The position numbers were made by a program, and so were the translations under genes. Source: Celeribacter sp. PS-C1 (lineage in GTDB: Bacteria > Pseudomonadota > Alphaproteobacteria > Rhodobacterales > Rhodobacteraceae). Taken from it: 64,000 bases of DNA. Below, one piece after another: positions 1-64,000 of this stretch. The notes beneath the pieces were generated by a model, which saw nothing but the letters and a program-made list of their open reading frames with translations, had not been told where the DNA came from and made no database searches. The stretch is from positions 310,001 to 374,000 of the forward strand of contig NZ_JAHXRW010000001.1 of the NCBI RefSeq assembly GCF_019429625.1, read 5' to 3'. Each line of letters opens with the position of its first letter. The stretch's first letter is position 1.

Positions 1-58
1 AGTACCTGTGAAGACGATAGAGGATACTAAATTTGAATAGGTTTCTAAAAAGAATGCA

Positions 59-76
59 TGTAGCTCAGCAGCTACA
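59..76 (-). terminator. Hairpin after the 173-aa gene
   Basis: A perfect inverted repeat, TGTAGCT/AGCTACA with a 4-nt loop, lies immediately downstream of the minus-strand stop codon. A T-rich run follows about 7 nt further on. It is a weak candidate for an intrinsic terminator. Confidence 0.4.
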
Positions 77-593
77 CTTCACCCGTCAGCGCCAAAGCCT
101 CAATAGCCCCATCCAAAGCATCTTTTGTCGTGGCTAGGCAATACTTGACCTCGCCCCACATTGTGGCTGGAATCAGAAAACGTGCTTCTGAGATATCGAC
201 AGCATGGTTCGCGAGGAAATGGTTCATTCCATCAAGGCTTATTATCGCATTCACGATAATATCGACTTCATCCAGGTTCAGCAGACCCAAATCAGATGAC
301 AGACTGTCAGAGAGAAGCCTCCGCACCCTTCCAATCGAAATAAATTCGCTGTCCGGAGTTGGGCCGTCGAGATTTTGCTTCAGAGCGCGCGCATAGTTCC
401 GAAACTCGGCTGCAAGGATGCGCCGCAATGTTTGGCGTTTGGTTGCCAGTTGTCGCTCATGCGTCTCTCTGTCGTGCTTCGCATTTGCTCTCAAAGTCCA
501 GATGACGCCGAAAAAGCCGATGACCCCAACAATGGATGTCTGAAAGCGATCCAGCAAATCGATGACATCAATGATCGTCAAAACGAAATCCAT
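72..593 (-). CDS. Hypothetical membrane-anchored protein (173 aa)
   Basis: I do not recognise this family. A hydrophobic stretch near residues 18-35 (TSIVGVIGFFGVIWTL) looks like one N-terminal membrane segment. It is followed by a charged, probably helical region (about 40-75, rich in R, K, E and Q) and then a mostly soluble domain. The layout suggests a single-pass protein with a cytoplasmic domain. It lies beyond tniQ, on the same strand, where Tn7-like elements carry cargo, so a cargo role is an inference from position. The ATG at 593 has no clear Shine-Dalgarno sequence. A hairpin just after the stop (59-76) fits a transcript end. Confidence 0.55.
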   Translation of the reverse strand: MDFVLTIIDVIDLLDRFQTSIVGVIGFFGVIWTLRANAKHDRETHERQLATKRQTLRRILAAEFRNYARALKQNLDGPTPDSEFISIGRVRRLLSDSLSSDLGLLNLDEVDIIVNAIISLDGMNHFLANHAVDISEARFLIPATMWGEVKYCLATTKDALDGAIEALALTGEV

Positions 594-636
594 TCATGAA
601 AAATACTTGGACCCAGAGCATGCATAACAGGATCGA

Positions 637-669
637 CATGGGCAAGAGTTTCCGTGGGCCTTGCCCATG
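637..669. terminator. 10-bp perfect hairpin downstream of tniQ
   Basis: The arms CATGGGCAAG and CTTGCCCATG pair perfectly across a 13-nt loop, 23 bp beyond the tniQ stop codon. No T-run follows on either strand, so it may be an RNA-stabilising or Rho-linked structure, or a protein site, instead of a classic intrinsic terminator. Confidence 0.4.
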
Positions 670-691
670 CCTGTCTTCTGCCTGTTCAATC

Positions 692-2362
692 TCAAGATAT
701 CAGAAGATCCTTTAAGCTCTCACGATAAATCAAGCGATCCCGGGTATGCCGATCATTTTCTTCGGGACGTTGTTCAGTCAGATTTCCGGCTGCAATCAAC
801 GTATAGATACCCTCGGCGTCAGTTCCCAACGCCTTTGCCGATTCTCGAACGGGTGTGACCTGCCGCTGCGCCTTGGAAAGAATGTCAGTCAGGTCAGACG
901 CAATTACCCTCAGTTCCTCGAAACCCTTGTGATACCGGCTTCGCTTGGTGACCGGGATTGGATGGCGCAATATCAGCGCAAGAGCTTGCCAAAGCGGCAT
1001 TTTGCATGCGCGTGCGGCGTCACGAATCGCCATTGGTTTGCCGCGCTTTTCTATGTCCGCATGGGGCTCAAATGTATCCCTGAGCTTGTGCCAATATTCA
1101 GCGATGACACTGGGGTGGTAAACGGGAACAGCCTGCGGATGCTTGAAATAGGTTTCGATCACGCCGTTCTGTGTCAGGGCATCTAGTACCGGCTTGGATA
1201 TCCCCATATTCTTCGCGGCCTGTGCCGACGTACGAAGCGCTTTGAGTTTTCCGGCGACATCGTCACCGATTGCTGCGGGGATGTAGCCGATAGGGGCAAA
1301 ATGCGATGACCCTTCGCAGCGTTTCACATATCCGAGCTCCAGAAGCATATAGCCCAACTGTGCCTTGTTGAGGCGTTTTTCCTTGGCCAGGCTGTCAAAG
1401 GTATATTTGTGGCGTCTCAGATTTTTCTGCCCAAGAACCTGTCCACCCTTTGGAACTGGAAATGTTTCAAAGATGAACTTGCGCACCAAGTCCCTCAGGT
1501 CATCGAAATGCGGGTCGGTATCCCGATCTCGCAACCACTCGAAAAAGACACCATAGCGCGCAATGTAGAGCGAAGTGTCGTCGGGCCTGTTTTGCTCAAG
1601 TTCATCCATTTTCTCAATCAGCGCCTGCGGTCCGTGGCGCAGAAAGCTGAAGCCGATCCGCCCCGCCTTTAGCCACTCTGACGCGCTGGTCTCATGCCGT
1701 TTGGATCTTGGCCCCTTGAGCAGCAGCAAACCGAAAAACTCGCAGGTTTGCGATGCGACATGGATAGGCAATGTGTCGATCCAGTCGTTCCCCTTTTGCC
1801 CGGCGATGCGCCTCAATAGATACCGTTCAAGCTCAAGGTCTTTTGGGTCAGGAAATCTTGGGGATGTGAGGTTTGCACCCAGCGCCAGGCTCGCAATGTC
1901 GAAATGATCGTTCCCCGATGGCGCTTTGGGCAACTCTTGCAAATAGCAGCCGTGTTTGTGGCAAGTACGAACTGAGGTGAGCTGCCAGATGCCAAGTTGA
2001 TAGGCAAATGGTGCCCCAGAGTTTTGGCATGCCTCCCTGAAACACATCGGGCAGATTTGCGGCTTCGTGCGCTGAAACACTGTGAACTTTATGGTTTCGT
2101 CACCGAGCAGGAACCAGTCCTGCTCGGAAAGTGATGGTGTCTTGGACTGTAATATGTCTGCGTCCTGACCGGCCAATACCGCAACATGCCGAACCTCATC
2201 GACATCGCCATTGCTAAGCCGAAAGTAATCTATGCCCAGATCGGTGCAGAAGGAAATCAAGCGCGGCGTTCCGTTCCGATGCGCGAGACGGCTGGCCAAA
2301 GAGGTCGCCGTTTCACCGGGGATGATCGGGACAGACAAAGGAAGGGCGCAGGTGAAACTCAT
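692..2362 (-). CDS. tniQ: TniQ/TnsD-family target-selection protein
   Basis: This is the fourth gene of the Tn7-like operon. TniQ/TnsD proteins bind the chromosomal target site and recruit the AAA+ regulator. The N-terminus has the family's P-GE-SL--RLA pattern (residues about 15-28). It is followed by a zinc-finger-like set, CPMC (104-107) with CHKHGC (134-139). At 556 aa it is closer to TnsD-type homing proteins than to the short TniQ of CRISPR-associated elements. The C-terminal half is probably the DNA-binding part but has no motif I can name. The ATG at 2362 was chosen because it overlaps the tniB stop as ATGA; the frame stays open upstream, but that would run deep into tniB. Confidence 0.88.
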   Translation of the reverse strand: MSFTCALPLSVPIIPGETATSLASRLAHRNGTPRLISFCTDLGIDYFRLSNGDVDEVRHVAVLAGQDADILQSKTPSLSEQDWFLLGDETIKFTVFQRTKPQICPMCFREACQNSGAPFAYQLGIWQLTSVRTCHKHGCYLQELPKAPSGNDHFDIASLALGANLTSPRFPDPKDLELERYLLRRIAGQKGNDWIDTLPIHVASQTCEFFGLLLLKGPRSKRHETSASEWLKAGRIGFSFLRHGPQALIEKMDELEQNRPDDTSLYIARYGVFFEWLRDRDTDPHFDDLRDLVRKFIFETFPVPKGGQVLGQKNLRRHKYTFDSLAKEKRLNKAQLGYMLLELGYVKRCEGSSHFAPIGYIPAAIGDDVAGKLKALRTSAQAAKNMGISKPVLDALTQNGVIETYFKHPQAVPVYHPSVIAEYWHKLRDTFEPHADIEKRGKPMAIRDAARACKMPLWQALALILRHPIPVTKRSRYHKGFEELRVIASDLTDILSKAQRQVTPVRESAKALGTDAEGIYTLIAAGNLTEQRPEENDRHTRDRLIYRESLKDLLIS

Positions 2363-3318
2363 AGGTCGCCCTCCTCGCCAAACAGCTTCCGCGGATCTAC
2401 CTGTGTAAAGTCCGGGATGAGAAACGGATTGAAAGCATCGCCGCACCCTTTCCACTCCTCGAATGCCGTCGCAAAATGGTCGCGGGAGAGGCAATCCACT
2501 TCGGCGTAAAGCGCTTTCTCGATCGCCATGAGCGTCAGTCGAATGGCTAACCCAAATTCGTAAGCGCCGGCATGGATGATCCGCTCACCTAGAGCGTCTT
2601 CCTCCGCACCGGATTCCAAACAAATGCCAGCCGCCGAGCAATAGCTTTCGACCAATTCGACCACATCATCAGCATCACTGTGAAGCTTCAGTGGTTCGAA
2701 GCGAATGCCCTTGATGCGCCGCCCCAATTGCGTGTCGAAATTGATGATGTCTTTCAGACCCTCTGTCCCTGACAGGAAGAATCCTACGGGCCACGCGTCA
2801 TCTTGAGAGATCGTTTTGAGCATATTGGCGACATGCGGCAACTCACTCTTCGAGTTTCGCGTGTTGAGGTCTTGCGCCTCATCCAGATGCAGAAACAGAA
2901 CACGGTTTTCTCGCAGATGGAACCGAACCTTGTCCCAAATGTACCAAGCCTGTCTCTCGGCGGTCAGTTCATAGCCAAGCGCGTGCAGAATTCGCAGCCC
3001 CACATATTTGAGAGTGGCGGGCGACGGCACACTGACACTGATGATTTTGGCCTGCGGATAGTCGGAAACGGACAGTTCCCTCTGGATCGCCCGGACCAGA
3101 TGCCGCATCGCGGTGGTCTTGCCGCTGCCAGAGCCCGCGGTAAGCGCCAGACTCAAACCTTCCGTAACCCGCCCGGAACGCAAATCCGCCAAACGCAAAG
3201 AGACAAGCCGATGTGCGAGATCAAAAAGCTGATCATAACGCTCATGCTGAACGAAACGCGCATTCAACGCACTCAGAGTTTCCGCCGTGTCGGGACGGCT
3301 CGCAGGCAGATCAGTCAT
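2359..3318 (-). CDS. tniB: TniB/TnsC-family AAA+ transposition regulator
   Basis: This is an ATPase that couples target recognition by TniQ to the transposase in Tn7-like and Tn5053-like elements. Walker A GSGSGKTT lies at residues 62-69 and Walker B VLFLHLDEAQD at about 140-150. At 319 aa it matches the compact TniB form more than the 555-aa TnsC of Tn7. The ATG at 3318 overlaps the tnsB stop by 8 bases, and its stop overlaps the tniQ start by 4, indicating tight translational coupling. The AAA+ assignment is firm. Calling it TnsC or TniB is a naming choice. Confidence 0.9.
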   Translation of the reverse strand: MTDLPASRPDTAETLSALNARFVQHERYDQLFDLAHRLVSLRLADLRSGRVTEGLSLALTAGSGSGKTTAMRHLVRAIQRELSVSDYPQAKIISVSVPSPATLKYVGLRILHALGYELTAERQAWYIWDKVRFHLRENRVLFLHLDEAQDLNTRNSKSELPHVANMLKTISQDDAWPVGFFLSGTEGLKDIINFDTQLGRRIKGIRFEPLKLHSDADDVVELVESYCSAAGICLESGAEEDALGERIIHAGAYEFGLAIRLTLMAIEKALYAEVDCLSRDHFATAFEEWKGCGDAFNPFLIPDFTQVDPRKLFGEEGDL

Positions 3319-5453
3319 CGTTAAACCCCCAGCGTTTCTTCGGTGCGGGCGCCCCCGGCGCAGTGTCTGGATCATCCGGGGTGTACGGTTTCGGCGAAAT
3401 TCTCTTTCCACGCGCCAAGGGATTGGTTGGCAACTCTGGCGGAGAAATCAGATTTTCCAGAGGCGCGTCGGGATCGACCTCATCCCTTCGGATGGTCAGC
3501 CGCATCGAGCGTTCGTTCCGGAGAACATCTTCATCCTTGATGTAGAACGGCGTACACTCATTGCGCAGCATGGCCTTTCGCACCTCGCTATCAATGCGAT
3601 CATAAGCACGTCTGATCTGCTCGATATGAACCTCCGCATTTGCCCTATGGGTTTGCCGAATATTTCGCCGGATTTCCTGCCATTCGGCATAGTTCATTCC
3701 GGAAAATATCTGTTCATTGGCGCGTGCGGGAACGGTTTGCCCGCCGACACTGACGGACACCCAGCTTAGATCATCCAGATCGGCTCGCACCGTGACTTTG
3801 CGCGTCGGGCTATGCAGATAGGCATCACGGAGTTCGTCGCAGGAATAATCAATGCCAAAAAGTGTAATGCCGCTTTTGTTCAGCGTACGTTCAAAGGCGC
3901 GACCAAAAGCGGCCCGAAGTTCATGGCCGTCAGGCGGGGTTGGGATGTTATTCGCCTGATTGTGTCGCTCCCAAGCATCCAAGGGTGTTTCTCCCCCCAA
4001 TCCGGAATGTGGAGTTCTGTGGTAGATATCGACGATATAACTCACGATGGTCATGATCAGCTGATCGTCTGTGAGGCTCGCCAAATATTCGGCAGGATAG
4101 TCGCCTCGCTCCTTCGTGTTGGAAAACGTCCTGCCGATCAGGTGCGGCATCAGCTCGTGCCCCAATGTCAGGAAAATGCTTTCGACATTTCCGCGTAAGG
4201 CAGGTTGACCAACAGGTGGATGCTCTAACCCCACGCCGATGCGCTCACATGCCAGTTTGAAGTTGGCAGCTGTAAATGCGACACCATGATCGGCAACAAT
4301 TTGGAATGGACGGCCTCGCATATGCCACGGCGCCGTACAGCCGCACGCCTGCGCAACCGCCGTCTTGTCTCTCAGCACATCTTTCAGACCACGAATGGCA
4401 TCTTCAGCGTTCTGTGAAGCGGCGAGGCGTAAAGACAGCACGCATTTCGTAGCACAGTCTTTAAACAGGTAGAGATATCGCCGGCCTTTCTCCAAGGTTT
4501 CGAGGCGATCTGCGGGGAGCAAATCCAAAAGCCCGGTTGTGGCGAAAAGTGAGATGACATCGAGCTTGTTCTCATCCACCTCCACGCGTTCTAGGGGCAT
4601 CTGCACATCCAAACCGGATGTACGGAAGATATGCTTCCGATTGGCGGCATCAATGCCGAGACGCTTCACATCCAGATAGTAGGGGCTTACGCGGTCCAAG
4701 AAACGCCTTACCGTTCGCCGGGATGGAACGATCAGTTCAGGATGCCCCTCTGCTCTCCGGCAGACATTTTCATTATTAAAGAGGTCGAGCGTCCTCCTGA
4801 CCGCCTTTGCCTTATTTGGCTTTTGAGTTGATGCGTACAAATCCACGACACGAGAAATGAGCGCCAGTTCTTCTGCATTGAAACGGCGATGGCGATTGCC
4901 ACATGCATAGTACCGGCTGACGAGACCATCGATATGGTAGCCAGCATTCTCATAGTTGCGTACCCATGTCAGCAAAGTGCGGGGTTTCGGGAATTTTGGT
5001 ATCTCAATTCTCTGGCCTGCGCGTGACTTTGCCTCCTGATAGACCCTGCCAAAATTATCTTCCGCCAAAAATCGCAGTTCAGCTTCGACAGGCGTAATCC
5101 ACACATCTTTTCGCTTCACCTTTCCGTGCAGATACAATGTGTAAAACGCATCCACACAGGTCTTTCGCCAAAGCGCAGTCATTTGCTCGTCGTCTTGCGC
5201 ACGAGTTAAGGCTCCAGCCTCCCCATGCTTGATCTCCCGCAGTCGGTTTCCCGGCGCAAAAGAAATCGCGTTGCAGGACCATATCCGGCCCGGCCAACAG
5301 GTGCGTAAATTCAGCGAAACCGATCCTGTGCGTGAGGCCGGGTTTATCTAATTCTTCGAAGACATAACCTGCGTCATCATACCGTTTCAGACGCAATGCG
5401 CGCTGGAACAAAGTGACTTGATCATTTGCAGAAATATGAAATCTCTCGGTCAT
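3311..5453 (-). pseudogene. tnsB: TnsB/TniA-family DDE transposase, split by an apparent +1 frameshift
   Basis: This is the main transposase, which cuts and joins transposon 3' ends. The long downstream frame (3311-5182, 623 aa) holds an HTH region and an RNase H-like core with all three acidic residues: D203 (VEVDEN), D298 (VADHG) and E334 (GNVES), numbered from its ATG. It also has the Mu-type C-terminal domain. The expected N-terminal domain sits in another frame starting at ATG 5453, which overlaps the tnsA stop as ATGA. The frames join if one base is skipped between 5250 and 5262. Removing one A of AAAA (5258-5261) gives the smooth junction RDFFAPGNRLREIK and a protein of about 713 aa, normal for the family. 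This could be a real mutation, a sequencing error or a recoding site; it is marked broken with that caveat. Confidence 0.7.
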
Positions 5454-5980
5454 GCTGCCACTCCCATCAAAGAGCGGTTTCGCATCATGAGGTCCCGACC
5501 GGCCGCATTGGCTGCCTGAACATCGAGATCCCGGTCCGTAATGAGCATCAAGCTATCGGCAAAGGTTTTGGGCATGTGCGATGCGATGCATTCCAGCTCG
5601 CGCTCAAAATTCCGCTGCCAGACCCGCTCCAAGGGTTTGATCGCCACGGCAATCCGTTCCCCGGACATTAGCGTGATCAGAAAATCAAAGATGTGATGCC
5701 CGATCCTGCCGTTTGGCTTGCGATATCGAATTTCCGTGGGTTGCTCCCAAATGTCGAACAGGTCGCCGCTCACCGCCATGAGCATCAGAAAGCGCTTCTC
5801 AAGGATGCTCTCATAGAAAATTGTCCGAAGCCTTCCATCTTTGGGCAAGGTGAGGGGCAGAAAGCCGCGGCTAGAGGCGCGAGATGGCTTCATGACATTG
5901 CGTGTCGCGCGGCTACGAAGAGGTTCGAGGTAGGCGTTTGAGTGGTACATTTGAATTCGGCACAGCATCTCCATTCCCAT
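5450..5980 (-). CDS. tnsA: TnsA-like endonuclease subunit
   Basis: TnsA is a restriction-enzyme-fold nuclease that cuts the 5' ends of a Tn7-like transposon so that it moves by cut-and-paste. The expected catalytic triad is visible as E57 (FYESILEKR), D99 (HHIFDFL) and K115 (VAIKP), the order of the TnsA N-terminal domain. The protein is 176 aa, shorter than Tn7 TnsA (about 273 aa), because it lacks most of the C-terminal TnsC-contacting domain. It is the first gene of the operon and its stop overlaps the tnsB start by 4 bases. The start is uncertain: ATGs at 5980, 5974, 5968 and 5950 are all possible and none has a good Shine-Dalgarno sequence. Confidence 0.82.
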   Translation of the reverse strand: MGMEMLCRIQMYHSNAYLEPLRSRATRNVMKPSRASSRGFLPLTLPKDGRLRTIFYESILEKRFLMLMAVSGDLFDIWEQPTEIRYRKPNGRIGHHIFDFLITLMSGERIAVAIKPLERVWQRNFERELECIASHMPKTFADSLMLITDRDLDVQAANAAGRDLMMRNRSLMGVAA

Positions 5981-6036
5981 GCTGTTTCAGCATGGGGTGA
6001 GTGCATTTCGCCGCCCTTGTTTAATAAGAATTCTGC

Positions 6037-6060
6037 TCCGCCGAGAAATCTCCCGGCGGA
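6037..6060. other. GC-rich hairpin upstream of tnsA
   Basis: The arms TCCGCCG and CGGCGGA pair perfectly around a 10-nt loop in the 5' region of tnsA, about 60 bp before its earliest start. It has no T-tail. It could be a leader RNA structure or a protein-binding palindrome. Confidence 0.4.
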
Positions 6061-6127
6061 TTGACTTTGCTTTGATTTTGGGGGACACAAGGGCGTCGAA
6101 GTTGCAAAATCGATACCAATGAAACGG

Positions 6128-6159
6128 CCTCCCTGGTTTGGCGATCGGGAGGTCTTTTT
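6128..6159 (+). terminator. Intrinsic terminator-like hairpin reading rightward
   Basis: The arms CCTCCC and GGGAGG are followed by TCTTTTT, so the U-tail is on the plus strand. Both flanking genes (tnsA and the Ner-like gene) run leftward, so this terminator serves neither of them. It may end an unannotated rightward transcript. Confidence 0.45.
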
Positions 6160-6192
6160 CATTTCCCCATGGAAGATTGGGGGTCTAGCGGG

Positions 6193-6426
6193 TCATTTAA
6201 TCCCCCCATCATCTTGATAGCGATCCGGGAAAAGCTCCTTAGGTGAGCAGCCGGCAGCTTCCGCCAGCGCTTTTTGAATTTTGTCAGACTTTCTAGAGCC
6301 TTGGCTCACGAGAGTGACCGTTGAGGGACGCTCTCCGATGAGCCGGGCGACCTGAGACAAGGACGAGCCACGTAGCCTGAGTCTGTGCTTCAGATCTTCG
6401 TGCTGCGTATTTACAGGCTTGTTCAT
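6193..6426 (-). CDS. Ner/Nlp-like helix-turn-helix regulator
   Basis: This is a small DNA-binding protein of the Mu Ner/Nlp type. The layout is the family's: a short lead, DLKHRLRLRG, a helix-turn-helix around LSQVARLIGERPSTV, and the characteristic end in which an acidic helix runs into PKELFPDRY (Ner has PEVIWPSRY). In phage Mu, Ner represses the transposition promoter. Here the gene lies 213 bp upstream of tnsA on the same strand, so control of the tns operon is a reasonable inference. The start chosen gives 77 aa, matching Ner geometry; ATG 6462 and TTG 6495 are alternatives, and none has a clear ribosome binding site. Confidence 0.7.
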   Translation of the reverse strand: MNKPVNTQHEDLKHRLRLRGSSLSQVARLIGERPSTVTLVSQGSRKSDKIQKALAEAAGCSPKELFPDRYQDDGGIK

Positions 6427-6511
6427 GAGGTTTTTCGCCAGTCGTAAAGTTTTTTCGGACATCTGACTTAAAGCTGAATGCGAATCGGCAAGCAAGCGGA
6501 AAAATCAACAA

Positions 6512-6736
6512 TTAATAAGCGTTTTCAATATGATACTGATTTTCGACCACTGGAATTAGTTTCAAATCAAGACTGTGTTTTCTAATGAAAACAGGTTTGG
6601 CAGTTCTTTTTTGTCCGGTGACTTGATTGATGTAAGTGGCCCAGAAACCTGTATCAGAGATTTGCCCTTCCAGGCCCTCCGAAGCAGCCATTGGTGTCCC
6701 ATTTAGAAACGTGCACGAACGGAACACATCCGCCAT
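6512..6736 (-). CDS. Possible small unknown protein (74 aa)
   Basis: I do not recognise this product. The frame stays open back to 6937, but its upstream part is arginine-rich and overlaps the membrane-protein gene 6765-7019, so a start at ATG 6736 is more believable. The C-terminal half (FWATYINQVTGQ and onward) reads like genuine protein, with aromatic residues, beta-like alternation and no low complexity. It could be a fragment of a once longer gene. Coding status is uncertain. Confidence 0.3.
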   Translation of the reverse strand: MADVFRSCTFLNGTPMAASEGLEGQISDTGFWATYINQVTGQKRTAKPVFIRKHSLDLKLIPVVENQYHIENAY

Positions 6737-6764
6737 GGCCGCATGATGGTGTGGGTGGAATTTT

Positions 6765-7019
6765 CTAGGGTGATCCCAAATTATCGCTAAGGAAGCTCGC
6801 CGGACAACGCGTCGCGAGGAAGTCATGCAATTCGACTTGTCCCTCCCCAACACTTTTCGCGAGAGCGCGACACCAATAGATCTGCGCCTCTTCTTCTCGC
6901 TTTTGTTGCTGCCTTTCTGTTGAATGCTCGTATGCAACTACAATCAAAATAACGCAGGCCGAACCCGCCAGTGCGGGCATAAAAGCTTTCAGACGAGACC
7001 AGATAGGATGAATTTTCAT
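6765..7019 (-). CDS. Small single-pass membrane protein, unknown
   Basis: This is an 84-aa frame with a basic N-terminus (MKIHPIWSRLKAF), one strongly hydrophobic segment (about residues 14-29) and a charged, Q/E/R-rich, probably helical tail with two cysteines. The positive-inside rule puts the tail outside the cytoplasm. No family is recognised. It lies in the accessory block upstream of the Ner-like gene and could be cargo or the remnant of a larger gene. Confidence 0.45.
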   Translation of the reverse strand: MKIHPIWSRLKAFMPALAGSACVILIVVAYEHSTERQQQKREEEAQIYWCRALAKSVGEGQVELHDFLATRCPASFLSDNLGSP

Positions 7020-7415
7020 ATGGCCACTTTATCATGCAAACAGAAACCTTGCCCAAGTGCTTTCTGATCTCAAGCTACGTTGCCGATGATCATCATGGCT
7101 GCTGTGCAGATGGTCATCGGTCCAAATTGGGAGCGCTTATGAGGCCTTTCCACTGCGACGCAGCGCTCCGAAGGAGACCCGTTCCTGATGCTCGATGAGG
7201 ATAGTATTGCAAGACTCTCCGCCCATACATTGCTTCGCTAAGCATATGTGAGTACGATTCTGTGCCGGTACCCAGATAATCTCTACTTACGCTTTCTTGA
7301 TCTCACCACCTGGGTTCCGTTCATTGGTGTGAGTGCGCGAGCAGTTGCCCTGCGCTTTGAGCGGCTTTGCGTCGCGGCTAATATTCAAAATCTTGAAGGA
7401 TTTGAAGGACGGGAA
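7020..7415. other. Intergenic accessory DNA, no gene supported
   Basis: Only short, unconvincing frames are present here. A plus-strand frame runs through the right half into the nucleotidyltransferase gene, but its first 56 residues do not belong to that domain. I see no transposon end, tRNA fragment or clear repeat. Confidence 0.4.
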
Positions 7416-7715
7416 ATGTGCCAGAAAAAACCTTCGCTGGCTTTTGAACAATGTCGTCACGTGATCCGGCAACTCGTCGCTCAACATCGTGCATCAAATC
7501 CTCGCGTTTACGGCTCTGTGTTGCGTCGAGAAGATACGGAAGATAGCGACCTCGATATTTTAGTTGATCCTATGCCCGAAACCACTCTTTTCGATTTGGG
7601 AGGCTTACAGGAATCTCTCGCAGAAGCCTTGAACGTCAAGGTTGATGTTAAGACGCCTGGAGATCTTCCAGAGCGGATCAGAGATCGTGTGTTGAGCGAA
7701 GCCGTTCCGGTTTGA
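7416..7715 (+). CDS. MNT-type minimal nucleotidyltransferase (MntA-like)
   Basis: This is a small nucleotidyltransferase-fold protein of 99 aa. The signature GSVLRREDTEDSDLDILVD matches GSxxRxxxxxxSDxDxxV, where the two Asp residues bind metal. MNT proteins of this size usually act as antitoxins that AMPylate a HEPN toxin encoded next door. No HEPN gene follows: the next 217 bp hold only a 47-codon frame without the RxxxxxH motif. The ATG at 7416 was chosen because the domain begins right after it and GGACGGG lies just upstream. It may be an orphan antitoxin left in decayed accessory DNA. Confidence 0.72.
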   Translation: MCQKKPSLAFEQCRHVIRQLVAQHRASNPRVYGSVLRREDTEDSDLDILVDPMPETTLFDLGGLQESLAEALNVKVDVKTPGDLPERIRDRVLSEAVPV

Positions 7716-7931
7716 CGGCGAAAAGCAACTCTGAAGCTCGTTGAAAGGCAGATGAGTTCAATTGCGACGCAGGAAAAGAAGGCCAAAACGGCCCATTGCT
7801 GCCATTCGTGCGTTCAGCGTCTAGCGACGGTTCTCCAGCCCAAAGCGGACATTCGGGATTTGCGCCAAATATGCCCGAAGAGCACCAAAACCTAATCGGA
7901 TGTAATCTTCGGGCAGTTCAGTCGCTGCACT

Positions 7932-9065
7932 TCACTCGATTGTTGTGGGCGCGATTGCGCGAGCCATATCCGCTTCACCCTGGCCATGAATGGCCGGATT
8001 ATAGTTCAGGATCGTATCTTCCCGTGCCGTTTCCAAAAGGCGTCCGGCCACTTGGTTCGGGGTCGCCCCTACGAACTTGCTGCTCAAAACTGCGCCGTAA
8101 CCTGCGATAATCGGTGCCGCGAACGACGTGCCCGCCAGACCGGTTCCCGCGCTATAGGGGCTTGTGCCCGCCTCTACACCGACCACGAGAAACTGACGCT
8201 GAACATTTTCGTTGCTACCGGCAATGCTCGAATAGCTTGCCATGCCAGCCAGCGGGTCATTGGTGTCCACAACGTTCCAGTCCAAGGCTCCAACAAAGAG
8301 CACGGAATTATAACCCGTCGCAGAGATCGTATTGCCCGTGTTGTCGAGCGTGTCGATCAGAGCCAAAGACAAATAGTCATAGCCTCCGTCAGCCCGATAT
8401 CCCACCACGTTGCCATAGTCATTCCCCGCCGATTTCGCGATCAAAGCTGTCCCGGCCTCGGCGGCGGCTACGATCGAATGTTCAAGAGCACGATCAAGCG
8501 GTGCGGTATAGCCATAGCTGAGGTTCAAGACATTGAAACCGGATGAAAGTGAAATTGCACCTGCACCATAGAAATCATCCATCACCATCGTTGCCTCAGG
8601 TGCGATCATGCTCGCTTGTTTGAGTGTCCATTCGCCGTGGCGCAAACGGTTTGAGCCATCCCCGAGATCGCCGCGATACTTTGAGCGACTGGAGAAATCA
8701 TCCACGACAGTGATCGTGACGCCCTGACCAAGATAGCTGCCGCCGTTATACGTCCAAGCCGTTTCCAATCCCGGGCTCATCCAGTCGTAATAGGTTGGTC
8801 CTGATGAAGGAGGCGGGGTGTCTTTCTTTCCTCCGCCCCCGCCAACCCCGTTTGGAGGGGCATAGATTTCAAGCGCGTTTACCTCAGTCGACAGGTCACC
8901 CGAATACTCCGAGAGATCTTCGGCGTACGCGGCGGAAGACAGAGCGAAGACCATCAACGTTACGCCAAGTCGCCTTGTCGCACCTTGTCGCTGATCGCAT
9001 TTCGAATGCATTTCGTGCCCATCGGGCATTCTGATCTCGGCGAATTTTCGGTGCGAATTATTCAT
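7932..9065 (-). CDS. Secreted subtilisin-like serine protease (S8)
   Basis: This is a secreted serine protease of 377 aa. The N-terminus is long and polar, then a hydrophobic signal core (RRLGVTLMVFALSSAAYA) ends near residue 48. The catalytic residues are present in S8 order: Asp in VVDDF (122), His in RHGEW (143), oxyanion Asn in SAGND (215) and Ser in GTSFAAP (314). A glycine/proline-rich linker (about 70-90) precedes the domain. No autotransporter barrel is attached. The ATG at 9065 has AAGGGAG 8 nt upstream. The neighbouring upstream gene on the same strand encodes a small outer-membrane-like barrel, which suggests a functional pair. The last gene before the tRNA boundary region, it is probably accessory. 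Confidence 0.85.
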   Translation of the reverse strand: MNNSHRKFAEIRMPDGHEMHSKCDQRQGATRRLGVTLMVFALSSAAYAEDLSEYSGDLSTEVNALEIYAPPNGVGGGGGKKDTPPPSSGPTYYDWMSPGLETAWTYNGGSYLGQGVTITVVDDFSSRSKYRGDLGDGSNRLRHGEWTLKQASMIAPEATMVMDDFYGAGAISLSSGFNVLNLSYGYTAPLDRALEHSIVAAAEAGTALIAKSAGNDYGNVVGYRADGGYDYLSLALIDTLDNTGNTISATGYNSVLFVGALDWNVVDTNDPLAGMASYSSIAGSNENVQRQFLVVGVEAGTSPYSAGTGLAGTSFAAPIIAGYGAVLSSKFVGATPNQVAGRLLETAREDTILNYNPAIHGQGEADMARAIAPTTIE

Positions 9066-9232
9066 CTCGGCGTCTCCCTTGAATGAATGATGCAGTGTCG
9101 TTTTAGACCCAACTCCTAACATGCTAGACTCAATTCGATCTTTTTTGCGTCAAAAATGTGGCAAAAATACGTCTGAAATGCCGACTGAGCGAAGAAACGG
9201 CAGACAATCAACTATCTATGGTCACATTGGCC

Positions 9233-9817
9233 TCAGAATAGAACTTGATATTTGAGAGTCACCAGCAGACGATCACTCGGGGCCTCATTCAGCGTGTAGC
9301 CGAGAGTTTCTGCAGGCGGCAATGGGGATGCCGCCAATCTACAATTCACAGTTTGGGGTCCAGAGATGACGCCATAGTCTGCGACACAATTTTTCTCCTG
9401 GAGGTGCCCGAACACACTTGTCTTAAAAGAGAAAGACAGCGTCCCGGATTTGCCAAATTGTTTTTGCATGATCACCCCGAATTTCAAGCTCGGATCTATT
9501 CGATACTTTTCTCCCGCCTCTCCAGTGCTAAAACCCCAGAGAATTCCGAAATCTGTTTTAATCTCAGTTAGAAAGGTCACATGAATGTCGCGCCAATTAC
9601 TGTCGTACCATCCGCCGAACCGGATGGCTTGCCCCCCGGACAGCTCATATCCGCCGCGTCCCAACTTCTGGGCAACGGACGACAGGTTGCCGTCATCATG
9701 AACGGACACAAGGTGCGTTCTTTCCCAAAACGACTGAGAGAGGGCTGGCGCCGCGATCACATCAAAGAGTGCCAAGAACAGACCAAAAACAATCAGTCGC
9801 ACAGAGCGAAACGACAT
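9233..9817 (-). CDS. Small outer-membrane beta-barrel-like protein
   Basis: This 194-aa protein has a clear signal peptide (hydrophobic 8-25, AxA-like site near PALS). The mature part consists of alternating hydrophobic and polar strands (GGWYDSNWRDIHVTF, LKFGVIMQ, TLSFSFKTSVFG). It ends in LLVTLKYQVLF, and a C-terminal Phe on a strand is the usual signal for BAM-assisted insertion. About 165 mature residues would allow eight strands. Two cysteines (KNC, VNC) could form a disulphide. No named family is recognised. It lies 167 bp upstream of the subtilase on the same strand, so it could anchor, chaperone or be cleaved by it, but that is inference. Confidence 0.6.
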   Translation of the reverse strand: MSFRSVRLIVFGLFLALFDVIAAPALSQSFWERTHLVSVHDDGNLSSVAQKLGRGGYELSGGQAIRFGGWYDSNWRDIHVTFLTEIKTDFGILWGFSTGEAGEKYRIDPSLKFGVIMQKQFGKSGTLSFSFKTSVFGHLQEKNCVADYGVISGPQTVNCRLAASPLPPAETLGYTLNEAPSDRLLVTLKYQVLF

Positions 9818-10162
9818 GCGCGAAGAGCGAAGATATACACGACGCTCGATTGAGTTATGACATCCTCTCCCGATTATGTTTGCCTCCCAGAAAGATTATC
9901 ACCTCGCTCGCAGTGTTCAAAAAAAATGGGGCAGCAGTATGAAGGTGGGAAGTACAGTTTGTGCGGATAGCGGCCGTTGGCTCGGTTTGCAGCGAACGAC
10001 TGCTCCCCGCCCAAACTTACAAAACGCTTCACAAGAGATCGAGCTTATAAGATGCTTGAATCCCGAAATCATCTGACGAGGAAAGGTGCCTATTTTATGA
10101 GCCAGAGGCAGAACTATGGGGGGCAAAGTGGCAAAACTATGGGGCATACCCCAAGTTTGAAT
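9818..10162. other. Intergenic junction between accessory region and tRNA-Pro
   Basis: No credible gene lies here. It holds two near-identical 15-bp direct repeats just before the tRNA (10107-10144), a looser third copy of the ATGGGGCA core at 9918-9933, and a stretch at about 9980-10015 that resembles plus-strand sequence at about 7806-7840. The palindrome TGGGGCATACCCCA lies at 10140-10153. This is where an island or transposon end would be expected. Confidence 0.45.
10107..10144. repeat. Two 15-bp direct repeats, 23 bp apart, beside tRNA-Pro
   Basis: GGCAGAACTATGGGG (10107-10121) and GGCAAAACTATGGGG (10130-10144) differ at one base and are offset by 23 bp, about two helical turns. They lie 18 to 55 bp from the tRNA 3' end. 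Such phased copies are what TnsB-type transposase sites look like at Tn7-like ends, but no TGT/ACA terminus is visible, so the role is open. Confidence 0.5.
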
Positions 10163-10239
10163 TGGTCGGAGCGAGAGGATTCGAACCTCCGGCCCCTGCC
10201 TCCCGAAGACAGTGCTCTACCAGGCTGAGCTACGCTCCG
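10163..10239 (-). tRNA. tRNA-Pro (anticodon CGG)
   Basis: On the minus strand the acceptor arms CGGAGCG and CGCTCCG pair fully, followed by ACCA with the CCA encoded. The D-loop reads AGCTCAGCCTGGTAGAGC and the T-loop GGTTCGAATCC. The anticodon stem CTGTC/GGCAG encloses TTCGGGA, giving anticodon CGG (Pro, codon CCG). The 77-nt gene marks the border between the accessory region on its 3' side and core genes on its 5' side. Confidence 0.95.
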
Positions 10240-10305
10240 ACCGTGACGGGCGGAATATAGCCACCTGCAGGGTTTGGCAAGAGCCAATTCGCGCTTTTCG
10301 CCTCC

Positions 10306-11253
10306 CTATCCGCGAAGTTTTCCACGTCTCACAAAGGGGGAAATGCGGAAAGAGGCCGCAGAGGAGGCGCGGGAGCGGGTTCTGAGCACTGGCGTGTTCG
10401 CAGAATGTCCGCCGCGCGATTCTCGGAAGACGATGTAGAGGCCGGAGAGGATGATGATTCCCGCACCCACGATCGTTGGCATGTCGACCGTTTCGCCAAA
10501 AATGAAATAGCCGAAAATCGTGGCCCATATGATCTGAGAATACTGCATCGGGGCGACGATGGCGGCCTCAGAGGCGCGGTAGGCGAGGATGAGGATGACG
10601 CCGCCGGTAAAGCCCAAAAGCGACACCATGCCGACAGAGCCCAAATCCATCAAAGGAAACGGACGATAGAAGAAGGTCATTGCGAGCCCCATGACGACGA
10701 AATTGGCAATCAAAGGATAGAGCATAAGGACTGCGGTGCGCTCTTCGCGGCCGACTTTGCGGACGACGACGGAGGCAAACGCGCCAAAGCCCGCACAGGA
10801 CAGAGCCGCCATATGGCCCAGCGTGAACTCGGTCGCGCCGGGGCGCAACACGACGATCACGCCGATTAGGCCGACGATGACGGCGGCCCAGCGGTGAAAG
10901 CCCACACGCTCTCCCAAAACCGGAATCGACAGGATGGTGATCAGCAAGGGCGTGGCGAAGATCAGCGCGTAGACTTGCGCCAGCGGCAGAACGGAGAACG
11001 CATAAAAGGCAGACGCCGTGTTGACCATCGCCGCAATCGTGCGAAACAGCGTCCACCATGGATGGACGGGACGCAGGTGGCCCTCGGTCCGGTCCCGGAT
11101 CAGCATGAACATCACCAGAGGAAACGAGAAGAGCGTCGAGAAAAAGATGATCTGGAACGGCGAATAGGAGCCGCCCAGGAATTTGATCACCACGTCATGG
11201 GTCGAGAACACCGCGAAGGCGGCGAGGGCGTAGAAGGCTCCGGTGATATTCAT
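10306..11253 (-). CDS. EamA/DMT-family transporter
   Basis: This is an inner-membrane permease of the drug/metabolite superfamily, 315 aa with ten predicted membrane helices in two EamA repeats. The first repeat runs from GAFYALAAFAVFSTHDVVIKFL, and the second ends with the typical SQIIWATIFGYFIFGETVD motif near residue 260. A basic, arginine-rich 30-residue tail follows the last helix. AGGACAGC lies upstream of the ATG. The substrate cannot be told from sequence. It is the first core gene after tRNA-Pro. Confidence 0.85.
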   Translation of the reverse strand: MNITGAFYALAAFAVFSTHDVVIKFLGGSYSPFQIIFFSTLFSFPLVMFMLIRDRTEGHLRPVHPWWTLFRTIAAMVNTASAFYAFSVLPLAQVYALIFATPLLITILSIPVLGERVGFHRWAAVIVGLIGVIVVLRPGATEFTLGHMAALSCAGFGAFASVVVRKVGREERTAVLMLYPLIANFVVMGLAMTFFYRPFPLMDLGSVGMVSLLGFTGGVILILAYRASEAAIVAPMQYSQIIWATIFGYFIFGETVDMPTIVGAGIIILSGLYIVFRESRGGHSANTPVLRTRSRASSAASFRISPFVRRGKLRG

Positions 11254-11327
11254 GCGCTGTCCTGTTTGTTTCCCTCATCACGGTAGCATGCGCGGCAGAG
11301 CTTTCAACGGGGGAGGGGCAAAGCCTT

Positions 11328-11648
11328 GTGTCCTATGACAATCGCCCCCATGTGAAGCTCATGTATTACACACAGAAATCTGCAACCTGCTGCTATTGTG
11401 GGTCGAAAACGGTTCTGACGCTGGGTGGCACGACCCGGCATGAGTTGAAATGCTCGGCCTGCGGCGCGCCCTTGTCCCGGATGAAGGCGTTGCATAAACC
11501 GCAAGAACCGGTGACCGTGAAAGGTAAGAAAGACTTTCAGGCGAAACTGGCGGGTCCCAAGAAGACCTCGAAGAAGAAAAAGAAACGCAAATCCACGGCG
11601 CATCGTTTGTTCGATATGGCGGAGGATATTTTCGACATCTTCGACTGA
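11328..11648 (+). CDS. Small zinc-ribbon protein with lysine-rich linker
   Basis: This is a 106-aa protein with a CxxC...CxxC zinc ribbon (CCYCGSK, then KCSACGAPL). A very basic linker (KKTSKKKKKRKS) and a short acidic amphipathic end (FDMAEDIFDIFD) follow. The function is unknown. The ribbon suggests nucleic-acid or protein contact. The GTG at 11328 was chosen because GGGAGGGG lies 10 nt upstream; ATG 11361 is an alternative that still keeps the ribbon. It converges on leuB with a shared terminator between them. Confidence 0.65.
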   Translation: MSYDNRPHVKLMYYTQKSATCCYCGSKTVLTLGGTTRHELKCSACGAPLSRMKALHKPQEPVTVKGKKDFQAKLAGPKKTSKKKKKRKSTAHRLFDMAEDIFDIFD

Positions 11649-11669
11649 GGACATGACGCCGATGAAACG

Positions 11670-11703
11670 AAAAAGGGCGCCTCATATGAGAGACGCCCTT
11701 TTC
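11670..11703. terminator. Bidirectional terminator between zinc-ribbon gene and leuB
   Basis: AAAAAGGGCG and CGCCCTTTT pair around an internal CTCATATGAG palindrome. A-tract and T-tract flanks let it work on both strands, serving the two converging genes. Confidence 0.8.
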
Positions 11704-11722
11704 TAATGAAGGATCGCTACGC

Positions 11723-12826
11723 TCAGAGAGATGCGTCCAGAGCGGCGAGAATCGCATCACCCATGCCGGTGGTGGAGACCGGAGCCACACCTTCTTCGGC
11801 CAGAAGGTCGCCGGTGCGGACGCCATCGGCGAGCACTTTTTCGATCGCTTGCTCGAGGCGGGTTGCCTCCACGCCTTCATTGAAGGAGTAGCGTAGCGCC
11901 ATCGCGAAGGAGAGGATACAGGCGATCGGGTTTGCTTTGCCTTGACCTGCGATGTCCGGCGCAGACCCGTGCACCGGCTCGTACATGGCCTTCGGACGAC
12001 CGTTTTCCATCGGCGCGCCCAGCGAAGCGGAGGGCAGCATGCCCAGCGAGCCGGTGAGCATCGCGGCACAATCGGACAGGATGTCGCCGAACAGGTTGTC
12101 GGTCACGATCACGTCGAACTGTTTCGGCGCACGGACAAGCTGCATCGCGCCGTTGTCGGCATACATGTGCGAAAGCTCGACTTCCGGGTAGTCGGCGGAG
12201 ACCTCGGTGACCACATCGCGCCACAGGATGCCGGCCTCCATCACGTTGGCCTTTTCCATTGAGCAAAGCTTTTTGTTGCGCTTCATGGCCAGCTCAAAGG
12301 CGGCGATGGCGACGCGACGGATCTCGGATTCGGTGTACCGCTGGGTGTTGATACCCACGCGCTCGCCGTCGACGGTGGTAATGCCGCGCGGCTCGCCGAA
12401 GTAAACGCCGGAGGTCAGTTCGCGCACGATCATGATATCGAGACCGGCCACGATGTCTTTTTTCAGCGAGGAGAAATCAGCCAGCGCGTCAAAGCACTGT
12501 GCCGGGCGCAGGTTGGCGAAAAGGTCCATTTCCTTGCGCAGACGCAACAGGCCGCGTTCCGGTTTCACGGAGAAATCGAGCACGTCGTATTTCGGACCAC
12601 CCACGGCGCCGAGGAGAACGGCATCGACTTCTTGCGCCTTCGCCATGGTCTCATCCGCGAGCGGTACACCATGTTTGTCGTAGGCGGCGCCGCCCACGAG
12701 ATCCATGGTCACATCGAATTTGAGTCCACGCTTGTCACCGAACCAATCGATGATCCGAACGACTTCGGCCATCACTTCGGGGCCAATGCCGTCACCGGGG
12801 AGAATGAGAAGAGAAGGCGTGCTCAT
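11723..12826 (-). CDS. leuB: 3-isopropylmalate dehydrogenase
   Basis: LeuB oxidises and decarboxylates 3-isopropylmalate to 2-oxoisocaproate in leucine synthesis, using NAD and Mg2+ in the cytoplasm. Family marks are [10 protein letters not shown] near the N-terminus, the substrate arginines in [17 protein letters not shown], and the metal and NAD regions [10 protein letters not shown] and [18 protein letters not shown]. It is 367 aa, normal length. ATG 12826 was chosen because it starts directly before the beta-strand leading to GDGIG. It is about 4.3 kb from leuCD and not in one operon with them. Confidence 0.96.
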
Positions 12827-12888
12827 GATCGCGTCCAGTCCTTGGTTTTTTAAGGTTGAAAGCGGCGTAACGACTGCTTGCCGCCTCG

Positions 12889-13932
12889 TCAAGGAATGGG
12901 AGCGATATCAACCCAGACAAGCCCATGGCGAAAGTCGTTTTCTTTCAGGTTCGCATTGGGCCAAGCCACGCCAGCATCCACGACCGTCAGTTCGGAAGAG
13001 GGCAAAACATAGTCCACGCGTAGGTTGCCGGGCTCGGGATCCGTCCAGTCCGCTGTGTCGAGTGCCGGATCGCCAAGATGGTCCGCATTGGCCACTGGGC
13101 CAGCGTCAGAGCGGGGCTTGATGTCCTGAAAGCGAGGGTCTGAGAGCAGCGCCTGCATCACCTCACGCCGCCCATCGCCGTCCATTGGGTCGAGATTGCT
13201 GTCACCCAAGAGAATGAACGCGCCTTCGGGCGGCGGCACCGGCAGAGCGCCATCGAGGTAGAGCGACCAGAACCGGTTCTCATCCGCATTGCGTCGCCCG
13301 TTGCGATCCTCGTCGCCATCAAACACTGGCGAGGCAGCTGCGTAGCTGAGGAGATGCAGCGGTTGGTCATTCCACATCACAGGCACATTCCAATGCACAT
13401 GCGACGAGAGCCTCAGAACATCCAAATCCTCGTCTTGGAAATACCCCTCGGGTAGGGAGGCTTCGGGCAGGTCGCGCCAGAGCATTTCGGAAAAATCGCG
13501 GATGTCGTCGGTCATGATCGGCAAGCGCGACAGGAGAGCCACGCCACCCTGGCCGGTGAACTCACCGTAGTATTGCGCATCCTCGGGTTCGCCCGAACGC
13601 CCGTCCTTGTCGAGATCGCGGCCCGTCGGGCGGCCGGAGTTGCCTAGGCGGGTGAAGTGATAGGGATAGCCAAGCTGATTGGCCAAAGCGGCTAGCGCAT
13701 GGCCATCGAGATCGGTGTCGAAACTGGTGAGCAAAAGCACATCCGGCGAGAGCGCGTCGATATGCTGTATCGCGGCAAGCACCTGGGGATCGTCGCCCTC
13801 GTTGATGTCGCGCAGCAAAAGCCCGGGACCCTTGCGGGTAAGTTCCACCGTCCATGTGGCCACCCGCAAAGGGTCTTGTGCGGCCAAAGAGGCAGGCAAA
13901 AGGCAGAGAAAAAGTGTGGCGAGTCGGATCAC
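12889..13932 (-). CDS. Secreted endonuclease/exonuclease/phosphatase-family protein
   Basis: This is a 347-aa exported EEP-fold hydrolase. A signal peptide ([16 protein letters not shown]) leads into the fold's first strand, RVATWTVEL. Later EEP landmarks are [18 protein letters not shown] (active-site D and N) and RVDYVLPSS. The final His motif reads FRHGLVWV where the family usually has SDH. This changes the residue before the catalytic His and may alter chemistry. The GTG at 13932 overlaps the stop of the upstream membrane-protein gene as GTGA, so the two genes are translationally coupled. The substrate is unknown. Confidence 0.75.
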
Positions 13933-14864
13933 GCCGGAAGGTGATCGAGATCGACGCGGGCGTAGGTTTGGCGACGCTTTTCGGCGATCATCGAGGCGAT
14001 CCGGCCCATGGCGATGCCCCGCATGAAAAGAGAGGACGGCAGGAATGCCCATGCGGCGACGGCCCAAATCATGGATTGGTCGGTGGTGGTGCCAAGGCCG
14101 CCGAAGAGGTTCGTCGCCGATTTCAACACCGCTGGGATGAGGAAGGGCAGAAGAAATCCGATGACGATATTGAAACGTGCGTCACGTTTCAGCCGCTCGA
14201 CAACGTCGCCACCTGCGGTCGGGTCGAAGGTGGGCAGGTTGATCCAAACATTGAAGGACCCGGAGCGGGAGGGCCAATGGCCAAGCCGCAGCACGATGAG
14301 GAAGATCGACAGCGCCATGAGCGAAATCAGATAGCTCATTCCAGCTGCTTCGCGCATCATTTCGAGTTCTTGCACGGAGCTGCCGTCCGGCATCGCGAGG
14401 ATCATCAGACGCACGGGCGAATAGGGGAAGTCGAGGACATAGCCGATCAGCGCGCCGACGGCGGTGACAAATTCGGTCACGATCGTTGGGTTCTGCGTGC
14501 CGCGCGCGATCAGGGACAGCAAGACAATGGTCGTGAAAAGCGAGGTGAACCGCACCCGGTTGAACGGCGGCGCGTCCCGGAATTCCACGAGGCCCGGATA
14601 GGCGGAGACATATTCGAAAAAGGTCAAAGCCGCGCCGAAGAAGGCGACGAGGGCAACGACTTGTGCGGCATCGTTAGACACATTCGGCAACAGCATGGAC
14701 GGAATGATGATCAGAACGACCACCAAGAATGCACGTGAAAGCGCTCCTAGCACGCGATGAAACACTGCCCATTTCCCTTCAAACTGGTTGAGCGCGATAC
14801 GGTGCCGCGCTCTTTTCCCATTTTGATCCCGCCATGTTTGACGGATTGCCACAATCTTGCCCAA
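13929..14864 (-). CDS. Conserved multi-pass membrane protein, unknown function
   Basis: This is a 311-aa inner-membrane protein with a basic N-terminus and about seven hydrophobic segments (for example LSRAFLVVVLIIIPSML, VVALVAFFGAALTFF, LISLMALSIFLIVLRL, VIGFLLPFLIPAVL). A loop of about 45 residues before the last helices is polar. I do not recognise the family. It is transcribed with the EEP protein through a 4-base overlap, so the two may work on one envelope process. Confidence 0.65.
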   Translation of the reverse strand: MGKIVAIRQTWRDQNGKRARHRIALNQFEGKWAVFHRVLGALSRAFLVVVLIIIPSMLLPNVSNDAAQVVALVAFFGAALTFFEYVSAYPGLVEFRDAPPFNRVRFTSLFTTIVLLSLIARGTQNPTIVTEFVTAVGALIGYVLDFPYSPVRLMILAMPDGSSVQELEMMREAAGMSYLISLMALSIFLIVLRLGHWPSRSGSFNVWINLPTFDPTAGGDVVERLKRDARFNIVIGFLLPFLIPAVLKSATNLFGGLGTTTDQSMIWAVAAWAFLPSSLFMRGIAMGRIASMIAEKRRQTYARVDLDHLPA

Positions 14865-15136
14865 CTTTTGCCCACTTTCATATCTGCCAGCAAGGAATGG
14901 TTAAGGTTAACAATAGAAATGAGGCGCTTTCGTGGACAAAGCGGTGCGATTTTGCATCATTGTGGACTATGCTTGTGGCGTAATCTGGGCGGACTACCAT
15001 ATCTAGGGTGCTTTTCGTTAAGGATTACGACATTAAGAAATAAGGCTCCTTTTTTACATTCTTGACCCAAAGCATGGAAATGCTCCCGGTTCCGTGATTT
15101 TCTCTCCCACGCAGAGCGAGGCTTGGAGGAGAAGAC

Positions 15137-15790
15137 ATGCATCTGGCCATATCAATCGACGAAGCGGTCGGGCTTATACCGGATGGCGCGACCGTCATGT
15201 TGTCGGGATTTATGGGCGTCGGCGTGCCGGACGGGATCGTCCACGCGTTGGCGGACGCGGGTAAAAAGAATCTGACGCTGATTTCCAACGACACGGCGCG
15301 TGATACCACAGGCCCCGGTCCTCTCTTTGCGGCGCATTGTGTTCGCAAACTCATCTGTAGCCACATGGGCCTCAATACGATCGTGCAGGCGCAATTCGCC
15401 TCGGGCGAGTTGGAAGTGGAATTGGTGCCGCAGGGTACGCTGGTTGAACGCATCCGTGCGGCAGGTGTCGGTCTCGGCGGGATTTTGACGCCGACAGGCG
15501 TTGGCACCAAGGTCGCGGAGGGAAAGGAGATCGTCGAGGTCGATGGTAAATCCTTCCTGCTGGAAAAGCCGCTTACGGCCGATTTCGCTCTGATCGCGGC
15601 GCGGAGCTGTGATTATGTCGGCAATCTGGCCTACATGCTGACGGCCACGAATTTTAATCCGATCATGGCACTCGCGGGCAAAACGGTGATCTGCGAACCC
15701 GAAGAGATCGTGCCTGTCGGGATGATCCCGCCCGATTTGGTCAAAACTCCTGGCGTGCTCGTGGATCACGTCATCAAGACCTCGGCATAG
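15137..15790 (+). CDS. atoD: 3-oxoacid/acetoacetate CoA-transferase subunit A (AtoD-like)
   Basis: This is the alpha subunit of a class I CoA transferase that moves CoA between short acyl groups, such as acetoacetate and acetyl- or succinyl-CoA. It aligns by eye along its length with E. coli AtoD: GFMGVGVP, LTLISNDTA, LVPQGTLVERIRAAGVGLGGILTPTGVGT, and NFNPIMALAGKTVI. It is 217 aa, normal. GGAGGAG precedes the ATG. The beta subunit follows 11 bp downstream and supplies the catalytic glutamate. Substrate preference (acetoacetate or another oxoacid) is not fixed by the sequence. Confidence 0.9.
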   Translation: MHLAISIDEAVGLIPDGATVMLSGFMGVGVPDGIVHALADAGKKNLTLISNDTARDTTGPGPLFAAHCVRKLICSHMGLNTIVQAQFASGELEVELVPQGTLVERIRAAGVGLGGILTPTGVGTKVAEGKEIVEVDGKSFLLEKPLTADFALIAARSCDYVGNLAYMLTATNFNPIMALAGKTVICEPEEIVPVGMIPPDLVKTPGVLVDHVIKTSA

Positions 15791-15801
15791 GAGCGACAAT
15801 C

Positions 15802-16458
15802 ATGGACCCTAAAATCCTCATTGCGCGCCGCGTCGCGCAGGAAATCGAACCCCGGAGCCTTGTGAACCTCGGCATCGGCATTCCGACATTGGTGTCGGAC
15901 TATCTCGACGAAGGCATGGGCGTGTTCTTTCAGGCCGAAAACGGCGCCGTCGGCATGGGCCATCGTCCGCCAGAGGGCATGACCGACCGTCACCTCACCG
16001 ACGCGGGCGGGCGCTTTGTGTCTTTCGTGCCGGGGGCGTCCACCATTGATTCTGCCTTTTCCTTTGGGCTGATCCGCGGAGGGCATCTTGATCTGACGGT
16101 TCTGGGAGCGCTTCAGGTTGATGAAAAGGGGCATCTGGCGAATTGGATGATCCCCGGTCACTACACCCCCGGTATGGGGGGCGCGATGGACTTGGTCACG
16201 GGCGCGAAAAAGGTGATCATCGCGATGCAGCACTCCGCCAAAGGCAAGGCTAAGATTGTGCGGGAATGCACCCTGCCGCTGACTTCTCAGCGGCGCGTTG
16301 ATTTAATCGTTACGGAACTGGCGGTCATGAAGCCCGAAGATGACGGGCTGCATCTCATTGAGCGCGCGCCGAATGTGCCGCTTGAAGTGATCCTTGAGAT
16401 GACCGAGGCGAAACTGATCCATGGATCGGATGTGCCGGAGATGCAGTTGGATTGCTGA
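15802..16458 (+). CDS. atoA: 3-oxoacid/acetoacetate CoA-transferase subunit B (AtoA-like)
   Basis: This is the beta subunit of the same CoA transferase. The catalytic Glu that forms the thioester intermediate lies in QAENGAVGMG near residue 51. Other AtoA landmarks are LVNLGIGIPTLV, FGLIRGGHLD, LGALQVDEKGHLANW and GMGGAMDLVTGAKKVI. It is 218 aa, normal. Spacing behind subunit A is 11 bp, and a terminator follows the stop, so the pair forms a two-gene unit. It probably serves ketone-body or short-chain acid use. Confidence 0.92.
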   Translation: MDPKILIARRVAQEIEPRSLVNLGIGIPTLVSDYLDEGMGVFFQAENGAVGMGHRPPEGMTDRHLTDAGGRFVSFVPGASTIDSAFSFGLIRGGHLDLTVLGALQVDEKGHLANWMIPGHYTPGMGGAMDLVTGAKKVIIAMQHSAKGKAKIVRECTLPLTSQRRVDLIVTELAVMKPEDDGLHLIERAPNVPLEVILEMTEAKLIHGSDVPEMQLDC

Positions 16459-16469
16459 GATTGTTGGAG

Positions 16470-16491
16470 AGAGGGGCTCAGCCCCTCTTTT
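16470..16491 (+). terminator. Terminator of the CoA-transferase operon
   Basis: AGAGGGGC and GCCCCTCT pair around a 3-nt loop, followed by a T-run, 11 bp after the subunit B stop. Confidence 0.85.
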
Positions 16492-16502
16492 CATACGCGC
16501 CC

Positions 16503-17021
16503 CTAGGAACGGAAATTCCGCAGGAAGAGGCCAAAGCCGACCAGGGCCGCGCCATCGACCAAAAGCTCGATCCCCAGAAAAAGCCCCAAAAGCGACAGAG
16601 AAATCGCGGCGAAATTCCCGAGGATATAGCCGCCCAAAAGCACGGTCACCGCGCCCGAGAGAAGCAGCATCCAGAACATCCGACTTTCCCGCATCCGCCA
16701 AGCCATCAAAAGCCGGACCACGCCGGAGATCAGTAGGAAAAAGGTGATGACGAGGGTCAAGGAGACCGTGCCGTCCATCGGATTGGCTACGAAACTCACG
16801 CCGATCATAAGGCTGATCAGCCCCCAGATCATCGAAAACACGCGGTTGTCGTGTTCAATGCCTGAGAACCCGGCCCAAAGTTTCGCCGCCCCTGCCAAGA
16901 TAAAAAGAGCGCCGAGCACCACGGTGATTGCGAGCGACGTCGCAACCGCATTTCCGAGCGCCAGAAGGCCGAAGAGAAAGGTCAGTACGCCAATCGCGAC
17001 CCATGTTTTCCAGTTCGTCAT
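16503..17021 (-). CDS. HdeD/DUF308-family membrane protein
   Basis: This is an inner-membrane protein of 172 aa with six hydrophobic segments of about 20 residues each, arranged as repeated pairs (LTFLFGLLALGNAV, VVLGALFILAGAAKL, IWGLISLMIGVSFV, and so on). This is the pattern of HdeD/DUF308. E. coli HdeD is tied to acid resistance at high density; the role here is not known. AAGGAGAG lies 5 nt before the ATG. Confidence 0.8.
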   Translation of the reverse strand: MTNWKTWVAIGVLTFLFGLLALGNAVATSLAITVVLGALFILAGAAKLWAGFSGIEHDNRVFSMIWGLISLMIGVSFVANPMDGTVSLTLVITFFLLISGVVRLLMAWRMRESRMFWMLLLSGAVTVLLGGYILGNFAAISLSLLGLFLGIELLVDGAALVGFGLFLRNFRS

Positions 17022-17073
17022 GACGCTCTCCTTTTATGCCTTACCGTAGATATAAGTGTTTACGGCCAAAAGA

Positions 17074-17100
17074 AAACGGCGCGCATGTGGCACGCCGTTT
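17074..17100 (-). terminator. Terminator of leuCD
   Basis: AAACGGCG and CGCCGTTT pair around an 11-nt loop and are followed on the minus strand by TCTTTT, 28 bp after the leuD stop. Confidence 0.85.
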
Positions 17101-17127
17101 CATGTTTTTCGCGATCACGCCTTAGGA

Positions 17128-17733
17128 TTAAACCCAGGGGCGCGCCTGAGCCATTTTGTCTTCATAGGCGTCGATGTCTTTGACATGCGCCATGGTCAGG
17201 CCAATATCGTCGAGGCCTTCGAGCAGGCAGTGTTTCTTGAACGCGTCAACCTCGAAGGGGAAGCTTTCGCCATCAGACGTGGTCACCGTCTGCGCCTCCA
17301 GATCGACGACCATACGGGCGTTCGAGCCTTTCTCGGCGTCCTTCATCAACACATCCACAACCTCTTGCGGCATCACGATCGGCAGGATGCCGTTCTTGAA
17401 GCAGTTGTTGTAGAAAATGTCGGCAAACGACGTGGAGATCACGCATTTGATGCCGAAATCCGCAATCGCCCAAGGCGCGTGTTCCCGCGAGGAGCCACAG
17501 CCAAAGTTGTCGCCCGCCACGAGGATCTGCGTGTCGCGATACTGCGGTTTGTTCAGGACGAAATCGGGGATTTCATTGCCTTGACGGTCGTAGCGCATCT
17601 CGTCGAACAGGTTCACACCAAGGCCGGAGCGCTTGATGGTTTTCAGGAACACTTTCGGGATGATCATATCCGTGTCGATGTTCACCAGCGGCATGGGGGC
17701 CGCGATACCGGTCAGTTTTTCGAACTTTTCCAT
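17128..17733 (-). CDS. leuD: 3-isopropylmalate dehydratase small subunit
   Basis: LeuD pairs with LeuC to convert 2-isopropylmalate to 3-isopropylmalate. Swivel-domain marks are DTDMIIPK (residues about 20-27), [17 protein letters not shown] (about 74-90) and [17 protein letters not shown]. It is 201 aa, normal. AAGGAG precedes the ATG, and only 12 bp separate it from the leuC stop, so the two are one transcript. Confidence 0.97.
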
Positions 17734-17745
17734 CTTTGCGGCTCC

Positions 17746-19173
17746 TTAGGCGGTCTCGGTTTCGTTCATCAGCTCGCGCACATCGGTCAGGTGACCGGTG
17801 ACGGCGGCAGCGGCGGCCATGGCAGGCGACACGAGGTGCGTTCGGCCCTTATAGCCCTGACGACCCTCGAAGTTGCGGTTCGAGGTGGAGGCGCAGCGCT
17901 CACCCTCGGACAGCTGATCGGGGTTCATGGCAAGGCACATGGAGCACCCGGCCAGACGCCATTCGAAACCGGCCTCTTTGAAAATGTCGGCGAGACCTTC
18001 TTCCTCAGCTTGCGCACGCACAAGACCAGACCCCGGCACGACCATGGCACGCATGCCGTCCTTGATCTTCTTGCCTTTGAGGATCGCAGCCGCGGCCCGC
18101 AGGTCTTCGATCCGACCGTTGGTGCAGGAGCCGATGAATACGGTGTCGATCTGGATGTCGGTCAGTTTCTGACCCACTTCGAGACCCATGTACTCAATGG
18201 CGCGTTTCGCTGCGTCCACCTTGCCGCCTTTGAAGGATTCGGGCGCAGGCACAACAGCGGAAATCGGCAGAACGTCCTCGGGCGAGGTGCCCCAGGTCAC
18301 AACCGGCTCAATCTCTTCGCCTTTCAGCGTCACGACCTTGTCGAAATGCGCGCCTTCGTCGGTGTAAAGCGTCTTCCACCACGCCAGAGCGGCCTCGAAC
18401 TGCGCGCCTTTCGGGGCGTGCGGGCGGCCTTTGACATATTCAAAGGTGGTTTCGTCCGGCGCGATGAGACCGGCGCGGGCGCCACCTTCGATCGCCATGT
18501 TACAGACGGTCATCCGACCTTCCATCGACAGATCGCGAATCGCTTCGCCGCAATATTCGATGACGTAGCCGGTGCCGCCGGCGGTGCCGGTTTCGCCGAT
18601 CACGGCCAGCGTGATGTCCTTGGCGGTCACGCCGGGGCGCAGCTTGCCGGTGATTTCCACCTTCATGTTCTTGGATTTCTTCTGGATCAGCGTTTGCGTC
18701 GCCAGAACGTGTTCCACCTCGGAGGTGCCGATACCGTGGGCCAGCGCACCAAACGCGCCGTGAGTCGCGGTGTGGCTGTCGCCGCAAACAACGGTCATAC
18801 CGGGCAGGGTCCAGCCCTGTTCCGGGCCGACGATGTGCACGATGCCCTGACGCACGTCAGAGACCGGGTAGTAGTTCACGCCAAACTCTTTCGCGTTTTT
18901 GTCGAGGGCTTCGACTTGAATGCGGGACTCTTCGTTGGCGATGACGCCGGACACGCGGTCCAGAGTGGTCGGCACGTTGTGGTCCGGCACGGCGATGGTT
19001 TTTTCCGGCGCGCGGACTTTACGGCCCGCCATACGCAGACCTTCAAAGGCCTGAGGGGACGTCACTTCGTGGACGAGGTGGCGGTCGATATAGAGCAGGC
19101 AGGTGCCATCCTCTTGCTCATGGGCCACATGGGCGTCCCAGATTTTATCATAGAGTGTCTTCGGGGCGGTCAT
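17746..19173 (-). CDS. leuC: 3-isopropylmalate dehydratase large subunit
   Basis: LeuC is the [4Fe-4S] aconitase-family subunit of isopropylmalate isomerase. The three cluster cysteines are visible in FIGSCTNGR (about residue 350) and [10 protein letters not shown] (about 410-413). The active-site regions [24 protein letters not shown] and [12 protein letters not shown] are intact. It is 475 aa, normal. GGGAGAG precedes the ATG. The 228 bp between this gene and the divergent mscS contain no recognisable leucine-rich leader peptide, so attenuation is not supported. Confidence 0.97.
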
Positions 19174-19431
19174 TTCGCTCTCCCGTGGATGTGCTGTGAA
19201 ATTGGAAAGTTTTGGATCAGGCGCGCGGACACGCCGAAAGGTCCGACATCAAAGTCGGGCTAGCACGGATTGCATTGCGCCGTGGAAACGCCACGGCAAC
19301 CATGCACGGTCTGCGATCTCAAACATACGTTCCATGGCGCTGACATATAGCTTGCCCGCGAGTCTCGCAAGAGAGATGCGCTTGCAGGTGCGCGCCCGGC
19401 CATGCAAAGCTTGGTGAAAAGGGAGTATGGC

Positions 19432-20748
19432 GTGGATCCGACACAGATCACCAACCTTTTGGGCGAGACGGGCAGCGATGTGCTGACCTTTCTCGAGGGG
19501 CTGCTTCGGCGCTGGAACCTTTATCAGATCGGGATTTCACTCGTTGCTTTAAGTGTCGCAATCTTTTTGGGGCGCTACTTGCAGGCGCGGATGCGCGATT
19601 GGATGCGGGGGCTCGAAGGGCGCCCGAAATGGCAACTCCGTTGGCTTTTGGCGATTGAAAAGCGGCTGGTTCTGATCGTTTGGGCGGTGCTGCTTTGGGG
19701 TGTCTATGCCGTGATGCAGGAAATCACCTGGCCGTCGCGCTCCTACCTTATCGCGATTCTGGCAAGAATCGTTTCGGCTTGGGTCGCGGTTGAACTGGTG
19801 GTGCAGCTGGTGAAAAACCGTGCGTTGCGCCGCCTGATGCGCTGGGGGCTTTGGGCCTATGTGACGCTCTATTTCTTTGGCGGCATTGAGGGCGCGGCGG
19901 CGTTTCTCGACTCTGTCGCCATCACCTTCGGCAGCTTCCGCCTGTCTGCTCTTGCGGTGCTCAAGGCGCTAGTCGTCACAGGCCTGCTCTTTACCATGGC
20001 CAAGCTTATTTCGGGGCAAACATCGACCCAAATCCGGCGGAATGAGGATATTTCGCCCTCGATGAAAGAGCTGATCATCAAGGTGGTTCAGCTCGCTCTC
20101 TTTGGCTCCGCCTTCTTTATCGGGTTGAAGGCTGTGGGTTTCGATCTCACCGGCCTTGCGGTGCTTTCGGGCGCGATTGGTGTCGGTTTGGGCTTTGGTC
20201 TGCAAAAGGTGGTGTCGAATCTCATCTCGGGTGTGATCATTCTCTTGGACAAGTCGATCAAGCCCGGTGATGTGATCTCTCTGGGCGAGACCTTTGGTTG
20301 GATCAACGCGCTGGGCGCACGCTATGCGTCGATCACGACACGGGACGGCAAGGAATACCTGATCCCGAACGAGGATCTGATCACAGGTCAGGTGGTGAAT
20401 TGGTCTCACACCAATGATTTCGTGCGTCTCGACATCTATTTCGGCACCGCCTACGGCGACGACCCACATTTGGTGCGCAAGGTCGCGATTGAGGCCGCGC
20501 AGACCGTGGATCGTGTGCTCACATCGAAACCGCCCGTCTGTCACATCGTGGGCTTCGGCGACAGCTCCGTGGATTACATCCTGCGGTTCTGGATTACGGA
20601 CCCCACGGGCGGCCTCACCAATGTGCGCGGCAATGTCTATCTGGCGCTTTGGGATGCGTTCAAAGCCCATGAGATTTCCATTCCCTTCCCGCAACGCGAG
20701 GTGCGCGTGTTGGATGGCTCTACCCTTGCGACGAAGGCGTTGGACTGA
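19432..20748 (+). CDS. MscS-family mechanosensitive channel
   Basis: This is an inner-membrane channel that opens on membrane tension and protects against osmotic down-shock. The pore helix is LSGAIGVGLGFGLQKVVSNLISGVIIL (about residues 258-284), with the Gly/Ala packing typical of MscS TM3. A beta domain (KPGDVISLGETFGWI, LIPNEDLITGQVVNWS) and a mixed C-terminal domain follow. Four to five extra helices precede the core, making it larger (438 aa) than E. coli MscS (286). The GTG at 19432 was chosen because AAAAGGGAG lies directly upstream; ATG 19402 would add ten residues. Confidence 0.88.
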   Translation: MDPTQITNLLGETGSDVLTFLEGLLRRWNLYQIGISLVALSVAIFLGRYLQARMRDWMRGLEGRPKWQLRWLLAIEKRLVLIVWAVLLWGVYAVMQEITWPSRSYLIAILARIVSAWVAVELVVQLVKNRALRRLMRWGLWAYVTLYFFGGIEGAAAFLDSVAITFGSFRLSALAVLKALVVTGLLFTMAKLISGQTSTQIRRNEDISPSMKELIIKVVQLALFGSAFFIGLKAVGFDLTGLAVLSGAIGVGLGFGLQKVVSNLISGVIILLDKSIKPGDVISLGETFGWINALGARYASITTRDGKEYLIPNEDLITGQVVNWSHTNDFVRLDIYFGTAYGDDPHLVRKVAIEAAQTVDRVLTSKPPVCHIVGFGDSSVDYILRFWITDPTGGLTNVRGNVYLALWDAFKAHEISIPFPQREVRVLDGSTLATKALD

Positions 20749-20853
20749 ACGTTGCTCCGCGAATTCGCCAAACATTGAGATTTCGCCAGAGCGATGCTAT
20801 CTTTGATCCATGCCCAGTGCCGGGGCCGACCGGCGCGTATCCCAAGGAGGACT

Positions 20854-20913
20854 ATGTCCTGTCTCACGCACAGAGCGCGGCAAACAGCGCCGCAACCCCG
20901 GAGGCGCCCATGA
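20854..20913 (+). CDS. Possible 19-codon leader ORF in front of rsfS
   Basis: An ATG 3 nt after the strong site AAGGAGG opens a 19-codon frame, rich in Arg and Pro (ending in RRRP), whose TGA overlaps the rsfS ATG as ATGA. The arrangement looks like translational coupling. No known peptide is recognised. The same AAGGAGG has no good start codon in the rsfS frame. Confidence 0.35.
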   Translation: MSCLTHRARQTAPQPRRRP

Positions 20914-21311
20914 CGGGAGCCATGCCGGTGAAGATCGGAGGCGAGCAATTGCTCGATTTCGTTACCTCTTTCCTTGATCAAGACAAAGCCGAAGACCTCG
21001 TGTCCATCGACCTCTCGGGGAAATCCGAAGTGGCCGATTACATGGTCATTTGCTCCGGTCGTTCGACGCGTCAGGTGTCCGCGATGGCGGAAAAACTGTC
21101 CGACACGCTGAAACAGCAGTTCGGCATTTTCTCGCGTGTCGAGGGCAAGGAACAGGGCGACTGGGTGCTGATCGACGCAGGCGATGTGATCGTCCACATC
21201 TTCCGTCCGGAAGTGCGCGATTTCTACCAGCTCGAAAAAATGTGGATGTCCCCGGAAGAGGCCAAAGAGGCGCTCAAGGGCAGAGCCACTGAAGTTTCGT
21301 CCGAGAGCTAA
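20910..21311 (+). CDS. rsfS: Ribosome silencing factor RsfS
   Basis: RsfS binds ribosomal protein L14 (uL14) on the 50S subunit and blocks joining to 30S, mainly when nutrients are short. Family marks are DLSGKSEVADYMVICSGRS, DWVLIDAGDVIVHIFRPEVRDFYQLEKMW. It is 133 aa from ATG 20910, which has GGAGG 5 nt upstream. The frame is open further upstream, but the extra residues are not family sequence. It is followed directly by rlmH with a one-base TAATG overlap, a common arrangement for two large-subunit factors. Confidence 0.92.
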   Translation: MTGAMPVKIGGEQLLDFVTSFLDQDKAEDLVSIDLSGKSEVADYMVICSGRSTRQVSAMAEKLSDTLKQQFGIFSRVEGKEQGDWVLIDAGDVIVHIFRPEVRDFYQLEKMWMSPEEAKEALKGRATEVSSES

Positions 21312-21781
21312 TGCGGGTTCAGATATGCGCTGTGGGCCGGCTTCGCGCCGGTCCTGAAGCCGCGCTGATTGACGATTACACCACCCGGTTCGACCGCACC
21401 GGGCGTGCGCTGGGCCTCGGGCCTTTGACCATCACGGAAGTCGAAGACAAGAAAGGCGGCGGCATGAAGGCCGAAGCCGATCTGTTGCAGCGCGCCCTGC
21501 CGAAAGGCGGCGTGATTGTCACGATGGACGAGCGCGGCAAGATTGTGTCCTCGCCCGAATTTTCCAACAAACTGGCGGAATGGCGCGATGCCGGGCGCTC
21601 TGACGTGGCTTTCGTCATCGGTGGTGCGGATGGGATCGACCCAAGCCTGCGGGCGCAGGCGGATTTCTCAATCTCGCTGGGGAAAATGGTCTGGCCGCAC
21701 ATGCTGGCCCGAGCGATGCTGACCGAACAGCTTTATCGCGCCGCCTCTATTCTGGCCGGATCGCCCTATCATCGGGTGTAG
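21311..21781 (+). CDS. rlmH: 23S rRNA (pseudouridine1915-N3)-methyltransferase RlmH
   Basis: RlmH is a SPOUT methyltransferase that methylates pseudouridine 1915 in helix 69 of 23S rRNA on 70S ribosomes, using SAM. The knot motifs are FVIGGADGIDPSL and the C-terminal SLGKMVWPHMLARAMLTEQLYRAASILAGSPYHR, which ends at the usual family terminus. It is 156 aa, normal. The start overlaps the rsfS stop by one base. Confidence 0.96.
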   Translation: MRVQICAVGRLRAGPEAALIDDYTTRFDRTGRALGLGPLTITEVEDKKGGGMKAEADLLQRALPKGGVIVTMDERGKIVSSPEFSNKLAEWRDAGRSDVAFVIGGADGIDPSLRAQADFSISLGKMVWPHMLARAMLTEQLYRAASILAGSPYHRV

Positions 21782-21885
21782 TGAGAGTATTTTTGCCAAG
21801 AAGAAGCGCAAAGCGGTTCAAACGCACGCGGTGGCGCGTTAGATAGGGGCAAAGAGGTCGTTCTCTTATTGTAAAGGAGCCCGCT

Positions 21886-23412
21886 ATGGCCGCGCCGAAA
21901 CCCGTTGTTCTTTGCATTCTCGATGGTTGGGGCGTTGGCCCGACGCCCGAGGCCAACGCGCCGGTTCTGGCGAAGACGCCGAATTTTGATCGGCTGATGG
22001 CGGAGTGTCCGAACAATACACTGATCACCTTCGGGCCGGATGTGGGGCTGCCGACCGGGCAGATGGGCAACTCCGAAGTGGGGCATACCAACATCGGTGC
22101 GGGTCGAGTTGTTGCGATGGATTTGGGTCAGATTGACCTAGCCATTGAAGACGGCTCTTTCTTTAAAAACGAGGCGATTGTGCGCTTTGCCAAGACCGTC
22201 AAAGAGGCGGGTGGCACAGCGCATCTCATGGGTGTGATTTCCGACGGTGGCGTGCATGGCCATATCGAGCATACGCTGGCCGCCGCGCAGGCGATCACCG
22301 ATCTCGGTGTGCCGGTTGTGATTCATGCGATCACCGACGGGCGTGACGTGGCGCCGCAATCCGCAGTCAAGTTCATGGCGGAGTTTGAAAAACGTCTGCC
22401 GGAGTTTGCGACCATCGGCACTGTGATCGGGCGCTATTACGCGATGGATCGAGACAACCGCTGGGAGCGGGTGTCTCAGGCCTATGAGGCCATCGTCAAA
22501 GGCATCGGCGTGGAACGCGCTGCGACGGCGCTTGAGGCTGTGGAAAACTCCTACGCGCGCGGTGACACGGACGAATTCGTGAAAGCCACCGTGATTGGGG
22601 ATTATGACGGCATCGTCGATGGCGATGGGGTCTTTTGCAATAATTTCCGGGCCGACCGGGCGCGCGAGATTCTGCGCGCGATTGGTGAGCCGGAGTTCGC
22701 GGATTTCGACACCGGCCCGCGTCCGACCTATTCGGAACTCTTGGGCATGGTGGAATATTCCACGGGCCACAACGCCTATATGCAAACCGCCTATCCGCCG
22801 CGCGACATCAAGAACACGCTGGGGGAATGGGTCGCCAAACACGGGCTGAAACAGTTCCGCCTAGCCGAGACCGAGAAATATCCGCATGTGACCTTCTTTC
22901 TCAATGGCGGCAAGGAAGTGCCGGAGGAGGGCGAAGATCGTTTCATGCCGAAATCGCCGAAAGTGGCGACCTATGATCTTCAGCCGGAGATGAGCGAGCC
23001 GGAAGTGGCGGAGAAATTCGTCTGGGCGATTGATGAGGGTTACGACTTGATTGTGACCAATTTCGCCAACCCTGATATGGTCGGGCATACCGGCATTCTG
23101 GAGGCTGCGATGGCTGCTTGTGAGGCGGTGGATGACGGTCTGGGCAAGGTGGTCGCCGAGCTGGAAAAGGTCGGCGGCGCGATGTTGGTGATCGCGGATC
23201 ACGGCAATTGCGAGACCATGGTCGATCCGGTGACCGGCGGGCCGCACACGGCGCATACCACGAACCCGGTTCCGGTGATCCTGTTCGGCGGGCCCGCAGG
23301 CGTGTCTCTGCGCGATGGTGGGCGTCTGGCCGATGTGGCGCCGACGATCCTTGAACTGATGGGATTGCCGCAGCCGAAGGAAATGACGGGTGTGAGTCTC
23401 ATCGTCAAATGA
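21886..23412 (+). CDS. gpmI: 2,3-bisphosphoglycerate-independent phosphoglycerate mutase
   Basis: GpmI interconverts 3- and 2-phosphoglycerate in glycolysis and gluconeogenesis with Mn2+. Motifs are LCILDGWGVG (metal Asp), GQMGNSEVGHTNIGAGR (the phosphorylated Ser), HAITDGRDVAPQSA, NFRADRARE, NFANPDMVGHTG and IADHGNCETM. It is 508 aa, normal. AAAGGAG precedes the ATG. Its stop overlaps the next start as ATGA, joining it to the EnvC-like and CtpA genes, an order common in alphaproteobacteria. Confidence 0.97.
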   Translation: MAAPKPVVLCILDGWGVGPTPEANAPVLAKTPNFDRLMAECPNNTLITFGPDVGLPTGQMGNSEVGHTNIGAGRVVAMDLGQIDLAIEDGSFFKNEAIVRFAKTVKEAGGTAHLMGVISDGGVHGHIEHTLAAAQAITDLGVPVVIHAITDGRDVAPQSAVKFMAEFEKRLPEFATIGTVIGRYYAMDRDNRWERVSQAYEAIVKGIGVERAATALEAVENSYARGDTDEFVKATVIGDYDGIVDGDGVFCNNFRADRAREILRAIGEPEFADFDTGPRPTYSELLGMVEYSTGHNAYMQTAYPPRDIKNTLGEWVAKHGLKQFRLAETEKYPHVTFFLNGGKEVPEEGEDRFMPKSPKVATYDLQPEMSEPEVAEKFVWAIDEGYDLIVTNFANPDMVGHTGILEAAMAACEAVDDGLGKVVAELEKVGGAMLVIADHGNCETMVDPVTGGPHTAHTTNPVPVILFGGPAGVSLRDGGRLADVAPTILELMGLPQPKEMTGVSLIVK

Positions 23413-24530
23413 AGACCCTGATCGCAGCCTTTGCCTTGGTGCTGGCCACGCCGGTCGTGGCCCAGGAAAGCCCGGCGGCCCTGGCCGAGCTGGCGGTTGC
23501 GCAATTCAACGATGCGCACAGCAGGTTGGAGGCCGCCGAGTCTGCACCGGATCGGGTCAAGGCCCTGACAGGCGTCGTGCGCGCCTATGAAGATGGTCTC
23601 GAAGCCATGCGTTCGGGTCTCAGACAGGTGTCTTTGCGCGAGAGCGAGTTGTCGCGCGAGTTCGCCGATGAAAGCGGGCAATATGCTCAGCTTTTGGGGG
23701 TTCTAATCGGTATGAAACCGGATGCCTCGCCCGAGGCTTTGGTGCATCCGAGTGGCCCTCTGGGACAGGCGCGAGCCGGCATGTTGGTGGCTTCTGTCGC
23801 GCCGTCGGTGCAGGCCGAGGTCGAAGAAATGCGTATTCGCCTCGAAGAGGTGCAAATCCTGCGCGAGTTGCAGAGCGAGGCTTTGGAGACCCTGTCGCAA
23901 GGACTTCAAGACGTGCAACAGGCGCGCACTGATCTGTCGCAGGCCATGTCGGATCGCACCGATCTGCCGCGGCGGTTCACAACCGATCCGGAGCGGATCA
24001 AAACATTGATCGACAGTTCGGAGACGCTTGAAGCCTTTGCTGCGGGGCTTGCCGTGATGGATGTGGTGGATGGGATCGCGCCTATGCCGGCGCTGGAGCC
24101 CGGCACATGGTCCGCGCCCGTGCCGGGCCGACCGCTTCGGGGCTTTAACGAGGCCGATGCGGCGGGCGTGGAACGCCCCGGCTGGCTTTGGGCGACGCGG
24201 CCCTTGTCGCTTGTGACCACGCCCTGGCCCGCCACCGTGCGCTATAAGGGACCGTTTCTCGACTACGGAAACGTGATCATTCTTGAGCCCGGAAATGACC
24301 TATTGCTCATTCTGGCCGGGCTCGATGAGGTTTATGGTGATGTTGGCGCGGTTGTTCCCGCCGGAACGGCCGTGGGTCTCATGGGGGGCGCTGCTCCCGA
24401 TCTCGACGACTTTGTTAAAAATGCTACCCAAGGCACTGGCGCGAGTCTGTCGGAGACGCTTTATATAGAGGTAAGAGAGGGTGGCCAGCCCGTGAACCCG
24501 GAACGGTGGTTTGCTGGCGGCCCGCTGTGA
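23409..24530 (+). CDS. EnvC-like murein hydrolase activator
   Basis: This is a periplasmic protein of 373 aa with a signal peptide (IAAFALVLATPVVAQ), two long helical, probably coiled-coil stretches (about 25-110 and 135-200) and a C-terminal LytM/M23-like domain (about 255-365). The LytM zinc ligands are not apparent, as expected for EnvC-type activators that switch on amidases without cutting peptidoglycan themselves. Recognisable M23 core pieces are VRYKGPFLDYGNVIILEPG and LLILAGLDEVYGDVGAVVPAGTAVGLMG. The start overlaps the gpmI stop. Confidence 0.82.
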   Translation: MKTLIAAFALVLATPVVAQESPAALAELAVAQFNDAHSRLEAAESAPDRVKALTGVVRAYEDGLEAMRSGLRQVSLRESELSREFADESGQYAQLLGVLIGMKPDASPEALVHPSGPLGQARAGMLVASVAPSVQAEVEEMRIRLEEVQILRELQSEALETLSQGLQDVQQARTDLSQAMSDRTDLPRRFTTDPERIKTLIDSSETLEAFAAGLAVMDVVDGIAPMPALEPGTWSAPVPGRPLRGFNEADAAGVERPGWLWATRPLSLVTTPWPATVRYKGPFLDYGNVIILEPGNDLLLILAGLDEVYGDVGAVVPAGTAVGLMGGAAPDLDDFVKNATQGTGASLSETLYIEVREGGQPVNPERWFAGGPL

Positions 24531-24575
24531 GACGATTCAGAACTTGCAGATGTGGGTTCGTGAGAGAGGACTGAG

Positions 24576-25901
24576 ATGAAAAAATACATGATGGCTGGCG
24601 TGGCCGGCATCCTTGCAGGCACGTTGATCTCGACCCAGTTCGCGGGGCCGCTTCTGGCACAAGAGGCGGAGAAATCGTCGAATGTCTATGAGCAGCTCGA
24701 CCTGTTTGGCGATGTGTTCGAACGCATCCGCGCGCAATATGTCGAAGAGGTCGATGCCGAAGATCTGGTCGAGGCGGCCATTGACGGCATGCTTTCCTCG
24801 CTCGATCCGCACTCGTCTTATCTGTCGCCGAAGGACGCTGCGGATATGCGTGTGCAGACCTCCGGTTCCTTCGGCGGTCTTGGCATCGAGGTGACCCAAG
24901 AAGAAGGCTTTGTCAAAGTCGTCGCGCCTATGGATGGGACGCCTGCGGATATCGCCGGGATCGAAGCGGGCGATTTCATCACTGGCGTGGATGGTCAAAG
25001 CGTTCTGGGCATGACTTTGGATGAAACCGTGGAGTTGATGCGCGGGCCGGTGGGCTCCGAGATCATCATCACCGTGGTGCGCGAAGGCGTCGAAGAGCCG
25101 TTTGATGTGTCGATCATCCGCGACACGATTAAACTCACCGCCGTGCGTTCGCGTGTCGAAGATCATGCCATTGTGCTGCGTGTCACCACCTTTAACGACC
25201 AGACCTATCCGAACTTGGAAAGCGGTCTGAAAGAGGGGATCGAAGAACTGGGTGGCATCGATAATGTTGACGGCATCATCGTCGATCTGCGCAACAACCC
25301 GGGCGGTCTTTTGGATCAGGCGATCAAGGTCTCTGACGCTTTCCTCGATGAGGGCGAGATCGTTTCGACCCGTGGCCGCACGCCGGAAGAAAGCACCCGC
25401 GTGAACGCCACCGAGGGCGATCTGGCCGAGGGCAAGCCGATTGTCGTGCTGATCAACGGCGGCTCTGCCTCGGCGTCCGAGATTGTGTCCGGCGCGCTTC
25501 AGGATCATCACCGCGCGGTTGTGGTCGGCACCAAATCTTTTGGCAAGGGTTCGGTTCAGACCGTCATGCCCCTGCGTTCTGATGGTGCCATGCGTCTGAC
25601 CACGGCGCGTTACTATACGCCGTCGGGTCGTTCGATTCAGGCGTTGGGCATTTCGCCTGACATCGTTGTGCAGCAACCGCCGCGCCAGCCTGTCACCGAA
25701 GAGACGGAGGACACGCCGACGTTCCGTTCCGAGGCCGATCTGCGCGGTGCGCTGGACAATGACAGCCTGACCGAGGACGAACGTGCCAAGATTGAAGAGG
25801 AGCGCGCCGCCGCCGAAGAGGCCGCGAAGCTGCGCGATGAGGACTTCCAACTGGCCTATGCGATCGACCTTTTGAAAGGCCTGTCGAAAATCGGCAACTG
25901 A
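24576..25901 (+). CDS. ctpA: C-terminal processing protease (S41)
   Basis: This is a periplasmic serine protease with a PDZ domain, of the CtpA/Prc family, that trims or degrades envelope proteins and in other bacteria controls peptidoglycan hydrolases. It has an N-terminal signal/anchor (residues 4-22), a PDZ domain (about 85-165) and an S41 domain. The Ser lies in NGGSASASEIVSGAL and the Lys in GTKSFGKGSVQT. The C-terminal 80 residues are acidic and helical. It is 441 aa, normal. GAGAGGA precedes the ATG. Its place behind the EnvC-like gene fits a cell-wall remodelling unit. Confidence 0.95.
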   Translation: MKKYMMAGVAGILAGTLISTQFAGPLLAQEAEKSSNVYEQLDLFGDVFERIRAQYVEEVDAEDLVEAAIDGMLSSLDPHSSYLSPKDAADMRVQTSGSFGGLGIEVTQEEGFVKVVAPMDGTPADIAGIEAGDFITGVDGQSVLGMTLDETVELMRGPVGSEIIITVVREGVEEPFDVSIIRDTIKLTAVRSRVEDHAIVLRVTTFNDQTYPNLESGLKEGIEELGGIDNVDGIIVDLRNNPGGLLDQAIKVSDAFLDEGEIVSTRGRTPEESTRVNATEGDLAEGKPIVVLINGGSASASEIVSGALQDHHRAVVVGTKSFGKGSVQTVMPLRSDGAMRLTTARYYTPSGRSIQALGISPDIVVQQPPRQPVTEETEDTPTFRSEADLRGALDNDSLTEDERAKIEEERAAAEEAAKLRDEDFQLAYAIDLLKGLSKIGN

Positions 25902-25921
25902 TCCCAAATAACAGAGCTTAT

Positions 25922-25947
25922 AAGGGGGCGCATTGAGCGCCCCTTTT
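25922..25947 (+). terminator. Terminator after ctpA
   Basis: AAGGGGGCGC and GCGCCCCTTTT form a strong stem with a 5-nt loop, 20 bp after the ctpA stop. rppH starts 20 bp further on, so it needs read-through or a promoter inside this gap. Confidence 0.88.
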
Positions 25948-25967
25948 ACTGAAGGCAAAGAAAACCC

Positions 25968-26447
25968 ATGAGCACAGATTTCTCTACGCTTCCCTATCGC
26001 CCCTGCGTGGGCGTCATGCTGTTGAACGACAAAGGCCAGGTCTTTGTCGGCGAGCGCATCGACACGCCGGGAGCCTGGCAAATGCCGCAGGGCGGGATTG
26101 ATCCGGGCGAGATGCCGCAAGAAGCGGCTCTGCGAGAATTGTGGGAAGAGATCGGGGTGACCGCCGATCAGGTCGAAGTGGTCGCGCAAACTTCGGATTG
26201 GCTGACCTATGACTTGCCGGATCACCTTTTGGGCAAGGTCTGGAAGGGCAAATATCGCGGCCAGAAACAGCTGTGGTTTGCGCTTCGTCTCACGGGGCCG
26301 GAAACCGCGATCAATATCGAGACCGATCACCCGGAGTTCGGTCAGTGGAAATGGTCGAATTCAGCTGAATTGGTCTCAGATATCGTGCCGTTCAAGCGTG
26401 ACATCTATGAGGCATTGGTGGCCGAATTCTCCGGCCACCTTGCTTAA
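25968..26447 (+). CDS. rppH: RNA pyrophosphohydrolase (Nudix)
   Basis: RppH removes pyrophosphate from the 5' triphosphate end of RNAs and so starts 5'-end-dependent mRNA decay. The Nudix box [22 protein letters not shown] spans about residues 43-64. The early [12 protein letters not shown] and the late [12 protein letters not shown] and [21 protein letters not shown] segments match RppH, not general Nudix enzymes. It is 159 aa, normal. Confidence 0.94.
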
Positions 26448-26450
26448 AGA

Positions 26451-27707
26451 TTAACGCAGATGTTTCAGCAATTCCTGTGACGGGTAGCCGTCGGGGGTGA
26501 CCCCGATGGAATTCTGAAATGCGCGGATCGCATTGATCGTGTTCGGGCCGATGATGCCGTCCACTTTGTCGTCGAGAAAACCTCTGCGCGTCAAAATCCG
26601 CTGCATCTGTTTCTTTTCCTGGAAGGACAGCGGCTGATACCCGCGGGGCCATGACGCCTGTATGGCAGGTCCGCCCTTGAGCCGATCCGACAGGTGGCCG
26701 ACCCCGATCACATAGGCATCCGCTTTGTTGTACCGCTCGATCACCGCGAAATTGTCGAAGATCATGAAGGCAGCTCCTGCAGAGCCCGCAGGCAAGAGGA
26801 TAGAAGCGCGGCCATAGTTCGGCACAGCCCTGCCATCGACCCCAACCACGCCCAAAGCGGCCCAATCAGAGGGGCTGCGCATGTTGTCACGGCGGGCGGA
26901 GCTATAGTCGAACCCACGCGGCAAGCGCACTTCGACCCCCCACGGCTGACCTTTGTTCCAACCGTGCCGCGCCAGATAGGCGGCTGTTGAGGCCAGGGCA
27001 TCCGTCGGGTCGTTTGACCAGATGTCGCGTTTGCCATCGCCATCGCCATCGACGGCAAAGGCCTCGAACGAGGTCGGAATAAATTGGGTGTGGCCCATGG
27101 CCCCTGCCCAGCTGCCCTTCATGTTGCGCGGATGGGTGTCGCCCTTTTGAAGGATTTTCAGCGCTGCGATCAATTGTGCTTCAAAGAATTTCCCTCGCCG
27201 TCCGTCATAGGCCAGCGTCGCCATCGCTTCGATCACGTTGATGTCGCCACGATGCTCGCCATAGGCGCTTTCAAGACCCCAAATTGCGGCCACGACATGT
27301 TTGTCGACGCCATAGTGGCGTTCGATCGCGTCCAATGTGCGGGCATGTTGGCGCATGGCCTTCTGGCCGTTGGACACACGGGTAGGGGAGGCGGCGCTGT
27401 CGAGATAATCCCAAATTTGCTTGGTAAACTCGGATTGTTTGCGATCCTTTGCGATCACATCCGCGTTGTATTGAACGCCACGAAACGCCTGGTTGAGCAC
27501 CGTTTCGGAAATGCCCTCGCGCCGTGCTCGCTGTTTGAAATTCGCGATCCAAGTCTCGAATCCGGCCTGAGATGCCACATTTTGCACCAATTGAGCTCCT
27601 GGAAGTTGGGGTGGGGTTTCTATCACTCGCCCCGACGTTTGCGCCGACGTTGAGGAAAGGCCAAGCCCCAGAAAAATACCGGCGGCACCAAGAACAAGAG
27701 AACGCAT
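26451..27707 (-). CDS. Lytic murein transglycosylase (MltB family) with PG-binding domain
   Basis: This is a periplasmic enzyme that cleaves the glycan chain of peptidoglycan with formation of 1,6-anhydroMurNAc. A signal peptide covers residues 1-22. The SLT2/MltB domain (about 45-345) has the catalytic Glu in IWGLESAYGEH and the following GDINVIEAMATLAYDGRR and GAMGHTQFIPTSF motifs. A peptidoglycan-binding domain type 1 (LTRRGFLDDKVDGIIGPNTINAIRAFQ) closes the protein at 418 aa. It converges on rppH with only 3 bp between stops. Confidence 0.93.
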   Translation of the reverse strand: MRSLVLGAAGIFLGLGLSSTSAQTSGRVIETPPQLPGAQLVQNVASQAGFETWIANFKQRARREGISETVLNQAFRGVQYNADVIAKDRKQSEFTKQIWDYLDSAASPTRVSNGQKAMRQHARTLDAIERHYGVDKHVVAAIWGLESAYGEHRGDINVIEAMATLAYDGRRGKFFEAQLIAALKILQKGDTHPRNMKGSWAGAMGHTQFIPTSFEAFAVDGDGDGKRDIWSNDPTDALASTAAYLARHGWNKGQPWGVEVRLPRGFDYSSARRDNMRSPSDWAALGVVGVDGRAVPNYGRASILLPAGSAGAAFMIFDNFAVIERYNKADAYVIGVGHLSDRLKGGPAIQASWPRGYQPLSFQEKKQMQRILTRRGFLDDKVDGIIGPNTINAIRAFQNSIGVTPDGYPSQELLKHLR

Positions 27708-27802
27708 GCTGACTGCTCCATTTTAATTTTATTTCAGGCTAAACTGAATCGGCCTGTAGCTTGAACCGGGCAAATTGCGGGCGGCGAATTTCCGCTGCGA
27801 TC

Positions 27803-30058
27803 TTATTTCCTGCGACGCTGAACCTTTTTCTGTATCTTGGCCTTTTTGGCTTTGCTCTTGTTGTATTTACGGGACACTGGCCGGCCTTTGGCGCGACGCG
27901 GGCCGCGTGGCAACATGGCGCCATCGACGGACAGAAGTTCTAGCTCCAGCCCGCCGGTCACAGGCACGGCTTCGGCGATCCGGACGGTGACTTTTTGCCC
28001 GATAGAAATCACGATGCCTGTGTCAGCGCCCATCAGGGTCTGTTCTTCGGGATCGAAATGGAAAAACTCCGCGCCCATGGTGCGCACAGGGACCAATCCA
28101 TCGGCGCCTGTTTCATCCAGTTTGACGAAAGCGCCGAATTTCTGAATGCCGGAAATATGCCCGGTCATCTCGTTACCAACGCGTTCGCTCAGATAGGCGG
28201 CGAGGTAGCGATCATTCGTGTCGCGTTCCGCCGTCATCGAGCGGCGTTCGGTCTCCGAGATGTGTTTTGCGGTGGATTCGAGCCTTTCGATCTCTTCGGG
28301 AGACAGTCCATCCTTACCCCAACCGTGCGCCGAAATCAGCGCGCGGTGCACGATCAGGTCCGCATAGCGCCGGATCGGTGACGTGAAATGCGCGTAGGAC
28401 CGCAAAGCCAGCCCAAAGTGCCCGTAGTTCTCGGGATGGTAATAGGCCTGTGTCATCGAGCGCAGGGTCGAGATGTTGATCAACTCGTCATGATCGGTGC
28501 CTTCGGACTGTGCCAAAAGCTTGTTGAGGTGGGAGGTGTGGATCACCTGTCCCTTGGCCAGCGTAAACCCGGAGGCCTGGGCCACCTCGCGCAGCGCATC
28601 CATTTTTTCGTCTGAGGGCTCTTCGTGCACGCGGTACAAAAGCGGGCGGTTGCGGTGGAACAGCTCCTCGGCGGCGGCCACATTGGCCAGCACCATGAAC
28701 TCTTCGATCAGTTTATGCGCATCATAGCGTTCGGCCAAAGCCACAGAACTCACGCGACCATCTTCGCCCAGCACGATTTTGCGTTCTGGAAGATCCAAAT
28801 CCAGCGGCTGACGCGCTTTTCGTGCGCGTTTGAGAGCCTCATAGGCCTCGAACAGTGGCGTGATCACCTCGTCCATCAGTGGACCGCAGGCTTCGTTGAT
28901 CTGACCGTCGCGCGCGGCCTGAACTTCGGCGTAGTTCAGAGAGGCCGCGGATTTCATCAAGCCGCGCAGAAAACGATGCGAGAGTTTTTTGCCATCCGCA
29001 TCGATTACCATACGCACGGCAAGACAGGCGCGCGGCACGCCCTCGTGAAGCGAACAGAGATCGCCAGATAGGCGATCCGGCAGCATCGGCACGACGCGGT
29101 CCGGGAAATAGGTCGAGTTGCCCCGGTTCCAGGCCTCGCGGTCCAGTGCCGATCCGGGCGTCACATAATGAGCCACATCGGCAATGGCGACCCAGAGGAT
29201 AAAGCCGCCTTCATTCTTGGGGTCAGGGTCGAACTCGGCCCAAACCGCATCATCGTGATCGCGGGCATCCGCCGGGTCGATGGTCACAAGCGGCAGGTCG
29301 CGAAGGTCTTCGCGCCCCTTCAAGCCCGCAGGCTTTGCCTTGTCTGCCTCTGCGATAACATCGTCCGGGAAATCATCCGGGATACCATGTTGATGGATCG
29401 CGATGAGCGACACGGCCTTGGGCTCAGACGGGTCGCCGAGACGCGTGATGATCCGCGCTTGCGGCAGGCCCATACGGTTTTTGGGACCGGCCTGTTCGGC
29501 CTCAACCAACTCTCCGTCTTTGGCGCCGTAATCGTTGCCAGCGCGCACAAGGAAGTCTTTGTCACTGCCTTTATCGATGGGGACAACGCGGCCACCTTCG
29601 GCACCTTTGCGGTAAATCCCAAGGATTTTACGTGGATTAGAGCCTATTTTGCGGATCAGGCGCGCGACATATTGATGATCTTCGCCTTTGACTTCCTGAA
29701 GTTTGGCAAGGATGCGTTCACCCTCTCCAAGTGCGGGATCACTCTCTCGAAGAGACATCAAGACGCGGGGCTCCGGGCCGTCACCGGCCCACTCCAGCGG
29801 TCGCGCGAACAAATCGCCATCGCGATCCGGCGCCAAGACGGAGAGCACGGAGACGGGCGGCAACTTATCGGGGTCGCGATACGTCTTGCGCTGTTTGCGA
29901 AGGTGCCCCTCGTCCTCAAGTTCCTTGAGAACGCGTTTCAAATCGATCCGCGCTGCGCCTTTGATGCCGAAAGCCTTGGCAATATCGCGTTTTGCGGTTT
30001 GGGTCGGGTTGTCGGAAATCCATTGGAGGATTTCGTCCTTTGTCGGGATCCTGCTCAT
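27803..30058 (-). CDS. rnr: Ribonuclease R
   Basis: RNase R is a 3'-to-5' exonuclease that degrades structured RNA. Order: N-terminal winged helix (about 1-65), cold-shock domains, an RNB catalytic domain whose metal motif is IDPADARDHDDAVW (about 256-269), an S1 domain (GHISGIQKFGAFVKLDETGADGLV, about 632-655) and a very basic Lys/Arg tail from about 725. It is 751 aa, normal. The ATG at 30058 is the natural start of the winged helix; its Shine-Dalgarno is weak. Confidence 0.96.
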   Translation of the reverse strand: MSRIPTKDEILQWISDNPTQTAKRDIAKAFGIKGAARIDLKRVLKELEDEGHLRKQRKTYRDPDKLPPVSVLSVLAPDRDGDLFARPLEWAGDGPEPRVLMSLRESDPALGEGERILAKLQEVKGEDHQYVARLIRKIGSNPRKILGIYRKGAEGGRVVPIDKGSDKDFLVRAGNDYGAKDGELVEAEQAGPKNRMGLPQARIITRLGDPSEPKAVSLIAIHQHGIPDDFPDDVIAEADKAKPAGLKGREDLRDLPLVTIDPADARDHDDAVWAEFDPDPKNEGGFILWVAIADVAHYVTPGSALDREAWNRGNSTYFPDRVVPMLPDRLSGDLCSLHEGVPRACLAVRMVIDADGKKLSHRFLRGLMKSAASLNYAEVQAARDGQINEACGPLMDEVITPLFEAYEALKRARKARQPLDLDLPERKIVLGEDGRVSSVALAERYDAHKLIEEFMVLANVAAAEELFHRNRPLLYRVHEEPSDEKMDALREVAQASGFTLAKGQVIHTSHLNKLLAQSEGTDHDELINISTLRSMTQAYYHPENYGHFGLALRSYAHFTSPIRRYADLIVHRALISAHGWGKDGLSPEEIERLESTAKHISETERRSMTAERDTNDRYLAAYLSERVGNEMTGHISGIQKFGAFVKLDETGADGLVPVRTMGAEFFHFDPEEQTLMGADTGIVISIGQKVTVRIAEAVPVTGGLELELLSVDGAMLPRGPRRAKGRPVSRKYNKSKAKKAKIQKKVQRRRK

Positions 30059-30120
30059 AGGGTGATTCTACCATGAGCCGATGCGCCTCACCACTGACAA
30101 AGCATGCTGTCGCTAGGATT

Positions 30121-30711
30121 TCATATCCTTGCCTGCCAGCGCGCATAATCCGCGCCGGTATCGATGTCCGAAAGCGTCTCTAACTCGGCCCAATTCAAGG
30201 ATTTCGCAGAGGCGATGGTATCGGCTTTGGCCCATTGCGTCGACCAACGCACTTTGCCCAGAAAGCCTGCGGGCTGACGCGTGGGATGACGTAGACCGAT
30301 AAGCCAGTATCCGCCATCCGTCGCGGGACCGATACAGGCGGAATGCGTGCCCAATGACGCGAAGGCGGAAACGATGTGGCTTTTCTCGATGCCGGGTATA
30401 TCGGAGCCGATGAGGCAGGTCGGACGTGGCCCGATCTGGCGCATGACCCTAGACATTCGCTGGCCAAGGTCGCCGGTCCCTTGTGGAATGCGGGGAAGGT
30501 GCCTCGGCCAGAAGGCACTTTGTACCCCCTCCCGATCCGGTGCGACGGCGAGGACAGTATCCCAGCGCGGATCGTTTAGGGTGCGAAGTGTTTTTAAGGC
30601 CTGATGTCGATACCACCAGGTTGCACGAATGAGACCCAAATCCCGCGCAAGACGGGTTTTCACCCGACCTGCGCGCGGCTCTTTCACCATGACGATCAGG
30701 CAAGGTTTCAA
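30121..30711 (-). CDS. DUF2064/TIGR04282-type glycosyltransferase-like protein
   Basis: This is a 196-aa GT-A-like nucleotidyl/glycosyltransferase. Family marks are the N-terminal VKEPRAGRVKTRLARDLG (nucleotide binding), the LIGSDIPGI metal-type motif near residue 110 and GPATDGGYWLIGL near 140, together typical of DUF2064. In other genomes members sit in arsenosugar clusters, but no arsenic genes are near here, so the substrate is open. Its ATG overlaps the stop of the GNAT gene by 4 bases, making a dapE-GNAT-DUF2064 operon. Confidence 0.8.
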   Translation of the reverse strand: MKPCLIVMVKEPRAGRVKTRLARDLGLIRATWWYRHQALKTLRTLNDPRWDTVLAVAPDREGVQSAFWPRHLPRIPQGTGDLGQRMSRVMRQIGPRPTCLIGSDIPGIEKSHIVSAFASLGTHSACIGPATDGGYWLIGLRHPTRQPAGFLGKVRWSTQWAKADTIASAKSLNWAELETLSDIDTGADYARWQARI

Positions 30712-31133
30712 AAGTCTAAGACCATGTCCCGATGCGGGATGCCGCCGTCGAGATATTCCTCGCCGATGACGTGAAACCCGAACCGTTCATAAAACCCGAT
30801 GGCATGGGTCTGTGCTCCGAGTTTGGCCTGCGTCAGATGAGGGCGTTGTCGAAGGTCTTCGAGGCAGGCCTCGATCAACCGTGCGCCAAGGCCCGTACCG
30901 CGTTGCGATTTTTCTACACAAACCCGGCCGATTTTACCGATCTCGCCAAGCTCATAGGTGCGGGCGGTGCCGACGGGCGTCCCTTTTGCATCAGAGGCGA
31001 GAAAATGCGTGGAAACAGGATCCAGATCATCGAGTTCGTCCTCCACAGGGACCTTTTGCTCTTCGACGAAGACGGTCATTCTGAGGGCGAGGCAGGCTTG
31101 GAAATCGTCAGTCTTGGAGATGGTGATTGTCAT
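30708..31133 (-). CDS. GNAT-family N-acetyltransferase
   Basis: This is an acetyl-CoA-dependent transferase of 141 aa. The CoA-binding loop is [19 protein letters not shown] (about residues 69-87), with the late [25 protein letters not shown] typical of the YjcF/ElaA-like subgroup. The N-terminal [13 protein letters not shown] also matches that subgroup. The acceptor is unknown. It overlaps dapE upstream and the DUF2064 gene downstream by 4 bases each, indicating coupled translation. Confidence 0.87.
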
Positions 31134-32275
31134 GCGAAATAGTCTCTAATCAGGCGGGAATAGACGTTTTTGAGCGCATGGATGTGTTCCACTTCCACAT
31201 GCTCATCGACTTTATGCATGGTCTTGCCGACCAGTCCGAATTCGACCACCGGACAGTGGTTTTTGACGAAACGCGCATCAGATGTGCCACCGGTTGTGGA
31301 AAGAATAGGGGTGACGCCCGTTTCCTTGGCAACGGCGCCCGCGACCAGATCGACGAATGGACCCGGCGGGGTCAAAAAACTTTCACCGGAAATCTGGAAA
31401 CGCACGTCGATGTCGATGCCGGTGCGTTCAGCGGTGACTTTGGCTTTCGCGCGCATCCAATCACTCAGTGAGGCACCACTGTGCGCATCGTTAAAGCGGA
31501 TGTTGACCGTCGCTTGGGCCTGAGCGGGCACGACATTGGTCGCGGCGTTGCCGACATCAAAAGTGGTGACTTCTAGGTTGGAGGGATCGAAATGTTCGGT
31601 GCCCTGATCGAGGCTATGCGCTGAAAGTTCGGCCATGAGACTTGCCAGAGCAGGCACTGGATTGTTGGTCTGCTGCGGGTAAGCGACGTGCCCCTGTGTG
31701 CCGCGGGCGGTGAAATAGCCGGTGATAGACCCCCGTCGTCCGATCTTCATCATCTCACCCATGGTGTTGGGGCAGGTGGGTTCGCCGACAATACAATCGC
31801 TCATCACCTCACCCGCCGTGTCCATGTAATCCAAAAGCGCCGTGGTGCCGTCGGTCGCATCGCCTTCTTCGTCACCTGTGATGGTGATAATGATTGCGGT
31901 CTCTTTCGGCTGGCTTTGGGTCGCATAATCACAGGCGGCGGCTACGAAAGCGGCGACGCCGGACTTCATATCCGTAGCGCCTCGGCCCCAAAGTTTGCCG
32001 TCTTTGATCTCGCCGCCGAAGGGATCACAGGTCCAGGCCGCTTCGTCTCCAATCGGAACCACGTCGGTGTGACCATTAAAGCCAAGAGTCCGAGGTGCGG
32101 CCTTATCGCCCCAGCGCGCAAAGAGGTTCGGTGTGCCGTTGCGATCGACCCGAACGCAGTCAAATCCGGCTTCTGTGAGTGTTTTATCAAGCAATTCCAG
32201 AGCGCCGCCTTCGATTGGCGTCACGCTTGGGCAGCGGATGAGAGCGGAGGTCAACTCGACGGGATCTAGGGGCAT
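31130..32275 (-). CDS. dapE: Succinyl-diaminopimelate desuccinylase
   Basis: DapE hydrolyses N-succinyl-L,L-diaminopimelate in lysine and cell-wall DAP synthesis with two zinc ions. Metal and catalytic motifs are [12 protein letters not shown] (His and catalytic Asp), [10 protein letters not shown] (bridging Asp) and TGDEEGDA (catalytic and metal Glu). A final His lies in the C-terminal [11 protein letters not shown]. It is 381 aa, normal. It is the first gene of a three-gene overlapping operon. dapD, the preceding enzyme, lies 3.5 kb upstream on the same strand. Confidence 0.96.
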
Positions 32276-32449
32276 GAGGCGTCCTTTGGGCAGTGTTGCC
32301 CTGTAGAGTTACCGAGGCACGCGTCGAGGAGCAATGCGAAGCTTGTGTTGTAGTTGTGACAATCGCCGTTGAACCAACGCGCTCTTAGGATCGATGATTG
32401 AAAGCTGCCCAAAGCCTATGCCATATGCGCACAGAGATGAGGAAATTCC

Positions 32450-33502
32450 ATGAAACACGTCCTTCGCGTTTTTGCGACGCTCTTTGTGCTATTTGGTCCG
32501 CTGATGGCCCAAGCTCAGGAACACCGGGTCATGACCGTGACGCGTGTCCCGTTTTCTATGGAAATCGATGGGGAACAAACCGGATTCTCCATGGAGCTTT
32601 GGGAGGCCTTGGCCGAGGATCTGGGGTGGACCTATACCGTCTCGCGCGTTGACAGTTTCGCCGAGATGCTGGGTGCGATCGAGACAGGTGAGGCCGAGGC
32701 CGCCATTGCGAATATCTCGATCACCTCCAACCGCGAGTTGGTGATGGACTTCACGCAACCGATTTTCGAGGCCGGGCTCCAGATCATGACGCGGGCCGAT
32801 GGTGGAGAGGTGACGATCTGGTCCGCGATTCTGTCGAAGGACATGCTTTTGTACATTGCGGGTGCCTTCGCCCTGTTGTTCGGCGGCGGCATGTTGATGT
32901 GGTATTTCGAAAAACATCACCAAGAGTATTTCAATATGCCCGCGCGCAAGGCGATGTTCCCGGCTTTTTGGTGGGCGTTGAACCTCGTCGTGAATGGCGG
33001 CTTTGAGGAGCGTCAGCCGCGCTCGCCTCTCGGGCGCGTATTCGGGGTGTTTCTGGTGATTTCGTCCCTGTTTCTGGTCTCCGTTTTTGTTGCGCGCATC
33101 ACGGCGGTTCTGACGGTGGAGGCGATTCAGTCGAACGTGTCCGGCATTGGTGATCTCTATGGAAAATCCATTGGCACCGTCGCAAATTCTACGGCTGCCG
33201 AGTTCCTCCTACGTCGGGATCTCAGTTTCGCGGACTATTCGAATCCGAGGGAGTTGATTGAAGCTTTCGAAGGTGGCGATATCGACGCCGTTGTCTTCGA
33301 CGCGCCCATTCTGGCCTATTATGTGAACCATGAAGGGCGTGGCGTTGGGCGCATGGTCGGGCCGATTTTCCTGCCGGAAAACTACGGCATCGCTTTGCCG
33401 ACCAGCTCTCCCTATGCCGATCAGATCAACCACAGCCTGTTGAAGCTTCGCGAGAACGGGACGTATAACACGATTTATCGAAAATGGTTCGGAGCCAAAT
33501 AG
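32450..33502 (+). CDS. Prokaryotic ionotropic glutamate receptor-like channel
   Basis: This is a 350-aa protein with the iGluR layout: signal peptide (1-22), half of a periplasmic amino-acid-binding domain (S1, about 24-118), TM1 (132-152), a re-entrant loop (168-187), TM2 (195-219), then the second half of the binding domain (S2, about 222-345). This is the order of GluR0, where a K+ filter TVGYGD sits in the loop. Here the equivalent stretch reads NLVVNGGFEERQPRSPLGR, with no GYG, so potassium selectivity is not predicted. GAGGAAA precedes the ATG. Ligand and ion are unknown. A plain binding protein is excluded by the two internal helices. Confidence 0.82.
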   Translation: MKHVLRVFATLFVLFGPLMAQAQEHRVMTVTRVPFSMEIDGEQTGFSMELWEALAEDLGWTYTVSRVDSFAEMLGAIETGEAEAAIANISITSNRELVMDFTQPIFEAGLQIMTRADGGEVTIWSAILSKDMLLYIAGAFALLFGGGMLMWYFEKHHQEYFNMPARKAMFPAFWWALNLVVNGGFEERQPRSPLGRVFGVFLVISSLFLVSVFVARITAVLTVEAIQSNVSGIGDLYGKSIGTVANSTAAEFLLRRDLSFADYSNPRELIEAFEGGDIDAVVFDAPILAYYVNHEGRGVGRMVGPIFLPENYGIALPTSSPYADQINHSLLKLRENGTYNTIYRKWFGAK

Positions 33503-33508
33503 GCTCCG
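33490..33508. terminator. Hairpin at the end of the receptor gene
   Basis: CGGAGCC and GGCTCCG pair perfectly around a 5-nt loop and include the stop codon. No T-run follows, so termination is only likely; it lies between two converging genes. Confidence 0.4.
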
Positions 33509-33535
33509 ATCCAGCGCAAAAGATACTTTGGTGCC

Positions 33536-33886
33536 TTAGTGCCGTGTGCCGGTGTCGTCTTCGAAGAACGGCGTCATCTGGGCGACGATCACCGAGTTCT
33601 CGTCAAGCGCACGCTGCATCAGCTCTTTTTCCTCATCGGAAATCTCGTGGCCCTCTTCGAGCCGCTCTTCGAGCGTGCCGTAGCCCGTGACATCCAGCGG
33701 CGCGACATCGGCCTGCTTCAGGATTGCGACGGTTTCCCGGACGGCTTCGGCCTCGTCCACGCCTGAGGCATAGATCATCAACGCTCCGCCCGTGGCGCCT
33801 TTGGGCAGGCCATCGCCCTCCTTGCGGCCGATCTCGACCAGGAGCGTGTAGACTTTTTGGCGGGAGGGTTTGGATGCTTTCGACAT
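33536..33886 (-). CDS. Conserved hypothetical protein (116 aa)
   Basis: This is a soluble acidic protein of 116 aa with a basic N-terminal tip (MSKASKPSRQK). A beta-alpha-beta-like core follows (VYTLLVEIGRKEG, GALMIYASGVDEAEAVRETVAIL, VAPLDVTGYGTLEERLEEG), then an acidic helical end. It resembles ferredoxin-like folds by eye, but I cannot name a family. It stands alone between converging and diverging genes. Confidence 0.6.
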   Translation of the reverse strand: MSKASKPSRQKVYTLLVEIGRKEGDGLPKGATGGALMIYASGVDEAEAVRETVAILKQADVAPLDVTGYGTLEERLEEGHEISDEEKELMQRALDENSVIVAQMTPFFEDDTGTRH

Positions 33887-33947
33887 GCCTCTCCTTTGCG
33901 GAGGGCGCGGGCAAAAGTCAAGCGGGGGCTTTTCATACGGGATTGAC

Positions 33948-33965
33948 GTTATGTTATTACATATC
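33948..33965. promoter_or_regulatory. Putative Zur box upstream of the COG0523 GTPase
   Basis: GTTATGTTATTACATATC matches the palindrome GTTATGTTATAACATAAC at 16 of 18 positions; its arms TATGT/ACATA are perfect. This is the shape of the zinc-uptake regulator site. It lies 38 bp before the ATG of the downstream zinc-type GTPase and overlaps a TTGACG -35-like element, fitting repression when zinc is plentiful. Confidence 0.72.
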
Positions 33966-34003
33966 TAAAACTCACCCCCGTCTCTCCACGAAGGAACTTA
34001 CCT

Positions 34004-35209
34004 ATGTCCGAACGCTTGCCCGTCACTGTCCTTTCCGGCTTTCTCGGCTCCGGGAAAACCACTTTGCTCAATCGCCTCCTGAACAATCGCGCCGGACTGC
34101 GTGTGGCGGTGATCGTCAACGATATGTCCGAAGTGAACATCGACGCCGATCTCGTGCGTCAGGGCGGAGCTGATCTGTCGCGGACCGAAGAAACGCTTGT
34201 CGAAATGAGCAATGGCTGCATTTGCTGCACTCTGCGCGATGATCTTTTGACCGAGGTGCGTCGGCTCGCCGAAGCGAACAAATACGACTACCTGCTGATC
34301 GAATCGACCGGCATCGCGGAGCCGCTGCCTGTCGCCGCGACCTTTGAATTCCGGGATGAACATGGCGAAAGCCTCGATGACATCGCGCGCCTCGACACGA
34401 TGGTGACGGTGGTCGATACGGTCAACATGCTGAACGACTATTCCAGCCACGATTTTCTCGAAGATCGCGGCGAGGTGGCGGGCGAGGGCGATCAGCGTCG
34501 CATCGTCGATCTGCTGGTCGATCAAATCGAATTTGCCGATGTGATCATTCTGAACAAGATCACGGATGCCGGTCCTGACAAGGTTCTCGCCGCGCGCAAG
34601 ATCGTCGCTGCGTTGAACCCCGACGCCAAGGTGATCGAAGCAGATTTCTCTGAGGTCGCCACCGAGGAGGTTCTCGGCACCGGTCTCTTTGATTTCGACC
34701 ACGCGCATGAGCATCCGCTTTGGGCCAAGGAGCTTTACGGCTTCGCCAATCACGTTCCGGAAACCGATGAGTACGATGTGACGTCCTTCGTCTATCGTGC
34801 GCGCCGTCCCTTTGATCCGACCGCGATTGAGATCGTTCTGAACGGCGATTTGCCAGGGGTGATCCGTGCCAAAGGCCATTTCTGGATGGCCACTCGTCCT
34901 GACTGGGCGGCGGAATTTTCCATGGCGGGCGCGCTCAGCACGATTAAGCCTTTGGGCAATTGGTGGGCCGCCGTGCCGGAGAAATATTGGCCCAACCACC
35001 CGGAAGGCCGGGCGCAGATTGCCGAGGTTTGGGTCGATGGATTTGGCGACCGCCGCCAAGAGATCGTCTTTATCGGATCGGGAATGGATGAGGCTCTGAT
35101 CCGCGCGAAACTCGATTCCGCTTTGATCGGCCCCGAGGATCAAATCGACCCCAATCTGGCCCAAACCCTCAAAGATCCCTTCCCGAAATGGGGTCGGGCG
35201 GTGGCATGA
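34004..35209 (+). CDS. COG0523 zinc-related GTPase (ZigA/YeiR-like, CobW family)
   Basis: This is a G3E GTPase proposed to act as a metallochaperone under zinc limitation. Motifs are Walker A GFLGSGKTT (about residues 12-20), the metal-binding CxCC in GCICCTLRDD (about 72), switch ESTGIAEP and NKITDAG. The C-terminal CobW domain (about 255-385) includes RAKGHFWMATRPD. It is 401 aa, the size of the ZigA/ZagA subgroup. The Zur-like box directly upstream supports a zinc role over cobalamin (CobW) function. It overlaps the next gene by 4 bases. Confidence 0.9.
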   Translation: MSERLPVTVLSGFLGSGKTTLLNRLLNNRAGLRVAVIVNDMSEVNIDADLVRQGGADLSRTEETLVEMSNGCICCTLRDDLLTEVRRLAEANKYDYLLIESTGIAEPLPVAATFEFRDEHGESLDDIARLDTMVTVVDTVNMLNDYSSHDFLEDRGEVAGEGDQRRIVDLLVDQIEFADVIILNKITDAGPDKVLAARKIVAALNPDAKVIEADFSEVATEEVLGTGLFDFDHAHEHPLWAKELYGFANHVPETDEYDVTSFVYRARRPFDPTAIEIVLNGDLPGVIRAKGHFWMATRPDWAAEFSMAGALSTIKPLGNWWAAVPEKYWPNHPEGRAQIAEVWVDGFGDRRQEIVFIGSGMDEALIRAKLDSALIGPEDQIDPNLAQTLKDPFPKWGRAVA

Positions 35210-35475
35210 GTAATCTCAAAACGTCTCTGCGCAAACGCAGGCGGTCGAGCGACCCGATGCGAGAGTTTGACCGCCTGCCGCGCACGTTGCGGATATGGTT
35301 GGCCGAGGCTGCTTTGCCTTGGTCGCCACGCTCCGTGCGCAGGCTCTGGTCGAAGGCGTTGCAGCAAAGCGGCGGGTGCGAGACCCGTGCCTTGGCGCAT
35401 CTCTCGCAGATTGAGGCCAAGCGCCTGACATATGACGCGCCCCGGGTTTGGGGCGCGACCTTTCCGCATATGTAA
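35206..35475 (+). CDS. Small basic protein, possibly DUF6525-like
   Basis: This is an 89-aa, very basic protein (KTSLRKRRRSSDPM), with a conserved-looking core LPRTLRIWLAEAALPWSPRSVRRLW that I associate with a Rhodobacterales family of unknown function (DUF6525), from memory and unverified. The ATG at 35206 overlaps the GTPase stop as ATGA, so the two genes are coupled and this one may also answer to Zur. Its role is unknown. Confidence 0.65.
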   Translation: MSNLKTSLRKRRRSSDPMREFDRLPRTLRIWLAEAALPWSPRSVRRLWSKALQQSGGCETRALAHLSQIEAKRLTYDAPRVWGATFPHM

Positions 35476-35493
35476 AGGAAATTTCGGCGCTGC

Positions 35494-35736
35494 TTACCGC
35501 AAGCGCCGGGCCAGCCCGATCAACAGGCTCGCGCCGAAAATTCCGACAATGAGCTGCGGCACCCAGCTGTTTGCGGCATAAATGCCGACGAGCGACAGGA
35601 TCAGGTTCAGCACAAAGGCGCCCGCGATCCCCAACAGAATATTCGCGAGAATCCCTGTGTCTGCCTTCATGAAGCTGCTGGCAATCCAGCCCGCAAGCCC
35701 GCCAACGATGATCGATGCGATAAGTCCAAGTCCCAT
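35494..35736 (-). CDS. GlsB/YeaQ/YmgE-family membrane protein
   Basis: This is an 80-aa transglycosylase-associated-type membrane protein with three hydrophobic helices and the family's glycine motifs (IIVGGLAGWIASSFMK, GILANILLGIAGAFV, LIVGIFGASLLIGLARR). Members are stress-induced in enterobacteria; the molecular role is unclear. AAAAGGAG precedes ATG 35736 by 6 nt, which settles the start. Confidence 0.85.
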   Translation of the reverse strand: MGLGLIASIIVGGLAGWIASSFMKADTGILANILLGIAGAFVLNLILSLVGIYAANSWVPQLIVGIFGASLLIGLARRLR

Positions 35737-35767
35737 GGTCCACTCCTTTTCGGTACATCTTTCAACG

Positions 35768-35803
35768 AAAACGGGCGCCGAAAGGTTCCCCCTTCGACGC
35801 CCG
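35768..35803 (-). terminator. Terminator after dapD
   Basis: On the minus strand ACGGGCG and CGCCCGT pair, with an inner TCGAA/TTTCG extension, followed by TTTTCG. It lies about 20 bp after the dapD stop. Confidence 0.8.
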
Positions 35804-35822
35804 TAAATCATGTCACCGAAAA

Positions 35823-36650
35823 TCAGTCGCGCAGTAGCTCGTTGATCCCGGTTTTGGAACGGGTCTTGGCGTCCACACGCTTCACGATCACCGCGCAGTA
35901 GAGGTTCACACCGTTCTTCGACGGCATGGTGCCCGCGACGACGACGGAGTACGGCGGCACTTCGCCGTAGAAAACTTCGCCGGTTTCGCGATCAACGATC
36001 TTGGTGGACTGACCGAGGAAGACGCCCATACCGAGCACGGTGCCTTCGCGGACGATCACGCCTTCGACCACTTCGGAGCGCGCGCCGATGAAGCAATTGT
36101 CTTCGATGATGGTCGGGCCGGCCTGCATCGGTTCAAGCACGCCGCCGATGCCGACGCCACCGGACAGGTGGACGTTCTTGCCGATCTGCGCACAGGAGCC
36201 AACGGTGGCCCAGGTGTCGACCATGGTGCCGGTGTCGACGTGTGCGCCGAGGTTCACGAAGGACGGCATCAACACGACGCCCGGCGCGATGTAGGCGGAT
36301 TTGCGGACCACGGCGTTCGGCACGGCGCGGAACCCGGCTTCTTTGAACTCGGCGGTGCCCCAACCTTTGAACTTGCTGTCGACCTTGTCCCACCAGCCGG
36401 AGCCTTGCGGGCCGCCGTCATGCAGTTCCATGTCCTTGATGCGGAAGCCCAGTAGCACGGCTTTCTTGGCCCATTGGTTCACATGCCAGCTACCGTCGTC
36501 CTGTTTCTCGGCAACCCGAAGCGTGCCGCTGTCGAGCGCATTGAGAGTGGCTTCAATGGCTTCGCGGGTTTCGCCGCCTGTTGCAGGGGTGATCGTATCG
36601 CGCGCGTCCCACGCGGCTTCGATGGCGGCTTCGAGCTGTGCATTCGACAT
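35823..36650 (-). CDS. dapD: Tetrahydrodipicolinate N-succinyltransferase
   Basis: DapD succinylates tetrahydrodipicolinate in lysine/DAP synthesis. After an N-terminal helical domain, the left-handed beta-helix hexapeptide region is plain ([28 protein letters not shown], then [34 protein letters not shown]). The C-terminal strand ([25 protein letters not shown]) is the usual family ending. ATG 36650 gives 275 aa, the standard size; ATG 36668 would add six residues. Confidence 0.97.
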
Positions 36651-36770
36651 GTTGGTCTCCGAGGTCATCGTGGAATATATGGTCCCGCAGGCTATAGTCG
36701 TTCAAACACCTCCGCGCAACGCGCGAGAGAGCACAGGCGACGAGACAAAACGACATAAGGCAGGACAGCA

Positions 36771-37625
36771 ATGACCGAGACGAAACAAACCGACCGCCGC
36801 CACCCGTTGCGCGACAGCCGCATCGACCGCGATACGGCGCAACATATCCCGGACACGCCGCAAACCCGCTCGCCATCCTATAAGCTTGCGTTTACCGACG
36901 GCGATTTCATGTTTCGGGACGAATTGCGGCCGGTGCGCTTGCAGTTGGAGCTGTTGAAGCCTGAGATTTTGATGGAGGAATTCGGGGTCGAAAGCACCAT
37001 CGTGCTCTTCGGCGGCGCCCGCATTCCAGCGCCGGACAAAAAAGAAAAGGCGAAGACCAAGACTTTGGCCGAGCTGTCGAAATACTACGATGAGGCGCGC
37101 GAATTTTCCCGGATCATGACGGCGCGTAACAACGGGCATAAAGACAACATCATCGTCACCGGCGGTGGACCCGGTGTGATGGAGGCGGGAAATCGAGGCG
37201 CGCAGGATGCCGGCGGGATTTCCATCGGCCTCAACATCGTTTTGCCGCATGAGCAGGCGCCGAATGAATATGTCACGCCGGAGTTGTGTTTCAATTTTCA
37301 TTATTTCGCCATCCGCAAGATGCATTTCCTGATGCGGGCGAAGGCCATCGTGGTGTTCCCCGGCGGCTTTGGCACGCTCGATGAGATGTTCGAAAGCCTG
37401 ACGTTGATTCAAACGGGGCGGATGCGGCGCGTGCCGTTTCTTTTGTTCGGCAAAGAGTTTTGGCAAAACATCATCAATTGGGAGGCTCTGGCCGAAGCGG
37501 GGACGATCGCTCCGACGGATCTCGAACTGTTCAAATTCGTGGAGACGGCTGACGAGGCGGTGCGAGCGATTGATGACTGGCCAAACCAGGGCCCACGTGA
37601 GGAGATTGACGGGCGCTCATCTTAA
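36771..37625 (+). CDS. LOG-family protein (TIGR00730-like)
   Basis: This is a Rossmann-fold protein of 284 aa with the LOG signature motifs GGGPGVMEAGNRGA (about residues 126-139) and PGGFGTLDE (about 198-206). LOG proteins hydrolyse nucleotide 5'-monophosphates, releasing the base (cytokinin ribotides in plants); older labels say lysine decarboxylase, which is misleading. It has an extended N-terminus of about 70 residues compared with small LOGs. AGGACAG precedes the ATG. Confidence 0.88.
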   Translation: MTETKQTDRRHPLRDSRIDRDTAQHIPDTPQTRSPSYKLAFTDGDFMFRDELRPVRLQLELLKPEILMEEFGVESTIVLFGGARIPAPDKKEKAKTKTLAELSKYYDEAREFSRIMTARNNGHKDNIIVTGGGPGVMEAGNRGAQDAGGISIGLNIVLPHEQAPNEYVTPELCFNFHYFAIRKMHFLMRAKAIVVFPGGFGTLDEMFESLTLIQTGRMRRVPFLLFGKEFWQNIINWEALAEAGTIAPTDLELFKFVETADEAVRAIDDWPNQGPREEIDGRSS

Positions 37626-37810
37626 GCTTCTTGCACCTTTGAGGCGGGAGTAGGCGGTTTAAAGGTGCGTTGAGGTGACATCATCTGCTGCATGTAACGA
37701 TCCAGTGCCATTTCTTGGATGATGGCGCCGATGGTCTGGCCTTCGGTCCTGGCCAAAAGGTGTATCATTTCGACAGTGGTTTTGGGCAGAAGCAGTGTGA
37801 GCTTTTCCAT
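37622..37810 (-). CDS. Small ribbon-helix-helix-like protein (62 aa)
   Basis: This is a 62-aa protein with the pattern of a ribbon-helix-helix DNA-binding domain: a strand (KLTLLLPKTTVEMI) and two helices (HLLARTEGQTIGAIIQEMALDRYM), then a flexible tail. ATG 37810 was chosen because the domain begins there. It lies 13 bp downstream of the next RHH protein on the same strand, so the two are one unit, and its stop overlaps the end of the converging LOG gene. Confidence 0.55.
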   Translation of the reverse strand: MEKLTLLLPKTTVEMIHLLARTEGQTIGAIIQEMALDRYMQQMMSPQRTFKPPTPASKVQEA

Positions 37811-37823
37811 TGGTTGCCTCGGA

Positions 37824-38255
37824 TCAGAAGGGAAGGGGCTTTTGCGCCAGATAACGCGTGACGAGATGATGATGCGCGTGGTCGGGAAAGGGTGTGCCAA
37901 AGCGTTTCATCAGAGCGGAATAGGGATGGCCAAGTTCGGAGGCCTTGCACAACCGATCGCCCTCAACGGTTTGAAGGATCAAACCGCCGCCCCGTTCTGC
38001 AAGTTCATAACCCTTGGCGCGCAGGGTTTCTTGTAGGTCCGTCCAGCTGGTCGCGTAGGCGAAGTCATGAGCCAGATAGGCCTGCAACGCATGGGGTTTG
38101 CGGGGGCCTTTGTAGCCAAAAGACCCCTCAAGTGGGCGCACGGCCTCGTCGAGCCTGTCGCGAATGAACGCCCCGATCGGCAGACCTGCAAGGGTCGCCG
38201 CCCGCTCGATGCGGGTTCCAAGGTCGTCTTCGAATCTGATTGTTATCCAGTCCAT
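37824..38255 (-). CDS. RHH protein with a relaxase-like C-terminal segment
   Basis: This is a 143-aa protein with an N-terminal ribbon-helix-helix (MDWITIRFEDDLGTRIERAATL, IGAFIRDRLDEAV). A second part, from about residue 70 (SWTDLQETLRAKGYELAERGGGLILQTVEGDRLCKASEL), resembles the small domain found in relaxase/mobilisation proteins. No relaxase core is present. It is transcribed with a second RHH-like gene 13 bp downstream. It could be a transcription regulator derived from mobilisation genes. The relaxase link is by eye only. Confidence 0.55.
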   Translation of the reverse strand: MDWITIRFEDDLGTRIERAATLAGLPIGAFIRDRLDEAVRPLEGSFGYKGPRKPHALQAYLAHDFAYATSWTDLQETLRAKGYELAERGGGLILQTVEGDRLCKASELGHPYSALMKRFGTPFPDHAHHHLVTRYLAQKPLPF

Positions 38256-38290
38256 GCCCGAATGATCACTCGGGCATGGTTAAGATGAGG

Positions 38291-39490
38291 TTACGGCGCC
38301 TGAATGCCCGCCTCTGCCTCAATCTGACGGCGCGATTTGCGGGCGCGCTCGGTCGCGGATTTGAGCTGGCCACAGGCCGCCATGATGTCCTCGCCCCGCG
38401 GCGTTCGGATCGGAGACGCGTAACCCGCCTGCATCAGGATCGTCGCAAAGGCGCGAATGCGGTTGTTCGACGACCGTTGATAGGGTGCACCGGGCCATTC
38501 GTTAAATGGAATGAGGTTCACCTTGGCCGGAATGCCGTCCAGAAGTTTCACAAGACGGTGCGCATCCTCATCCGTGTCGTTCACATCCTTGAGCATCACA
38601 TATTCAAAGGTGATGCGTTCGGAGTTCGTCGCCTTGGGATATTCGCGCAGTGCCTCCAAGAGCTTCTCGATGTTCCACTTCTTGTTGATCGGCACCAGAA
38701 CGTCGCGGGTCTCGTCGGTGGTCGCATGGAAGGACACGGCCAGCAGACAACCGATCTCTTGAGCCGTGCGGTGAATTTCCGGAACGACGCCAGAGGTCGA
38801 CAGCGTGATGCGCCGACGCCCCAAAGCGATGCCTTCGCCATCCATCACGATCTTCATTGCATCGCGGACGTTCTCGAAATTGTACAGAGGCTCGCCCATC
38901 CCCATCAGCACGATGTTGGACAACAGCCGCGTCTCATCTTTGGGTGCGCCCTTTTCCGGCCATTCGTCCAGATCGTCTCGCGCCATCATTACCTGGCCGA
39001 CGATCTCGGCGGCGGTGAGGTTGCGCACCAGTTTCTGCGTGCCGGTGTGACAGAAGGAACATGTCAGGGTGCAGCCCACCTGCGACGATACACAAAGCGT
39101 GCCGCGGCCTTCTTCGGGGATGTAGACCACCTCAACCTCATGTCCGCCATCGATGCGGACGAGGTATTTGCGGGTGCCATCCTCTGAGACCTGTTTCGAA
39201 ACAACCTCCGGCACACGCACTTCGAACTTTTCGGACAGCTCGGCGCGATAGCCCTTGGCAAGGTTGGTCATCTCCGCGAAATCGCGTTCGCCCCATTGGT
39301 AGATCCACTGCCAGATCTGGCCAGCGCGCATCTTTGCCTGTTTCTCTGGTGTGCCGTTTTCGATCAACACCTGCCGCAGCGCATCACGCGTCAGCCCGAC
39401 AAGATTGATCTTGTCAGAGGGCGTTTCCTTGCGCGGAAAGGTCATAACATCCTGCGTGATCGGTGCGCTGGGTTCCATGGCGGGTCTCAT
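38291..39490 (-). CDS. rlmN: Dual-specificity 23S rRNA/tRNA adenine-C2 methyltransferase
   Basis: RlmN is a radical-SAM enzyme that makes 2-methyladenosine at A2503 of 23S rRNA and A37 of some tRNAs. The [4Fe-4S] motif [11 protein letters not shown] matches CxxxCxxC near residue 133-140. GMGEPLYN and SGVVPEIHR are RlmN marks. The methyl-carrying Cys should be near the C-terminus, in IMAACGQLK. It is 399 aa, normal for alphaproteobacteria. The start may be ATG 39490 or 39478. Confidence 0.96.
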
Positions 39491-39545
39491 CAGTAACGGT
39501 GATTAAGCGGCTCCCCTACAGGATTCCCCGCTGGAAAGCCATAAG

Positions 39546-39571
39546 AAAAGGCCCCGCGACAGCAGGGCCTG
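39546..39571 (-). terminator. Terminator after the IalB-family gene
   Basis: On the minus strand AGGCCC and GGGCCT pair around a GC-rich loop and are followed by TTTTCTT, about 22 bp after the stop. Confidence 0.8.
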
Positions 39572-39592
39572 ACCTCACATCTTCGGCAATGT

Positions 39593-40132
39593 TTACTTGC
39601 CGCAGCGGTTTGCGGCCTCTTCGACAGAGGCGGTAAAGCCCAGAAGCGAGAAGGTGTCTTTAGTGATCGTGCCGCGCGAGGAGTTGCCGGTCAGCGTCGC
39701 CGTGGCGCCGCGCTTCATCGCTGCGATGATTTTGGCGTCATCCTCGGGCGTGACGGCCCAAGCGGTCTCGTCGTCCGAGTTGGTGAACAGTGTGAATTCC
39801 GAACCGCCGATTTCCATCGTCACGTTGGAGCCCGGCTCGAACGGATAGCCGCCCAGGAAAGACACCTGACCGTTGACGCCATTGCCCGGACCATAGGTCA
39901 CGAAGAGCAAAATCTCAGAGCGCGTCACCGATTTCGGACGACCCGAACTGTCGGTGTTCAGCGTCTCTTTCGGCACCGAAACCGCCCAGCAGGTCTTGTT
40001 CGGCTGGCTTTCTTCATAGACATACCAATCGGTGTTTGAGCCGACCTGATTGGTGCTTTCCTGCGCGAATGCCGGACCTGCTAGACCCAGCAGGGTCGTT
40101 GCGAACAGGGTCTGTTTCACGAAAAATCTCAT
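39593..40132 (-). CDS. Invasion-associated locus B (IalB) family protein
   Basis: This is a periplasmic protein of 179 aa with a signal peptide ending near AGPAFAQ. The following domain is of the IalB family: W--Y---S-P-KTCW near the start, a central GG-PFEPGSNVTMEIGG, and an acidic W-V-PEDD-KII-AMKRG motif. Two cysteines (KTCW and the C-terminal NRCGK) probably form a disulphide. IalB aids erythrocyte invasion in Bartonella; in marine relatives the role is unknown. ATG 40132 was chosen for the signal peptide. Confidence 0.87.
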   Translation of the reverse strand: MRFFVKQTLFATTLLGLAGPAFAQESTNQVGSNTDWYVYEESQPNKTCWAVSVPKETLNTDSSGRPKSVTRSEILLFVTYGPGNGVNGQVSFLGGYPFEPGSNVTMEIGGSEFTLFTNSDDETAWAVTPEDDAKIIAAMKRGATATLTGNSSRGTITKDTFSLLGFTASVEEAANRCGK

Positions 40133-40371
40133 TGAACTCTCGCTGCCTCTCAACTTTCGGTCGATTGCGACCATTTCAGGCCTGTCTTGACCACATCTTC
40201 CGCTGTCTATAGCCGCGGTTTCGAGAAGGGGTCAGGCCAAATTCCATCATCTGCGGGCACAGTAACGCAATTCCGCCGATTTGGGAAAGACCCTTGGCAG
40301 AAATTCGCTGAAACGTGAAAAGCCGTCAAAACCAATGCGATTGTGCGGGTTTTCTTTGTTGCCGAAAATAC

Positions 40372-41130
40372 TCAGAACCACTCGGAAATGAGTTTGAGCG
40401 CCAGGGCCGTTGAGGCGATCACCAACACGGGTTTGATCAGCTTTGCCCCGACTTTCGTGGCGAGTGTGGACCCCACATAGGCGCCTGCGATCTGGGCCAC
40501 GCCCATGGCAAGGCCGAGCATCCACAAAGGCTTGGCCACAAGTACAAATCCCGCCAGCCCGCCGATGTTCGAGGCGAAGTTCAAAAGTTTCGTGTGAGCC
40601 GTGGCCTTGAGGATTCCGTAGCCCGCAAGGCTGACGAAACCCAACATGAAAAACGCACCCGTACCCGGCCCGACAAGCCCATCATAAAACCCGATGAACG
40701 GCACGAAGGTAGAGGCAAACAAAAGAGGTGTGATGCGCTGGGTCCGGTCCATATCGTTGAGGCCGGGTTTGAAGGCAAAGAACAGCGCGATGGCAATCAA
40801 AAGGACGGGCAGGCCGAGGCGGATCACATCGGTAGGGAGCGAGCTTGCCAAAAGTGCGCCGAGCATTGCGCCCGCGAAGGACAGCGCCGCGGGGCCGGTC
40901 TGTTTGCGCAGATCGACGTGCCCGGCGCGCGCGTAATTGATCGCGGCCATGCCAGCGCCAAAGAGGCCTTGGACTTTGTTCGTCGCCAGCGCCTGAACCG
41001 GCGGAATGCCCGCGAGCATGAGGACAGGCACGGTGATCAAGCCACCGCCGCCTGCGATGCTGTCAACAAAACCGGCGATGAACCCGGCCGCCATGAGGAT
41101 CAGCAGGAGATCGAGCGAGACCTCAAACAC
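40372..41130 (-). CDS. TSUP/TauE-SafE family permease
   Basis: This is a 252-aa inner-membrane transporter with about eight helices in two repeats. The first repeat is marked by AGFIAGFVDSIAGGGGLITVPVLMLAGI with ALATNKVQG, the second by GFYDGLVGPGTGAFFMLGFVS with ATAHTKLLNFASNIGGL. Family members export or import sulfite, taurine-derived sulfonates or organic acids; the substrate here is unknown. The GTG at 41130 gives the usual family start and lies 7 bp after the serB stop; the frame is open further upstream inside serB. Confidence 0.85.
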   Translation of the reverse strand: MFEVSLDLLLILMAAGFIAGFVDSIAGGGGLITVPVLMLAGIPPVQALATNKVQGLFGAGMAAINYARAGHVDLRKQTGPAALSFAGAMLGALLASSLPTDVIRLGLPVLLIAIALFFAFKPGLNDMDRTQRITPLLFASTFVPFIGFYDGLVGPGTGAFFMLGFVSLAGYGILKATAHTKLLNFASNIGGLAGFVLVAKPLWMLGLAMGVAQIAGAYVGSTLATKVGAKLIKPVLVIASTALALKLISEWF

Positions 41131-41137
41131 AGTAAAA

Positions 41138-42016
41138 TCAAACACTGGCGAAATCGGACCGCGCGTAGCCCTGAACGAACAGGAGCGCAGAAAGATCGCC
41201 GTGATTGATCCGAATCTCACATTCGGCAGCGACAGAAGGTTTGGCATGAAGCGCCACACCCGCGCCCGCCAGTTTCAGCATGCCAAGGTCATTCGCGCCG
41301 TCACCTACGGCCATCACATCCGAGTGCGTCAAACCGAGCCGCGCGGTGATCTCTTCGAGCGCGGCGACCTTGGCCTCACGTCCGAGGATCGGCAGGCCCG
41401 GTTTGCCGACCAGCTCACCATTCTCGACTAGCAAGGTGTTGGCGCGGTTCTCGTCGAACCCAAGCGCCTCTGCGACATAGCCGGTGAAGGCCGTAAAGCC
41501 GCCAGACACCAGCGCGCAATAGGCGCCGTCACGCTTCATGGTGGCGAGTAGCTCCTTGCCGCCGGGCATGAAGGTGATGCGTTCGTCGATGACCTTTTGA
41601 ATGACGCTTTCTGGCAGACCTTTCAAAAGCCCGACGCGTTCGGTCAGTGCGCCTTCGAAATCCAGCTCGCCGTTCATCGCCTTCGCGGTGATCTCCTTGA
41701 CCCGCTCACCGACACCTGCGACATCCGCCAGCTCGTCGATGCATTCTTGCTGGATCATGGTCGAATCCATATCGGCCAAGAGCATCTTTTTGCGGCGCCC
41801 CTCGGTCGGCACGACGATCAGATCGATGCCCTGCGTTTGCAGACCTTCCCAGACATCCCAGTGATTCGACGGCACAGAGGCCACGCTGAACTCCGCGGCC
41901 TCGCCAAGCGACAGCCATTTGAGATCGCCACCACCCCAAGCCGAACGAAGCGCGTCGGCGGTGGTCAGATTGAGTGCCGGTGCGGCGGGGTTGGTGAGAA
42001 GGATACAGGTGAACAT
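41138..42016 (-). CDS. serB: Phosphoserine phosphatase
   Basis: SerB performs the last step of serine synthesis, removing phosphate from phosphoserine. HAD motifs are LLADMDSTMIQQE (nucleophile Asp, about residue 81), ALVSGGFTAF, and VAVGDGANDLGML with the Lys in LHAKPSVA. An N-terminal ACT-like domain of about 75 residues precedes the HAD core. It is 292 aa, normal. It is divergent from serC-serA, so the three serine genes are grouped in one place. Confidence 0.96.
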   Translation of the reverse strand: MFTCILLTNPAAPALNLTTADALRSAWGGGDLKWLSLGEAAEFSVASVPSNHWDVWEGLQTQGIDLIVVPTEGRRKKMLLADMDSTMIQQECIDELADVAGVGERVKEITAKAMNGELDFEGALTERVGLLKGLPESVIQKVIDERITFMPGGKELLATMKRDGAYCALVSGGFTAFTGYVAEALGFDENRANTLLVENGELVGKPGLPILGREAKVAALEEITARLGLTHSDVMAVGDGANDLGMLKLAGAGVALHAKPSVAAECEIRINHGDLSALLFVQGYARSDFASV

Positions 42017-42189
42017 GGGAGGCCTCCGTTTGTCGCCTGTCTACGCAATGAAATGCCGGGTTTCCAGCGCTATGAGGCCCTGTCGTGATGGTTTTCCGAG
42101 GCGAGGCCGAAGTTTCCAATCGGAAACGATCCAGCGCATATGCGACGTATGTCGGATAAAAATGCGACAGATTTTTGCGAATCCATATT

Positions 42190-42262
42190 GCTGAGCGCTC
42201 AGAAAGCCACTAATTCGATCCGCGGGACACCTCTCCCCAACGAGAGGCATTTATCTGGAAGG
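42190..42262 (+). promoter_or_regulatory. Candidate serC-type leader RNA
   Basis: The 5' region of serC carries a hairpin, CCTCTC/GAGAGG with a 6-nt loop (42230-42247), followed by a short T-rich stretch and then the Shine-Dalgarno AAGGATA. Alphaproteobacterial serC-serA operons are known to carry a structured leader (serC RNA motif) ending in a terminator-like hairpin near the start codon. The position and shape agree; I could not compare it with the covariance model. Confidence 0.45.
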
Positions 42263-42270
42263 ATAGCATT

Positions 42271-43413
42271 ATGGCTACCAAGCACCCGCAGGCGCGCCCT
42301 GCGAATCCGCGTTTTTCGTCCGGCCCTTGCGCCAAAATCCCCACATTCTCTCTTGATCTGCTGGCTGACGCGCCTCTGGGCCGTTCGCACCGTGCCAAAG
42401 TTGGCAAGGAAAAGCTGAACGCCGCGATCGAGACGACCCGCGACATTCTTGGCATCCCTGCCGATTACAAAATCGGTATCGTGCCCGCTTCCGACACCGG
42501 CGCCGTTGAAATGGCCATGTGGTCCCTTCTGGGGGCTCGTAAGGCCACGATGGTTGCCTGGGAATCCTTCGGTGCTGGCTGGGTCACCGACGTTGTCAAA
42601 CAGCTCAAGATCGACGCTGATGTGAAAACCGCTGACTACGGTCAGATCGTCGATTTCGCTGACATTGATTTCAACACCGATGTGGTCTTCACTTGGAACG
42701 GCACCACCTCCGGCGTGCGCGTGGCCAATGGCGATGCGATCCCGGCCGACCGCGAAGGTCTGACCATCTGTGACGCGACCTCTGCGGCCTTCGCGATGGA
42801 CCTGCCTTGGGACAAGCTCGATGTCACCACCTTCTCCTGGCAGAAGGTGATGGGCGGCGAAGCGGCTCATGGCATCATCGTGCTCTCCCCGCGCGCCGTT
42901 GAGCGTCTGGAAAGCTACACGCCCGCATGGCCGCTGCCGAAAATCTTCCGCATGACCAAAGGCGGCAAGCTGATCGAAGGCATCTTCAAAGGTGAAACGA
43001 TCAACACGCCCTCGATGCTTGCGGTCGAGGATTATCTTGTGGCGCTTGAGTGGGCGCAAAAGATCGGCGGCCTGCCGAAACTGATCGAACGTTCGACCAC
43101 CAATGCGAAAGTGCTTTGGGATTTCTGTGATCGTCATGACTGGATCGCCAACCTCGCCGAAGATGAGGCCACGCGGTCGAACACCTCTGTGTGTCTGAAG
43201 TTCACCGATGACCGCATCAAGGACGGTGCAGCCTTCGCGAAAGCCGTGGCCAAGAAGCTCGAAGATTACAACGTCGCTTATGACGTTGGTGCCTACCGCG
43301 ATGCTCCTGCCGGTCTGCGGGTTTGGTGTGGTGCGACAATCGAAGCCGCTGATGTCGAGGCGCTGACGCTTTGGCTCAAGTGGGCCTTCGAAGAGTGCAT
43401 CGCTGAGCAATAA
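42271..43413 (+). CDS. serC: Phosphoserine aminotransferase
   Basis: SerC is a PLP enzyme that converts 3-phosphohydroxypyruvate to phosphoserine using glutamate. The N-terminus [16 protein letters not shown] is typical of the alphaproteobacterial form. The PLP Lys lies in [21 protein letters not shown] (about residue 192), with [12 protein letters not shown] and [12 protein letters not shown] before it. It is 380 aa, normal. AAGGATA precedes the ATG. serA follows 92 bp downstream. Confidence 0.96.
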
Positions 43414-43505
43414 TACCGCGCATTAGGCGCTTATGGACTTCAACGGGCGGCGGCCTGCCGCCCGGTTTTCCCACAGAATTCTCATATGACAGGAGCCTGA
43501 AAATC

Positions 43506-45098
43506 ATGGCACCCAAAGTTCTCGTCTCCGACAAACTCTCGGAAACTGCCGTTCAAATCTTTCGCGACCGTGGCATCGACGTCGATTTCCTGCCCGATCT
43601 CGGCAAGGACAAAGACAAACTCGCCGAGGTGATCGGCAAATATGACGGTCTCGCAATCCGTTCCGCGACCAAAGTCACCGCAGCCCTTCTGGAGCATGCT
43701 GACAACCTGAAAGTCGTGGGTCGCGCTGGTATCGGCACCGACAACGTCGACAAGGAAGCCGCGTCGAAAAAAGGTGTGATCGTCATGAACACGCCGTTCG
43801 GCAACATGATCACCACTGCCGAGCACGCCATTGCGATGATGTTCGCGGTTGCCCGTCAAATCCCCGAAGCCTCCGCCTCCACCCACGCGGGCAAATGGGA
43901 GAAATCCAAGTTCATGGGGGTCGAGCTGACCGCCAAGACCCTCGGCGTGATCGGTGCGGGCAACATCGGTGGCATCGTCTGTAACCGTGCGCTGGGCCTG
44001 AAGATGAAAGTGGTCGCCTACGATCCCTTCCTCTCCGAGGAGCGTGCCACCGAGATCGGTGTGGAGAAAGTCGAGCTTGACGAGCTTCTGCGCCGCGCTG
44101 ACTTCATCACCCTGCACGTGCCGCTGACCGACAGCACCCGCAACATCCTCTCGAAAGAAAACCTCGAGAAGACCAAGAAAGGTGTGCGGATCATCAACTG
44201 TGCCCGTGGTGGCCTCGTCGATGAGGAAGCTCTCGCAGAGCTGTTGAAATCCGGTCATGTTGCGGGCGCCGCTTTCGACGTTTTCGCCGAAGAGCCCGCC
44301 AAAGAGAACGTGCTCTTTAACCTCCCGAACGTGGTCTGCACTCCGCACCTGGGCGCCTCCACCACGGAAGCTCAGGAAAACGTGGCGCTGCAAGTGGCCG
44401 AGCAAATGTCCAACTATCTCTTGGACGGTGCTGTCGAAAACGCGCTCAACATGCCGTCGATGACCGCCGAAGAAGCCAAGGTCATGGGCCCGTGGGTTCA
44501 ACTGGCCGAAAACCTCGGCGCCTTCATCGGTCAGGTCACCGAAGAAGCCATCGAAGACATCAAGATCACCTTTGACGGTGTCGCCTCTGAGATGAACCTC
44601 AAGGCGCTGGAATGTGCCGTTCTTGCAGGGATCATGCAGGCGGTGAACCCGGACGTGAACATGGTGTCCGCGCCGCTGATCGCGAAAGACCGTGGCATCC
44701 AGATCTCGAAAACCACGCAGGACGCGTCCGGCGTGTTTGACGGCTACATCAAGCTCGACATCCAGACCGTCGAGAAATACCGCACCATCGCGGGCACGGT
44801 GTTCTCCGATGGCAAGCCGCGTTTCATCCAGATCAAGGGCATCACCATCGACGCCGAAGTGGGTGAGCATATGCTTTACACTACGAACAAGGACGTCCCC
44901 GGCGTTCTGGGCAAACTCGGCACCCTGTTGGCTGAGCATGACGAGAACATCGCAAACTTTACCCTGGGCCGTGCCGAAGCGGGTGGAGACGCGATTGCCA
45001 TGACCTTCCTTGATACGCCGATCAAGCCGGAAACCGTCAAGGCGCTCAAGGACTCCGGGCTGTTCCAGCGGGTCAATCCGCTGCACTTCAAGGCCTGA
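43506..45098 (+). CDS. serA: D-3-phosphoglycerate dehydrogenase
   Basis: SerA is the first enzyme of serine synthesis. NAD-binding motif GVIGAGNIGGIVCNRA (about 150-165), active-site residues in NCARGGLVDE (Arg), PKENVLF nearby, and PHLGASTTEA (His). After the catalytic part come the intervening ASB domain (about 320-450) and a C-terminal ACT domain (MLYTTNKDVPGVLGKLGTLLAEHDENIANFTLGR), which in other species binds serine for feedback control. It is 530 aa, the long type. AGGAGCC precedes the ATG. Confidence 0.97.
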   Translation: MAPKVLVSDKLSETAVQIFRDRGIDVDFLPDLGKDKDKLAEVIGKYDGLAIRSATKVTAALLEHADNLKVVGRAGIGTDNVDKEAASKKGVIVMNTPFGNMITTAEHAIAMMFAVARQIPEASASTHAGKWEKSKFMGVELTAKTLGVIGAGNIGGIVCNRALGLKMKVVAYDPFLSEERATEIGVEKVELDELLRRADFITLHVPLTDSTRNILSKENLEKTKKGVRIINCARGGLVDEEALAELLKSGHVAGAAFDVFAEEPAKENVLFNLPNVVCTPHLGASTTEAQENVALQVAEQMSNYLLDGAVENALNMPSMTAEEAKVMGPWVQLAENLGAFIGQVTEEAIEDIKITFDGVASEMNLKALECAVLAGIMQAVNPDVNMVSAPLIAKDRGIQISKTTQDASGVFDGYIKLDIQTVEKYRTIAGTVFSDGKPRFIQIKGITIDAEVGEHMLYTTNKDVPGVLGKLGTLLAEHDENIANFTLGRAEAGGDAIAMTFLDTPIKPETVKALKDSGLFQRVNPLHFKA

Positions 45099-45164
45099 TA
45101 TTCGGGTGACTAAGCGCCCTCGGGCGCGCGTCTGATCGCACAGGCGTCTTTGACAAAATTATCA

Positions 45165-45203
45165 GAAGGGCCGCTGGACAAATCAGCGGCCCTTCGTCTT
45201 TTT
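45165..45203 (+). terminator. Terminator after serA
   Basis: GAAGGGCCGCTG and CAGCGGCCCTTC form a perfect 12-bp stem with a 7-nt loop, followed by GTCTTTTT. Confidence 0.92.
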
Positions 45204-45283
45204 ATGCCCTACCGCAGCGTCAAGACGCTATTGTACCCAGAGAAAGACACGGGGCCGAGGCCCCTTTAGGGAGAAAAGACCCC

Positions 45284-46414
<1,131 letters not shown>

Positions 46415-46425
46415 GGGGAACTGTG

Positions 46426-47265
46426 ATGCAGGTCAAATCCACCAACCGAAGCCATGGCGGCACTCAGGGTGTCTACACCCACAGCTCGACGGCGACCGGA
46501 ACCGAGATGGAGTTTTCCGTCTTCGTGCCGGATCATGCCGAGGGCGAGGTGCTTCCCGTGGTGTTCTATCTCTCGGGTCTGACGTGCACACAGGCCAACG
46601 TCACTGAAAAAGGCGAGTTCCGCGCAGCATGCGCGGAGCTTGGTCTCATCCTTGTCGCACCTGACACATCGCCCCGTGGCGAAGGCGTGCCGGACGACGC
46701 GGAAGGTGCCTATGATTTCGGTCTGGGCGCCGGGTTCTACGTGAACGCCACCGAAGAACCTTTCGCGAAAAACTACCGGATGCGTGAGTATATCGAAACG
46801 GAACTGCCTGCGCTCATCGGCGCGGAATTCCCGGCGGATATGTCGCGCGTGTCCATCATGGGGCATTCGATGGGTGGCCATGGCGCGCTGACCATCGCGC
46901 TCAGAAATCCTGAAAAATACAAATCCGTTTCGGCCTTCTCCCCGATCGTCAGTCCGCTGAATTGCCCTTGGGGGGAAAAGGCGCTGACCGGCTATATCGG
47001 TGCCGACAAATCGAGCTGGCGGGAATACGACGCTTGTGCGTTGATCGAGGATGGCGCGCGTGTGCCGGAGATTCTTGTCGATCAGGGCACGGCGGATAAT
47101 TTCCTCGAAGGTCAGCTCAAGCCGGAGCTTTTGACACAGGTTTGTGAAAAAACCGGCCAGCCCCTAACACTTCGGATGCAAGAGGGCTATGACCATAGCT
47201 ATTACTTCATCTCCACCTTCATGCGCGACCACCTCGAATGGCATGCGATCCGCATGAAATCCTAA
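46426..47265 (+). CDS. fghA: S-formylglutathione hydrolase
   Basis: This alpha/beta hydrolase splits S-formylglutathione into formate and glutathione. The nucleophile Ser is in GHSMGGHGAL (about residue 146); YLSGLTCTQANVTEKGE near the N-terminus, DQGTADNFL and the His in EGYDHSYYFISTF complete the family pattern. It is 279 aa from ATG 46426, which has GGGGAA upstream; a GTG three bases earlier is less likely. It lies 11 bp after frmA. Confidence 0.95.
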   Translation: MQVKSTNRSHGGTQGVYTHSSTATGTEMEFSVFVPDHAEGEVLPVVFYLSGLTCTQANVTEKGEFRAACAELGLILVAPDTSPRGEGVPDDAEGAYDFGLGAGFYVNATEEPFAKNYRMREYIETELPALIGAEFPADMSRVSIMGHSMGGHGALTIALRNPEKYKSVSAFSPIVSPLNCPWGEKALTGYIGADKSSWREYDACALIEDGARVPEILVDQGTADNFLEGQLKPELLTQVCEKTGQPLTLRMQEGYDHSYYFISTFMRDHLEWHAIRMKS

Positions 47266-47277
47266 CAGGAGGCACCC

Positions 47278-48024
47278 TTGCGCATCTACGCCATCGGCGA
47301 CATTCACGGCCAACTCGACATGCTCAAAGCCGCCCACGCGCGGATCGAGGCAGATAAGGCAAGGGTCGGCGATACCGACGCCCGGATCATCCACTTGGGC
47401 GACTATGTGGATCGGGGGCCGGACAGCGCAGGGGTCATTCAATATCTGATGGACGGCATCGCTGCGGGCAAACCGTGGCGGGCCATTCGCGGCAATCACG
47501 ATCGGATGTTCACCCGTTTCGTGCGCCACGGCATCGCCCATGACAACCAGCACATCAAATCCGGCAAAAGTTGGCTTCACCCGGCTTTGGGCGGTCCGAC
47601 GACCTTGGCCTCTTACGGCGTCGAGGCGGTCGATGGCGAGTTTGAGATCGCGCATATGCGGGCGAAAAAGGCGGTGCCTGAGGCGCACCTCGATTTCGTG
47701 GAAAACCTGCCGCTGACTTACGCTTGGGGCGATTATCTTTTCGTCCACGCGGGCATTCGTCCCCGTGTCGCGGTCGAGCATCAGACCGAAGAGGATCTTT
47801 TGTGGATCAGAGAAGGCTGGCTCGATTATCGCGGCCCGCTACCCTTTACGGTCGTGCATGGTCACACGGCGCTCGATGAGGCGACGCATTTCGGCAACCG
47901 GATCGATATCGACTCGGGCGCGGGCTATGGGCGGCCTCTCTCCGTGTTGGTGATCGAAAACAGCCACGAAGAGATCGTCACCGAAACCGGTCGCGCGCAT
48001 CTCACTCACGCCAATCCTCAGTAA
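47278..48024 (+). CDS. Metallophosphoesterase (PrpE/ApaH-like serine/threonine phosphatase)
   Basis: This is a cytosolic calcineurin-like phosphoesterase of 248 aa. Metal-site motifs appear in order: GDIHGQ (residues 7-12), LGDYVDRGPDS (about 40-50), RGNHDRM (about 73), and later VHAGIRP and VHGHTA. It starts with TTG at 47278; AGGAGG lies 6 nt upstream, which settles this unusual start. It is 12 bp after fghA and probably on the same transcript. The substrate (protein phosphate or dinucleotide) is open. Confidence 0.88.
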   Translation: MRIYAIGDIHGQLDMLKAAHARIEADKARVGDTDARIIHLGDYVDRGPDSAGVIQYLMDGIAAGKPWRAIRGNHDRMFTRFVRHGIAHDNQHIKSGKSWLHPALGGPTTLASYGVEAVDGEFEIAHMRAKKAVPEAHLDFVENLPLTYAWGDYLFVHAGIRPRVAVEHQTEEDLLWIREGWLDYRGPLPFTVVHGHTALDEATHFGNRIDIDSGAGYGRPLSVLVIENSHEEIVTETGRAHLTHANPQ

Positions 48025-48107
48025 CAATCCACAGTAAGACGCAGCGTTCCATCTTTCTCTGATCGCAGCCTTGGTTACACTCGGGCGCAGGATCAGAGGA
48101 GGAACAC

Positions 48108-49283
48108 ATGTCCGACATCGTCATTCTGGGCGGCGCTCGCACCGCCATCGGGACTTTTGGCGGAGCCTTGGCCGGGGTGCGCCCCGCCGATCTCGGCGCG
48201 CTTGTCACCAAAGCCGCACTTGAACGTGCCGGTGTCGAAGGTGCGCAAATTGGCCATGCCGTCTTTGGCCACATCATCAACACCGAACCCAAGGACATGT
48301 ATGTCTCCCGCCTCGCCGCCATGGGCGCGGGTATCCCTGAGACGACGCCCGCGATGAACGTCAACCGGCTCTGCGGCTCGGGCGCCCAGGCCGTGGTCTC
48401 CGCCACGCAGTCCCTGATGCTGGGTGACGCCGATTTCGCCGTGGCGGGCGGGACCGAGGTCATGAGCCGTTCGCCCTATATCCTTCCCGCCGCGCGCTGG
48501 GGGCAAAAGATGGGTGATGTGGGCGCGCAAGATATGATGTTGGGCGCGCTGACCTGTCCCTTCGGCACCGGTCATATGGGGGTGACGGCGGAAAACGTCG
48601 CCCGTGAACATGGTGTGTCGCGCGAGGATCAGGACGCTTTTGCCTTGGAAAGCCAGACGCGTGCGGCCCGCGCCATCGAGGCCGGCGTGTTTCGCGATCA
48701 GATCGTGCCGGTTGAGGTCAAAGTGAAACGCGATCTCGTGGCTTTTGAAACGGACGAACACCCGAAACTCACCACGTTGGAGGGCCTCGGAAAACTCCGC
48801 CCGGCGTTTGAAAAAGACGGCACGGTGACGGCGGGCAATGCCTCTGGTCTCAATGATGGTGCCGCGGCCTTGGTGCTTGCGCGGCGCGAGGCGGCAGAGG
48901 CGGCGGGTTTGACACCCAAATTCCGCATCGTCGGCTATGCCCATTCCGGTGTGCGCCCTGAAGTTATGGGCATCGGTCCGATCCCGGCGGTCGAAAGCCT
49001 GTGCGCCCGCAGCGGTCTGACGGTTGGCGATTTCGATGTGATCGAGAGCAACGAAGCCTTCGCGGCGCAGGCCATCGCAGTCAACCGCGCGCTTGGGCTG
49101 GACGTGGCGAAAGTGAACCCGAATGGTGGCGCCATCGCGCTTGGCCATCCTGTCGGCGCGACCGGCGCCATTCTGGTGGTGAAGACCATGTATGAGCTGG
49201 AGCGCATCGGCGGGCGATATGGCCTCATCACCATGTGTATCGGCGGCGGACAGGGCATTGCCTTGGCGATTGAGCGGCTCTGA
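48108..49283 (+). CDS. Acetyl-CoA acetyltransferase/beta-ketothiolase
   Basis: This is a thiolase of 391 aa that joins or splits acyl-CoA and acetyl-CoA. The nucleophile Cys is in NRLCGSGAQAVVSA (about residue 90). The catalytic His is in GGAIALGHPVGATGA (about 347), and the second Cys in MCIGGGQGIA (about 377). Sequence tone (HIINTEPKDMYVSRLAA) recalls BktB-type thiolases that also accept longer or branched substrates. AGAGGAGGA precedes the ATG. It stands as a single gene. A biosynthetic or degradative direction cannot be told. Confidence 0.92.
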   Translation: MSDIVILGGARTAIGTFGGALAGVRPADLGALVTKAALERAGVEGAQIGHAVFGHIINTEPKDMYVSRLAAMGAGIPETTPAMNVNRLCGSGAQAVVSATQSLMLGDADFAVAGGTEVMSRSPYILPAARWGQKMGDVGAQDMMLGALTCPFGTGHMGVTAENVAREHGVSREDQDAFALESQTRAARAIEAGVFRDQIVPVEVKVKRDLVAFETDEHPKLTTLEGLGKLRPAFEKDGTVTAGNASGLNDGAAALVLARREAAEAAGLTPKFRIVGYAHSGVRPEVMGIGPIPAVESLCARSGLTVGDFDVIESNEAFAAQAIAVNRALGLDVAKVNPNGGAIALGHPVGATGAILVVKTMYELERIGGRYGLITMCIGGGQGIALAIERL

Positions 49284-49406
49284 ACGGTCTTTCGGACAAT
49301 TTTCCGCCAATTTGCATGGGTTGATTAAGATTCTTTTCACCCTGTTCAGGGCATTCTGGCCGAAAGCTCGGGTCAGAAGGCCCGGGACGGATAGGAAGAG
49401 GTCCCC

Positions 49407-51572
49407 ATGTCATTGTCGGATACGCTGTCTCAGGAACGTCGCGCGCGCCTCGCTGCGGAACGTTTGTTGGAACTCAAACAGGCGGAACTGTTTGAGGCCA
49501 ATCGCAAACTCTCGAAACATGCGCGCTCCCTGTCTGATGAGATCATCATCAAACGCGAAGAGACCGAAGTATTGCGCGATGAGAACATCCGCACCAAGGA
49601 GGACTTGGAAAAAGCCAATGTCGCAGTGCACATCGCCGAGCGGCGGCTGTGGGATTCGATTGAGACCATTCAGGACGGGTTCGCCGTTTTTGACCCCTCC
49701 GACATCATGATCGCCGCCAATCCCGCCTATTTGCGTATCTTTGATGGGCTGGACGATGTCCGGCCGGGCATTTCCTATCCGGAAATCGTGCGTCTTGCCG
49801 TCGAAGAGGGGATCATCGATGTCGGAGACCTGACCCGCGAGGCCTTTATCGAACAGGCGGTGGGCCGCTGGCATGCGCCGGTGCGCGAACCGCAGACGGT
49901 GCGGCTTTGGAACAACCAATTTGTGAAACTGGTGGATCGCCGTTCTTCGGATGGCGATATGGTGTCTCTCGGCCTCAACATCACCTCGACGATCCGCTAC
50001 GAAGATCGTTTGAAAAAAGCCCGAACAAAAGCCGAGGCCGCGAACCGCGCCAAATCCGCCTTCCTCGCCAATATGAGCCACGAAATTCGCACGCCGATGA
50101 ACGGCATGGTGGGCATGGCCGACCTTCTGGCGGAGACGGATCTGAACGACGAACAGTCGCTTTATGTCGAGACGATCAAATCCTCGGGCGAGGCGCTTTT
50201 GAGTCTGATCAACGATGTGTTGGACTACTCGAAAATTGAGGCGTCGAAACTGTCTCTGCACCCGGAAGTCTTTGATCTCGAACGCTGTATTCAGGACGTG
50301 ATGGTGCTGTTGCAGCCCTCTGCGGCGCAAAAGGGCGTCGATCTGATCATTGATTACGACATGTTCATGCCGACCAATTTCATCGGCGATCCGGGCCGCA
50401 TGCGGCAGGTTCTGACCAATCTCGTCGGCAACGCGGTCAAGTTCACCCATACCGGTCATGTCATCGTTCGGGTCGTTGGCCTGCCCGACGACGAGGGCAA
50501 GCGTCAGCGCGTGCACGTGTCTGTCGAAGACAGTGGCATCGGCATCGCGCCCGATATGATCGAGCACATCTTCGGTGAGTTCAATCAGGTCGAGGGGGCG
50601 CACAATCGTAAGTTCGAAGGCACCGGCCTCGGCCTCGCCATCACGCGTCAACTCGTTCAACTCATGGGCGGTGAGATTTGGGTGGATAGCGAAGAGGGCG
50701 TCGGCTCCTGTTTCGGGTTCCACATCACGATGGATGTGGTCGAAGAGGCGAAACATCTGACCCTGCCGTCCTGGATGCATAAGGCGGCTTTGGTCGATCA
50801 CATCAACGCCAACTCCCTGATCCTTGAAAAGCAACTGACGGCGCTTGGTTTCGAAGTGTCGCCTTTTGCCTCTGCCGAAGAACTATTGACCTCGCCTCTC
50901 GATGCACAGGTCTATCTGATCGACAACAAACTGCCCAATACGGACATTGCCAAGGTCATCGCGACCCTGCGCGTGCGCGGCGTCACGGCGCCGGTGCTCT
51001 TGATGACTTCCGGCCCGACCTCCGCCGACCGGCTGGATATTGAGGACGCCACCAGCCTGCAAAAACCCCTGCTGCGTGCCGATCTTTGGCGCACCTTGTC
51101 GGCCCTGATCCCGGTCGAGCCGGACGAGGTTCAGAAGACCGAGGGCCGTCGGATGCGCATTCTGGCCGCTGAGGACAATAAGACGAACCAGCTTGTGTTC
51201 GGTAAAATGCTCAAATCCCTCGACATCGAATTGCGTTTTGCCAACAACGGGCGCGAGGCGGTGGAACTCTATCAGGGCTTTCAACCCGACCTGATCTTCA
51301 TGGATATTTCCATGCCTGAGGTCGATGGCAAAGAGGCCACCCGGCAAATCCGCGCGCTCGAAATCGACACCGGCACGCATCTTACGATTGTCGCGCTGAC
51401 GGCCCATGCCATGGCGGGGGATGAACAGGAAATACTGGCGGCGGGGCTCGATCACTACATGACGAAACCGCTGCGCAAGGCGGCGATCATTGATCGTATC
51501 CTTCAGGAGCTTCCCCAAGGTTGCCGTCCGATCCTCCCCGAAGAACCGGCGCAGGTTCTTGCGGGCGAGTGA
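49407..51572 (+). CDS. Cytosolic hybrid sensor histidine kinase/response regulator
   Basis: This is a 721-aa hybrid kinase without membrane helices. Order: coiled coil (about 5-80), PAS domain (about 85-205), HisKA with the phosphorylated His in MSHEIRTPMNG (about 225), HATPase with N, G1 and G2 boxes (NLVGNAVKFTH, DSGIGIAPD, GTGLGLAI), a divergent receiver (about 450-565, YLIDNKLPN, acidic pair reduced) and a canonical receiver (about 585-705: AAEDNKTNQ, phosphoacceptor in FMDISMPEVDG, Lys in MTKPLRK). The input is probably cytoplasmic. There is no adjacent output gene. GGAAGAGG precedes the ATG. Confidence 0.93.
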   Translation: MSLSDTLSQERRARLAAERLLELKQAELFEANRKLSKHARSLSDEIIIKREETEVLRDENIRTKEDLEKANVAVHIAERRLWDSIETIQDGFAVFDPSDIMIAANPAYLRIFDGLDDVRPGISYPEIVRLAVEEGIIDVGDLTREAFIEQAVGRWHAPVREPQTVRLWNNQFVKLVDRRSSDGDMVSLGLNITSTIRYEDRLKKARTKAEAANRAKSAFLANMSHEIRTPMNGMVGMADLLAETDLNDEQSLYVETIKSSGEALLSLINDVLDYSKIEASKLSLHPEVFDLERCIQDVMVLLQPSAAQKGVDLIIDYDMFMPTNFIGDPGRMRQVLTNLVGNAVKFTHTGHVIVRVVGLPDDEGKRQRVHVSVEDSGIGIAPDMIEHIFGEFNQVEGAHNRKFEGTGLGLAITRQLVQLMGGEIWVDSEEGVGSCFGFHITMDVVEEAKHLTLPSWMHKAALVDHINANSLILEKQLTALGFEVSPFASAEELLTSPLDAQVYLIDNKLPNTDIAKVIATLRVRGVTAPVLLMTSGPTSADRLDIEDATSLQKPLLRADLWRTLSALIPVEPDEVQKTEGRRMRILAAEDNKTNQLVFGKMLKSLDIELRFANNGREAVELYQGFQPDLIFMDISMPEVDGKEATRQIRALEIDTGTHLTIVALTAHAMAGDEQEILAAGLDHYMTKPLRKAAIIDRILQELPQGCRPILPEEPAQVLAGE

Positions 51573-51577
51573 ACCGC

Positions 51578-53617
51578 TCAGGCCGCGTGGATCGCCTCAA
51601 TCATCGCGGGGCCAAACCGTTCGGCGGATCTGTCGCCGACGATGCGGGCGAAACTGTGCATGTCCGAGGGGCGCATTTTCACGATCTTGGTGATCTGTGA
51701 GGCGGTCAAGCTCATGGGTTTGAGCGTGCCGCAATCCCCGCGCGCCAAATCGTTGTGAATGCCTTGCAACAGATCAAACAAATCGCCGCCGCCGGAGCTG
51801 GCCAACTTGCGCCGCGCCGGATGCATCTCTGGCACCGGAGCGCCGAGAATGACCGAGAGAAACAGATCGCCGTAGCGTTCGAGTTTTTTCGCGCCGACCC
51901 CGCCGATCCGCCCCATCTCATCGAGCGTTTTCGGACGCTTTTCGGCCATTTCGATCAAGGTCCGGTCGGCAAAAACCACATAGGCGGGCACGCGCGCCTC
52001 TTCGGCCAGCGCGCGGCGTTTCGCCTTGAGCGCGGACAAAAGCGGTGCGTCTTCCTCGGAGACCAGCGCCTTGGCGACCGGCCCTTTGCGCGCCTTTGCC
52101 AAAGTGTCTTTGCGCAGCGTCATCTCCGCTTCGCCCTTGAGGATCGGCATCGCCGGTTCGGTCATGAACAATGCGCCATGCCGTTCCGGGTCGGGGCGCA
52201 GCAGATCCGCCCCCATCATCTGCCGGAAAATCGCGTTCCACTGGCGTTTGTCATAGTTCTTGCCGATGCCAAAGACAGACAGTTGATCATGGTTCCACTG
52301 CCGCACCTTGTCGGTCATCTTGCCGGTCAAAACGTCGATGAGATGCCCGGCGCCAAAGCCCTGATCACAACGCAGCACGGTGGAGAGCGCTTTGCGCACC
52401 GCCGTGGTGCCGTCGAACAGCTCCGGTGGGCTGTCGCAGAGATCGCAATTGCCACAGGGCGCGGCTTCTTCGCCGAAGAATTTGAGCAAAGTCTGACGCC
52501 GACAGACCTGCGCTTCGGCCAGCCCCAAGAGCGCATTCAAACGCGCATGATCGGCAGCGCGGCGTTCAGGCGGCGCGAGGCTTTCGTCGATCTGTGTGCG
52601 GCGAAACCGGATGTCGTCGGGGCCAAAGAGTGTCAGCGTTTCCGCAGGTGCGCCGTCGCGACCGGCGCGCCCGATTTCCTGATAGTAGCCCTCGACACTT
52701 TTCGGCAGATCGGCATGGGCGACCCAGCGGATGTCCGGTTTGTCGATCCCCATGCCAAAGGCGATGGTGGCGACGACGATCAACTCGTCTTCCTGCTGAA
52801 ACCGCCGCTCGACCTCACGTCTGCGGTCCGGCTCCATGCCGCCGTGATAGGCGAGCGCCAGATGTCCTGCGTCCGAGAGCGCCTTGGCGAGGCTTTCGGT
52901 TTTGGCCCGCGTGCCGCAATAGACGATGCCGGACTGCCCTTTGCGGGCTGCTGCAAAATCGAGGATTTGGCGGCGTGGGCTGTCTTTCACGGCAAAGGCA
53001 AGGTGGATGTTCGGTCGGTCGAAGCCGCGCAGAAAGCTTTCGGGCGGGGTGCCGTCGAAGAGGCGCGTGACGATCTCGGCTTGGGTTTCCTCATCGGCGG
53101 TGGCGGTGAAGGCCGCGAGTGGCACATTCAAGGCGCGTTTCAGATCGCCGATGCGGAGATAGTCTGGCCGGAAATCATGGCCCCATTGCGAGACACAATG
53201 CGCCTCATCGACGGCAATCAAAGACACATTTGCGCGCCGCAGCATCGGCAAGGTGCCACCGGAGGCCAGCCGCTCAGGCGCCATGTAGAGGAGTTTCAAC
53301 TCACCATTGGAAAGCGCGGCGAAGACGGCGTCGTTTTCCTCTTCGGTGTTGCCCGAGGTCAGCGAGCCAGCGGCGACACCGGCGGCTTGCAGCCCCTGCA
53401 CCTGATCGCGCATGAGCGCAATCAAAGGCGAGATCACCACGGTCAACCCTTCGCGCACCAGAGCAGGGAGTTGGAAACACAGGGATTTGCCGCCGCCCGT
53501 GGGCATGATGGCAAGCACATCGCGGCCCGCCACGACGGCTTCGACGATCTCCGCCTGACCGGGTCGGAAGTCGTCAAATCCGAAAACGGAAGATAAAAGC
53601 GCCTGTGTCGTGCTCAT
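51578..53617 (-). CDS. recQ: ATP-dependent DNA helicase RecQ
   Basis: RecQ is a 3'-to-5' DNA helicase in recombination and repair. Helicase motifs are GGGKSLCFQLPA (Walker A, about residue 41), AVDEAHCVSQWGHDFRP (DEAH box and aromatic loop), FTATAD and GRAGRDG. The RecQ zinc site includes CRRQTLLKFFGEEAAPCGNCDLC, followed by winged helix and an HRDC domain (about 530-600). At 679 aa it is slightly longer than E. coli RecQ. The ATG at 53617 has a weak Shine-Dalgarno. Confidence 0.96.
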   Translation of the reverse strand: MSTTQALLSSVFGFDDFRPGQAEIVEAVVAGRDVLAIMPTGGGKSLCFQLPALVREGLTVVISPLIALMRDQVQGLQAAGVAAGSLTSGNTEEENDAVFAALSNGELKLLYMAPERLASGGTLPMLRRANVSLIAVDEAHCVSQWGHDFRPDYLRIGDLKRALNVPLAAFTATADEETQAEIVTRLFDGTPPESFLRGFDRPNIHLAFAVKDSPRRQILDFAAARKGQSGIVYCGTRAKTESLAKALSDAGHLALAYHGGMEPDRRREVERRFQQEDELIVVATIAFGMGIDKPDIRWVAHADLPKSVEGYYQEIGRAGRDGAPAETLTLFGPDDIRFRRTQIDESLAPPERRAADHARLNALLGLAEAQVCRRQTLLKFFGEEAAPCGNCDLCDSPPELFDGTTAVRKALSTVLRCDQGFGAGHLIDVLTGKMTDKVRQWNHDQLSVFGIGKNYDKRQWNAIFRQMMGADLLRPDPERHGALFMTEPAMPILKGEAEMTLRKDTLAKARKGPVAKALVSEEDAPLLSALKAKRRALAEEARVPAYVVFADRTLIEMAEKRPKTLDEMGRIGGVGAKKLERYGDLFLSVILGAPVPEMHPARRKLASSGGGDLFDLLQGIHNDLARGDCGTLKPMSLTASQITKIVKMRPSDMHSFARIVGDRSAERFGPAMIEAIHAA

Positions 53618-53676
53618 TCTGTCTGCTCTTTATGATTGGCGACAGATTCGCACGCGGGGGCGTGAGGCTCAAGGCC

Positions 53677-53964
53677 TTAGTAGAACATACCCATGTTGTT
53701 GTAGATGATCCGCTCTATCGCATAGATCGCGATAAAAGCTACCAGAGGGGCAAGGTCCAAGCCGCTCATCGGGGGCAGGATTTTGCGGATCGGGCGGTAG
53801 ATCGGCTCAAGAAGGCGCGAAAGACCGTTCCAGATTTGATAGACGAGCGGTTGGCGCACATTGAGCACCTGAAAATTGATCAGCCAGCTCATGATGATCT
53901 GAATGATCATGACAAATTTCACGACGCCGAGGATCATCAGCAGGATTTGCATCAAAGACAGCAT
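53677..53964 (-). CDS. YggT-family membrane protein
   Basis: This is a 95-aa membrane protein with two long hydrophobic segments and the family motifs IIMSWLINF and the proline/arginine-rich loop RLLEPIYRPIRKILPPMSGLDLAPLVAF. YggT proteins are linked to osmotic tolerance and to cell-envelope organisation (SepG/YlmG relatives). GGGAAC lies upstream of the ATG. Confidence 0.9.
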   Translation of the reverse strand: MLSLMQILLMILGVVKFVMIIQIIMSWLINFQVLNVRQPLVYQIWNGLSRLLEPIYRPIRKILPPMSGLDLAPLVAFIAIYAIERIIYNNMGMFY

Positions 53965-54091
53965 GTATCAGGTTCCCAAGTTATCATCGTAGTCTCACCT
54001 AAGGTCTCAATCCCCGTCGCGCAAGCCCGAGGCGGTTTGTGCCGCAACGTCCGGTCTTGACCTTTGCAACCGCAGCAACACACTGACGCGC

Positions 54092-54625
54092 ATGTATCCA
54101 TTTGTCCGCATGTTCTATCAAGCGTGGAAAGTCCGCAACGCGCCCAAACTCGGCCTTTTCGAGCCGCATCATTCCCGGCATGTCTGTATGCCGTGGGACA
54201 TTGACCTTTGGCTTGAGCTTAATAACGGCAGAACCTTAACAATCTTTGATCTTGGTCGCGTGCCGATGTCGATCCGTAATGGCACGGCCAAGGCCGCGAA
54301 AGAGGGTGGCTATGGCATGGCGGTGGCGGGCGCCTCTGTGCGCTATCGGCGCCGGGTGACGACGTTTCAGACCGTCGATATGGTGACCACGCCGATTGGG
54401 TTCGATGACAAGTTTCTCTATATCGAGCAATCGATGTGGGACCAGAAGGGCGAATGCTGCAATCATATCCTGCTGCGCGGTGCGGTGATCAAAAAACGCA
54501 AGATGGTGCCGCCGAAAGAGCTTTTGGTGCGGCTTGAGCCGGGGGTGGAAAGCCCCGATCTTCCGGCCTGGGTGCGCAACTGGATTGAGGCGGATGACAC
54601 ACGTCCGTGGCCGCCCACACGTTAA
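54092..54625 (+). CDS. Acyl-CoA thioesterase-like protein (4HBT/THEM6-like)
   Basis: This is a 177-aa hotdog-fold protein similar by eye to the THEM6/4HBT-like family. MPWDIDLWLELNNGRTLTIFDLGR carries the Asp in the position of the catalytic or substrate-contact acid of 4HBT enzymes. VAGASVRYRRRVTTFQTVDMVTTPIGFDDKFLYIEQSMW is the central hotdog sheet. The substrate is unknown. The next gene starts 75 bp downstream on the same strand. Confidence 0.8.
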   Translation: MYPFVRMFYQAWKVRNAPKLGLFEPHHSRHVCMPWDIDLWLELNNGRTLTIFDLGRVPMSIRNGTAKAAKEGGYGMAVAGASVRYRRRVTTFQTVDMVTTPIGFDDKFLYIEQSMWDQKGECCNHILLRGAVIKKRKMVPPKELLVRLEPGVESPDLPAWVRNWIEADDTRPWPPTR

Positions 54626-54699
54626 AGCCATGATAAGCGTTGCGCCGGTGGCGCTTTCTCTGTTCTATCGCCGCAACTGAGGTGAAAAGGGCAGGGACC

Positions 54700-56082
54700 A
54701 TGGCAGAGCCAAGCCATCGCAAGCGCATCTGGGGCTGGATGATGTACGATTGGGCGACGCAGCCCTTTCATACGTTGATCCTGACCTTCATTTTCGGGCC
54801 TTATTTTGCCGAACAGGTGATCGCCTATCTCACTGCTGGCGGCATGGATCCGGCACATGCCAAGGCCGAAGCGCAGTCGATTTGGGGCTACGGTTTGACC
54901 GTTGCGGGGCTGACGATTGCAATCTTTGCGCCGATCCTGGGGTCCATCGCCGATGAGAACAAACGCCGGATGCCGTGGATTTGGCTCTTTTCATCGCTCT
55001 ATGTTATTGGATCGGCTGGGCTTTGGCTGGCCGCACCTTCGGATTTTCCCACCATGTGGGTGCTGGTTTTTTTTGGATTGGGCCTGATTGGGGTCGAATT
55101 CACCACAATTTTCACCAATGCGCTTTTGCCGGATTTGGGTACGCGTGAAGAAATCGGCAAAATCTCCGGCAATGGCTGGGCTTGGGGCTATGTCGGCGGG
55201 ATCATCGCGCTGGTGATCATGCTTTTGCTCTTTGCGGAAAATGCCTCCGGTGTGACGCTTTTGGGACGCGCGCCTTTGTTCGGGCTTGATCCCGAGGCGC
55301 GGGAAGGCACGAGGTTTGTCGGTCCCTTCGTGGCGCTGTGGTTCGTGATTTCCATGGTGCCGTTTTTCCTCTGGGTGCGCGAACCTAAGGGAAAAAGCCT
55401 GCCGATGGGGCGGGCGGTTAGCAAGGGTATAAGCGATCTGATCAAGACATTGAAAACCCTGCCGTCGCGCCGCTCGCTTTTCGCCTATCTCGGTGCCTCG
55501 ATGTTCTATCGCGATGCGCTCAATGGCGTGTTCACCTTTGGCGGCATCTATGCGCTGGGTGCGTTGGAATGGAGCGTTGTGCAGATCGGCGTCTTCGGCA
55601 TACTCGCGGCCTTCACCGGAGCGGTTTTTACCTACTTCGGTGGTATTGCGGATCAGAAGTTCGGCCCGAAACCAGTGATCATATTCTCTATCCTCGTGCT
55701 GGTCTCCGTCTGTCTTGTGATCCTGACCATCACCCGCGAAAGCGTGCTGTTCACGGCGGTCGAAGCCGGAAGCAAACTGCCGGACATCGCCTTTTATATC
55801 TGTGGTGCGGTGCTGGGCGCGGTCTCCGGTGTGATCCAATCCGCCTCGCGCACGATGATGGTGCGTCAGGCCGATCCTGAGCGGATGACCGAAGCCTTCG
55901 GCCTCTTCGCGCTCTCCGGAAAAGCGACGACATTTTTGGCGCCTGCGCTGATTGCTTTGGTCTCTGATTTGAGTAGTTCTCAGCGCCTCGGCATCACTCC
56001 GCTTATCGCCCTTTTCATTCTGGGGCTGGTGCTGCTAGCGTGGGTGCATCCCGAGGGCACAAAGGTTTCTGATGATGCGTAA
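54700..56082 (+). CDS. UMF1-type MFS transporter
   Basis: This is a 460-aa inner-membrane permease with about twelve helices. The N-terminal WMMYDWATQPFHTLILTFIFGPYF and the AEAQSIWGYGLTVAGLTIAIFAPILGSIADE loop are typical of the UMF1 family (related to yeast Atg22, a vacuolar amino-acid effluxer). Substrate is unknown. ATG 54700 was chosen because AAAGGGCAGGG lies just upstream and the first helix follows. Its end overlaps the mepA start by 11 bases. Confidence 0.88.
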   Translation: MAEPSHRKRIWGWMMYDWATQPFHTLILTFIFGPYFAEQVIAYLTAGGMDPAHAKAEAQSIWGYGLTVAGLTIAIFAPILGSIADENKRRMPWIWLFSSLYVIGSAGLWLAAPSDFPTMWVLVFFGLGLIGVEFTTIFTNALLPDLGTREEIGKISGNGWAWGYVGGIIALVIMLLLFAENASGVTLLGRAPLFGLDPEAREGTRFVGPFVALWFVISMVPFFLWVREPKGKSLPMGRAVSKGISDLIKTLKTLPSRRSLFAYLGASMFYRDALNGVFTFGGIYALGALEWSVVQIGVFGILAAFTGAVFTYFGGIADQKFGPKPVIIFSILVLVSVCLVILTITRESVLFTAVEAGSKLPDIAFYICGAVLGAVSGVIQSASRTMMVRQADPERMTEAFGLFALSGKATTFLAPALIALVSDLSSSQRLGITPLIALFILGLVLLAWVHPEGTKVSDDA

Positions 56083-56977
56083 ATGGTTGAGCTTGGCTTT
56101 GGTTGCAACTCTCGCCGCCTGTATAGGCGGCGGAGACAGCAGTCCGCCCCCCACAGTGACGGTGTCCTCGTCGGATCACCGCCCGGCCAAGGCCCTGTTT
56201 GGGCCGGTCGCGCTCCCTTCCTCGCAAACGCCCGAATCCTTTGGTAGCTATTCCAAAGGCTGTTTGGCTGGCGCTGCGGCCTTGCCGGAAAACGGCCCGA
56301 CATGGCAGGCCATGCGCCTCTCTCGCAATCGTAACTGGGGCCAGCCGGTCTTGGTCGATTTTCTCGAAGACCTGTCGCGCAAAGCCGCTGCTCAGCCCGG
56401 CTGGAACGGGCTTTATATTGGCGACATGAGCCAGCCCCGTGGTGGTCCGATGTCGTCGGGCCATGCGAGCCATCAGATCGGTCTGGATGCTGACATCTGG
56501 ATGCTGCCCGCGACCCGTCTCGATCTGAGCCGCGCGGAGCGTGAAAGCCTGTCTTCGATCTCGATGCAGCGCTCTTCCGGCGCCTATACGAATGGAAGCT
56601 GGACTCGCGCGCATCATGAGATCATCAAAGCCGCCGCCTCTGACCCGCGCGTCGCGCGGATTTTCGTCTTCCCCGGCGCCAAGGTGCAGATGTGCAACGA
56701 CGAAAAAGGTGACAAAAGCTGGCTGCGCAAGGTGCGCCCGTGGTGGGGGCATCACTATCATTTCCATGTGCGGCTGAACTGTCCGCGCGGCGATAAAACC
56801 TGTGTCGATCAGGCCGCGCCGCCCCCCGGAGACGGCTGCGCCGATGCGCAGGATTGGGTGAACAATATCCTGAACCCGCCGCCGCCGGACCCGAATGCCA
56901 AACCGGCGAAACCCAAACCTCCGATCACGCTTGCGAGTTTGCCTGCTCAATGCTCCGCCGTCTTGTCCTCGCGCTGA
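56072..56977 (+). CDS. mepA: Penicillin-insensitive murein endopeptidase, predicted lipoprotein
   Basis: MepA is a LAS-family zinc peptidase cutting D-Ala-mDAP crosslinks in peptidoglycan. Zinc and catalytic motifs are [14 protein letters not shown] (His and Asp, about 129-142) and the final [12 protein letters not shown] (about 226-237). Unlike E. coli MepA, the N-terminus has a lipobox (LVATLAAC, Cys about residue 18), so it is predicted to be lipid-anchored. Six further cysteines may form disulphides. Its start overlaps the UMF1 gene and its end overlaps the next gene by 28 bases, so all three are one transcript. Confidence 0.93.
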
Positions 56978-57828
56978 TCGCGAGCCTGTCTGTCCAGACC
57001 GCTATGGCCGCCGAGGCGCGCTATTTGGGGTCCTACTCATGGGTGTCCGAGAATGCCCTCGTGGGGGGGCTCTCGGGTCTTGAACTGTCCGAAGATGGGC
57101 TGCAATTCGTGGCCCTCTCAGACCGCGGCAACTATTTCATCGGGCAGCTGACGCGTGACGACGCTGGCGTGGTTTCTGGCGTGTCTCTTGATAGGGGCGC
57201 GGCGCTCGTGGCCGAGGATGGCGGGCCTTTGCCACAATATAGCGACGACTCCGAAGGCATCGCGATCTCTGATGATGGACAGGTCTATGTAAGCTTTGAG
57301 TCCAACCACAGGGTCGCAAAGCTTGATCTGGAGACAGGGCGTGTGGTGGATCTTCCGAAGCATCCCGATTTCGCAAGCATGCAAAACAACTCCTCGCTTG
57401 AGGGACTGGCCGTCGATGATGTCGGTACGATCTACACTCTGCCGGAGCGCTCGGGGGCCGTTGGGCGCCCCTTTCCGCTCTACCGCTTCGTGGATGGAAC
57501 TTGGGACAACACATGGTCGATCCCGCGCGATCCAGATACGGATTTCCTGCCGGTCGGCCTCGATATCGGACCGGACGGGCGGCTGTATCTCTTGGAGCGC
57601 TGGTTCATGGGGTTGGGTTTTGCCTCCCGTGTGCGGCGCTTTGATCTCGGTCCTGACGGGCCGGAGAATGAGGTCGCGCTGTTGCGCACTTTGACCGCGA
57701 CCCATGACAACCTCGAAGGCATTGCGGTCTGGGCCGATGACGAAGGCATTCGCCTCACGATGGTCTCGGACGACAATTTCCGTTTCTTCCAGCGCACCGA
57801 ATTCGTCGATTACCGCGTCATCGAATAA
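56950..57828 (+). CDS. Exported esterase-like/phytase-like beta-propeller protein
   Basis: This is a periplasmic or secreted protein of 292 aa with a signal peptide ([19 protein letters not shown]). Repeated strands follow: [75 protein letters not shown] and NLEGIAV. This is the 'esterase-like activity of phytase' propeller pattern. The catalytic role is unproven. ATG 56950 was chosen for the signal peptide and lies inside the end of mepA. Confidence 0.82.
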
Positions 57829-57920
57829 CGCTTGCTTTGTGATCCGGCCAAGGTTAGACCGCCGCGTCGCTCCATAATGGGGCCGAGTTGCCGTCACCTT
57901 CGATAAAAAACGGGTACATC

Positions 57921-58562
57921 ATGAAACAGCTTCTTCTTGGCATTCTTGCCATGGCCGCCATTGTTGTGGCCTCCAACATCCTCGTTCAATTCCTGCTCCT
58001 CGACGGGCTGCTGACCTGGGGTGCCTTCACCTATCCTTTCGCCTTCCTCGTCACCGATGTGATGAACCGCGTGTACGGGGTGCAGTCCGCGCGCAAAGTC
58101 ATCTTCGCGGGCTTTGTTGCCGGCATCGTCTGTTCCCTCATCGGCACGCAAATCACGCTGCAAGGCGATGGCTATACCTATCAGGCCGTCGCTCTGCGTG
58201 TCGCCGTGGGCTCCGCCACCGCCTTTCTGATCGCCCAGCTTGTCGACGTCTTCGTCTTCAACCGGATGCGCGATGGCTCGTGGTGGAAAGCACCTTTCAC
58301 TTCGTCGCTCGTCGGCTCTGCGCTCGACACCGCGATTTTCTTCACCATCGCGTTTTCGCAAAGCATCACTGTCTTTGGCGAGAATGCCGATATGGAAGTG
58401 TCCTGGGCCTGGGACGCCGTGCCCTTCCTCTTGGTCGGTCAACCGGTTCCGCTCTGGATTTCGCTCGCTGTGGCCGATTGGGGTCTAAAATTCGCTCTCG
58501 CATTGATCGCTCTCGTGCCTTTCCGCCTAATTGTTGGGCGCCTCACGGCACGTATGGTATAA
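57921..58562 (+). CDS. Queuosine precursor transporter (YhhQ/VUT family)
   Basis: This is a 213-aa inner-membrane protein with six helices. The YhhQ pattern FAFLVTDVMNRVYGVQSARKVIFAGF near residue 40 is clear, as is LVDVFVFNRMRDGSWWKAPFTSSLVGSALDTAIFFTIAF. The family imports preQ0/preQ1 or queuine-type bases for tRNA modification. ATG 57921 was chosen because the first helix begins there. The 92 bp upstream contain an A-run (GATAAAAAACGGG) but no convincing preQ1 riboswitch. A leader-like RNA follows it downstream. Confidence 0.87.
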   Translation: MKQLLLGILAMAAIVVASNILVQFLLLDGLLTWGAFTYPFAFLVTDVMNRVYGVQSARKVIFAGFVAGIVCSLIGTQITLQGDGYTYQAVALRVAVGSATAFLIAQLVDVFVFNRMRDGSWWKAPFTSSLVGSALDTAIFFTIAFSQSITVFGENADMEVSWAWDAVPFLLVGQPVPLWISLAVADWGLKFALALIALVPFRLIVGRLTARMV

Positions 58563-58616
58563 ATTTACTTGCTATATACCAAATCTGTGGCACCATCATC
58601 TTATCGGCAATTCATC

Positions 58617-58633
58617 GAAAGGAGGTGGTCCAG
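58617..58633 (+). promoter_or_regulatory. Extended Shine-Dalgarno complementary to the 16S rRNA 3' tail
   Basis: GAAAGGAGGTGGTCCAG can pair with 17 consecutive bases of the standard 16S 3' end (CTGGATCACCTCCTTTC), with one G-U pair. Ordinary sites pair over 4 to 7 bases. It runs straight into the GTG start of an 18-codon frame, with no normal spacing from its far end. Confidence 0.8.
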
Positions 58634-58689
58634 TGTCTAGAGTGATGTTGGAGAGCGAGGTCAAGACAGTCGGGGGGGCCGCCACCTAG
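58633..58689 (+). CDS. 18-codon micro-ORF in the arfB leader
   Basis: The GTG at 58633 opens a frame for an 18-residue peptide, VSRVMLESEVKTVGGAAT, ended by TAG. The core AGGAGG lies about 8 nt upstream of the GTG, a usable distance. The peptide has no known match that I can recall. It may matter for being translated more than for its product, since the frame lies in the leader of arfB before a terminator. Confidence 0.5.
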   Translation: MSRVMLESEVKTVGGAAT

Positions 58690-58756
58690 AGGAAAAATCT
58701 AGTGTGAAACACTCCTGATTGGGTGTCCTAACTGACCCCATCTCCTGAGATCTCGG

Positions 58757-58784
58757 AGGGCTGCTCTATCTGGCAGCCCTTTTC
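58757..58784 (+). terminator. Intrinsic terminator immediately before arfB
   Basis: AGGGCTGC and GCAGCCCT pair perfectly around an 8-nt loop, followed by TTTTCC and another TTTT. It ends 22 bp before the arfB ATG, so arfB transcription has to pass it unless a promoter lies inside that gap, where none is visible. Confidence 0.88.
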
Positions 58785-58805
58785 CTTTTGCGGTATCTGT
58801 TCACC

Positions 58806-59219
58806 ATGCCCCTGACCGTCACAGATCAAATCACCATCGCCGATTGGGAACTGACCGAGCAATTCATCCGCTCGTCCGGTCCCGGCGGGCAGAACGTGAA
58901 CAAGGTCTCGACGGCGGTCGAGCTCCGGTTCGAAGCCGCCCGCTCGCCTAATTTGCCCGAACCCGTGAAGAACCGCCTGCGCCGTCTGGCTGGACGCCGC
59001 TGGACTAAGGAAGGTGCCGTCGTCATTCAGGTCGAAGAAACCCGCTCGCAGGCGCGGAACAGAGAGATCGCGCGGGAACGACTGGCGGAGCTGGTGCGGA
59101 AAGCCACGGAAAAGCCGAAACGCCGGATCAAGACGAAACCGACGAAGGGCAGTGTGGAACGGCGGATCAAGGCGAAGAAGGAACGGGGGGAGGTTAAGAA
59201 GTTGCGGGGGAAGGTATAG
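58806..59219 (+). CDS. arfB: Alternative ribosome-rescue factor B (ArfB)
   Basis: ArfB releases peptides from ribosomes stalled on truncated mRNA. The catalytic GGQ is in RSSGPGGQNVNKVSTAVEL (residues about 20-38). The C-terminal tail is Lys/Arg-rich (KPKRRIKTKPTKGSVERRIKAKKERG), the part that enters the empty mRNA channel. It is 137 aa, normal. ATG 58806 is the usual family start; no strong Shine-Dalgarno precedes it. It sits directly behind the leader RNA with its own terminator, which suggests controlled expression. Confidence 0.93.
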   Translation: MPLTVTDQITIADWELTEQFIRSSGPGGQNVNKVSTAVELRFEAARSPNLPEPVKNRLRRLAGRRWTKEGAVVIQVEETRSQARNREIARERLAELVRKATEKPKRRIKTKPTKGSVERRIKAKKERGEVKKLRGKV

Positions 59220-59273
59220 ATCAAGTGTTATGCTTGTGCTTTAAATGTATTAAGTATTTTTAAGGAATGAAAT

Positions 59274-59810
59274 GTGACGGATAATTCGGCAAGCTCTAAA
59301 CGAGGTTTCTTAGTTGGAGCTATTTACGTTTCTTTGGGTATTCATGTCCTGTGGCTTATATTGTTTTCTTTCGTTATTTTGGTCGGTCCTTTCCAAAAAA
59401 ACAGAGATGATTGTTCGCAGTTTGCTCAATCTATTGAAGTGTTCCAGATATGTGAGTTGGGAGAATTGGCAGGAAATGCACTGGCAACTGCTGGTCAAAT
59501 GGGCAGATTAGATATCGTCAGTCTTTCCTTAACTGTGCTGGGAGTTGTTTTGGCTTCTGCTGCGCTAGGTAGCTTTTTTCTCATCAGGGGCGCTGCGAAA
59601 GATGCCGCAGCTGATGAAGCCGTTGAATGGCTTGATAAGAAGAAATCTCAACTGATTACGACAGAGCTAGTAGAAAAGTCCATTTTAAATGATAGGATTG
59701 TATTGACACTTGCAAATGAAGTGGAAAAGCGCATATCGCACAATAAAGATGGAATCGATGGAAAAACCGCAGACTCTATTGCTGAATCGATGAAAAATGA
59801 TGAACTCTAA
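59274..59810 (+). CDS. AT-rich two-helix membrane protein, unknown
   Basis: This is a 178-aa protein with two membrane helices (about residues 12-38 and 80-104). A loop of about 40 residues between them contains two Cys (DDCSQ, QICEL). The C-terminal region is charged and helical (about 112-178, WLDKKKSQLITTELVEKSILNDRIVL). No family is recognised. It starts with GTG at 59274 with AAGGA upstream. Base composition is much richer in A and T than the flanking genes, suggesting recent transfer. It overlaps the ImmA/IrrE gene by 14 bases, so the two form a unit. Confidence 0.7.
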   Translation: MTDNSASSKRGFLVGAIYVSLGIHVLWLILFSFVILVGPFQKNRDDCSQFAQSIEVFQICELGELAGNALATAGQMGRLDIVSLSLTVLGVVLASAALGSFFLIRGAAKDAAADEAVEWLDKKKSQLITTELVEKSILNDRIVLTLANEVEKRISHNKDGIDGKTADSIAESMKNDEL

Positions 59811-60318
59811 TTTTCGAGACATAGCGGCTAAACATCTTGGGCCACCGGTCAACATTGAAGCGATTATTCGCTCAATGGGTATTGCCTTGAATAAAAAGGC
59901 TGATCTTGATGACCAGATATCTGGGCAGTTAAAACGTTTGCCTGCGAACAAGTTTGAAATATCTGCAAATAAATCAGATCATTATTTCCGCCAGAGATTT
60001 ACTATGGCGCATGAGCTTGGCCATTATCTTTTGCATGCGCATTTAATCGGCGAGGGTGTGGATGACAGCGTTGCGTACCGTAGTGAACCCTTTGGCGAAT
60101 TTTATAATGAAATGATATCTGCAACGGAAGAAACCGAAGCAAATCAATTTGCTGCACGGTTGTTGATGCCTAAAAGTAAGATCATAGAGTGTGTTGGTGT
60201 CGGCGATTCCATTTCTGAACTCGCAAAAAAATTTCAGGTTTCCAAGCAGGCAATGAATATACGGCTTCAAGCACTCGGATACATAATTGACGCAGATAAA
60301 GTGGGAGTTATTCCTTAA
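59797..60318 (+). CDS. ImmA/IrrE-family metallopeptidase
   Basis: This is a 173-aa zinc peptidase. The HExxH motif is AHELGHYLLHAH (His72, Glu73, His76) and the downstream metal Glu lies in EETEANQFAARLLMP (about 111-125), the ImmA/IrrE signature. A helix-turn-helix-like end follows (ISELAKKFQVSKQAMNIRLQALG). Known members cut a repressor (ImmR in ICEBs1, DdrO in Deinococcus). No repressor lies here; the partner is a membrane protein, so the trigger or target may be membrane-linked. The AT-rich composition is shared with its neighbour. Confidence 0.88.
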   Translation: MMNSNFRDIAAKHLGPPVNIEAIIRSMGIALNKKADLDDQISGQLKRLPANKFEISANKSDHYFRQRFTMAHELGHYLLHAHLIGEGVDDSVAYRSEPFGEFYNEMISATEETEANQFAARLLMPKSKIIECVGVGDSISELAKKFQVSKQAMNIRLQALGYIIDADKVGVIP

Positions 60319-60348
60319 AAGCAAATCATCAAATTTGCTTTTAAGTGA

Positions 60349-61641
60349 TTAAACCACAACCTCCATTTCCTCCTGCTCCCCAACCCCAAACACCCGCTTA
60401 TAGCGCTCGACCTCTTCCGCCGGCCCCATCGCTTTCTTCGGATTATCAGACAGCTTCACCGTCGGATTGCCATTCGCAGAGATTGCTTTGCAGACCAGTG
60501 AAAACGGCGCCAGCGCGTCGTCCGGGGTCAGGCCGCGGAAGTCGTTGGTGAGCAGAGTGCCCCAGCCGAAGGAGGTCTTCACCCGGCCTTTGAACTGATT
60601 GTGCAACTCGATGATTTTGTCCGTGTCCAAGCCGTCCGAGAAGATGACGAGCTTTTTGGTCGGGTCTTCGCCACGCGCTTTCCACCAGTCAATCGCCACC
60701 TCAGCACCGGTCGCGGGATCGCCGGAGTCGATGCGGATGCCGGTCCAGCCCGCGAGCCAATCGGGGGCGCGGTCCAGAAAGCCTTTGGTGCCATACGTGT
60801 CCGGCAGGATGATCCGAAGATTGCCGGAGTGCTCCTCGTGCCAGTCGCGCAGCACATCATAGGGCGCGGCGGCGAGTGCGGCATCGTCTTTGGCCAAGGC
60901 GGAATAGACCATGGGCAATTCATGCGCGTTGGTGCCCACCGCTTCCAGATCGCGCTTCATGGCGATGTGGCAATTTGAGGTGCCGGTGAATTTGCTGCCA
61001 AGCCCCTCGACCATGGCCTGAACGCACCAATCCTGCCAGAGGTAGGAGTGCCGGCGACGGGTGCCGAAATCGGCGATCTTGAGCCCGTCGAGCGGCTGCA
61101 ACTGTTTCACCTTTTCCCAAAGCTTGGTCATCGCGCGGGCGTAGAGCACCTGAAGCTCGAATTTCTTCATTGGGTCAAGCACGGCGCGCGACCGTAGCTC
61201 CATCAGGATCGACAAAGCGGGAATTTCCCAGAGCATCACCTCGGGCCAGCTGCCCTCAAAGGTCAGCTCATATTGCCCGTCCCGCTTTTCGAGCTGATAG
61301 GCCGGAAGGCGCAGGTTTTCGAACCACTCCATGAAATCCGGGCGGAACATCTGGCGTTTACCGTAAAACGTGTTGCCGCGCATCCAAGTGCTCTCGCCAC
61401 GTTTCAGGGATAGGGACCGCACATGGTCAAGCTGTTCTCGCAACTCGCCCTCATCGATCATCTCGGCCAGGCGGATGTCTTTCGAGCGGTTGATGAGAGA
61501 GAAGGTGACCGTGGTGTCCGGACGATTGCGGAACACCGATTGGCACATCAGCAGCTTGTAGAAATCCGTGTCGATCAGGGAGCGGACGATCGGGTCGATC
61601 TTCCATTTATGATTGTAGACGCGGGTTGCGATATCGACCAT
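60349..61641 (-). CDS. pncB: Nicotinate phosphoribosyltransferase
   Basis: PncB makes nicotinate mononucleotide from nicotinate and PRPP in NAD salvage. The N-terminal [14 protein letters not shown], the phosphorylated-His region [12 protein letters not shown] (about residue 200), the GTSNCHIAM motif and [13 protein letters not shown] phosphate-binding motif are all present. It is 430 aa, normal. ATG 61641 has AGAGGGA upstream and starts at the family N-terminus. sulP and pncA lie upstream on the same strand. Confidence 0.95.
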
Positions 61642-61749
61642 TTGGGCGGTCCCTCTTCCTATGACCGCCTTGTTAAAGCAGGGGGGACAAGGGTTTGGCA
61701 AGGAAAAGGCGTAAGAAAGGAGTTTGTGATCACAGGCTGGCGCCCCTTG

Positions 61750-63009
61750 TCATTTGTCGCGCGGATTCCAATCAGGATTGTCCGTGCCACGGCGCGACAG
61801 ACGCAGAGCCAAGCCAAGCGCGATCCCCGTGCCGATAGCGACCGTGAGGTCTGTGATCACAGTCAGGGCGAGGGTGATCAGCAAGAGCACAAGATCAGAC
61901 CGCCGCCCGCGCAGATATTCGCCCCAGCGATGCGGTTCGGACATATTCCAAGCCGTCAAAAGCAAAAGGCCCGAGAGCGCAGGAAGCGCGAGATAGCCCG
62001 CCAGCGGCGCGGCCAGCATCATGATCGCCAAAAGCGTCACGGCATGCACGATCCCGGCGACCGGGGTCTTGCCGCCTGCGCGCACGTTGGTCGCGGTGCG
62101 GGCAATCGCGCCGGTGGCAGGCAGGCCGCCAAACAGAGAAGACCCGATATTGGCCCAGCCCTGTGCCATCAGTTCTGCGTTGGAGCGGTGACGCCCACCG
62201 ATCATCCGGTCCGCGACCATGGCCGAGAGGAGGGACTCGACACCGGCGAGAAAGGCAATGACAAGCGCGGAGGGCAACAGTTCTCGCAGGGTCGCAAAGC
62301 TCAATTCCGGCAGATGCGGTGCGGGTAGGCTTTGTGGCAGCTCGCCAAACCGCGAGCGAATGGTCTCAACCGGTAGATCGAAAAGCGCCACCGCGGCGGA
62401 CGTCAGCGCCACGGCGACGATCAGCCCCGGCAGGCGCGGAAAAGCTCGGCGTAAGGCAACGATCAGAACCATAGTGGAGAGGCCAATTCCAAAAGACGCG
62501 GGGCTGAGGTCGGGCAAGGCCTCGATCAGCGCGGGAATTTTCTCGAGGAAATCGGCGGGGAAGGGGCCGGTAAGACCGAAGAGATCGGCCAGTTGGCTTG
62601 TCCCGATGATCACGCCGATCCCGATGGTAAAGCCATTGATCACCGCTTCGGGCACATGGCGCACCAACTGCCCGGCGCGGAGCAATCCGGCAATGATGAG
62701 GATAATCCCGGCGAGGAAGGTGGCGGCGACGAGACCGGTATAACCATGTGTGGCGATGACGCCTGCAACAACAACGATGAACGCACCAGTGGGCCCGCCA
62801 ATTTGCACCCGGCTGCCGCCCAAAGCGGAGATCAGAAATCCCGCAACAATGGCCGTGACGAACCCCACGGCGGGCGCGGCACCCGAAGCGATGGCAATCG
62901 CAATGGAAAGTGGCAGGGCGACGAGGGCAACAGTGATCCCCGCAAAGAGATCAGAGCCAAATTCGGCCCGCGTGTAGGTTTTCAGCGTGGTGAAAAGTTT
63001 GGGCGTCAT
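61750..63009 (-). CDS. SulP-family transporter lacking a STAS domain
   Basis: This is a 419-aa inner-membrane anion transporter. The SulP core is clear: FAGITVALVALPLSIAIAIASGAAPAVGF and GGSRVQIGGPTGAFIVVVAGV, then the later GMAQ-type segment LMAQGWANIGSSLFGGLPATGAIARTATNVRAGG. Most SulP proteins carry a cytoplasmic STAS domain of about 120 residues. Here the protein ends soon after the last helix (RRGTDNPDWNPRDK), so STAS is absent. It lies 4 bp after pncA and 108 bp before pncB, which raises the possibility of a pyridine carboxylate substrate instead of sulfate. Confidence 0.88.
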   Translation of the reverse strand: MTPKLFTTLKTYTRAEFGSDLFAGITVALVALPLSIAIAIASGAAPAVGFVTAIVAGFLISALGGSRVQIGGPTGAFIVVVAGVIATHGYTGLVAATFLAGIILIIAGLLRAGQLVRHVPEAVINGFTIGIGVIIGTSQLADLFGLTGPFPADFLEKIPALIEALPDLSPASFGIGLSTMVLIVALRRAFPRLPGLIVAVALTSAAVALFDLPVETIRSRFGELPQSLPAPHLPELSFATLRELLPSALVIAFLAGVESLLSAMVADRMIGGRHRSNAELMAQGWANIGSSLFGGLPATGAIARTATNVRAGGKTPVAGIVHAVTLLAIMMLAAPLAGYLALPALSGLLLLTAWNMSEPHRWGEYLRGRRSDLVLLLITLALTVITDLTVAIGTGIALGLALRLSRRGTDNPDWNPRDK

Positions 63010-63013
63010 GGCC

Positions 63014-63613
63014 CTAAAGGACCTCGACCCCGGCCGCGGTCATCCCACTGAGTGCCGCTGCCAGAGAGCCATCCATGTCAATCGCGCGACACAGATCTGT
63101 GCGCACGGTGACCTTGAAACCAAGTTTGGCGGCATCCACAGCGGAGAAATTCACACAGAAATCCGTCGCCAGCCCCACCAAAGTGAGCGTGTCGATCCCG
63201 CGGGTGCGCAGGTAGCCCTCAAGCCCGGTCGGGGTGACATGATCATTCTCGAAAAATGCCGAGTAGCTGTCGATCAGCGGGTTGAACCCTTTGCGGATGA
63301 TCAGGTCGCCCGTGGTCACGAGGTTCTTGTGGAATGCGGCGCCATCGGAGCCTTGTATGCAATGGTCGGGCCAAAGCACCTGCGTGCCATAGGGCATTTC
63401 AGTGGCCGAAAAGGGTGCGGCATCATGTGTGCTGGCAAAGGAACTGTGCCCAGCCGGGTGCCAATCCTGCGTCAGGATCACGGAGGCGAAGTCCGCCATC
63501 AGCGCATTGACCCCCGGCACAATCTCATCGCCTCCCGTCACTGCCAGCGCGCCGCCGGGGCAGAAGTCATTCTGGATGTCGATGACGATGAGGGCTTCGT
63601 TGGCTGCGCGCAT
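63014..63613 (-). CDS. pncA: Nicotinamidase
   Basis: PncA deaminates nicotinamide to nicotinate. The catalytic triad is visible: Asp in IVIDIQNDFCPGG (about residue 11), Lys in IIRKGFNP (about 107), and Cys in LATDFCVNFSA (about 150). Metal-binding residues lie in QDWHPAGHSSFA. It is 199 aa from ATG 63613, normal. It begins the pncA-sulP-pncB group on one strand, giving the two steps from nicotinamide to nicotinate mononucleotide with a transporter in between. Confidence 0.94.
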   Translation of the reverse strand: MRAANEALIVIDIQNDFCPGGALAVTGGDEIVPGVNALMADFASVILTQDWHPAGHSSFASTHDAAPFSATEMPYGTQVLWPDHCIQGSDGAAFHKNLVTTGDLIIRKGFNPLIDSYSAFFENDHVTPTGLEGYLRTRGIDTLTLVGLATDFCVNFSAVDAAKLGFKVTVRTDLCRAIDMDGSLAAALSGMTAAGVEVL

Positions 63614-63812
63614 GGGAGGTCTCCTTTGCCAAAGTGGTAGCGCGGTGGCGAGTTTCGGGCAAGGTGCGGTCGTCAATGTGAGATATTCAGCATTTCTCTC
63701 AAAATGACGCGAGGGCTCAACGCTTTCTTAGCCTTTGCCTGCTTTACTTCTGTGTGAGCCGATTGGGGTCGGTGGTCTGAGGCGAGAAAGCCTCTTCACG
63801 TGGGGTGAAATC

Positions 63813-64000
63813 ATGACAGTCTTAAATTTTCTGCGCACGCTTTCGGCGTGTGCGCTGGAGGCCTGCAATCTACGTCGTCCGGTTCTTTTAGTGTGTTTGG
63901 CGTGGACGCTAGCCATGGGCGGTGCCTCAAGCGTGGAAGCTGCCAAGCCGGGATCGCAGCAGCCGGGGGCCACAATCGTTATCTCAAACGATTATGGCGG
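63813..64000 (+). CDS. Secreted protein, N-terminal fragment (cut by window edge)
   Basis: An ATG at 63813 opens a frame that stays open to the end of the window (62 codons). A hydrophobic core (RPVLLVCLAWTLAMGGASSVEAA) after a basic stretch looks like a signal peptide with a cleavage site near VEAA. The next residues (KPGSQQPGATIVISNDYGG) do not identify a family. The GGGGTGAAA just upstream is a fair ribosome-binding site. Confidence 0.55.
   Translation, partial: MTVLNFLRTLSACALEACNLRRPVLLVCLAWTLAMGGASSVEAAKPGSQQPGATIVISNDYG

Follow-up and report, generated by a model that had tools for sequence, protein, structure and literature searches.

A small RNA related to CC2171 in Alphaproteobacteria that appears built to be gripped and read by ribosomes

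The locus and its complementarity to the 16S rRNA tail

In the window, by which we mean the whole 64-kb stretch of Celeribacter sp. PS-C1 DNA that was analysed, a small RNA with a micro-ORF of its own lies between a transporter gene and an RF-1 domain gene. The latter we take to be arfB, the name that the earlier sequence-only reading had also given it. The features of the locus, with the evidence for each in brackets, are as follows.

57921..58562, + strand: gene of the Vut_1 transporter family, upstream neighbour (Pfam PF02592)
58569..58596, + strand: probable promoter, with -35 TTGCTA at 58569-58574 and extended -10 TGTGgCACCAT, hexamer at 58591-58596 (position conserved in Rhodobacterales relatives)
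58603..58784, + strand: predicted discrete small RNA, divergent but related to CC2171 (RF01867), about 182 nt long (R1 model match at 58611-58786)
58617..58633, + strand: complement of the 16S rRNA 3' tail, which is an extended Shine-Dalgarno (SD) site, GAAAGGAGGTGGTCCAG (16 Watson-Crick pairs and one G.U)
58633..58689, + strand: micro-ORF of 18 codons from GTG (58633-58635) to TAG (58687-58689), MSRVMLESEVKTVGGAAT (sequence and comparison)
58640..58654, + strand: 5' strand of the closing helix, at 58640-58642 and 58650-58654 (covariation counts, alignment A2)
58667..58721, + strand: hairpin H1, 58667-58674 with 58714-58721, enclosing the stop region of the ORF (covariation, A2)
58675..58688, + strand: GGGGCCGCCACCUA, rival of the mimic as partner of the SD segment (duplex energy, window RNA)
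58730..58745, + strand: internal mimic of the 16S 3' tail, AACUGACCCCAUCUCC (minimum-energy fold)
58741-58745, + strand: UCUCC inside the mimic, also a 3' strand of the closing helix (fold)
58752..58754, + strand: outer 3' strand of the closing helix, CUC (covariation counts, A2)
58758..58783, + strand: intrinsic terminator with stem GGGCTGC/GCAGCCC at 58758-58764/58773-58779 and TTTT at 58780-58783 (terminator scan and comparison)
58806..59219, + strand: arfB, an RF-1 domain protein gene with its ATG at 58806, downstream neighbour (Pfam PF00472)

Downstream of arfB, a frame at 59797-60318 carries an HELGH motif and by eye presumably resembles an ImmA/IrrE-type metallopeptidase. Elsewhere in the window, at 42220-42271, lies a serC leader RNA (RF00517, 73.3 bits).

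The 17-base tail match described by the sequence-only reading holds against the genome's own 16S gene, which ends ...GGCTGGATCACCTCCTTTCT, with one G.U among the 17 pairs; a perfect tail complement would read GGTGATCC, from which the site at 58617-58633 differs at one position. The rest of the layout in that reading, namely a GTG-started frame of 18 codons, hairpins and a terminator 22 bp 5' of the arfB ATG, was likewise confirmed in the sequence. When the 3.87-Mb genome was searched with the perfect-complement pattern at up to 3 mismatches, 16 matches were returned (reversed control pattern: 4), consisting of the 16S gene (0 mismatches), the site at 58617-58633 (1), one match with 2, which by eye resembles coding sequence, and 13 with 3; apart from the 16S gene, the site is the best tail-complement match in the genome. 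Within the window, AAAGGAGGTGNTCCAG gave one zero-mismatch match, with a chance expectation of 0.12 at up to 2 mismatches and at least one match in 12 of 100 shuffles. The computed energy of the duplex with the 16S tail is -30.4 kcal/mol, and that of AGGAGG is -9.2. An rRNA fragment or an assembly artefact was ruled out as the source of the match: the likeness to the antisense strand of 16S ends after CAG.

The same segment recurs in relatives. The exact 21-mer GAAAGGAGGTGRTCCAGTGTC was found in at least 120 genome-contig stretches, and the genera represented among the matches listed include Bradyrhizobium, Bosea, Methylobacterium, Ancylobacter, Rhodopseudomonas, Brevundimonas and Falsiroseomonas. 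The 120 loci taken from this search (L056-L175) were chosen by the 21-mer, and the tail match and the GTG start are present in them by construction. Support independent of the 21-mer comes from 48 loci found by blastn, all located by the SD pattern, of which 36 were exact, five carried an A and seven deviated; GAAAGGAGGTGRTCCAG is exact in 41 of the 48. A further independent set consists of 20 fetched regions, 16 of them readable, among which a single one has GGAAGG; the four unread regions include both matches from outside the class. The 5' segment is nearly invariant in these comparisons and, besides being complementary to the 16S tail, is placed as the ribosome-binding site for the micro-ORF.

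Transcription unit and relation to arfB

For the comparative counts, 168 loci were sorted by sequence filters into a Rhodobacterales type (101), a second type (53) and a Bradyrhizobium type (14). The filter misplaced L112 into the Rhodobacterales type and L024 and L025 into the second type; this was corrected for the micro-ORF counts, the synteny counts were made without L112, and the uncorrected groups were used for the internal-duplex shuffles and the SD-core pairing probabilities.

In 129 of 133 loci a terminator-like hairpin with a score of 20 or more sits where one is expected, compared with 5 of 266 control windows, and a terminator scan across all groups found one in 165 of 168. Upstream, 60 of 99 Rhodobacterales-type loci (4 of 94 control stretches) have a perfect TTGACA between 80 and 30 nt before the tail match, and 77 of the 99 best -35 boxes sit 47-50 nt upstream of the tail match and are followed by an extended -10, as seen in a profile of 86 rows. 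The window's own -35 (TTGCTA) is weak, and a simple sigma-70 scan of 58400-58900 returned no promoter, neither for arfB nor for the RNA; from the conserved position of the boxes we infer a transcription start near 58603. Taken as predictions, these elements make it well supported that the RNA is an autonomous unit with its own terminator and, in relatives, its own promoter.

The sequence-only reading had seen in the same elements a leader of arfB, in which the transcript would stop at the terminator and the behaviour of ribosomes on the micro-ORF would set read-through into arfB. The terminator lies 22 bp before the arfB ATG with no promoter between them in the simple scan, so that transcription of arfB would, on this account, necessarily proceed by read-through, and 60 of 86 Rhodobacterales-type loci have arfB downstream within 1 kb in the same orientation. 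As that reading had remarked, arfB itself has no visible Shine-Dalgarno site; for Caulobacter, the available text of one source reports that 75.4% of genes lack such a site at their start (PMC4117421). However, the RNA is kept where arfB does not adjoin it: no arfB was found within 1 kb downstream in the other 26 Rhodobacterales-type loci, it lies downstream in 0 of 11 Bradyrhizobium-type loci, and both of the 2 cases among 44 other loci are the misplaced Rhodobacterales rows L024 and L025. Beyond the Rhodobacterales, the open frame that comes next may be on one strand or the other, and among 120 of the at least 120 contig loci the biggest downstream protein cluster, that of arfB, takes in 15 loci by open-frame calling. 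Where arfB does follow the terminator, the distances listed range from an overlap of 2 nt or a gap of 10 nt up to 189 nt, with one of 564 nt, and the upstream Vut_1 transporter gene is linked more frequently than arfB, in 86 of 92 Rhodobacterales-type loci. Moreover, no antiterminator was seen in the folds examined, in which the competing structures involve the SD and the closing helix and not the terminator stem. The leader claim is thus not borne out by the comparison, and control of arfB as the main role was dropped, as the RNA is conserved without arfB next door in other Alphaproteobacteria; we regard the leader mechanism as distinctly improbable. On this comparative evidence the RNA is not chiefly an arfB switch, and arfB is treated here as a neighbour.

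Family, fold and micro-ORF

In an Rfam scan, the window RNA matched CC2171 (RF01867) with 29.6 bits (E 9.7e-5) and missed the threshold, the gathering score being 75; the match covers the RNA end to end on the right strand (model positions 1-159 of 159), with 99 inner model positions lacking a detailed alignment. A covariance model built from 38 non-Rhodobacterales sequences (R1) finds the window RNA at 58611-58786 with 48 bits (E 3.7e-14), and 10 of 18 non-Rhodobacterales loci scanned exceed the RF01867 gathering score. Because these intermediates link it to members above the threshold, we take the window RNA as a divergent homologue of CC2171, although it falls below the Rfam cut-off itself. 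The two share the same 5' start (Rfam consensus cAAcaAucGAAAGGAGGUGAUCCAGUGUCU), a 3' terminator hairpin and the end-to-end model match. CC2171 is listed in Rfam as an sRNA gene, whereas the window RNA folds differently inside and carries a frame of 18 codons.

The family is widespread in the class. With 211 bases as query, blastn found the RNA in 19 of 20 genomes of the same genus and 159 of 248 of the same family, and a covariance model of the Rhodobacterales type matched 221 of the 248. With E 0.001 as the limit, the R1 model matched 101 of 385 class genomes; with E 0.0001 it matched 74 of 349 phylum genomes, a sample that includes class members, and 72 of these matches belong to the class, the other two being weak and from outside it. 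The RF01867 model at E 0.01 matched 69 of 289 class genomes, nine of them above its cut-off, and 2 of 14 control genomes, namely Caulobacter vibrioides, as expected, and Deinobacterium chartae, which is probably a chance match. A distant blastn search of the plasmid collection found no copy.

Several individual loci deserve mention. Genome G278 carries two different copies (L259 and L260), each with SD and micro-ORF, so that paralogues exist. The 21-mer is also present in six viral contigs (L272-L277), in four of which (L273, L274, L276 and L277) it lies near the end of the available stretch; from these end positions, the RNA gene may form a border of integrated elements. One 21-mer match falls in a bin labelled Gemmatimonadota (L074) and is followed by unlike sequence, which points to chance or a mislabelled bin. 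The accessible part of a study on Mesorhizobium huakuii gives a sequenced product of 215 nt for a homologue, MH_s33, and reports RNA-seq products for all predicted sRNAs of that organism, riboswitches aside, but MH_s6 (PMC5596092).

Two alignments were used to examine the fold: A1 with 38 of the 53 second-type rows and A2 with 76 of the 101 Rhodobacterales-type rows, after odd, truncated, near-identical and terminator-less rows had been removed by hand. Helix columns were picked from duplex predictions ahead of the counting. In the fold of A1 (non-Rhodobacterales), the opening codons are paired with the stretch right before the terminator, and there are, besides the terminator, a further helix and an inner hairpin; double-sided changes occur in 24 of 33 pairs, and the covariation of 0.268 compares with 0.175 in shuffled alignments (reached in 0 of 500) and at most 0.129 when the columns were slid. 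In A2 (Rhodobacterales), the closing helix, H1 and the terminator together have double changes in 14 of 23 pairs, with a covariation of 0.280 versus 0.187 shuffled and at most 0.126 slid. Within A2, both sides change in five of the eight pairs of H1, in which 90.6% of cells are paired, and in six of seven counted pairs of the terminator stem. The closing helix is missing from the minimum-energy fold of the window RNA. The search for covarying hairpins suggested by the sequence-only reading was thus positive, covariation lying above that of the shuffles in both alignments. Any ribosome moving along the frame would presumably need to melt these helices.

The micro-ORF is kept along with the fold. 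Of 93 distinct rows of the Rhodobacterales type, 84 have a frame of 18 codons; 13 of 14 Bradyrhizobium-type rows have 14 codons, and in the other 51 rows the length ranges from 14 to 33 codons, 25 being the commonest. Where the stop aligns in 76 Rhodobacterales rows, we counted TAG 30 times, TGA 27, TAA 10, TGG 0 and other codons nine times; about 12 TGG would be expected from base frequencies (Fisher p 1.1e-10, uncorrected for kinship), and on a quick tree at least 20 changes from one stop codon to another are counted. The second type has a variable distance between the GTG and CTGGA, yet a single frame is kept in 34 of 39 rows. The start codon of other lineages is ATG in 13 and GTG in 3 of the 16 readable regions. 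Several ATG-started versions (L252-L271, with the same SD) show the motif EQPS or EQPL towards the end of the frame. Variability by codon position is flat (0.267, 0.258 and 0.294), and the peptide, recognisable within the Rhodobacterales type as near MSRVILERGVGTVRGAVA, differs strongly between lineages. Looking by eye through 120 translations from the at least 120 21-mer loci, we saw no series of codons for an amino acid that the RNA might sense. Since the stops are conserved while the codon variability is flat and the peptides diverge, initiation, length and termination seem to matter and not the product; the pattern indicates that the micro-ORF is under selection for its start, length and stop, whereas the peptide itself seems not to be.

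The reading in which the RNA is just the mRNA of a functional small peptide was set aside. The conserved start, length and stop, and a peptide recognisable within the Rhodobacterales type, are what such an mRNA would have, but third-position change is not in excess, the divergence between lineages is strong, and many of the conserved nucleotides are explained by RNA pairing; among the alternatives weighed here, we consider this one the least credible.

The conserved stops also bear on two explanations that build on the SD segment. In the first, the RNA would act as a decoy or reservoir that holds 30S subunits by tail pairing and buffers or lowers initiation elsewhere, the ORF merely loading and releasing ribosomes. 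A computed tail duplex well beyond that of an ordinary SD and a conserved helix right after the SD fit this idea. It would, however, require an abundance like that of the ribosome, and the conserved stops and the short in-frame ORF suggest genuine translation and not a dead-end trap, so that we consider a decoy unlikely. In the second, the RNA would be a sponge for anti-SD sRNAs. SisA-D-type sRNAs carry CCUCC loops, and the GAAAGGAGGUGAUCC segment could capture sRNAs with loops of this kind, much as SisA-D are bound by CrfA in Caulobacter. For the class, the available text of one source documents a sponge RNA that takes up the four SisA-D sRNAs (PMC12559287). A sponge would nevertheless need neither the complementarity that extends beyond CCUCC through the remaining 16S tail nor the conserved stop codons, and we hold this explanation to be very unlikely.

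Conservation in relatives extends to the tail match, the micro-ORF and the hairpins alike, so that the lack of conservation which the sequence-only reading had named as refuting was not found, and its proposal that the RNA may grip a ribosome tightly is compatible with all three. Among known systems, the rnTrpL/peTrpL attenuator leader of Sinorhizobium also has a short frame on a small RNA with hairpins and a terminator (PMC10117765, accessible part); in the window RNA, by contrast, no conserved downstream gene, regulatory codon run or conserved peptide was seen, and it has a strong SD where that leader has a leaderless start. Pos19 of Rhodobacter, a small coding or dual-function sRNA, is, in the partial record consulted, likewise a small RNA with a small ORF, but the ORF of the window RNA has a ribosome site complementary to the 16S tail, and this site is retained throughout much of a class. 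The extended Shine-Dalgarno initiation of Staphylococcus aureus shares an SD longer than usual, whereas here it spans 15-17 nt and lies in a structured small RNA and not in mRNAs at large (PMC13009471, available portion). For Caulobacter, the accessible text of a ribosome profiling study describes ncRNA regions as mostly untranslated and two earlier ncRNAs as translated (PMC4117421).

Proposed masking of the SD segment and a possible mechanism

Within the RNA, the SD segment has potential partners of its own. Partners in the best internal duplexes were read from the rows listed (30 of 99, 27 of 53 and 14 of 14 for the Rhodobacterales, second and Bradyrhizobium types): in many listed Rhodobacterales-type rows the partner is AACUGGCCCAUCUCC or similar, and in many listed second-type rows it is CUGGAUC-N-CGCCUC or similar, both of which nearly reproduce the 16S tail. 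An internal SD duplex as good as the best one arose in no more than 3 of 60 dinucleotide shuffles for 68 of 99 Rhodobacterales-type, 22 of 53 second-type and 4 of 14 Bradyrhizobium-type rows. The mean pairing probability of the SD core was 0.91 in 50 Rhodobacterales-type RNAs, 0.58 in 27 of the second type and 0.80 in 14 of the Bradyrhizobium type, every second row of the two larger groups having been used. In the minimum-energy fold of the window RNA, AGGAGGUGG pairs with CCAUCUCCU of the mimic, and CCAUCUCC of the mimic is paired with the SD. The strongest single SD duplex of this RNA (row L001) is with GGGGCCGCCACCUA at 58675-58688 (-20.1 kcal/mol, equalled by 3 of 60 shuffles).

The helix between SD and mimic is complementary in 85.6% of cells and has no covariation beyond that of shuffles, because the SD side barely varies. 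Given complementarity without covariation, we do not present this pairing as a proven switch and retain it as something we infer; nor is the mimic treated as universal, as a convincing copy is absent in several divergent members. These models make it plausible that the internal mimic competes with the ribosome for the SD segment.

Based on these findings, we propose that the locus encodes an autonomous, ribosome-loaded small RNA related to CC2171 whose fold changes with ribosome loading and translation, a reading to which we assign a probability of roughly 0.6. The hypothetical mechanism comprises the following steps, in which (i) the free RNA, in this lineage, would have its SD site masked by internal pairing, often with the tail mimic; (ii) 30S subunits would bind the RNA by pairing with the 16S tail and then translate the micro-ORF; (iii) mimic and ribosome would compete for one segment, so that the shape of the RNA would report the ease of ribosome loading; (iv) translation would open the closing helix, formed here by codons 3 to 8 and the stretch right before the terminator; and (v) the output, on which we can only speculate, would most likely be either pairing in trans of the freed anti-SD-like UCUCC segment at the 3' side or an effect of occupancy on the stability of the RNA. 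Trans pairing of the freed 3' segment or control of the RNA's own lifetime is, as a conjecture, favoured over control of arfB.

The proposal could be widened to a class-wide ribosome gauge, in which the RNA carries antisense and sense-like copies of the 16S tail, free 30S subunits compete with the mimic, and a ride of 14-33 codons frees an anti-SD segment that tunes translation elsewhere. We hold this wider version to be unlikely, and slightly more so because the strongest single SD duplex of the window RNA is with GGGGCCGCCACCUA and not with the mimic.

CC2171 was reportedly first described by Landt in 2008. It appears as a table row in the accessible part of the Rfam 15 paper (PMC11701678), and the available literature on CC2171, including that on Caulobacter, yielded no function. 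Titles and opening lines of abstracts on sRNAs with anti-SD, 16S or the neighbouring genes contained no report of this RNA; the same applies to the titles and abstract openings of PMC5082802 and PMC10117765, and the accessible parts of PMC11005374 and PMC12559287 do not name it. Because the literature searched holds no description of it, we call the 16S complementarity unreported; within those searches, the conserved micro-ORF, the class-wide spread and the tail mimic are new as well, the family name being already known.

In summary, an RNA catalogued as an sRNA gene and listed as non-coding looks, from sequence and comparison, as though it were built to be gripped and read by ribosomes. A frame that is kept open and short without conservation of its peptide suggests that being translated is itself the function. 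Should the shape of the RNA depend on ribosome supply, as our preferred reading of an autonomous, ribosome-loaded small RNA would have it, the RNA would be a natural sensor of translation capacity.
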